Below, one piece after another: positions 1 through 22,703 of a stretch of DNA of 22,703 bases. The stretch comes from a virus. The stretch's first letter is position 1. Each line of letters starts with the position of its first letter. A program made the position numbers and the translations under genes. Where the stretch lies: positions 1 to 22,703 of the IMG/VR virus record IMGVR_UViG_3300037963_003456, one strand, 5' to 3'. A model generated the notes under the pieces. The model saw only the letters and a list, made by a program, of their open reading frames with translations. It was not told the DNA's origin and searched no databases.

Positions 1-1
1 C

Positions 2-244
2 TACACGGTTTCCGCTGTCACTGAAGACGGTGTGTATTCCGCTGGTGCGTACGGCTCAATCGGTCTTGAAGCGCCTGATGCTGAGGACATGATTGCCTAC
101 GACGCAGTGACTGAAGCTCAAGCTGTGTCTTGGGTGCAAGCTGCGCTTGGTGGAGCGGACAAGGTTGCTGAGATCCATGCTGCTTTGGATGCACAGCTGA
201 CTGAGAAGCGCACTCCTACCACTGGCACTGGCACGCCTTGGTGA
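2..244 (+). CDS. Tail-associated small protein, C-terminal part (5' end outside window)
   Basis: The reading frame is open from the first complete codon, so only the C-terminal 80 residues are visible. They contain an alternating aromatic/Gly segment, then an acidic helical stretch (DAVTEAQAVSWVQAAL) and a C-terminal TGTGTPW. From memory this pattern (DxLTExxVxxWV...LDAQI...TG.PW) is typical of a short protein encoded near tail genes in many tailed phages (DUF7936-like), but no search was run. The stop codon overlaps the next GTG start as GTGA, so the two genes are probably translationally coupled. The position at the upstream edge of a phage late region fits a tail or host-contact accessory role. 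The function is unproven. Confidence 0.6.
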   Translation, partial: YTVSAVTEDGVYSAGAYGSIGLEAPDAEDMIAYDAVTEAQAVSWVQAALGGADKVAEIHAALDAQLTEKRTPTTGTGTPW

Positions 245-321
245 TTTTCCTTGCTGGAGTTGTTGTTGGCGCCTTTCTCGTTACGGGATGGGCGCTTCTT
301 TCTATGTCTGCTGAACGATGA
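241..321 (+). CDS. 26-residue single-pass membrane peptide
   Basis: A GTG start overlaps the preceding stop (GTGA) and the TGA stop overlaps the next ATG (ATGA), which are classic 4-base coupling junctions on both sides. The product, MIFLAGVVVGAFLVTGWALL followed by SMSAER, is one hydrophobic helix of about 20 residues with a short polar tail. I see no signal-peptidase site, so it probably stays in the inner membrane. The exact fit between two coupled genes is the main argument that it is real despite its size. Its role is unknown; phage peptides of this type can assist lysis or membrane remodelling, but nothing here proves that. Confidence 0.6.
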   Translation: MIFLAGVVVGAFLVTGWALLSMSAER

Positions 322-509
322 AACGCCCTGACCCGATGATCGCCGCTAAGCCTGGAGCGGAAGACGTACAGGCAATGGCTGCTCGGACGTTATGGCTTGA
401 AGAGCTGTTTTTCCTTGATGGCCGCGACCAAATCAGCCATCCGCAGCATGGTTTGTTTACTGGGCTTGCTCTTAAGTACCAGAACTTAAATACAACTGAC
501 GGGATCTAA
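318..509 (+). CDS. Small conserved phage protein, unknown function
   Basis: This is a 63-residue soluble protein. Its core TLWLEELFFLDGRDQISHP followed by QHGLFTGL resembles a short family I recall from cyanophages (W-L-D-x-L-Y-x-L-D-G-R...H-P-x-H-G-L-Y-T-G-L). The ATG overlaps the stop of the 26-residue membrane peptide (ATGA), and its TAA overlaps the next ATG (TAATG), so it sits in a compact coupled string. There is no signal peptide or membrane segment. The function is unknown; the context (tail end, envelope proteins) suggests a late gene. Confidence 0.7.
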   Translation: MKRPDPMIAAKPGAEDVQAMAARTLWLEELFFLDGRDQISHPQHGLFTGLALKYQNLNTTDGI

Positions 510-634
510 TGGCTAAATCACTTAGCGGGCAAAATTTTGTCCCTAGCAAGCCGAAAAAGACACGTCAAGGTAATGGACAGCACTCGAAAGTGTCACACGG
601 CAGAAAGAAGTATCGTGGACAAGGAAAACGTTAA
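509..634 (+). CDS. 41-residue basic protein (PSKPKKTRQGNG motif)
   Basis: The start is coupled to the preceding gene through TAATG. The product is strongly basic: MAKSLSGQNFVPSKPKKT, then RQGNGQHSKVSHGRKKYRGQ and a final GKR. The VPSKPKKT...GNG...KKYRGQG layout matches a very small protein I remember from several cyanophages. It contains no hydrophobic segment and is probably unstructured or nucleic-acid-binding. The function is unknown; it resembles in style the Lys-rich proteins in the head region of this window. Confidence 0.65.
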   Translation: MAKSLSGQNFVPSKPKKTRQGNGQHSKVSHGRKKYRGQGKR

Positions 635-645
635 TCCTCTTTCCA

Positions 646-1008
646 ATGATCAAAACTCTCATTGCGAGTGGTGTCGCCGTTTCAGCAGCTGCGCTGGCAT
701 CTCCTGCTCTCGCAGACGTCTATGTGAACCCTGAGTTCAACGGTGGCGCTTATGGCAAAGATTGGCTCGGTGGAACGCTGAACCTTGATGTTGGCTTTGA
801 AGGCGGTTCTGGCGCCTACAGCTATTACATCCAAGGTGGTCCCGCAATCGTCATGCCTGACGGTGAAGACCAAGAGTTTGAACTGGCTGGCAAGCTTGGT
901 GGCTCTGTCGCTGTTAGTTCCAATGCTTCCGTATATGCGGAACTTAGCGGCATGACTGGCGATGAGCTTTCGGTTGGCACAAAGCTGGGCATGAAGTATT
1001 CATTCTGA
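646..1008 (+). CDS. Secreted beta-rich outer-membrane/porin-like protein
   Basis: The 120-residue product has a clear Sec signal peptide (MIK, a hydrophobic core of about 15 residues, cleavage after ALA at about 23). The mature part alternates polar and aromatic/aliphatic residues in beta-strand style (VYVNPEFNG, YYIQGGPAIV, SVGTKLGMKYSF) and ends in Phe, as outer-membrane barrels often do. Proteins with VYVNPE...YYVQGGPA...YGTKLGLKYNF recur in cyanophages, as far as I recall. It is too short for a full porin, so it may be a small barrel or a periplasmic beta protein. A terminator follows about 40 bases downstream, closing the transcription unit. No clear Shine-Dalgarno sequence precedes the start. 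Confidence 0.7.
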   Translation: MIKTLIASGVAVSAAALASPALADVYVNPEFNGGAYGKDWLGGTLNLDVGFEGGSGAYSYYIQGGPAIVMPDGEDQEFELAGKLGGSVAVSSNASVYAELSGMTGDELSVGTKLGMKYSF

Positions 1009-1047
1009 GCTATAACAAGCGCAGGTTTCTCACACAGACCGACATCA

Positions 1048-1074
1048 GGCTCCCGCAAGGGGGCCTTTTGTTTT
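1048..1074 (+). terminator. Rho-independent terminator
   Basis: A 7-bp stem GGCTCCC / GGGGGCC (one G-T wobble) with a GCAA loop is followed by TTTTGTTTT. It lies between the secreted beta protein and the next membrane-protein gene, and probably ends the transcript coming from the tail side. Confidence 0.8.
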
Positions 1075-1087
1075 ACCTGGAGCCATC

Positions 1088-1324
1088 ATGCAAAAGCTTT
1101 TCAACGTGATGTCCGTCGCATCCTTTGTGATGTCAGCGGGCATGGTTGCTGGATCGGTGATGCTTTACACGCGCATCCCATCACTGACTAAGCGTTACGT
1201 CAGTGAGCTGAAGCTTGAGCTGACCCAGATGATCACTGAAATGGTGCCTGGTCAGATTGATGAGGTCATGCCAGAACTTCCGACGCAGACTGGCCCAGCA
1301 ATGCCAATCAAGTCACCATTTTAG
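1088..1324 (+). CDS. Single-pass membrane protein with Pro-rich tail
   Basis: The 78-residue product has an N-terminal hydrophobic helix (about residues 6-27), a charged helical middle (SELKLELTQMITEMVPGQIDEV) and a C-terminus LPTQTGPAMPIKSPF. GGAG sits 6 bases before the ATG. The TM helix plus ...PELPTETGPA.P...PF layout resembles a small protein I recall from cyanophages and marine picocyanobacteria. The 3' end overlaps the convergent gene on the minus strand by 17 bases. The function is unknown; a virion or envelope attachment role is only a guess from its neighbours. Confidence 0.7.
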   Translation: MQKLFNVMSVASFVMSAGMVAGSVMLYTRIPSLTKRYVSELKLELTQMITEMVPGQIDEVMPELPTQTGPAMPIKSPF

Positions 1325-1622
1325 TGTTGGCGGTTGGATCGTCGTCATGAGCTTCAGGCCCGAAGCCTTCAGCTTTGATTTTTGCCATATCAAGTTCTGG
1401 CGCGGGTGCCTCAGCTTTCTGCTCAAACGACGCAAGCCATTCGCGTAAAGCGTCACCAGTTGGTGTGCCCTTTGGCCATTTGACCCACTTGAGAATTGCT
1501 TTTGGATCGGTAAATGGTCTGGCAGATTTGCCGCACAATACGGTGTAAACAACAGGCGGCCCTTCACGTCTGCGGTTACGTTCAATCCAGAGCTGACCTG
1601 CTGTAAACCGTTCTGACTTCAT
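1308..1622 (-). CDS. Conserved phage hypothetical protein
   Basis: This is a 104-residue soluble protein with the core VVYTVLCGKSARPFTDPKAI then LKWVKWPKGTPTGDALREWL, which looks like a compact conserved domain; I recall close relatives in cyanophages, without a known function. The C-terminal third is Ala/Pro/Glu-rich and probably disordered. It is the only gene of its minus-strand unit, convergent with the upstream membrane protein. Its ATG shares two bases with the ATG of the divergent gene on the plus strand (CATG at 1620-1623), so its promoter and ribosome-binding site must lie inside that gene. Confidence 0.7.
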   Translation of the reverse strand: MKSERFTAGQLWIERNRRREGPPVVYTVLCGKSARPFTDPKAILKWVKWPKGTPTGDALREWLASFEQKAEAPAPELDMAKIKAEGFGPEAHDDDPTANTKMVT

Positions 1623-2397
1623 GCCGGAGATTCCTGAGATCGGGGTAAATGCAATCGGCGTTCCAATGATCTCTATTGGTCAGCCGATACCACCACCTGT
1701 TTTACCAGCAGCACCACCAGTTACGTCAGCACGCTTTCCAGTTATTGATATGCCTGGCTGTGTTCGCGCCAGGATTAGTCAGGGCAGAGGCGTCGAAACG
1801 TTTGAAGATGATCCGCGAGGGATAGTCACCTTGTGTGATGGAGCGGCACCAGTCTTTGAAGCACTGGACTATAGACCGCGTGACTTTACGTGGGTTAGTC
1901 CACCTGAAGCGCCAATAAAAAGGCCGGAGGTGGCTGCCCCGGCCCAGTCCCCTCTTGACGTGCAACCGGCCTTGGCTACCGGCAACTCAAAGATGCCACC
2001 AGATCCACCATGTCCACCATTCGGTGCGAAAGAAATCGGATCGTTTAACAAATTAGGTACAAAAGTTCTTGCGGGTTATGAGCTGAAGGATGGCAAGTGC
2101 GTGAAAATCTGGGATCCAGTGCCTGTTAGTCAGGTGGTTAATAACTATGTGCCTGATGCTGGTCCGACTGTATCTATTGCGTTGACAGCTGCTTTCGCCA
2201 CAACTGTGGCGATTTTTGCCAAACCAATCGCGTCAGTGCTGCAGAAACTGGCGAAGCCTTTGACGAAGAAGGTGGTGAAGAAGATCAATCAGAAGCTTGG
2301 CCGTAAGGAGAAACTGGAATCCTTGCAGCAGCGGCGGGTGATTCAGCGTCACCGGAATCAAGCCATTCGCGATCTGAGGCGCGCTCTGGGTAAATGA
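1621..2397 (+). CDS. Pro-rich membrane-associated conserved cyanophage protein
   Basis: In this 258-residue protein, residues 1-40 are Pro/Val-rich, followed by a small domain with MPGCVRAR...DDPRGIVTLCDG (two Cys), a Pro/Ala linker, a second Cys-containing patch (PPCPPFGAKEIGSFNKLGTK...DGKCVKIWDPVPV), one transmembrane helix (about 188-205) and a very basic C-terminal helix (KPLTKKVVKKINQKL...RHRNQAIRDLRRALGK). I recall this order (PGCV motif, Cys pair, NNY/P, TM, basic tail) from cyanomyophage proteins of unknown function. The basic tail after the TM segment suggests the C-terminus faces the cytoplasm. The last 113 bases overlap the gene on the opposite strand. The start codon is entangled with the divergent gene. 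Confidence 0.7.
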   Translation: MPEIPEIGVNAIGVPMISIGQPIPPPVLPAAPPVTSARFPVIDMPGCVRARISQGRGVETFEDDPRGIVTLCDGAAPVFEALDYRPRDFTWVSPPEAPIKRPEVAAPAQSPLDVQPALATGNSKMPPDPPCPPFGAKEIGSFNKLGTKVLAGYELKDGKCVKIWDPVPVSQVVNNYVPDAGPTVSIALTAAFATTVAIFAKPIASVLQKLAKPLTKKVVKKINQKLGRKEKLESLQQRRVIQRHRNQAIRDLRRALGK

Positions 2398-3055
2398 TCT
2401 GGTGCGTGTGGTCTTCTACGGGTTTGGGCTTGAGAACCACATCAGCACAGATGGCATAGAACGGCGAGGTCTTGGCAAAGCCGTAGCCTTCGCGTTTGGC
2501 TTCAGCGCAAGCCTTGAGACGCCCCATCTCGTAGTTAAGGCGCTTGTCGGCTAAGGCTTGTTCGTAAAGGGCGACTTGTTTGCGTTGAGCGTCTTTGCAC
2601 AGGTTGATCGGGCCCCAGTCCAGCGGGACTGAAAACGTTGCAGTGATGCCGAAGTTATTACTGAAGTTCTGGCGGTAGCCTGTCCGCATCGGCTTGTAGT
2701 ACAGGATGTTGCCAGGGTTATCGGGGATTCCGTCTGGCCCGTTTAGCCCTGTTTCTGGGTCGATTAGGCCAAAGTTGTCACTGTTGTCGTAGACGGGCTC
2801 TTGATAATACTGATTGTTTGGCTTGCCAAAAGAATGCGTCGAAGACACAAAGGGGGAGATGTTTAGCGTGGCTCCATCGCATTGAATGCCGCTGCCTACT
2901 GAATACTTCATGTACTGCCCAGGCGTAATTTGCACAGCCTGGTTGACAACTGAACCACTGCTGTTGGACACAGGCGATGCAGTTGCACTGACTTGTGCTG
3001 CTGCTGGAGCGGTATAGATCAAGCTGAGCAGCAGAGCAGATGCTGTCGCTCTCAT
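2285..3055 (-). CDS. Secreted conserved cyanophage protein (last gene of envelope operon)
   Basis: The 256-residue product has a Sec signal peptide (MRATASALLLSLIYTAPAAA, cleavage near residue 20). The mature part starts Ser/Thr/Gln-rich (SSGSVVNQAVQITPG), includes Cys-containing strands (GIQCDGATLNISPFVSSTHS), an aromatic central block and a helical region with Cys residues (LCKDAQRKQVALYEQAL, LKACAEAKREG, FYAICADVVL). The start overlaps the preceding gene's stop (ATGA). I recall similar proteins in T4-like cyanophages, always next to relatives of the two upstream genes, so the three probably act together at the periplasm or outer envelope. The C-terminal tail (DREWLDSGDAESPAAA) overlaps the end of the plus-strand gene. 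The biochemical role is unknown. Confidence 0.75.
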   Translation of the reverse strand: MRATASALLLSLIYTAPAAAQVSATASPVSNSSGSVVNQAVQITPGQYMKYSVGSGIQCDGATLNISPFVSSTHSFGKPNNQYYQEPVYDNSDNFGLIDPETGLNGPDGIPDNPGNILYYKPMRTGYRQNFSNNFGITATFSVPLDWGPINLCKDAQRKQVALYEQALADKRLNYEMGRLKACAEAKREGYGFAKTSPFYAICADVVLKPKPVEDHTHQIIYPERASDREWLDSGDAESPAAAARIPVSPYGQASD

Positions 3056-3465
3056 TGGCTGAATGTGCTGGTGGAGTCGGTAACGCTTTCAATTACCGTT
3101 TCACGGTCAATCATCACTTTCTCAATCAATCCAGGGCCGCTGTAGGTTTCTGCGAATTGGAACGCAGCGCCGGGTGTAGTTTGCACCCAAGTCGAGCGAC
3201 TTGAAAGGTTCAGTGACTTGGTGCCTGCTGATGGGCTAACGCCGCCGCCGGATGGTTCAACACCGGTCCCGCTAACGGAGTATTCAAAGCCTGTGCGGTA
3301 GGACTCAGACCGGATGCTTTCTTTGACGACTGTTTTTGTCTCTGTGTGAGACGTAACGACTCCTTGAGAGAAATTTGGCACCACGGGGACCGATTTTGCT
3401 TCTGGGGCGGCGAGAGCAATAACGCAAAGGACGCCCCACGCGATATAAAGACCCGTCCAGATCAT
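3052..3465 (-). CDS. Secreted beta-rich conserved cyanophage protein
   Basis: The 137-residue product has an N-terminal hydrophobic segment (residues 2-20, possibly cleaved near APEAKS or retained as an anchor). The rest is a Ser/Thr/Gly-rich beta protein with RTGFEYSVSGTGVEPSGG, AFQFAETYSGPGLIEKVMID and a C-terminal ESVTDSTSTFSQ. The SYSVSGTGV-type motif also occurs in the neighbouring upstream gene (SYSISGNGVD), so the two look like distant paralogues. Both ends use 4-base ATGA overlaps. Proteins of this kind occur as a set in cyanomyophages as I remember them. A secreted or envelope location is inferred; the function is unknown. Confidence 0.75.
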   Translation of the reverse strand: MIWTGLYIAWGVLCVIALAAPEAKSVPVVPNFSQGVVTSHTETKTVVKESIRSESYRTGFEYSVSGTGVEPSGGGVSPSAGTKSLNLSSRSTWVQTTPGAAFQFAETYSGPGLIEKVMIDRETVIESVTDSTSTFSQ

Positions 3466-3968
3466 CTAACGGTCAGCTCACTGATGACTTGACCGATTGC
3501 ACTTGTGTTGGCTCCGCCTGGGCTGATTGTGATGGTTCCAGCTGTGGTCACAGATCCACTAAGGCCCGTATTGGTGCCAGCAGCTGTGCTGGTTACGTCA
3601 CCAAAAGCGGGAACAGCGCCAACAGTCGGAGCTGACGTTGGAACGGTATCGCCTTGCGTGTAGCTAGTCGCAAAGCTAAATGAGTTGCCGGCGGTTTTTT
3701 GCGTTGCGTCTGGAATCGTGATTGCGTTTACGCCGTTAGTGGCTGCACCAAGTCCACCAAGAGCGTCAGCAGTGGTGTTGCCACCTGCTGTGACTGACGT
3801 ATCGACTCCATTTCCGCTAATGCTGTAGCTGTTTCCAACCCGAATCGCACGGCTTGAAGCAGCGCCAACATCGAGTTGCACTGAACTACTGATTCGGTGG
3901 GTTAAATCAGCCTTGGCAGGCAAAGCAGCTGCCAATGTGATTCCCAATACCAAAAGTGAGCGGTTCAT
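3462..3968 (-). CDS. Secreted Ser/Thr/Gly-rich conserved cyanophage protein
   Basis: The 168-residue product has a textbook signal peptide (MNRSLLVLGITLAAALPAKA, then DLTH). The mature protein is low in charge and rich in Ser, Thr, Gly and Ala, with RVGNSYSISGNGVD, SFATSYTQGDTVPTSAPTVG and a C-terminal GQVISELTVR. It resembles an extracellular beta-fold protein, and relatives beginning ADLTHxIxSSxQL are familiar to me from cyanophages. It is coupled to both neighbours by ATGA overlaps. A role in altering the host surface or in the virion is possible, but nothing in the sequence decides. Confidence 0.75.
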   Translation of the reverse strand: MNRSLLVLGITLAAALPAKADLTHRISSSVQLDVGAASSRAIRVGNSYSISGNGVDTSVTAGGNTTADALGGLGAATNGVNAITIPDATQKTAGNSFSFATSYTQGDTVPTSAPTVGAVPAFGDVTSTAAGTNTGLSGSVTTAGTITISPGGANTSAIGQVISELTVR

Positions 3969-4186
3969 TTGATGCCAGCTTTGGTGTCTTTGTTGTCAAC
4001 GATAGTCGGTTTCTTATTTCCACTTCCATTGTTCTTCCTCTCAATCCCAAACGAAGCCATCGCTCCAGTCAGTAGTGACGCCACGAACGTATTGTCCATT
4101 TTCATCTGAGGGAAGATTCCCAGATACGAAGCGGTCAGCAGGGCAGCGCTCCAAGCCAAGACCAAAGCCTTGACGATGTCTGCCAT
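3965..4186 (-). CDS. Small one-TM membrane protein, holin-like
   Basis: I chose the internal ATG at 4186 (MADIVKALVLAWSAALL...) because GGAAGG lies 7 bases upstream; an ATG 45 bases further upstream (4231) would add a polar MATNPEDQHE-type extension and cannot be excluded. The 73-residue product has one hydrophobic helix at about residues 4-24 and a second weaker one (FVASLLTGAMASFGIE), then a Lys/Asp-rich tail. Size, topology and a charged C-terminus are holin-like, and an endolysin candidate is transcribed divergently next door. It is equally likely to be an anchor for the secreted proteins of its operon. It is the first gene of the four-gene minus-strand envelope operon. Confidence 0.6.
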   Translation of the reverse strand: MADIVKALVLAWSAALLTASYLGIFPQMKMDNTFVASLLTGAMASFGIERKNNGSGNKKPTIVDNKDTKAGIK

Positions 4187-4247
4187 TGAGACGCCTTCCT
4201 TTTCGTGCTGATCCTCAGGATTGGTGGCCATAGCGAGATAGAGCTAC

Positions 4248-4269
4248 CGTTACAGCGTAACGAGGTCAA
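4248..4269. promoter_or_regulatory. Dyad operator-like site between divergent envelope and lysis operons
   Basis: CGTTAC-AGC-GTAACG is a perfect 6-bp inverted repeat (4248-4262) in the 87-base gap between the two divergent operons. On the minus strand TTGACC (4264-4269) could be a -35 box whose spacer contains the dyad, with TAGCTC or TATCTC as a poor -10. A regulator binding here could control both operons. The dyad could also form a short RNA hairpin. Confidence 0.45.
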
Positions 4270-4273
4270 GCAA

Positions 4274-4447
4274 ATGCTTCTAATCCTCAAGCCGATTTTG
4301 ATGACCGCCTGGAAATCACGGGCGTTCAAAGAGTTGATCGTGGCGATGCTGGAGAAGATCGTTAGCCGCACAGATAACGATTTGGATGACCTTGCAGTCA
4401 AGCATCTCAAGGACTTGCTGTTGCCTGACACAAGAGTTGAAAAGTAG
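4274..4447 (+). CDS. 57-residue helical protein, unknown
   Basis: I used the ATG at 4274 because the longer frame would start inside the divergent promoter region. The product begins hydrophobic (MLLILKPILMTAWKSRAFKE) and continues as an amphipathic helix (LIVAMLEKIV...DLDDLAVKHLKDLLL). The first 12 residues could insert into a membrane, but there is no complete transmembrane helix. The stop codon is immediately followed by the GTG start of the papain/C39-like gene, so the two are co-transcribed. A lysis-related helper role is possible from context only. Confidence 0.6.
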   Translation: MLLILKPILMTAWKSRAFKELIVAMLEKIVSRTDNDLDDLAVKHLKDLLLPDTRVEK

Positions 4448-5194
4448 GTGGCGACTGGCATCATCCAACTGACCCTGTTGCTTACGGCCATGGCCTTTGC
4501 TTTGCTGCCGTTCTTCCAATTTTTCCGTGGTACGCCCCACCAGCTGGCTGCAATTAAGGAACTTGAGGAGTCGGTGCCAGAGGGCCTACTGGAGGAAGAC
4601 GCAGACTGGTTCCAATCTTGGAAGGAAAGCGGCTATGACCAGCAAATATATATGCCCTACTTCACACAGCTCGACAACAAGACCGGCACTGGTTACAGGG
4701 AATGCTTCTCCTCGGCCAGCGCCATGGTGGCGGCGTATTACAAGAGAGTTACGACAGATGATGAGTACAACGAGATCCGCGCCAAGTTCGGAGACACCAC
4801 CTCAGTAGAGGCGCACTTGGCGGCGCTGCAGAGTCTTGGGCTGCAGGCTGAGTTCCGCAAAGACGGTACCGCTGACATGGTCGAGCTGGAGATTGAAAAC
4901 GGCAGGCCAGTCCTCGTAGCTTGGCTCCATGCTGGAAATATGCTCTTGGGTGAGCCACCAATGTGCAACGGCTTGGGCTGTGGTCATTGGAGCGTGATCA
5001 GCGGCTACGCAGGCAAGAACAGCAGTGATCCAGAGTGGATCATGCAAGACCCGAGGGGCTACCCCGAAATGGAAAAGGGGGGCCACTCAAACCCTCATAA
5101 AGGTCGCAACGTTCGCGTCAGGCAGGCTGCCTTTTATCAACGGTGGCAGGCGGAAGGCCCTGGGACGGGATGGGTGATTCTCGTCAATGAGTGA
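4448..5194 (+). CDS. Membrane-anchored papain/C39-like cysteine peptidase, endolysin candidate
   Basis: The 248-residue protein has a GTG start directly after the preceding stop. Residues 1-25 form a hydrophobic N-terminal segment (MATGIIQLTLLLTAMAFALL) that could act as a signal anchor. The rest has the hallmarks of a papain-fold domain of the peptidase C39 type: a Cys nucleophile in YRECFSSASAMVAAYY, a downstream His in GCGHWSVISGYA, and Asp in WIMQDPRGY. Enzymes of this fold cleave peptide bonds, including peptidoglycan cross-bridges, which fits phage lysis; no separate lysozyme or amidase gene is in the window. A signal-anchor endolysin or a protein acting on host envelope proteins are both possible. 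The last 8 bases overlap the next gene. Confidence 0.7.
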   Translation: MATGIIQLTLLLTAMAFALLPFFQFFRGTPHQLAAIKELEESVPEGLLEEDADWFQSWKESGYDQQIYMPYFTQLDNKTGTGYRECFSSASAMVAAYYKRVTTDDEYNEIRAKFGDTTSVEAHLAALQSLGLQAEFRKDGTADMVELEIENGRPVLVAWLHAGNMLLGEPPMCNGLGCGHWSVISGYAGKNSSDPEWIMQDPRGYPEMEKGGHSNPHKGRNVRVRQAAFYQRWQAEGPGTGWVILVNE

Positions 5195-5432
5195 GCTTTA
5201 TTCGGTCTGGGCGTTTCTCACTGCGTTCTGGACCACTGTTGTCGTGCAGTGTGCCAAGCCTGTCAACTGGGATCAGTGTTCACAGGTGAATGATTGGCTT
5301 GTTCCGTGGGCACGAGACGTCATGGACATGCATAAAAACGGTGCTTACCATTCGGAAAGAAAGATACTGAAACAATCCGATGGGCTGGGCAACTTGGATG
5401 CAGGTCAAGCCCACTCACGAGGAACTCTTTGA
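5187..5432 (+). CDS. Membrane protein downstream of the papain/C39-like gene
   Basis: The ATG lies within the end of the preceding gene (8-base overlap). The N-terminus is hydrophobic (SVWAFLTAFWTTVVVQCA, residues 6-23), followed by a soluble part with NWDQCSQVNDWLVPWARDVM. Two Cys residues follow the TM segment, so an outside disulphide is possible. The last ~18 residues overlap the next frame and may be less constrained. The position directly after the endolysin candidate is where spanin-like genes often sit, but no lipobox or coiled coil is visible, so I leave the function open. Confidence 0.55.
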   Translation: MSELYSVWAFLTAFWTTVVVQCAKPVNWDQCSQVNDWLVPWARDVMDMHKNGAYHSERKILKQSDGLGNLDAGQAHSRGTL

Positions 5433-5595
5433 GATTGAACGAAGCGTTAGAAACGTCCAGAACTGCACCGACGAAGAGCAACTAAAAATGATCTGCGCTT
5501 CGCTCGTGCGTCAAAACTTTCATCAATCAAAGCTGCTGAGCCAGGCCGTAGGTCGAATCGGTGAGCTAGACGCCAAACTCGCTTGCTGGGACTAA
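5380..5595 (+). CDS. Small conserved phage protein, unknown function
   Basis: The start could be ATG 5380 or ATG 5398 (MQVKPTHEELFEIERSVRNV); neither has a clear Shine-Dalgarno sequence. The product is mostly helical: KPTHEELFEIERSVRNVQNC, DEEQLKMICASLVRQNFHQS, AVGRIGELDAKLACWD. It resembles a family of short phage proteins I recall (KPTxEELxxIxRDV...QLxxMxVxxxxxxxQ...G-R-I-x-x-L) found near lysis or tail genes. It overlaps the upstream gene by 53 bases and shares CTAA with the convergent early gene, so two opposing transcription units end within 4 bases of each other. Confidence 0.65.
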   Translation: MGWATWMQVKPTHEELFEIERSVRNVQNCTDEEQLKMICASLVRQNFHQSKLLSQAVGRIGELDAKLACWD

Positions 5596-5756
5596 GAACC
5601 CTTGCCCAAAATCTTGGTGCGGTAGTACCTCACGCACGATTCGTAGAACCACCTGGCCTTCCAGTCATGCTTGAAGTAACGGACGGTCCCGCCGTGGCTG
5701 ACTTCCCAAACCAGCAAGCCGTCTTGCTGCACCTGTTTGATGGTTGGTTTTGTCAT
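5592..5756 (-). CDS. 54-residue early protein, unknown
   Basis: I chose ATG 5756 (MTKPTIKQVQQDGLLVWEVS) over a longer in-frame start because the preceding 30 bases are full of the block's repeat motif and the longer N-terminus (MTACLHRS) looks unrelated. The product is compact and aromatic (VRYFKHDWKARWFYESCVRY) and basic at the end (RTKILGKGS). The ATG is part of the 9-mer GATCTATGA. It is the last gene of the early block, 49 bases after ssb. No family is recognised. Confidence 0.6.
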   Translation of the reverse strand: MTKPTIKQVQQDGLLVWEVSHGGTVRYFKHDWKARWFYESCVRYYRTKILGKGS

Positions 5757-5805
5757 AGATCTGTGCAGGCAGGCCGTCATAGATTTGGCCTGCCCGATTT
5801 TTAGC

Positions 5806-6123
5806 TCAGAAGCTCATAGATCCCGCTTCTTGCTTTGGCGGCAATGTGAAGTCGGACACGTTCAGCTCCAGGCTCTTGCCCTCGCTGCCGTCTTTTTTCT
5901 CATAGATCCGCACTTTGGCTGAGCCAGCGACAGTGATGCGGTCGCCCTTGTGCAGGTAGTTCATCACGGTGTCGGCACGCTTGCCCCATACAGAACAGTC
6001 GATCCAGGTGGTCTCGTCTTTGCCGGTGCGTGCGGCGATGCTGAAGCTGGCAACTTGAGTGCTGCCAACTTCCTTGAGTTCAGGGTCACGGCCGAGGTTG
6101 CCGTGGGCGGTCATGTTGAGCAT
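5806..6123 (-). CDS. ssb: Single-stranded DNA-binding protein
   Basis: The 105-residue OB-fold protein has the SSB pattern: N-terminal NMTAHGNLGRDPELKEVGST, VASFSIAARTGK, TTWIDCSVWGKRADTVMNYL, KGDRITVAGSAKVRIYEKKDG and SLELNVSDFTLPP. It coats single-stranded DNA during replication and recombination. The usual acidic C-terminal hook (DDDIPF-like) that recruits host proteins is replaced by KQEAGSMSF, whose codons include a GATCTATGA copy. Its ATG overlaps the stop of the RHH gene (TAATG). The position beside an annealing protein and RusA fits a phage recombination operon. Confidence 0.9.
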   Translation of the reverse strand: MLNMTAHGNLGRDPELKEVGSTQVASFSIAARTGKDETTWIDCSVWGKRADTVMNYLHKGDRITVAGSAKVRIYEKKDGSEGKSLELNVSDFTLPPKQEAGSMSF

Positions 6124-6302
6124 TACTTTCCGTTGAAGAACTTGGAGATGATGGTGCTGAGCGCCATGTTGATCACGCCGTGATGGCGTTGTTCTGCGTA
6201 ATGGCGCAGCTGTTCGGCTAGCTGAGAGTCCAGCCGAACTTGGAAGTGATTAGAGCGGCGCTTGTCGTCCGCCACCGCTTGCTTGGTCTTTTCATCAGCC
6301 AT
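6123..6302 (-). CDS. 59-residue ribbon-helix-helix (Arc/CopG-like) protein
   Basis: The product is a basic N-terminus (MADEKTKQAVADDKRR) followed by SNHFQVRLDSQLAEQLRHYA and a second helix INMALSTIISKFF. A short beta strand with alternating polar residues (HFQVRL) followed by two helices is the RHH fold, which binds DNA operators as dimers. The ATG lies inside the last codons of the annealing-protein gene (8-base overlap) and the stop is coupled to ssb as TAATG. It is a candidate repressor for the palindromic operators in this window, but no link is shown by the sequence. Confidence 0.75.
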   Translation of the reverse strand: MADEKTKQAVADDKRRSNHFQVRLDSQLAEQLRHYAEQRHHGVINMALSTIISKFFNGK

Positions 6303-7044
6303 TGCGCTTGAAGTAATCGTTGATCCAGGTTTGATGTTTGACGGAGGTGATGGCCTCGGAGACTCTGCCGTTAGGAGGCAGAGGGAACTCAGCGGTAAAC
6401 GCTTCCATAAAAGCCTGCAGTTTTGCCGGCTCCATGTCTTCGAGGTTTGCGATCAGCAGCTTTCTGTCTTCAGGGTTGATCAGTTGATCTTTTGCCTTGA
6501 CGCCAGGAACGGCAGGCGTCGGCTCAGGCGTCATAGATCTTGCCTTCTCAGGCTTTTTCATAGATCTTGCAGGCTTGGGCTCCTCCTCCCGATGCGGGTT
6601 CTCGACCTCTTCGCGTGCCCACAACTGCCATGCCAAGCCGAATGCGGCGGCGGAAGCGGTGCAGAGGCAGCGCCGATGTGAGTCCGTCAGATCGCGGGCG
6701 CTGATCTTGTCAAAAGCAACCGCGTTGTTTCGGTTGTCCATGATGGCCTGCGGGAAATGCGGCGTTGTCTTGCCTTCGCTGCTGATGAAGTAGCCGACGA
6801 CGTAACCGCTGCCGTTTGGTGCCTTCCAAACGTGACCGCCGCCAGGAGCGCTAGCTAAGGCGAACTGCCAGCCTGGGGCATGTTCGTGAAGCAGGTGCAT
6901 TGTGCGGCACCAGTTCACATAATCAGCCTTGTAACTGCCAGACCCTTTTTGGCTTACGTCGTCTGTCGTGATGACATCGCCGAGGTTAGGAAATGGCGGT
7001 GATGGTGATGATGGCGCAGGGGGATTCGTGATTTCCAGAGACAT
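6295..7044 (-). CDS. Sak3-like single-strand annealing protein
   Basis: The first 30 of 249 residues are Pro/Ser-rich. The core (about 30-130) has SYKADYVNWCRTMHLLHEHA, GGGHVWKAPNGSGYVVGYFI, IMDNRNNAV and ISARDLTDSHRRCLCTASAA then AFGLAWQLWAREEVE. The last stretch matches the DUF1071/Sak3 signature as I know it (R-D-V-N-x-A-x-x-R-C-L-x-K...A-x-F-G-L-G-x-x-x-x-x-x-E-D). Such proteins anneal complementary single strands in phage recombination, working with SSB and an exonuclease, both encoded nearby. A charged linker (EEPKPARSMKKPEKARSM) contains two copies of the 9-mer 27 bases apart. The gene overlaps rusA by 59 bases. Assignment to another annealase clade is possible. Confidence 0.65.
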   Translation of the reverse strand: MSLEITNPPAPSSPSPPFPNLGDVITTDDVSQKGSGSYKADYVNWCRTMHLLHEHAPGWQFALASAPGGGHVWKAPNGSGYVVGYFISSEGKTTPHFPQAIMDNRNNAVAFDKISARDLTDSHRRCLCTASAAAFGLAWQLWAREEVENPHREEEPKPARSMKKPEKARSMTPEPTPAVPGVKAKDQLINPEDRKLLIANLEDMEPAKLQAFMEAFTAEFPLPPNGRVSEAITSVKHQTWINDYFKRNG

Positions 7045-7447
7045 AACGTCGTTGAGAAGTGAGGTGAACTATCTGGGCGTCATCGTCATAGACAACGCCT
7101 GTCAAAGCATCCTCTACAGCACGCACAAGTTTCGACAAGTCACCAATCCTCCCAGTGCAATGTTGGGGGGCTGATGGCTTGAGTTCGCCGTTGGTTCTGT
7201 AGTGAGCTTTGGGCCGGTTGAATACAAAGATTGCATCCATCCAGATTGCCTCCCCCATCATGGCATGCCAGCCCTCAGGAAGCAACTCCATGGCTAAATG
7301 TCTTACGTCTTGGCGCCATGGCTTGCATCGTTTTGATGACTCAACCATGACGCCCTTTCCGACGTGCCGCTTACTTCCTTGCGGCGCAGGTTTGCCGGGA
7401 ACTGTGAACTGAAAACTACTGAGGCAGTTGTGAGTAGGCGCGGTCAA
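6986..7447 (-). CDS. rusA: RusA-type Holliday junction resolvase
   Basis: The 153-residue protein has RusA features: FTVPGKPAPQGSKRHVG near the start, the WRQDVRHLA helix, WMDAIFVFNRPKAHY, then LSKLVRAVEDALTGVVYDDDAQIVHL. The Asp-rich DAL...VYDDDAQI segment carries the metal-binding catalytic aspartates of this family. RusA resolves four-way junctions made during recombination. I see no ATG; the TTG at 7447 is the only plausible start, because an upstream in-frame TGA closes the frame. It overlaps the previous gene by 32 bases and the annealing gene by 59, indicating tight coupling. The substituted VYDDD codons include a near copy of the block's 9-mer. Confidence 0.85.
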   Translation of the reverse strand: MTAPTHNCLSSFQFTVPGKPAPQGSKRHVGKGVMVESSKRCKPWRQDVRHLAMELLPEGWHAMMGEAIWMDAIFVFNRPKAHYRTNGELKPSAPQHCTGRIGDLSKLVRAVEDALTGVVYDDDAQIVHLTSQRRYVSGNHESPCAIITITAIS

Positions 7448-7619
7448 TGGCCGAGTTCAGCAACGCTTTAGCGAGCTTAGATGCAGAAAGTTTATTCTGT
7501 TCATACTCGATAAACTCGCCGCCGACTGAGACGTTTGTCATGTTGCCAGCCGTGGCTTCTGAAAGTGCTTTCAGTTTTTCGGCGCGGGACTGGTCTAATT
7601 CGAGGTTGATGGCCTTCAT
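7416..7619 (-). CDS. 67-residue early protein, unknown
   Basis: The product (MKAINLELDQSRAEKLKALS...) starts like a short helical DNA-associated protein and has an exposed middle (NMTNVSVGGEFIEYEQNKLS) and a C-terminal helix (ASKLAKALLNSAIDRAYSQL). An RHH-like arrangement is conceivable (NLELDQ strand, then helices) but not convincing. The ATG is embedded in GATCTATGA, and no Shine-Dalgarno sequence is visible in the 36 bases upstream, so the 9-mer may matter for its translation. It overlaps rusA by 32 bases. Confidence 0.65.
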   Translation of the reverse strand: MKAINLELDQSRAEKLKALSEATAGNMTNVSVGGEFIEYEQNKLSASKLAKALLNSAIDRAYSQLPQ

Positions 7620-7655
7620 AGATCAGGAATAATTTTGGAATGAAGCGCGTTCAGG

Positions 7656-7997
7656 TTAGGACATTTGCCCAAAATTGCCACGGCGCTTCTGTTCGCGCAG
7701 CTTGAAGAAGCCTCGTAGATCTGGGTACTGATCCATCAGATCACGCGCCGCGAACGCGGTGTAGTTGTTGTTGATCTTGAGGCCCAAGTCGCCTGTGCTG
7801 GTCCTTGTCTCCCAACGCAAGATATGAAAAAGGCCATCCATCGAATAGCGAGAATGGCCGGCGGTTTTCAATTCACGGGCAAGGCCGGCCAGCTGCAGTA
7901 ACAGGCCGGGGTGCTTGGCTTTGCATTTTTGCCACTCCAGGGCCAGCTTGTCGCTGACCGTAGAGCTAGAGAACAGGGGCAGATCAGAGGTGTCCAT
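7656..7997 (-). CDS. Conserved phage protein of unknown function
   Basis: This 113-residue protein has a recognisable conserved core: HSRYSMDGLFHILRWETRTS, LGLKINNNYTAFAARDLMDQ and PDLRGFFKLREQKRRG. The combination [RW]-E-T...FKxNNNYxxxYARxLMxxxPxLxGFFxxR is common in tailed phages and prophages as I recall it, with no established function. The protein has no membrane segment. Its start overlaps the preceding stop by 14 bases. The position amid recombination genes suggests a role in early DNA metabolism, by association only. Confidence 0.8.
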   Translation of the reverse strand: MDTSDLPLFSSSTVSDKLALEWQKCKAKHPGLLLQLAGLARELKTAGHSRYSMDGLFHILRWETRTSTGDLGLKINNNYTAFAARDLMDQYPDLRGFFKLREQKRRGNFGQMS

Positions 7998-8739
7998 GGG
8001 TAAGGCTCAGTTGCTGATGGATTGCGTATTTTTCGATATATCCAGGCGGTGCGCTTAAAACGCCGATGACCATGAAGGCGCGTCGTTGCGTGGCAAGATT
8101 GCCGATGATCATATATGGGTTGTTGTAGTCATAGATCTGTGCAAACGGGTCTACTTCGTTTTTTCTGAGGGCTTCATAGACGTCCCATGCAAGAAGCTGC
8201 TTGGCAAATGGTTTTACTTCGCCTTCGCACCGCCTTTTACCTCTGACCATCACCTTGTAGGTAGGAAACCAAATCCCAAGACCTGCCATGTATTCAGACC
8301 TTTCGATCTGCTTTTGATCTTTTTCAACATTTGGGTTAAAGTGCTTGATGTCAAAATCCAGCGTTTTCTTCTCAGGAATCAACAGGCCAACACTGAGTCT
8401 GTCGCTGTTCAGCTCTGACTCATATTTGTAATTTGACAAAATGCTTGCATGTATAGACCTCTTGGCAGCAGCATCTAAGGAGGCGCCTCGGCGGCGCAGT
8501 GTTTCAGCGTTCCAGGTTTCGTCTCTTGTGTCGTTTTGCAGCCCCTCTTTAGTCCCTTGAAAATCAAATACAGACCAACGCTTCAAGACCGGCGATTTGC
8601 CTCTTGTGTAGGGAACGCATAGACGTAAAAATTTCTGCTCTGCGGGCTGATATGCAATCGTGCAGATGTGCGTTCCCTTTTGGCGCCCGCTGATAATCCT
8701 TGCCTGTGAGATGCAAACGCAATCCTTAAAACTGGACAT
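7984..8739 (-). CDS. 251-residue protein, possible OB-type domain, unknown
   Basis: I chose ATG 8739 (MSSFKDCVCISQARIISGRQ); a TTG 12 bases upstream is the alternative. The N-terminus resembles the start of the 'dual OB' type of domain (K-D-x-x-C-I-x-x-A+...K-G-x-x-x-C-x-A... followed by an R/L-R-x-x motif), but this is weak. Later parts contain TLDFDIKHFNPN, YMAGLGIWFPTYKVMVRGKR and CEGEVKPFAKQLLAWDVYEA, a mix of strands and helices without a recognised catalytic signature. It overlaps the upstream DUF4326 gene by 14 bases. The QIYDYNN codons carry a copy of the 9-mer. I do not assign a function. Confidence 0.7.
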   Translation of the reverse strand: MSSFKDCVCISQARIISGRQKGTHICTIAYQPAEQKFLRLCVPYTRGKSPVLKRWSVFDFQGTKEGLQNDTRDETWNAETLRRRGASLDAAAKRSIHASILSNYKYESELNSDRLSVGLLIPEKKTLDFDIKHFNPNVEKDQKQIERSEYMAGLGIWFPTYKVMVRGKRRCEGEVKPFAKQLLAWDVYEALRKNEVDPFAQIYDYNNPYMIIGNLATQRRAFMVIGVLSAPPGYIEKYAIHQQLSLTHGHL

Positions 8740-9523
8740 TCTGCTGTTCAATCATCGCGGTTAGGTACATGCCATGGCAGCGGGCCGGGTAGCACCAGCA
8801 GCCCAAAACCTTGCCTCGTAGCTCGTTCAGACGGTTGTGAAGGCTGAACTTCCTAGGGAAGAAGATCTCATACGATTCACAGACCGTGTCTCGGTCGCCG
8901 TCAGGCCCCATCTCAAAGGGGTTGCCCCAGTCGCTGGTGCGATCAATGCGAACGAAGCGATCGGTCTTCCTGGCCCATGTGAGCAGCGCCCGGTCTGTGT
9001 CCTGGTGCATGTTGGCCACAACGGTGCCGCCAGCTTCAACAATGGCCTTGCGCTTCAGCTCGTCTTCTGTCCATTCGTATTCAGGCCGAACCTGCTCAAC
9101 CGCACGAGTGACGATGGCCTCAGTGAGCTTGCCTTGGTTTTCTTCTTTGGCAATGTCCTGAGCCTTCGTAAAAGCGGCTGCCAAAGTTTCGTCGTCGTTT
9201 TTGACCGAGACAAGTGGACGAAGATGAGCTTCAGGCATGTCGCCAATCTGAAAGTTACGCCCAGATGGGCGTAACTCCTTCAAGCTTGCTTCGACCTGCG
9301 CGGCAGCCAGTTGCTTTTGGATCGTCCGAGCATGCAGCTCAGGAAACTCCTCCATGCAGCAAGCCGCAAAACTGCGATAGCCAAGCGCCTTCCAGCCCTT
9401 GCGCCGGTCTAGGTCATAGATCCTGGCGCGGACCGTGTTGATTCCTTTTTTGATGTCGTCAACGGCTTCACGAGCCTCGCGCTCGTTCATGTCAACGGTT
9501 GCGGTGATGTCGATGGTTGTCAT
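8726..9523 (-). CDS. Helical DNA-binding-like domain fused to DUF4326
   Basis: The 265-residue protein has two parts. The N-terminal ~150 residues are helical (REAREAVDDIKKGINTVRAR, RKGWKALGYRSFAACCMEEF, ARTIQKQLAAAQVEASLKEL, then ALVSV/AAAF...EENQGKLTEAIV), resembling ParB- or DUF3102-type DNA-binding regions. The C-terminal ~95 residues fit DUF4326: RFVRIDRTSDWGNPFEMGPD, GDRDTVCESYEIFF, then LNELRGKVLGCWCYPARCHG with its conserved CWC...CHG. DUF4326 is common in phages and has no firm activity; the Cys/His cluster may bind metal. The 4-base ATGA overlap couples it to the upstream gene. Confidence 0.75.
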   Translation of the reverse strand: MTTIDITATVDMNEREAREAVDDIKKGINTVRARIYDLDRRKGWKALGYRSFAACCMEEFPELHARTIQKQLAAAQVEASLKELRPSGRNFQIGDMPEAHLRPLVSVKNDDETLAAAFTKAQDIAKEENQGKLTEAIVTRAVEQVRPEYEWTEDELKRKAIVEAGGTVVANMHQDTDRALLTWARKTDRFVRIDRTSDWGNPFEMGPDGDRDTVCESYEIFFPRKFSLHNRLNELRGKVLGCWCYPARCHGMYLTAMIEQQNVQF

Positions 9524-10002
9524 TTGACAGCCTCAGGAGTGGATTCGGTCTGTTCAGCGGTTGCCTCAGCTTCCGCCTTTTGCTTGTCGAAGGCTTCGCG
9601 GGCTTGATCGCGGGCGAACTCAAGCAATGTGCAGTGCTCGCGTGCCTCAATCTTTTTGACCTTGGCTTCGGAGCGCTTCTCGACGACCATCGCGCAAGCG
9701 GCAACGGCTGCCTCTTCGATGTCGTCGCCGGCTTGGCCGTACTGGGAAAACCAAATCTCGCTGTTGTCAGTAGTCAGGTCTTCGAGTGCCTTGTCTTGCT
9801 CTTCGCTGATGTCTTCGTGTTTCCACTGCTGCTGACGCACAACGTCAACGGCCATCATCAAGCGGGTCACGCGGCGCAGGGCATGGGTGACTTCAATCTC
9901 GGCTTGCTTGGCCTCTTTCCACATCTCTTGGTGGCGTTTGAGAGTGGATTGATAGGCGTCGTCTTGATCGAGGTAAGCGTTGAAGGCTTGGAAATCGGAC
10001 AT
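9520..10002 (-). CDS. 160-residue coiled-coil-like early protein, unknown
   Basis: I used ATG 10002 (MSDFQAFNAYLDQDDAYQST) because a regulated promoter and leader hairpin lie directly upstream; the longer frame would run through them. The product is almost wholly helical and charged, with heptad-like stretches (TLKRHQEMWKEAKQAEIEVT, VVEKRSEAKVKKIEAREHCT, AREAFDKQKAEAEATAEQTE). An acidic middle contains DISEEQDKALEDLTTDNSEI. No family is recognised. As the first gene after the promoter, it heads the transcript that includes the DUF4326 fusion, rusA, the annealing protein and ssb. Confidence 0.75.
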   Translation of the reverse strand: MSDFQAFNAYLDQDDAYQSTLKRHQEMWKEAKQAEIEVTHALRRVTRLMMAVDVVRQQQWKHEDISEEQDKALEDLTTDNSEIWFSQYGQAGDDIEEAAVAACAMVVEKRSEAKVKKIEAREHCTLLEFARDQAREAFDKQKAEAEATAEQTESTPEAVK

Positions 10003-10074
10003 GGTTTTGTGGGGCGAGGTGTTCCGCCTCTCAGCGGTATGCCAAAGGTAGAGCACCCATGGCATACATGTCAA
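10003..10074 (-). promoter_or_regulatory. Diverged copy of the operator/leader module, minus strand
   Basis: Read on the minus strand: TTGACA (10069-10074, overlapping the upstream gene's stop), a 17-base spacer containing TATGCCAT, a poor -10 (CTACCT, 10046-10051), then a second half-operator TTTGGCATACC (10036-10046), and a leader hairpin GAGG-CGGAACA-CCTC (10016-10030) before ATG 10002. The operator halves and the hairpin followed by A-rich ACC-ATG resemble the plus-strand modules at 12.6-14.3 kb. The -10 is weak, so the promoter call is tentative. Confidence 0.5.
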
Positions 10075-10211
10075 CCCTTCCGTTTCGGCTTTGCCTTTTT
10101 TCTCTGTGCCTTCGGCTTCCTTGGCCCCCGTTTCTTCAGTGCTGCCAGCGTTTCTAAGTAGCCGGGGGGCTCAGGCACGCCCCCCTTCTTCAAGATCTCA
10201 AACCAGTTCAT
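10071..10211 (-). CDS. 46-residue basic protein (MNWFEILKK start)
   Basis: It is coupled to the upstream zinc-ribbon gene by an ATGA overlap. The product starts MNWFEILKKGGVPEPPGYLE and ends with a Lys/Arg-rich tail (ALKKRGPRKPKAQRKKAKPK then RKG). Short phage proteins starting MNWFEILK/MNWYEILK are common in my memory and appear near replication genes; their function is unknown. The basic tail suggests nucleic-acid or virion association. The stop codon is part of the TTGACA of the following promoter. Confidence 0.65.
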   Translation of the reverse strand: MNWFEILKKGGVPEPPGYLETLAALKKRGPRKPKAQRKKAKPKRKG

Positions 10212-10444
10212 GCGGCCTGCAGGCGTTCAAGCATTCGCGCCTTGACCCCAAACTCAGCCTTTGGCCTGCCGGTGCCGCGCTCCGTTGGCTTGTAACACCA
10301 TTCATCATCTGGGACGCTGACTTCTGCTGTGGCCCAGACGTGGTCGCAGGTCTTGCACTGCCTGCGGCGGCTGATGGCTTCTTGGCTTGTATGCCGTGAC
10401 TCCAGAACGCAAATCCAAGACGTTCCGCACTTTGGGCATTTCAT
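10208..10444 (-). CDS. NrdR-like zinc-ribbon protein
   Basis: Starting at ATG 10444, the 78-residue product is MKCPKCGTSWICVLESRHTS then EAISRRRQCKTCDHVWATAE. Two CxxC pairs (CPKC and CKTC) plus VLESR...ISRRRQC...W.T.E match the zinc-ribbon N-terminus of NrdR, the regulator of ribonucleotide reductase genes. The ATP-cone domain of NrdR is absent; the rest (TERGTGRPKAEFGVKARMLE) looks like a short helical DNA-binding extension. It is therefore a stand-alone zinc ribbon, probably a small transcription factor or DNA-binding protein. The ATG is part of the 9-mer GATCTATGA, 7 bases after the nuclease stop. Confidence 0.7.
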   Translation of the reverse strand: MKCPKCGTSWICVLESRHTSQEAISRRRQCKTCDHVWATAEVSVPDDEWCYKPTERGTGRPKAEFGVKARMLERLQAA

Positions 10445-10451
10445 AGATCGA

Positions 10452-11135
10452 TCACCAGGATGGCAACGTGACTGAGTACCGGCCCCAGGCTTCCTCCCAA
10501 TAAGTCCAGGCGCTCTCCGCATCTGTGTTCAGGATGCGGGTTTCGCCGGGTCCACAGACCACGGTCACCAAGTCGGTCACCAAGAGCGATGGGTGGAGAG
10601 ACGCCAGCATTGACTGATAGGCAGCCAACTGCGCGTCTGCTGGCTTTCGGGCCGCTAATGCTCTTTTACTTGACACGCTCTTCAGATCGCCAAGTATCAC
10701 CCGATTGTCTTCACCAGATGTAGGGGAGACCCTGAGCAGAAAGTCAAACGAGCCCGCGCAGTTCTTCTGTTTGTCATAGACCGCGTATTCCGTCGCCAGC
10801 ACCTCGACGCCTTTGAAAATGGGGTGATCCAGCAGCGGGTCGATCCAGTCCGCCCAGCAATCGTCATAGATCACCCCGTGGCCGTTTTGGAGCTTCATAG
10901 ATCCCAGATATTGGTCCAGGGCCTTGTGGCAGGCGTTGCCCCTGGCCTCCCACCCGTCGGGGCCGCCCTTGGTCCGCTCGATCGCCTCGCGTTTGCTCGG
11001 GGACATGTCGAAGCTGAGAACCTGCGTCACGCTGTGCGGCACCCATAGACCGTCCTTCCTGTATCTGTGCGGGCCAGGGAAGAACTCAAGGCCGGGGACT
11101 GGTTCGAGCATCAAGGGGTTGACGTGTTGCGACAT
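10452..11135 (-). CDS. PD-(D/E)XK exonuclease (Cas4/RecB-like), recombination partner
   Basis: Start chosen at ATG 11135 (MSQHVNPLMLEPVPGLEFFP); a GTG at 11186 would overlap the divergent gene. The 227-residue protein has the PD-(D/E)XK exonuclease layout: GNACHKALDQYL (early His), VLATEYAVYD (Glu), CAGSFDFLLRV (Asp), VILGDLKSVS (D-x-K) and DAQLAAYQSML (Q-xxx-Y). This family resects DNA ends, giving single strands that SSB and the Sak3-like protein then use, so the module is functionally complete with RusA. Two exact copies of the 9-mer fall in GSMKLQNG and GVIYDDCW. It is the first gene of the early block, divergent from the RHH gene. Confidence 0.85.
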   Translation of the reverse strand: MSQHVNPLMLEPVPGLEFFPGPHRYRKDGLWVPHSVTQVLSFDMSPSKREAIERTKGGPDGWEARGNACHKALDQYLGSMKLQNGHGVIYDDCWADWIDPLLDHPIFKGVEVLATEYAVYDKQKNCAGSFDFLLRVSPTSGEDNRVILGDLKSVSSKRALAARKPADAQLAAYQSMLASLHPSLLVTDLVTVVCGPGETRILNTDAESAWTYWEEAWGRYSVTLPSW

Positions 11136-11144
11136 CGTGCCACT

Positions 11145-11157
11145 GTTGTCATACAAC
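11145..11157. promoter_or_regulatory. Dyad between divergent early operons
   Basis: GTTGT-CAT-ACAAC is a perfect 5-bp inverted repeat in the 35 bases between the nuclease ATG (11135) and the RHH-protein ATG (11171). It is the only symmetrical site in this short divergent gap, so it is a candidate autoregulatory operator for the RHH protein encoded next to it. No good -35/-10 pair is visible. Confidence 0.45.
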
Positions 11158-11170
11158 GTCCACCCGTTGA

Positions 11171-11719
11171 ATGCCTTCTGTCTCACTACGTCTCACAGAT
11201 GCTCAGGTCTCATGGCTAGACGCCCAGACCAAGCAATTCAGGAACCGCTCTGATGTCATGCGGGATCTCATCGACTCACAGATGGGAAACCTTGACAGCC
11301 CCGGTACGCTGATAAAACCGAGCCTTGAAGGGGAGAAGGTTTTATCTCTAAAGACTCCTATAACTAAAGAGTCTCCTATATCTAATAACACCCTTTCTGG
11401 GGGTTCCAAGGGGGAAGAGAAAAAGGACCTCTACGAAAAAAAGACCCTCGGGGATGACCTCATCCCCAACGACCTCCTCGACTGTGACCAACTCCTCCGT
11501 GAGTTCTGGTCTGTAAAAAAGGGCGTCCGATCCGAGCGCGTGTTTCATCGCGTGATTAACAAGCTCAGAGAGTGGACCCCCGCCGTTCGCAGATCTGCCC
11601 TAGAGGCTGCCGCCAATGCTGGGTGGCCTGACGTCTACGAACCCCGCCAGCTCGGCGGCCGCCAACAACAGCAGGCCACCGACTGGGACGCCCTCGAAAA
11701 ATCACTCCCGAAGTTCTGA
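11171..11719 (+). CDS. RHH protein with C-terminal helical domain, possible initiator or regulator
   Basis: The N-terminus MPSVSLRLTDAQVSWLDAQT followed by RNRSDVMRDLIDSQMG is a typical ribbon-helix-helix (CopG-like) domain. A polar linker (about 40-100) contains the repeated TPIT/ESPIS segment. The C-terminal domain (DQLLREFWSVKKGVRSERVF, RRSALEAAANAGWPDVYEPR) resembles C-terminal parts of phage replication-associated proteins that I recall as 'FW..K.GKRS...GW...Y.PR'. DNA binding is likely; replication initiation is only suggested. The linker is encoded by a locally AT-rich, repeat-containing segment. The stop overlaps the next ATG (TGATG). Confidence 0.7.
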   Translation: MPSVSLRLTDAQVSWLDAQTKQFRNRSDVMRDLIDSQMGNLDSPGTLIKPSLEGEKVLSLKTPITKESPISNNTLSGGSKGEEKKDLYEKKTLGDDLIPNDLLDCDQLLREFWSVKKGVRSERVFHRVINKLREWTPAVRRSALEAAANAGWPDVYEPRQLGGRQQQQATDWDALEKSLPKF

Positions 11720-12114
11720 TGCAGCTAAAGACCTACCAGCTGGGACTTCGCGCAGCCGCGAACGTCACCCCCTACGCCAAACGGATCAGCGACGAAGAGA
11801 TCGCATTTCTCTACATGTCCACCCCGTCGAAGATCAAGGACGCCGTGTCGGATGAGGCATGGGTCTATGCGGTGAGCCAATACCGCATGGACCCGAACCC
11901 ATCAAAAGAGATGCCACTCGATCAGCAGCTGTTGTCCTACGTCTTCCGACAACGTGACGGCCGGCCCGCCTTCGACTGGGGCCTCAAGGAAGACCTGCCC
12001 GCACGGATGGCCGCGTCGGATCAGTTCCACGATCACCCCAGCCTGCAGCCGTCCAACGTGCCGGAGCTGCCCCCGTCAACTGGTGGCGTTCTCTCGGGGG
12101 CGTTCGATGTTTGA
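11719..12114 (+). CDS. 131-residue protein, unknown
   Basis: It is coupled to the RHH gene by TGATG. The product starts MQLKTYQLGLRAAANVTPYA, has a helical middle (ISDEEIAFLYMSTPSKIKDA, EAWVYAVSQYRMDPNPSKEM) and a Pro-rich end (NVPELPPSTGGVLSGAFDV). No family is recognised. The coding sequence is GC-rich and C-biased compared with the early block. Co-transcription with a DNA-binding protein suggests a replication or regulatory accessory role. Confidence 0.7.
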   Translation: MQLKTYQLGLRAAANVTPYAKRISDEEIAFLYMSTPSKIKDAVSDEAWVYAVSQYRMDPNPSKEMPLDQQLLSYVFRQRDGRPAFDWGLKEDLPARMAASDQFHDHPSLQPSNVPELPPSTGGVLSGAFDV

Positions 12115-12373
12115 TGACAAGACACTCCGGCAACTTTTGCAACGCGGTATCGACAACGGCTGGTGGACCATCGACCATCTGGACCGACCAAGTCCCGGCC
12201 TTGAACTCCTCAGGCGCGAGGCCATTCGCCACCCTGACCCCACGATCCGCGCCGCCTTGTCCGAAGGCATGAAGCCACATCGGAACATGCTGCGCGAACT
12301 TGGCCCACCGGAACGACCCGAAGCCAAACCCTCCCCCCGCGATTTCACCGAACCCCCGACCCTTCGTTTCTGA
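12107..12373 (+). CDS. 88-residue protein, unknown
   Basis: ATG 12107 lies 8 bases before the end of the preceding gene, giving a tight overlap. The product starts MFDDKTLRQLLQRGIDNGWW followed by TIDHLDRPSPGLELLRREAI; W-T-x-x-x-L-D-x-P-S is reminiscent of small proteins in other cyanophages, without function. The C-terminus is Pro-rich (PPERPEAKPSPRDFTEPPTL). The stop overlaps the next ATG (TGATG). Confidence 0.7.
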   Translation: MFDDKTLRQLLQRGIDNGWWTIDHLDRPSPGLELLRREAIRHPDPTIRAALSEGMKPHRNMLRELGPPERPEAKPSPRDFTEPPTLRF

Positions 12374-12663
12374 TGACCAAGCTCTCCCGCATCGAGTTCA
12401 ACGCCACCCCTGAAGAGCGCAAGCGCCTGGACATCGAGGCCGCTGCCCATGGCATGAGCCGACAGGAACTGATCCGCGAGCGCGTTCTAATGCGGACACC
12501 CGACACCCCGAAGTTCCGCACCGATAAGGGCGCGATTGATCGGGCCGTCGAAGCTGTCACCCGTCAACATGTCGGACTGCCCAGGCACGCCTTAGAGCCG
12601 ATTGTCTGTACTGTCTTGTGCTCTCTTGTGGCAGACAGTGAAAGAGGTGGCATACCTGATTGA
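12373..12663 (+). CDS. RHH-like DNA-binding protein
   Basis: The 96-residue product starts MTKLSRIEFNATPEERKRLD then IEAAAHGMSRQELIRERVLM. A short strand with alternating residues (SRIEFNAT) followed by two helices, the second beginning GMSRQELIRERV, is the CopG/RHH arrangement. The C-terminal half (AIDRAVEAVTRQHVGLPRHA) is helical and ends in a low-complexity tail. It is the third RHH-type protein in the window and lies directly upstream of the operator-controlled cassettes, which makes it the best-placed candidate for their repressor. The end overlaps the first half-operator and the -35 of the following promoter. Confidence 0.7.
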   Translation: MTKLSRIEFNATPEERKRLDIEAAAHGMSRQELIRERVLMRTPDTPKFRTDKGAIDRAVEAVTRQHVGLPRHALEPIVCTVLCSLVADSERGGIPD

Positions 12664-12724
12664 CACGAGGTGATGGCATGCCATATATTGAGGGAGTTAA
12701 GGGGAGACCCGCAACACCTCAACC
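12648..12724 (+). promoter_or_regulatory. Promoter-operator-leader module A
   Basis: A half-operator TGGCATACC (12648-12656) is followed by TTGACA (12660-12665), 18 bases, TATATT (12684-12689). The palindrome ATGGCATGCCAT (12673-12684) fills the spacer up to the -10 box, so a bound protein would block RNA polymerase. The predicted transcript begins near 12697, forms a GGG-GAGA-CCC hairpin (12701-12710) and continues with CAACACCTCAACC-ATG. No Shine-Dalgarno sequence sits near the ATG. Confidence 0.8.
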
Positions 12725-12898
12725 ATGAAAACCATCACCTTCCTCTCCATCGCTGCCGCCGCTGTCGTCGGTGCGATGACCTCCGTTGATCTGGTTAAGA
12801 AGGGCGACCACAACGCCGCCGCCCTCTTCGCTGGTTTCACCGCCTTTGCTGCAGCGTCCAGCGTCTGCACCATCGGTTCAATCATCGACGAGGCTTGA
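12725..12898 (+). CDS. 57-residue membrane protein, unknown
   Basis: The ATG follows leader A immediately. The product (MKTITFLSIAAAAVVGAMTS, then VDLVKKGDHNAAALFAGFTA, FAAASSVCTIGSIIDEA) is hydrophobic, with two likely transmembrane helices (about 4-20 and 31-50) joined by a charged KKGDHN loop. It is small and probably sits in the inner membrane. The gene is the first of three on this transcript and is under the palindromic operator, so it may be expressed under specific conditions, for example in a repressed state or immunity. The function is unknown. Confidence 0.7.
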   Translation: MKTITFLSIAAAAVVGAMTSVDLVKKGDHNAAALFAGFTAFAAASSVCTIGSIIDEA

Positions 12899-12901
12899 CC
12901 A

Positions 12902-13216
12902 ATGACCCTTCAGTCATTCGAGCCCGGCCAAATCGTCTACGAGGAGCAGAGCCACAACCTCACGGATGTTTCTTTTCACCTCGTCGTTCGCACTTCAGCG
13001 CACAGCGTTTGGCTCCGGCCAATCGGCAAAACCGAAACAGAGCTAGGCAACGGTCAAGGCTCTGTTTTGCCTGACACCCAACGCCAGGCCCCCGACCGTT
13101 CGATCTTTCGGATGAAAATCCAAAAGGACAGCGACGGGAGCCAGTGCGCTTTTGACCGCTTCCGCGTTTATCGGATCTTCGATGGCGTGGCCAAATATGT
13201 GAACCACTGGGACTGA
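12902..13216 (+). CDS. 104-residue conserved-looking soluble protein
   Basis: The product starts MTLQSFEPGQIVYEEQSHNL, then has DVSFHLVVRTSAHSVWLRPI and a C-terminal FRVYRIFDGVAKYVNHWD. A first strand ending GQIVYEE, a hinge NxTDVxFxxVVRTxAxSVWLRPI, and a final Y-R-x-x-D-G-x-x-K-Y are familiar to me from small proteins in phages and plasmids of diverse bacteria; no function is known. It lies 3 bases after the membrane-protein gene and 3 bases before the next gene, so all three share one transcript. Confidence 0.7.
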   Translation: MTLQSFEPGQIVYEEQSHNLTDVSFHLVVRTSAHSVWLRPIGKTETELGNGQGSVLPDTQRQAPDRSIFRMKIQKDSDGSQCAFDRFRVYRIFDGVAKYVNHWD

Positions 13217-13219
13217 TCC

Positions 13220-13423
13220 ATGACGCTTGTCCGCTTCAACAGTCACCGCGCCCGTGAAACCGCAAAGGCCATCCATCCGCTGGGCCCCTGTTTTTATTCT
13301 TGGGGCACTCGCGCGACGGGCGGATTCTTTCGGTTCCCTGATTCCGTCATCTCTCGGATCTTGGAAATCAAGGGGGCCAGCAAGGCCAGCCAGCGCTACG
13401 AATATCAAGAGTGCTGGCACTGA
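13220..13423 (+). CDS. 67-residue basic protein, unknown
   Basis: The product starts MTLVRFNSHRARETAKAIHP and continues GPCFYSWGTRATGGFFRFPD, VISRILEIKG. It is basic and aromatic, with two Cys residues, and has no recognised domain. It follows the upstream gene by 3 bases and is the last gene before operator module B. A frame-shifted alternative (MSASTV...) overlaps it, but this frame has the better start position and continues the operon. Confidence 0.6.
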   Translation: MTLVRFNSHRARETAKAIHPLGPCFYSWGTRATGGFFRFPDSVISRILEIKGASKASQRYEYQECWH

Positions 13424-13428
13424 CCGGT

Positions 13429-13529
13429 TGGCATACTGTCCACGGCCTTGGCCGTTGGCATGCCATCGGGTTATATTTAGTTCATCGGGAGGCGGAGACG
13501 TCCCCGGTTCACCTCTTTACCTCAAAGCA
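13429..13529 (+). promoter_or_regulatory. Promoter-operator-leader module B
   Basis: A half-operator TGGCATAC (13429-13436) lies 27 bases upstream of the palindrome TGGCATGCCA (13456-13465), copying the two-site layout of module A. A possible -35 (TTGGCC, 13448-13453) is followed 18 bases later by TATATT (13472-13477). The leader hairpin is GGCG-GAGA-CGTC (13491-13502), then TTCACCTC and another ACCTCA before the ATG at 13530. Confidence 0.75.
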
Positions 13530-13886
13530 ATGCTCTCAACCGCTGCTTACCTCTCCGACGTCGAGATCTCCTACGGCGTCGATTCCGACATCCCCCAGGC
13601 CATGCAAGGCATGGACCCCTGGACCGTCACCCTGATCACTGAGCACGGTTCCGAATCCTTCCCCTACTTCATGGGCAAGGGTCACAACGGAGCCGAGCCC
13701 GAAGTCCCCGACGTGATCTGCTCCCTGGTCTCCGATGCTTCCTATCTGGAGTGCGAGCCCGACCAGGTCACCTACGAGACCGGCAAGGCCATCGAGGCTA
13801 ACAATGCCAAGCTGGCCCACCTTTTCGGCAGCTACTGGGAAACCCTCAGACGCATGGACGAAGACGAAATCCGCGAAGTCTTCTGA
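13530..13886 (+). CDS. Conserved phage protein of unknown function (118 aa)
   Basis: I chose ATG 13530 because it directly follows leader B; the longer frame would run back through the promoter. The product starts MLSTAAYLSDVEISYGVDSD, then DPWTVTLITEHGSESFPYFM, and PDVICSLVSDASYLECEPDQ, ending in KLAHLFGSYWETLRRMDEDE. The scheme (D-x-W-x-V-T-L...F-P-x-x-x-G-x-G...P-x-x-x-D-V-x-x-x-L-x-x-D-A) is common in small phage and plasmid proteins. It is acidic and soluble, without known function. It is a single-gene transcription unit: operator promoter, gene, terminator. Confidence 0.8.
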   Translation: MLSTAAYLSDVEISYGVDSDIPQAMQGMDPWTVTLITEHGSESFPYFMGKGHNGAEPEVPDVICSLVSDASYLECEPDQVTYETGKAIEANNAKLAHLFGSYWETLRRMDEDEIREVF

Positions 13887-13909
13887 GCCCTCCGGGGCTC
13901 TTTTTTTTT
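13885..13909 (+). terminator. Strong intrinsic terminator after the 118-aa gene
   Basis: GAGCCC-TCCG-GGGCTC followed by nine T residues. The first stem bases overlap the stop codon of the gene, an economical layout repeated in the next two cassettes. Confidence 0.95.
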
Positions 13910-13990
13910 GGCCAGGGGTTGTGCCCTTCCCTATGGTATGCCATACTATGAGCAACGGGGGGAGACCTCCACATTCACCTCATCTGATCC
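13910..13990 (+). promoter_or_regulatory. Promoter-operator-leader module C
   Basis: GGCCAGGGGTTGTGC (13910-13924) contains a -35 (TTGTGC), a 17-base spacer and a -10 CATACT (13942-13947). The palindrome TATGGTATGCCATA (13932-13945) overlaps the -10. The leader hairpin is GGGGG-GAGA-CCTCC (13957-13970, one G-T pair) followed by CACCTCA and ATG 13991. The 15 bases containing the -35 are identical to those of module D. Confidence 0.85.
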
Positions 13991-14227
13991 ATGGCCCGCT
14001 TCAGCCCACGATCTGCAACCGTCATCGCCGGCATTTTCGCCGTCCTCGACTCCGGCGCTTTTATTGACCGCGCCTTCATCGTGAACCGTTTCATCGAGGG
14101 CGGCTTTGCTGCCCACCTCGCAAAGCGCAATGCCGACAGGCTCATCGCTGCAAACACCGACATCCAGCACCCCTCGCGCTGGTCCATCTGGGGAACCGGC
14201 GACCGCCTCACTTACAGCAAAGCCTGA
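13991..14227 (+). CDS. 78-residue protein, unknown
   Basis: The product starts MARFSPRSATVIAGIFAVLD, then GAFIDRAFIVNRFIEGGFAA, and ends IQHPSRWSIWGTGDRLTYSK. It is basic and moderately hydrophobic, with no clear transmembrane helix. Nothing is recognised. It forms a one-gene transcription unit between operator module C and its own terminator, like an independently expressed phage accessory gene. Confidence 0.7.
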   Translation: MARFSPRSATVIAGIFAVLDSGAFIDRAFIVNRFIEGGFAAHLAKRNADRLIAANTDIQHPSRWSIWGTGDRLTYSKA

Positions 14228-14248
14228 ACCCTTCGGGGTTCTTTTTTT
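14226..14248 (+). terminator. Intrinsic terminator with TTCG loop
   Basis: GAACCC-TTCG-GGGTTC plus seven T residues; the stem begins inside the stop codon of the 78-residue gene. Confidence 0.95.
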
Positions 14249-14325
14249 GGCCAGGGGTTGTGCTTCTGCCCATGGCATGCCATAATTCATTCAACGGGGG
14301 ACGACCCCACAACACCTCAACTCAA
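14249..14325 (+). promoter_or_regulatory. Promoter-operator-leader module D
   Basis: GGCCAGGGGTTGTGC (14249-14263) includes TTGTGC, then 17 bases and CATAAT (14281-14286). The palindrome ATGGCATGCCAT (14272-14283) overlaps the -10. The leader hairpin is GGGG-GACGA-CCCC (14296-14308), followed by CAACACCTCAAC as in module A. It seems to be a duplicated copy of module C with a recombined leader. Confidence 0.85.
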
Positions 14326-14484
14326 ATGAACCGCACCGAAGCCTTCATCCTCATCCGCAACAACGTCCGCAGCATCAAGGACAGCAAGCAACGTGAGTTC
14401 CTCCATGACGTCGTGATGAACGACGGCACTCTCCACGAGGTCTGGTCTTCTGATCTTGTCGAGTTTGCTCAGCAGTTCGCCTGA
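14326..14484 (+). CDS. 52-residue protein, unknown
   Basis: The product (MNRTEAFILIRNNVRSIKDS, then KQREFLHDVVMNDGTLHEVW, ending SSDLVEFAQQFA) is soluble and helical, with a charged middle. No family is recognised. The gene is controlled by module D and ends in its own terminator, so it can be turned on without its neighbours. Confidence 0.7.
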   Translation: MNRTEAFILIRNNVRSIKDSKQREFLHDVVMNDGTLHEVWSSDLVEFAQQFA

Positions 14485-14509
14485 GCCCTTCGGGGCTCTT
14501 TCCCTTTCG
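14483..14509 (+). terminator. Intrinsic terminator with TTCG loop
   Basis: GAGCCC-TTCG-GGGCTC followed by TTTCCCTTTC. The stem overlaps the stop codon; the U-tract is interrupted, so termination may be weaker than at the two previous sites. Confidence 0.85.
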
Positions 14510-14528
14510 ATTTACCGCGCCTCACCCC

Positions 14529-14780
14529 ATGGACTTCCACACCTACACCCTCAACCTCTACGAACAGCAGCCCGCCTTCTGGGCTGACGAACTCCCACAA
14601 GAGCCTCCCTCCTACCTCTGCGAGGCACGCCGCCGCACCTTCCTCGACCGCCTCCTAAACCGCCCCGGCGAGCTGGTCTGGGATGAGTGGGTCGAAACCA
14701 TCGACCAATGGCACGCCCTCGAACGTGAAGCCCTGCAAGATGGCCTCACCCTCACCACTGACTCCAGGCCCTCCACATAA
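14529..14780 (+). CDS. 83-residue protein, unknown
   Basis: The product starts MDFHTYTLNLYEQQPAFWAD, then PSYLCEARRRTFLDRLLNRP, EWVETIDQWHALEREALQDG. It is Trp-rich, acidic and largely helical. No family is recognised. There is no palindromic operator upstream; the region between the terminator and the ATG contains only TCACCCC before the ATG, so its promoter is unclear and it may depend on read-through from module D. Confidence 0.65.
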   Translation: MDFHTYTLNLYEQQPAFWADELPQEPPSYLCEARRRTFLDRLLNRPGELVWDEWVETIDQWHALEREALQDGLTLTTDSRPST

Positions 14781-14923
14781 CCCCACGCCGGGGAGCCTGA
14801 CGCCCGTGATCCCCATCTCAGGGCTGAGAGTTATACAAAACCCGCCTGAGCTGCGCGGGAAAGACAAGGGCGGTAGAGGTGCCGTATCGATCCCCCGGCG
14901 TTCAAACTTCACACCACCGACCC
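14781..14923 (+). other. Structured non-coding gap before the packaging genes
   Basis: Three short hairpins are visible: CCCC-ACGCC-GGGG (14781-14793; the GGGGA can instead pair with TCCCC at 14810-14814), TCTCA-GGGC-TGAGA (14816-14829) and CCCGC...GCGGG (14841-14859). No tRNA fold, palindromic operator or good promoter could be assigned. Position just before the terminase genes is where packaging (pac/cos) sites and late leaders often occur, but nothing here proves either. Confidence 0.4.
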
Positions 14924-15079
14924 ATGGACCAACACCTCAAAACACAGGATCATCTGAACAACCTCCGCGCCTTTGAAAGCTATGAGCGCCGACTCCGTGA
15001 TGCCTACCAGCGAGCCACAACCCCCGAACGCCCGCCTGCGGAATCAAGAGGACGGAACCGTTCGCATCTCCGTGGGTGA
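14924..15079 (+). CDS. 51-residue basic helical protein, unknown
   Basis: The product (MDQHLKTQDHLNNLRAFESY, then ERRLRDAYQRATTPERPPAE, ending SRGRNRSHLRG) is charged and helical with an Arg-rich end. It is the first frame after the structured gap. It overlaps the next gene by 98 bases in another frame, so one of the two might be spurious; the shared start-proximal context and low hydrophobicity do not decide. No family is recognised. Confidence 0.45.
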   Translation: MDQHLKTQDHLNNLRAFESYERRLRDAYQRATTPERPPAESRGRNRSHLRG

Positions 15080-15182
15080 ATACGTCGGCACGGTGTCGAG
15101 TCATCATCTGGTCGATGTGAAGATCAATCAGTTGAATGACTACTGGCGCAAGATGCACGCCCCACGGAATCAGGCTGGCTAA
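14982..15182 (+). CDS. 66-residue protein, unknown
   Basis: I used ATG 14982; ATG 15000 (MPTSEPQPPN) is a good alternative. The N-terminus is Pro-rich and the C-terminal part is a clean strand/helix pattern (DGTVRISVGEYVGTVSSHHL, VDVKINQLNDYWRKMHAPRN), which looks like a real folded unit. It overlaps the previous frame by 98 bases, ends 29 bases before TerS and is on the same strand as the packaging genes. No family is recognised. Confidence 0.55.
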   Translation: MSADSVMPTSEPQPPNARLRNQEDGTVRISVGEYVGTVSSHHLVDVKINQLNDYWRKMHAPRNQAG

Positions 15183-15211
15183 CCTCTAGCCGTCGCCTGT
15201 AACATTCGGGC

Positions 15212-15532
15212 ATGGGAAAGAAGAGCACCAATGCAGAAATGACCTCGCGAGTTCGTGAGGTTTATGGGCTTCTTGTTAAGTCCTATTCCCGCTTTGAGAT
15301 CCTTCAACATGCGGCGGAAAAGTGGGACGTTAGTGATCGAACGGCAGACATCTACATACAACGCGCACGCGAGTTAATACAGCAGGACTCGGACATCGAA
15401 CGGCCTCAATGGTTGGCCGCCGCCATTGCCCGCCTTGTCAAATATGAGCAGAAGGCCGGCCGCGAGGACAATCTGCAAACTGCCATAAAGGCCCTGGAGA
15501 CCCAGGCCAAGTTGCTCCGCTTTGACCTCTGA
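15212..15532 (+). CDS. terS: Terminase small subunit
   Basis: This 106-residue protein lies directly before the large subunit with a TGATG overlap. A helix-turn-helix segment is visible (LLVKSYSRFEILQHAAEKWD, VSDRTADIYIQRARELIQQD), followed by LAAAIARLVKYEQKAGREDN and AIKALETQAKLLRFDL, a helical assembly region typical of TerS. TerS recognises the packaging site and recruits TerL. The assignment rests on position, size and the HTH, as TerS sequences vary widely. Confidence 0.85.
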   Translation: MGKKSTNAEMTSRVREVYGLLVKSYSRFEILQHAAEKWDVSDRTADIYIQRARELIQQDSDIERPQWLAAAIARLVKYEQKAGREDNLQTAIKALETQAKLLRFDL

Positions 15533-16884
15533 TGGTCTCGCTCCTGCACGGGCTGACCGAATCGGAGCCGCTTCTAGCCTTCGCCTCCCCACCTGATCAG
15601 CAGGAGGCGGCCGACATCCTCGAACGCATCCGCGCCGATCTGCACCCCGGCCAGCTGGCCTTTGTGGACGACCAGGACACCGAGATCCTCGGGCTGTGCG
15701 CCGGCTATGGCAGCGGCAAGACCCACGCCCTGGCCGCCAAGACTTGCGCCCTGGCCCTGGCCAACCAAGGCCACACCGGCTGCGTGATGGAGCCCACTGG
15801 GCCCCTTGTTCGGGACATCTGGCTCAATGACTTTGAGGCGTTCCTGGAGCGCTATGAGATCCCCTACACCTTCCGCGCCTCGCCACTGCCTGAGGTGATC
15901 CTGCACCTACCCGGAGGTGACACCAAGATCCTGTGCCGGTCCCTTGAGTCCTGGACAAGAATCATTGGACTTAACCTGAGCTTCTGCCTGGCCGATGAGA
16001 TGGACACGGTCCCGCCCGCCGTGGCCGCAAAGGCATTTCCCAAGATCCTCGGCCGCCTTCGCGCCGGCAACGTCCGGCAGTTCGCCGCAGCATCCACCCC
16101 TGAGGGTTTCCGCTGGATGTGGAACACGTTCGGCACTGAGGAGGCAAAGGAGCGCAAGGACCGCAGGCTCATTAAGATGCGCTCGGCAGACAATCCACAT
16201 CTGCCCCCAGACTTCATTTCCCGGCTGGAAGCGTCTTACGACCCCAGCCTTCTCGCCGCGTATCTTCAAGGCGAGTTCACCAACTTGACCACCGGCCAGG
16301 TCTACGACCGGTTCGACCGCAACAAACACATCTGTCGAGATCTTCCAGATGTAAGCGACGAACCCATCCGCGCCGGCATTGACTTCAACATCGGGAATAT
16401 GAGCGCCGTTATTGGCGTCCGTCTGGGCAACTCTTTACTGCTGATTGATGAGATCAGCGGCGCCCATGACACCGACGCCCTGGCACAAGAAATACGCAGA
16501 CGATTTCCCGACCGTCGCATCCTGGCCTACCCGGACGCATCAGGAGCGGCACGATCTACGAATTCCAGCCGCACCGATGTCGCGATCCTTGAGTCCTATG
16601 GGTTCAGCAATCAGTCGCCGAAATCGAATCCTCCCGTCCGTGATCGGGTGGCTTCTGTTCAAGCTTTGCTGGAGAACGGGAAGGGCGAGGTCAGGCTGCA
16701 GGTAGCCGCGCACTGCAAACGCACGATCGAGTGCCTGGAGCTGCAGAGCTATACGGAGCAAGGCGAGCCGGACAAAGACGCCGGCTATGACCACATGAAC
16801 GACGCGCTGGGTTATCTCGTTTACAGAGAGTTTTCGATCTTGCATGCCCGCGCTGGTCGAGGCACAGGAATCAGGCTTTACTAA
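15532..16884 (+). CDS. terL: Terminase large subunit
   Basis: The 450-residue ATPase-nuclease has a Walker A (GYGSGKTHA at about 62-70), Walker B (LSFCLADEMD at about 148-157), coupling motif (AAASTPEGFRWMW) and the RNase-H-like nuclease part with acidic residues in AGIDFNIGN, YPDASGAARS and the final GYDHMNDALGYL. It pumps DNA into the prohead and cuts the concatemer. The length is normal for phage TerL, and the ATPase and nuclease domains are both complete. It is followed by a 26-base gap and the portal gene. Confidence 0.97.
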   Translation: MVSLLHGLTESEPLLAFASPPDQQEAADILERIRADLHPGQLAFVDDQDTEILGLCAGYGSGKTHALAAKTCALALANQGHTGCVMEPTGPLVRDIWLNDFEAFLERYEIPYTFRASPLPEVILHLPGGDTKILCRSLESWTRIIGLNLSFCLADEMDTVPPAVAAKAFPKILGRLRAGNVRQFAAASTPEGFRWMWNTFGTEEAKERKDRRLIKMRSADNPHLPPDFISRLEASYDPSLLAAYLQGEFTNLTTGQVYDRFDRNKHICRDLPDVSDEPIRAGIDFNIGNMSAVIGVRLGNSLLLIDEISGAHDTDALAQEIRRRFPDRRILAYPDASGAARSTNSSRTDVAILESYGFSNQSPKSNPPVRDRVASVQALLENGKGEVRLQVAAHCKRTIECLELQSYTEQGEPDKDAGYDHMNDALGYLVYREFSILHARAGRGTGIRLY

Positions 16885-16910
16885 GCTGTGGCTATTAAGT
16901 AGGGCGGGCC

Positions 16911-18353
16911 GTGTATTCATCGTTTGCAGGTGGTCGCCAGCGTGCATCAAGCGTTGCGATTGTTAGTGACCCCAATAACGCTTACGTGAACATGGAGCCC
17001 CACTGGGAGCTTCTAGAAGCGATTAGTTTGGGAACATTCGGCATCAGGAAAAAGCACCGCAAATACCTACCGCAAGAACCAAGAGAACTAGACGAGAGCT
17101 ACGACGCCCGTCTGATGCGTTCAACCTTGCCGCCTTACTTCTCAAGGCTGGAAAGATTGCTCGCCGGCATGTTGACGCGCAAGCCAATTCGGCTGCAAGA
17201 CGTGAGCGATACGGTCACCGAACAGCTGTTTGATGTTGACCTGCTGGGAAACAATCTGGACGTGTTTCTGTATGAAGCCGCCCGCAAAATGATTCGCTAC
17301 GGCCATGTCGGCGTGCTGGTGGATGCACCGGCTGCGGGTGAAAACGGCCGGCCGTACTGGAGCATTTATTCTCCGCCGGATGTGCTCGGGTGGCGGTCCG
17401 AAATCATCGACGGGCAGCAGAAGCTCACCCAGCTGCGACTGTTCGAGAAGGTTGTGCAGCCTGAGGGCGACTACGGCGAGAAGCTGGTGGAGCAGGTGCG
17501 CGTGTTGACCCCTGGCGCATTTGAGATCCACCAGAAGGACAAGAAGGGGGACTACCGCGTGGTGGAGGAAGGGACGACCAGTCTCGATGTCATCCCGTTT
17601 GCGGTGGCCTATGCCAACCGGACGGGCATCCTCGAATCACGCCCGCCGCTGGCTGACATTGCCGAGCTGAACCTGAAGGCGTATCAGGTGCAGTCGGATC
17701 TCGATAATCAGCTGCACATCAGCGCTGTCCCCATGCTCGCGGTCTATGGCTTCCCGCAATCTGCGGAGGAGATCAGCGCAGGGCCTGGAGAAGCGATGGC
17801 CCTCCCCCAAGATGCGAAGGCGGAGTACATCGAGCCCCAGGGTCGGAGCTTCGATGCTCAGTTCCGCCGGCTGGATCAAATCGCCAGCCAGATCAACGAG
17901 CTGGGTCTGGCCGCGATTTTGGGCCAGAAGCTGTCAGCCGAAACGGCGGCATCCAAACGGATCGACCGCAGTCAGGGCGACAGCACCATGCAGGTTGTGG
18001 CTCAGCAGATGCAGGACCTAATTGATAACTGCCTGCAGTATCACGCGGACTATCTGCAGATTCCTGAGGCCGGCAGCTCCTTTGTCAATCGTGACTTCAT
18101 GGCGGCACGTCTGGAGCCTGATGAGATTCAGGCACTGCTGCAGCTCTACACGGCGGGCACTATCACGCAGTCCACGCTGTTGGAGCAGTTGGAGGCTGGC
18201 GAGGTGCTGGGCGACGACTTCGACGTGGAGGAGGAGTTGGAAGGCACGCAGAACGGCGGCATGATTGAGATGGACCAGCCAGAACCTGAGGCGCGGGAGA
18301 CCATGCCGGAGGAATCAGCTGAGCCGGAAGATCAAGACGCTATGCCCGACTGA
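16911..18353 (+). CDS. Portal protein (DUF4055-type)
   Basis: The 480-residue product begins with GTG 16911 (MYSSFAGGRQ); ATG 16991 (MEPHWELLEAIS) is the alternative start and would remove about 27 residues. The N-terminal HWELLEAI..GTFGIRKKHRKYLPQEPREL..YDARLMRSTL and RLERLLAGMLTRKPIRL pattern fits DUF4055 portals. A long helical middle (SDLDNQLHISAVPMLAVYGF) and acidic C-terminus (EPEARETMPEESAEPEDQDA) follow. The portal forms the dodecameric gate for packaging. The position between TerL and MuF supports this strongly. Confidence 0.9.
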   Translation: MYSSFAGGRQRASSVAIVSDPNNAYVNMEPHWELLEAISLGTFGIRKKHRKYLPQEPRELDESYDARLMRSTLPPYFSRLERLLAGMLTRKPIRLQDVSDTVTEQLFDVDLLGNNLDVFLYEAARKMIRYGHVGVLVDAPAAGENGRPYWSIYSPPDVLGWRSEIIDGQQKLTQLRLFEKVVQPEGDYGEKLVEQVRVLTPGAFEIHQKDKKGDYRVVEEGTTSLDVIPFAVAYANRTGILESRPPLADIAELNLKAYQVQSDLDNQLHISAVPMLAVYGFPQSAEEISAGPGEAMALPQDAKAEYIEPQGRSFDAQFRRLDQIASQINELGLAAILGQKLSAETAASKRIDRSQGDSTMQVVAQQMQDLIDNCLQYHADYLQIPEAGSSFVNRDFMAARLEPDEIQALLQLYTAGTITQSTLLEQLEAGEVLGDDFDVEEELEGTQNGGMIEMDQPEPEARETMPEESAEPEDQDAMPD

Positions 18354-18637
18354 TGAGCTGGATCGACAAGCTACGCAGGAAGCGGTCGGACGATGAGCAC
18401 AAACAGCTCCTGTTTTTCTCAACGGGCGACCTGATCAACGAAAATTACGCCGTTGTGCGTACAACGTGGTACGAGAAGGGACAAGTGATTGCAGTGACCG
18501 AAACTTGTATTCATTCGTACGACGAAGCAATGCGGGCAGAAATGCGGGACATCATCAAATGCGCGTTGCAGGCTGGCGCTGATGTTTCGTTGATTTGTGT
18601 CGAGACTCCTGACGAGTTGGGCTTGAAACCGGCATGA
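18353..18637 (+). CDS. 94-residue protein between portal and MuF-like gene
   Basis: It is coupled to the portal stop by TGATG and to the next gene by ATGA. The product starts MSWIDKLRRKRSDDEHKQLL, with FFSTGDLINENYAVVRTTWY and YDEAMRAEMRDIIKCALQAG. It is soluble, mixed alpha/beta, with two Cys residues. Small genes between portal and MuF often encode internal or head-completion factors, but no motif confirms this. Confidence 0.7.
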   Translation: MSWIDKLRRKRSDDEHKQLLFFSTGDLINENYAVVRTTWYEKGQVIAVTETCIHSYDEAMRAEMRDIIKCALQAGADVSLICVETPDELGLKPA

Positions 18638-19779
18638 ATGAACTAGCCGAACTGTTCCGAAATGCGATTGAACTCAATCGTTACAGCAACAGCGTTTCCC
18701 GCCGGATTATTGAGTCATATAACGATCGGGTGCTGGACGCTATTGATGAGCTGGCTGCTGCTGATGGCTTGTCGGGAGCTGATCAGGCTGAAAAGCTCCA
18801 AGCGATTCTCCAAGAACTAAAGATCGAGTTGCAGGCGTGGGGTGCGTTTAGCACCGCGCTGATGATCGATGAGATGCAGGAGCTGGCTGTGGTTCAGGCT
18901 CGCTTTAGTGAGCAGGAGCTGGGCAGGGTTGTTCCTGAGGGTGAGGATGAGCCGGTGCGGCGTGTGCCGATCTTGGCGGGCTTTGCTGCTGCTGTTGTGT
19001 TGTCTGACCCCACGGCTCGTGGCGTTGTGGCATTAAGCGACAACCTTGAAGAGCGTGTGGCTGGGCGCCAAGTGGGTCAGCTGGCAGCCGGCGGTGCTGT
19101 GCGGCTACCCAATGGCGAAGTGGTGGATAAAGCGTTCCGGCGGATTGCGACACGGCAGGCGGAGTTATTTGGCTTGACGGTGCGAAACGGGTTGTTAAGT
19201 GGCGAGACGATCCGGCAGATCTCATTACGTCTGCGCGGCAGTTTGCGCAAGGATCAGCGCGGCTCGATTGATCGCATCATTCAGGCCGGCGGGCAGATGA
19301 CATCCGGGGCCAACAATCAGATGCGGGCGATTGTTCGCACCACGGTGACGCAGATAGCGGTGGAGGTGGATCGGTTTGTGGCGCTTGCGAATCCATTGAT
19401 CACCAACCGGTATCGCTACACGGCGGTGTTGGATTCACGCACGTCTGCCCGTTGCCGATCACTGGACGGCAAGATTTACGAGTGGGGTAAAGGGCCATTG
19501 CCGCCGCAACACTTCAACTGTCGTTCACGGACGCGGAGCATTTGGCGCGGTGAGACCGGGCGCGAAAGTGACATCCGCCAGGACTACGGCGAATGGCTAA
19601 ATGAACAAGACGAGGCCACGAAGTTGGATGTTCTTGGCCCAGGTCGTTTGAAGTTTTGGGATCGTCTTGTGAATCGGTTCGGACCGGATGAGGCAATTCG
19701 TAAGTTTGTGGCCAGGGACGGGACAGAGCTAACTTTGGAACAGTTAAACCGCCGTTACCCCAATGGCTCTTCCAGCTAA
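18634..19779 (+). CDS. MuF-like head morphogenesis protein
   Basis: In the 381-residue protein the N-terminal ~230 residues are helical (NELAELFRNAIELNRYSNSV). The C-terminal ~110 residues carry the MuF/SPP1 gp7 signature: IVRTTVTQIAVEVDRFVALA, TNRYRYTAVLDSRTSARCRS, LDGKIYEWGKGPLPPQHFNC then RSRTRSIW, with two conserved Cys, His and the PP.HFNCRS motif. These minor capsid proteins bind the portal inside the head. It overlaps the previous gene by 4 bases and the following small basic protein by 17. No toxin domain is fused to the C-terminus. Confidence 0.9.
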   Translation: MNELAELFRNAIELNRYSNSVSRRIIESYNDRVLDAIDELAAADGLSGADQAEKLQAILQELKIELQAWGAFSTALMIDEMQELAVVQARFSEQELGRVVPEGEDEPVRRVPILAGFAAAVVLSDPTARGVVALSDNLEERVAGRQVGQLAAGGAVRLPNGEVVDKAFRRIATRQAELFGLTVRNGLLSGETIRQISLRLRGSLRKDQRGSIDRIIQAGGQMTSGANNQMRAIVRTTVTQIAVEVDRFVALANPLITNRYRYTAVLDSRTSARCRSLDGKIYEWGKGPLPPQHFNCRSRTRSIWRGETGRESDIRQDYGEWLNEQDEATKLDVLGPGRLKFWDRLVNRFGPDEAIRKFVARDGTELTLEQLNRRYPNGSSS

Positions 19780-19873
19780 GTATCAGTTCAAGGCGTCAGG
19801 CGCTGCGGCGAAGCCGAAAGCGACGGCCAAGAAAAAGTCCGCTAAAAAGGAAACGCAAAAGGAGGGGGGTTGA
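19763..19873 (+). CDS. 36-residue Lys/Ala-rich protein (basic protein 1 of 6)
   Basis: Product: MALPAKYQFKASGAAAKPKA, then TAKKKSAKKETQKEGG. It overlaps the end of the MuF-like gene by 17 bases in another frame. The sequence is low-complexity and very basic, histone-tail-like. Alone it would be doubtful, but it is the first of six consecutive basic genes with coupled spacing. A DNA-condensing or head-internal role is only an inference. Confidence 0.5.
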   Translation: MALPAKYQFKASGAAAKPKATAKKKSAKKETQKEGG

Positions 19874-19874
19874 A

Positions 19875-19976
19875 ATGGCGTCCAAAACCAGCAACGCCAT
19901 GAAACGCTGCGCCGGATACATGAAGGCCGTACGCAGAGGCAAAAAGAAAAAAACTGCTAGTAAGAAGAAAAAGTAG
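19875..19976 (+). CDS. 33-residue basic protein (2 of 6)
   Basis: The ATG follows the previous stop by one base, with GGAGGGGGG just upstream as a strong ribosome-binding site. Product: MASKTSNAMKRCAGYMKAVR, then RGKKKKTASKKKK. It is mostly Lys/Arg with one Cys and two Met in the first half, and probably unstructured. Confidence 0.6.
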   Translation: MASKTSNAMKRCAGYMKAVRRGKKKKTASKKKK

Positions 19977-20007
19977 CCGTTAGGCTGCCTGTAACTGCGG
20001 TTGCGTC

Positions 20008-20088
20008 ATGCCCAAAGGACCCGGCACGTACGGCTCAAAAGTGGGCCGTCCCCCCAAGAAAAAGAAGAAGGGGAGCAAAAAGAAGTAA
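20008..20088 (+). CDS. 26-residue basic protein MPKGPGTYGSKVGRPPKK (3 of 6)
   Basis: Product: MPKGPGTYGSKVGRPPKKKK then KGSKKK. The TYGSKxGRPPKK motif is AT-hook-like (G-R-P) and matches a tiny protein I recall in marine phages. Its stop overlaps the next ATG (TAATG). AT-hook-like cores bind the minor groove of DNA, but binding by this peptide is untested. Confidence 0.6.
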   Translation: MPKGPGTYGSKVGRPPKKKKKGSKKK

Positions 20089-20276
20089 TGGCTAAGCGGA
20101 ACGTCCCCACGAATCCCAGCCTTTACGCCACAGTCAAGGCTGCGGCAAAGCGCAAATTTGCCGTGTACCCCAGCGCGTATGCGAATGCGTGGCTTGTGCG
20201 TGAGTACAAGAAGCGGGGCGGTAAGTACAAGACCGAATCAGGAGGCACCCGTGGCCGCAAAAAGAAAAAAGCCTAG
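20088..20276 (+). CDS. 62-residue basic protein (4 of 6)
   Basis: I used ATG 20088 (MAKRNVPTNPSLYATVKAAA), coupled to the previous stop through TAATG, rather than a longer upstream frame. Residues 10-45 form a folded-looking segment (LYATVKAAAKRKFAVYPSAY, ANAWLVREYKKRGGKYK) seen in many phages and large DNA viruses as I recall it, followed by a Lys-rich tail (GGTRGRKKKKA). The end overlaps the next gene by 26 bases. The function is unknown; head-region position suggests a virion or assembly role. Confidence 0.75.
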   Translation: MAKRNVPTNPSLYATVKAAAKRKFAVYPSAYANAWLVREYKKRGGKYKTESGGTRGRKKKKA

Positions 20277-20520
20277 GGGCGGCCTGGGTCGTTGGTTCTC
20301 TGAAAAGTGGGTTGACGTAAAAACTGGCAAGCCATGCGGAAGGCAGAAAGGTGAGAAGCGGGATGGCTACCCCGCTTGTCGCCCTTCTAAGCGTGTGTCT
20401 TCAAAAACTCCCAAAACGACTGGCGAAATGTCGCCGTCGGAAAAAGCCAAATTCAAGAGGGAGAAGAAGGGACCAGCCAAGATCAAGTATCAGCACAAGA
20501 GGCGTAAGAAAAAGAAATGA
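20251..20520 (+). CDS. DUF5872-like protein (5 of 6)
   Basis: The start is GTG 20251, fixed by AGGAGG at 20240-20245, 5 bases upstream; the longer upstream frame is not used. The 89-residue product has GGLGRWFSEKWVDVKTGKPC then GRQKGEKRDGYPACRPSKRV, which fits DUF5872 (G-L-G-R-W-F-x-E-K-W-V-D...P-C-G-R...Y-P-x-C). Two Cys may pair or bind metal. The C-terminal half is Lys-rich. DUF5872-type proteins occur in phages and giant viruses; their function is not established. It overlaps the next gene by ATGA. Confidence 0.8.
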   Translation: MAAKRKKPRGGLGRWFSEKWVDVKTGKPCGRQKGEKRDGYPACRPSKRVSSKTPKTTGEMSPSEKAKFKREKKGPAKIKYQHKRRKKKK

Positions 20521-20795
20521 GCATCACTTACAGGGGCGAGACCTTCAGCGATTACAACAAGCCCAAGCGGACTCCTGATCATCCAAAGAACAGCCATGTG
20601 GTCTTAGCCAAAGAAGGCAAAAAGATCAGAATGATTCGTTTTGGCGCTCAAGGGGCAAAAACCAAGCCGCCACGGAAAGGCGAATCACAGGCCGACAAAG
20701 ACAAGCGCAAGTCTTTTAAGGCTCGTCATGCAAAAAACATTGCAAGAGGCAGGATGAGCCCAGCGTGGTGGGCAAACGAAACTAAATGGAGCTGA
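20517..20795 (+). CDS. 92-residue basic conserved protein (6 of 6)
   Basis: The product starts MSITYRGETFSDYNKPKRTP, then HPKNSHVVLAKEGKKIRMIR, FGAQGAKTKPP, SFKARHAKNIARGRMSPAWW and ANETKWS. The motif IRFGxQG...SFKARHAKNIAxGxMSxAYWAxxxKW is highly conserved in marine phages and related viruses as I remember them, without known function. It is soluble and basic, and coupled to the DUF5872-like gene. It lies directly before the scaffold gene, in the head block. Confidence 0.85.
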   Translation: MSITYRGETFSDYNKPKRTPDHPKNSHVVLAKEGKKIRMIRFGAQGAKTKPPRKGESQADKDKRKSFKARHAKNIARGRMSPAWWANETKWS

Positions 20796-20830
20796 TAGGC
20801 TTAGGCAGCAATTAACCTTACGGGTTATTC

Positions 20831-21508
20831 ATGTCTGAAGAGCAGAATCAGGAGATTACGTCTCCCGCAGCTCCAAACAATGCCGAGCTGGATGCACTCA
20901 AAAACAGCATCCAAGCGTTGGAGAAAAAGAATTATGAGTTGATTGGCAAACTCAAAGAAGCCAAAACCGTCCCCGACGGTGTTGATGTTCAAGAGTTGCT
21001 TGAGTTCAAGCGCAACGTTGAGCAGAACAAACTTGAATCAGAAGGCAAGTACACCGAGGCACGTCAGGCTCTTGAGCAGCAGTTCCGCGAGGCTTCTGAA
21101 GCCAAGGACAGGCGGATTGTTGAGCTTGAAGCACGAGTCCGCGAGCTTGAGCTGATTGCACCTGCGAACACAGCATTGGCCGATGTTGTGCATGATCCGA
21201 GCATCGTATTCAAGGCGGACCTGCTAAAACCGGACCAGATCGAGCGCGAGGCTGATGGCACTGTTGTTGTCGTCAATGGCTATGAGCGCAAGCCGATTGG
21301 GGAATGGGCAAAGTCATTGCCGAGCTATATGCAAAAAGCACCAAAGCCACAAGGCAGCGGAGCACCAGCTGGGCGCAACATGGGCAGCGATGTGCCACCC
21401 GGAAAGAATCCTTTCTCTAAAGAGTCCTACAACCTCACTGAGCAGTCCCGCCTGTATCGGACGGACCGGGATATGTATGAGAGGTTGAAAGCTGCTGCTA
21501 ACCGTTAA
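20831..21508 (+). CDS. Scaffold-like capsid assembly protein
   Basis: The 225-residue protein has an acidic N-terminus (SEEQNQEITSPAAPNNAELD), a long coiled coil (DALKNSIQALEKKNYELIGK, EQNKLESEGKYTEARQALEQ, RIVELEARVRELELIAPANT) and a flexible Gly/Pro/Ser-rich C-terminus (QGSGAPAGRNMGSDVPPGKN). It immediately precedes the major capsid gene. That architecture and location fit phage scaffolding proteins, which direct capsid assembly and are then removed. There is no detectable protease domain. Confidence 0.85.
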   Translation: MSEEQNQEITSPAAPNNAELDALKNSIQALEKKNYELIGKLKEAKTVPDGVDVQELLEFKRNVEQNKLESEGKYTEARQALEQQFREASEAKDRRIVELEARVRELELIAPANTALADVVHDPSIVFKADLLKPDQIEREADGTVVVVNGYERKPIGEWAKSLPSYMQKAPKPQGSGAPAGRNMGSDVPPGKNPFSKESYNLTEQSRLYRTDRDMYERLKAAANR

Positions 21509-21585
21509 TATGTTGACTAAGGCAAAGCTACGCAGAGCCGCACGGGTTACGCCCACACCGTAAACATCTTTTTTGAGGATTTGTC

Positions 21586-22608
21586 ATGGCGACTCTTCGC
21601 TCTGACATCATCATCCCCGAGGTATTTACGCCTTACGTCATTGAGCAAACCACTCAGCGTGATGCCTTCCTGGCTAGCGGTGTGGTGCAGCCCATGGCGG
21701 AGCTGAATGCATCGGAAGATGGTGGTGACTTCGTTCAAGTGCCTTTTTATAAGGCCAACCTGTCAGGCGATTTTGAGCGTCTGACAGATAGCTCTTCGCT
21801 GACTCCCGGCAAGATCGAAGCAGACAAGCAGGTTGCTGCTGTTCTGCATCGTGGCCGAGCTTTCGAGTCCCGTGACCTGGCCGCTTTGGCTGCTGGTTCC
21901 GACCCGATGGCTGCGATCGGCAACAAGATTGCTGACTACATCGCCAACCAGCGTCAGAAGGATCTTCTGTCCTGCCTGGCCGGTGTGTTTGGTTCTGTGG
22001 GCGACACCAGCTCTGCTGCTTATGCAGGTCTGGCCGTTGACGGCGAAACCGGTGACACCCCGACTCAGCTGACTGCACGTCAGGTTGTTGAAGGTCAGTC
22101 CCTGCTGGGCGACCAAGGCGACAAGCTGGCTGCTATCTGCGTCCACCCCAAGGTTTACTACGACCTGAAAGAGCGCCGTGCGCTCGACATGATCTACGAC
22201 AACAACGGTCAGCCTGACTCTGGCGCAACTCAGGGTTCACTGGCTAATGCGTTCGGCAACGTTGCTGTTCCCACCTTCATGGGAATGCGCGTGATCGTGT
22301 CCGCTGACGTTCAAACTGCTGGTTCCGGTGCTTCCACCGAATACGCCAGCTACATGTTCACCCAAGGCGCTATTGGCTCCGGTGAGCAACTCGGCCTCCA
22401 AACCGAGACCGACCGTGACATCCTCGCCAAGAGCGATGCCATGTCGATCGATCTGCACTACGTGTATCACCCGATCGGTTCTAAGTTCTCCACTTCCGTT
22501 TCCAATCCCACCCGGGCACAACTGGAAACTGTGGGCAACTGGACCAAGGTGTACGAGACCAACAACATTGGCATCGTGCGGATTACCACCACCAGCGCAC
22601 TTGACTGA
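21586..22608 (+). CDS. Major capsid protein
   Basis: The 340-residue protein starts MATLRSDIIIPEVFTPYVIE with GAGGA 7 bases before the ATG. Residues 20-120 include LASGVVQPMAELNASEDGGD, GRAFESRDLAALAAGSDPMA and AIGNKIADYIANQRQKDLLS, and the C-terminal half GQSLLGDQGDKLAAICVHPK, FGNVAVPTFMGMRVIVSADV and AQLETVGNWTKVYETNNIGI. The PVP/MGMxVIV...Y..HP.G.....N PT...L pattern is characteristic of HK97-fold coat proteins of siphovirus and podovirus type. The position after the scaffold supports it. No maturation protease is encoded nearby. Confidence 0.93.
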   Translation: MATLRSDIIIPEVFTPYVIEQTTQRDAFLASGVVQPMAELNASEDGGDFVQVPFYKANLSGDFERLTDSSSLTPGKIEADKQVAAVLHRGRAFESRDLAALAAGSDPMAAIGNKIADYIANQRQKDLLSCLAGVFGSVGDTSSAAYAGLAVDGETGDTPTQLTARQVVEGQSLLGDQGDKLAAICVHPKVYYDLKERRALDMIYDNNGQPDSGATQGSLANAFGNVAVPTFMGMRVIVSADVQTAGSGASTEYASYMFTQGAIGSGEQLGLQTETDRDILAKSDAMSIDLHYVYHPIGSKFSTSVSNPTRAQLETVGNWTKVYETNNIGIVRITTTSALD

Positions 22609-22623
22609 CGGAGGTAACTAACC

Positions 22624-22703
22624 ATGGCATCCATTTTTGAGGCAACAGCGGGCTCCCTGATTGGCCCGACCACTGGCGGCACTGTGACCCAGGCCACCAA
22701 CAA
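22624..22703 (+). CDS. Gene after the major capsid protein, N-terminal fragment
   Basis: The frame begins at ATG 22624, with GGAGG at 22611-22615, and runs off the window. Only 26 residues are visible (MASIFEATAGSLIGPTTGGT, then VTQATN). A small protein after the capsid gene could be a head-decoration, head-completion or connector protein, but too little is visible. Confidence 0.7.
   Translation, partial: MASIFEATAGSLIGPTTGGTVTQATN

Follow-up and report, generated by a model that had tools for sequence, protein, structure and literature searches.

The window analysed here is the whole 22,703-base stretch of IMG/VR record IMGVR_UViG_3300037963_003456, a linear fragment of a longer viral genome. 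It contains an early block of leftward genes (Table 1) in the order exonuclease, zinc-ribbon protein, 184-aa protein, DUF4326 protein, 255-aa, 113-aa and 67-aa proteins, RusA, the annealing protein Sak, an Arc-like protein of 59 aa, SSB and a last 54/62-aa protein. The window also encodes several small proteins that look like ribbon-helix-helix DNA binders. The iteron-like repeats beside the block are a probable replication origin, and in the relative L023 the equivalent position has five iterons of 22 nt.

The nine-base word GATCTATGA is present in this block in 11 exact copies, all on the minus strand between 5753 and 10903, which corresponds to about one per 0.5 kb of the operon. It is found neither on the plus strand nor elsewhere in the 22,703-base record, and dinucleotide shuffling gives a chance expectation of 0.05 with a maximum of 1. 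The recount returned exactly the eleven coordinates and the strand given in an earlier note on this DNA, which had also reported the lack of copies on the other strand or outside the block, and the four near copies that it listed (5777, 7086, 8174 and 10774) are real. The seven-mer TCTATGA is split 15 to 0 between the strands of the window. Beyond the block, one-mismatch matches (3548 on the minus strand; 13215, 16553, 18864 and 22191 on the plus strand) are at about the chance level. The word lacks dyad symmetry and its flanking bases vary between copies.

Table 1. Positions of the gene block, the copies and near copies of the word, and neighbouring elements in the window.
Feature	Position	Strand	Context and conservation
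Iteron-like repeats (~18 nt)	11343..11396	+	within divergent 182-aa gene, beside block
Early leftward gene block with copies	5592..11186	-	
Copy 1, GATCTATGA	10895..10903	-	exonuclease gene, Gly-Ser-Met; kept in all covering clade contigs; not in sister clades
Copy 2, GATCTATGA	10864..10872	-	exonuclease gene, Ile-Tyr-Asp; kept in all covering clade contigs
Near copy, GGTCTATGA	10774..10782	-	exonuclease gene, Val-Tyr-Asp; TCTATGA in all clade contigs but one; sister clades Val-Cys-Asp
Copy 3, GATCTATGA	10441..10449	-	spans start codon of zinc-ribbon protein (MKCPKCG...)
Copy 4, GATCTATGA	9414..9422	-	DUF4326 protein, Ile-Tyr-Asp
Near copy, CGTCTATGA	8174..8182	-	255-aa gene, Val-Tyr-Glu
Copy 5, GATCTATGA	8129..8137	-	255-aa gene, Ile-Tyr-Asp
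Copy 6, GATCTATGA	7616..7624	-	spans start codon of 67-aa gene; kept in 12/12 clade rows; sister clades have same ATG, different bases in front
Near copy, TGTCTATGA	7086..7094	-	RusA gene, Val-Tyr-Asp; sister clades Val-Tyr-Asn or other residues
Copy 7, GATCTATGA	6558..6566	-	Sak linker, Arg-Ser-Met; kept in all clade rows; nearest sister clades Lys-Lys-Ala-Lys
Copy 8, GATCTATGA	6531..6539	-	Sak linker, Arg-Ser-Met; kept save one-base losses in L142, L061
Copy 9, GATCTATGA	5900..5908	-	SSB gene, Arg-Ile-Tyr-Glu; Ile in clade, mostly Thr in sister clades
Copy 10, GATCTATGA	5814..5822	-	SSB C-terminus, Gly-Ser-Met; loop of 6-bp hairpin AGAAGC/GCTTCT, 5808-5830
Hairpin, CGGGCAGGCC-AAATCTATGAC-GGCCTGCCTG	5766..5796	-	between SSB and last gene; 10-bp stem
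Near copy, AATCTATGA	5777..5785	-	loop of 5766..5796 hairpin; exact GATCTATGA in most relatives
Copy 11, GATCTATGA	5753..5761	-	spans likely start codon of operon's last gene

Eight of the 11 copies lie inside genes and the other three contain an ATG. The latter are those at 7616, 10441 and 5753, while the in-gene copies are read as Ile-Tyr-Asp/Glu (10864, 9414, 8129 and 5900) or Ser-Met (10895, 6558, 6531 and 5814), in agreement with the counts of the earlier note. The copy at 5753 is assigned to the start of the last gene (5592-5780) because homologues begin at the second ATG; the near copy at 5777 is 24 bases upstream of it.

As the record is only a fragment, confinement to the block was checked in relatives too. 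TCTATGA is absent from both strands of the 13.7 kb past the operon in IMGVR_UViG_3300037847_002095, and outside the operon in ~95 kb of overlapping clade sequence it is found 6 times against 5.7 expected. The set is confined to the operon in the available sequence.

A single cyanosiphovirus clade, represented by ~24 IMG/VR contigs, has the word at the same sites, and this holds for members whose neighbouring Sak protein is as little as 73% identical. These contigs are strand-locked like the window, with a single reverse copy, in L087. Unrelated genes swapped into the operon in L087, L061 and L104 carry copies as well, and L087, L073, L065 and L286 have an extra copy ahead of the first gene, where it lies antisense to the 182-aa gene. 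The copy at the start of the zinc-ribbon gene persists in L061 despite a protein allele that is only 40% identical.

Sister clades of the same gene order lack the set, with the exception of one site: copy 2 is also present in six of their contigs, as Ser-Ile-Tyr-Asp, and is therefore probably ancestral. The isolates KBS-S-2A, S-H1, MED4-117 and MED4-184 are likewise without the set. No comparable strand-locked word was found in the early blocks of the sister clades, which leaves unsupported the notion of a separate word for each lineage. The repeated words of L022, L023, L030 and L171 form closely spaced arrays and were rejected as parallels, as were the several copies in out-of-clade contigs L092, L097, L136, L111 and L140, which are unrelated and mostly short Ile-Tyr-Asp/Glu repeats. 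The 184-aa, 182-aa and 131-aa genes occur almost only in the clade, yet they do not qualify as partner genes of the word, for L211 and L212 have all three in diverged form and no word. A literature search for GATCTATGA itself returned only unrelated subjects among the matches listed.

A codon-shuffled control, proposed in the earlier note, was run as 20,000 synonymous-codon shuffles; these put 0.48 copies inside genes on average and never more than 4, compared with the 8 observed. Judged by comparison with the sister clades, the word was gained by independent substitutions, and in several genes the gain involved a change of residue (Thr to Ile, Asn to Asp, Cys to Tyr, Lys-Lys-Ala to Arg-Ser-Met). 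Since some sites arose through amino-acid changes, the word seems to be under selection as a nucleotide sequence. That chance, codon usage or amino-acid selection alone made the copies is very improbable: the probably ancestral Ser-Ile-Tyr-Asp site at 10864 would fit, as would 9414, where relatives conserve Ile-Tyr-Asp/Glu as protein, mostly via other codons, but the codon-shuffle excess, the use of two coding frames plus start codons, the residue changes and the retention of the same sites in ~24 contigs all argue against it.

The earlier note had compared the word to stoperators, at which a repressor bound to the double-stranded word would halt elongating RNA polymerase in one direction. Cluster A mycobacteriophages such as L5 and Bxb1 carry 20-30 of these sites, and they too are asymmetric, repeated and oriented with transcription, with a consensus that differs between related phages (PMC6550527). 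The ribbon-helix-helix-like proteins could supply a binder, but the operon's small Arc-like proteins also occur in sister clades without the word. Cluster A sites are 13-14 bp long, genome-wide and bound by a lysogeny repressor (PMC6550527), in contrast to a stricter word of 9 bases, mostly inside genes of one operon. The analogy is further weakened because stoperators need such a repressor: the ~30 window proteins scanned (the genome being incomplete) included no recognisable integrase or immunity repressor, no relative of the Sak protein was found in 84,980 bacterial genomes, and a search of bacterial genomes by the hairpin pattern yielded no integrated relative. The close isolate KBS-S-2A is reported to lack integration elements (PMC3751600). 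A stoperator-like role is thus unlikely. What stands of the earlier proposal is a dedicated, transcription-oriented site set, borne out by the ~24 contigs, the codon-shuffle excess and the swapped-in genes; the stoperator analogy is not well supported.

A replication signal appears less likely still. The word might serve a leftward fork from the 182-aa gene, where the origin is presumed to lie, as a site for primase or for assembly on the lagging-strand template; if the iteron-like repeats mark this origin, it is at the block's right-hand edge, and there the word strand would indeed be that template. Such a fork would not end at the operon boundary, however, and the 5.6 kb of the window that follow have no copies, nor do the 13.7 kb of IMGVR_UViG_3300037847_002095. 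A sigma-70-type promoter role was rejected: promoter-like sites are not in excess, and the start-codon copies would put the transcription start inside the gene.

The main rival of the nick-site reading presented below is a tag in RNA. GAUCUAUGA in the early mRNA could be read by an RNA-binding protein, a small RNA or an endoribonuclease of phage or host, which would stabilise, silence or route the transcript as a whole. This is possible, if rather unlikely. The sense orientation throughout, the abrupt stop at the operon end with chance level beyond, the copies in swapped-in genes and the extra copy before the first gene are all consistent with it, as is the word in the loop of the 10-bp hairpin at 5766..5796, which a diverged subclade could still form as a 9-bp stem with rearranged pairing. 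Sister clades have an intrinsic terminator where this hairpin stands. General presentation of the word in hairpins was rejected, as the copies showed no excess of unpaired bases over composition-matched sites (p = 0.75). TCTATGA is not avoided outside the operon (observed/expected ~1), contrary to what a general mRNA nuclease would predict, and no candidate reader was found. Possible, and likewise doubtful, is an undescribed address tag in a broader sense: a linear 8-9-base word that the clade would have spread over the whole early transcription unit, regardless of frame or gene, whose sense strand would be read by a clade- or host-specific factor for a function unlike nicking or stoperators. 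If the word is read in RNA, it would constitute an operon-wide mRNA tag, of which we know of no phage example.

The reading that we favour, tentatively, as the most likely one is that GATCTATGA is a strand-specific nick site across the early operon of the clade. By analogy with Pseudomonas phage tf we infer reading as DNA, nicking, the cut position and its purpose: a putative nickase of phage or host would cut the minus strand, which is the coding one, at GATCT^ATGA. The outcome would be localized single-strand interruptions resembling those of tf at TACT^RTGMC, and they may help in recombination or repair, or when the early region is injected. Of the options in the earlier note, the one closest to this is a strand-biased recombination or replication signal. 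No nickase gene was identified in the clade, and no protein is common to the clade and tf, LUZ24 or PaP3 (tblastn, E < 1e-3). Of the 21 clade contig ends or gap edges in the block, five are 12 bases or less from a copy, against 1.4 expected (p ~0.01 by site shifting, in a post hoc test on a small sample); these breaks fall 0-6 bases upstream of the word and not at the predicted cut. They are suggestive, and might reflect reduced read coverage at nicks.

Such a dense, strictly conserved and clade-restricted set of words can be followed back to its gain by comparison with word-free sister clades, so that the question of phage nicks becomes testable by comparative genomics. It also suggests that marine cyanophages may have systems of single-strand sites.

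Two other repeat systems of mycobacteriophages resemble the word in part. Cluster K Start-Associated Sequences are asymmetric, essentially in one orientation, limited to non-structural genes, kept when genes change and of unknown function (PMC3203893), but their place is 3-7 bases in front of start codons, and they have a Shine-Dalgarno core, whereas the clade word contains the ATG (3 genes) or is internal, and has no AGGAG for pairing with 16S rRNA. The 17-bp repeats of Cluster O are also repeated, partly in coding regions, clade-conserved and of unknown function (PMC4351075); they are palindromic and not transcription-oriented, opposite to the clade word on both counts.

The closest comparison is with phage nicks. 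Nicks in T5 have been known since the 1960s, and the available text of PMC3517423 describes phage nicks as having few examples and no established function. According to the same text, tf has 14 mapped nicks on one strand, each at a strict 9-mer of which the checked single-base variants escape nicking, its nickase is only putative, and the nick word of phiKMV-like phages is again different. The nick words number 14, 9 and 9 in tf, LUZ24 and PaP3, with none on the opposite strand, mostly in the early half. The word of LUZ24 and PaP3 is mainly TACTATGAC and that of the clade GATCTATGA(C/A), with CTATGA(C) as the common core; this match was found among several words compared, and six bases on the same strand are also shared with LUZ24/PaP3-type words by ~1% of random 9-mers, or with some word of the compared list by 7.5%. 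The first three letters differ from the tf type, and GATCTATGA(C/A) does not match the TACTRTGMC consensus. The clade also represents a different phage lineage and host, and its word is known from sequence alone, unlike the mapped tf nicks, two of the 14 of which lie in late genes, whereas the clade word ends exactly at the end of one operon. In common with tf, the clade word is a strict 9-mer on one strand of early genes, mostly in-gene, without dyad, with varied flanks and with positions conserved between relatives, and start codons fall within three of the tf nick words, according to the annotation, as they do within 3/11 copies here.

The 22,703-base window, a complete IMG/VR entry and a linear fragment, contains 11 copies of the 9-mer GATCTATGA (the word), all on the minus strand and all within 5753-10903, as the earlier note had counted and placed them; shuffles of the window sequence give a chance expectation of 0.05. 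The inner 7-mer TCTATGA is split 15 to 0 between the strands. The sequences flanking the copies are dissimilar, except that C or A is favoured directly after the word. That amino-acid selection alone cannot create the copies, as the same note had argued, was borne out by the codon-shuffle control it had proposed: synonymous shuffling of 12 genes of the early leftward block gave 0.48 in-gene copies on average and at most 4 in 20,000 runs, against the 8 seen. All four Ile-Tyr-Asp/Glu sites in the block are spelled with the word, and some copies were gained through amino-acid changes. The word set is real, selected and clade-specific, and is not explained by coding.

Coordinates of the word copies and of neighbouring features in the window and in contigs of relatives (L-numbers)
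Feature	Location	Remarks
Word-bearing leftward early block	window 5592-11186 (-)	exonuclease (PHROG 298), NrdR-like zinc ribbon, DUF4326, RusA, Sak single-strand annealing protein, Arc-like small protein, SSB
GATCTATGA, exact copies	window 5753, 5814, 5900, 6531, 6558, 7616, 8129, 9414, 10441, 10864, 10895 (-)	
Clade hairpin	window 5766-5796	no T tract; word in loop
Apparent module-exchange hot spot between 184-aa and 67-aa genes	L087 2631-5343; L061 776-3841; L104 1-1665	DUF4326 and 255-aa gene in window; helicase-like gene in L087; others in L061, L104
ATCTATGA in swapped-in segment	L087	helicase-like gene; start of following gene
ATCTATGA in swapped-in segments	L104, L061	stop codon; junction
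Palindrome TGGCATGCCA, four exact copies	window 7261, 12674, 13456, 14273	three in rightward small-gene region
Variant TGGTATGCCA	window 13934	
Iteron-like direct repeats within/beside 182-aa gene	window 11343-11396; L023 3448-3548	
96-aa protein	window 12373-12663	weak NikA-like mobilization protein match, E 5.7e-6, just below Pfam cut-off
GTTAGGTGTG, eight direct repeats	L030 13957-14143	spacing 25-26 bases; L030 also encodes DUF4326 protein

About 24 contigs, which form one clade, came out of IMG/VR when it was scanned with six proteins and two DNA patterns. Nearly all clade contigs that cover a given site have the copy at the same codon, and this holds for the near copies too. The sites persist in homologous genes even where Sak identity drops to 73%; the aligned word site in Sak is 100% identical, against an average of 79% at nearby third codon positions, and the zinc-ribbon start keeps the word even with a 40%-identical protein allele. 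Three contigs have exchanged segments, without homology to the window, in the stretch from the zinc-ribbon gene to the 67-aa gene; these segments bear four independent copies, where about 0.2 would be expected (our own arithmetic, from 0.2 per 5.7 kb).

The earlier note held a dedicated system to be unlikely if close relatives lacked copies at the same sites; the clade contigs keep them there. The closest isolates by terminase (71-75% identity) are Cyanophage KBS-S-2A, also the closest by DNA within the block, Synechococcus phage S-H1 and Prochlorococcus phages MED4-117 and MED4-184; the word is absent from all four. Neither such a set nor a substitute word was found in sister-clade contigs, which have the same gene order and 53-67% Sak identity. 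Homologous positions there mostly carry different bases, with Thr for Ile at the SSB site, Val-Tyr-Asn for Val-Tyr-Asp in RusA, Val-Cys-Asp for Val-Tyr-Asp at the exonuclease near copy and Lys-Lys-Ala-Lys for Arg-Ser-Met-Lys in Sak. Only the 10864 site is common to both, in six sister contigs. Most of the set was thus acquired when this one clade arose, in part by accepting amino-acid changes. Copies seem to occupy pre-existing ATG or Ile/Val-Tyr-Asp, where few mutations are needed.

A hairpin between SSB and the last gene, with a 10-bp stem and an 11-nt loop, holds the near copy at 5777 in that loop. The diverged subclade L105/L216/L145 has a changed sequence here, yet reading by eye allows a 9-bp stem through different pairing; single-sequence folding found it in L145, and it was not the optimum in L105 and L216. 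At this place sister clades have an intrinsic terminator that abuts the last early gene's ATG on its upstream side (e.g. L147, L148). A 6-bp stem holds the 5814 copy in its loop, and folding of the other sites gave no hairpin-loop trend.

Confinement to the block, also claimed earlier, holds for the window; outside the operon, overlapping clade sequence totalling about 95 kb has TCTATGA at the level of chance (6 observed, 5.7 expected, both strands combined), and in one contig no copy occurs over 13.7 kb beyond the last gene, into the tail genes. L087 has a single exact reverse-strand copy, in another gene and along its coding direction. L087, L073, L065 and L286 each have an additional copy that precedes the exonuclease by about 90 bases and runs antisense to the 182-aa gene. 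An RNA-level tag of the operon is possible, if less likely than nicking; a replication signal is the least likely of the four mechanisms weighed here. Inside or next to the 182-aa gene, the iteron-like repeats form a probable replication origin, accompanied by a 131-aa gene; Pfam and PHROGs recognised no initiator. The palindrome is operator-like, with five related copies in L056 and five of GGCATACCA in L057 and L173.

Strand-specific nicking is, tentatively, the best-supported mechanism. On a nicked strand, metagenome coverage might dip at the copies. The block contains 21 contig ends or gap edges, and five of them come no farther than 12 bases from a copy, against 1.4 expected; when the site set is rotated, 1.1% of the rotations reach that count. 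This weakly supports nicking; the breaks are offset from the word by 0-6 bases on its upstream side, which is not where the cut is predicted, and two of them border N gaps.

Among known systems, Cluster A stoperators are 13-14 bp and transcription-oriented, and the protein that binds them is the lysogeny repressor (PMC6550527); Start-Associated Sequences are 13 bp and directly precede start codons (PMC3203893); stoperator-like blocking is improbable here, and the probability left over goes to a mechanism outside these four. For nicking, the phage tf study describes 14 nicks on one strand, each at TACT^RTGMC, three single-base variants of which were checked and none nicked, and 8-9 tf-type words on one strand of LUZ24, PaP3 and MR299-2 (PMC3517423). 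CTATGA(C) is common to the clade word and the form used by LUZ24/PaP3. A six-base match to these words on the same strand would be expected for about 1% of 9-mers, and to any of a ten-word comparison list for about 7.5%, both post hoc figures, as the likeness came from reading. Our re-count of tf-type words gave 14 vs 0 between strands in tf, 9 vs 0 in LUZ24 and 9 vs 0 in PaP3, and three of the tf words include a start codon.
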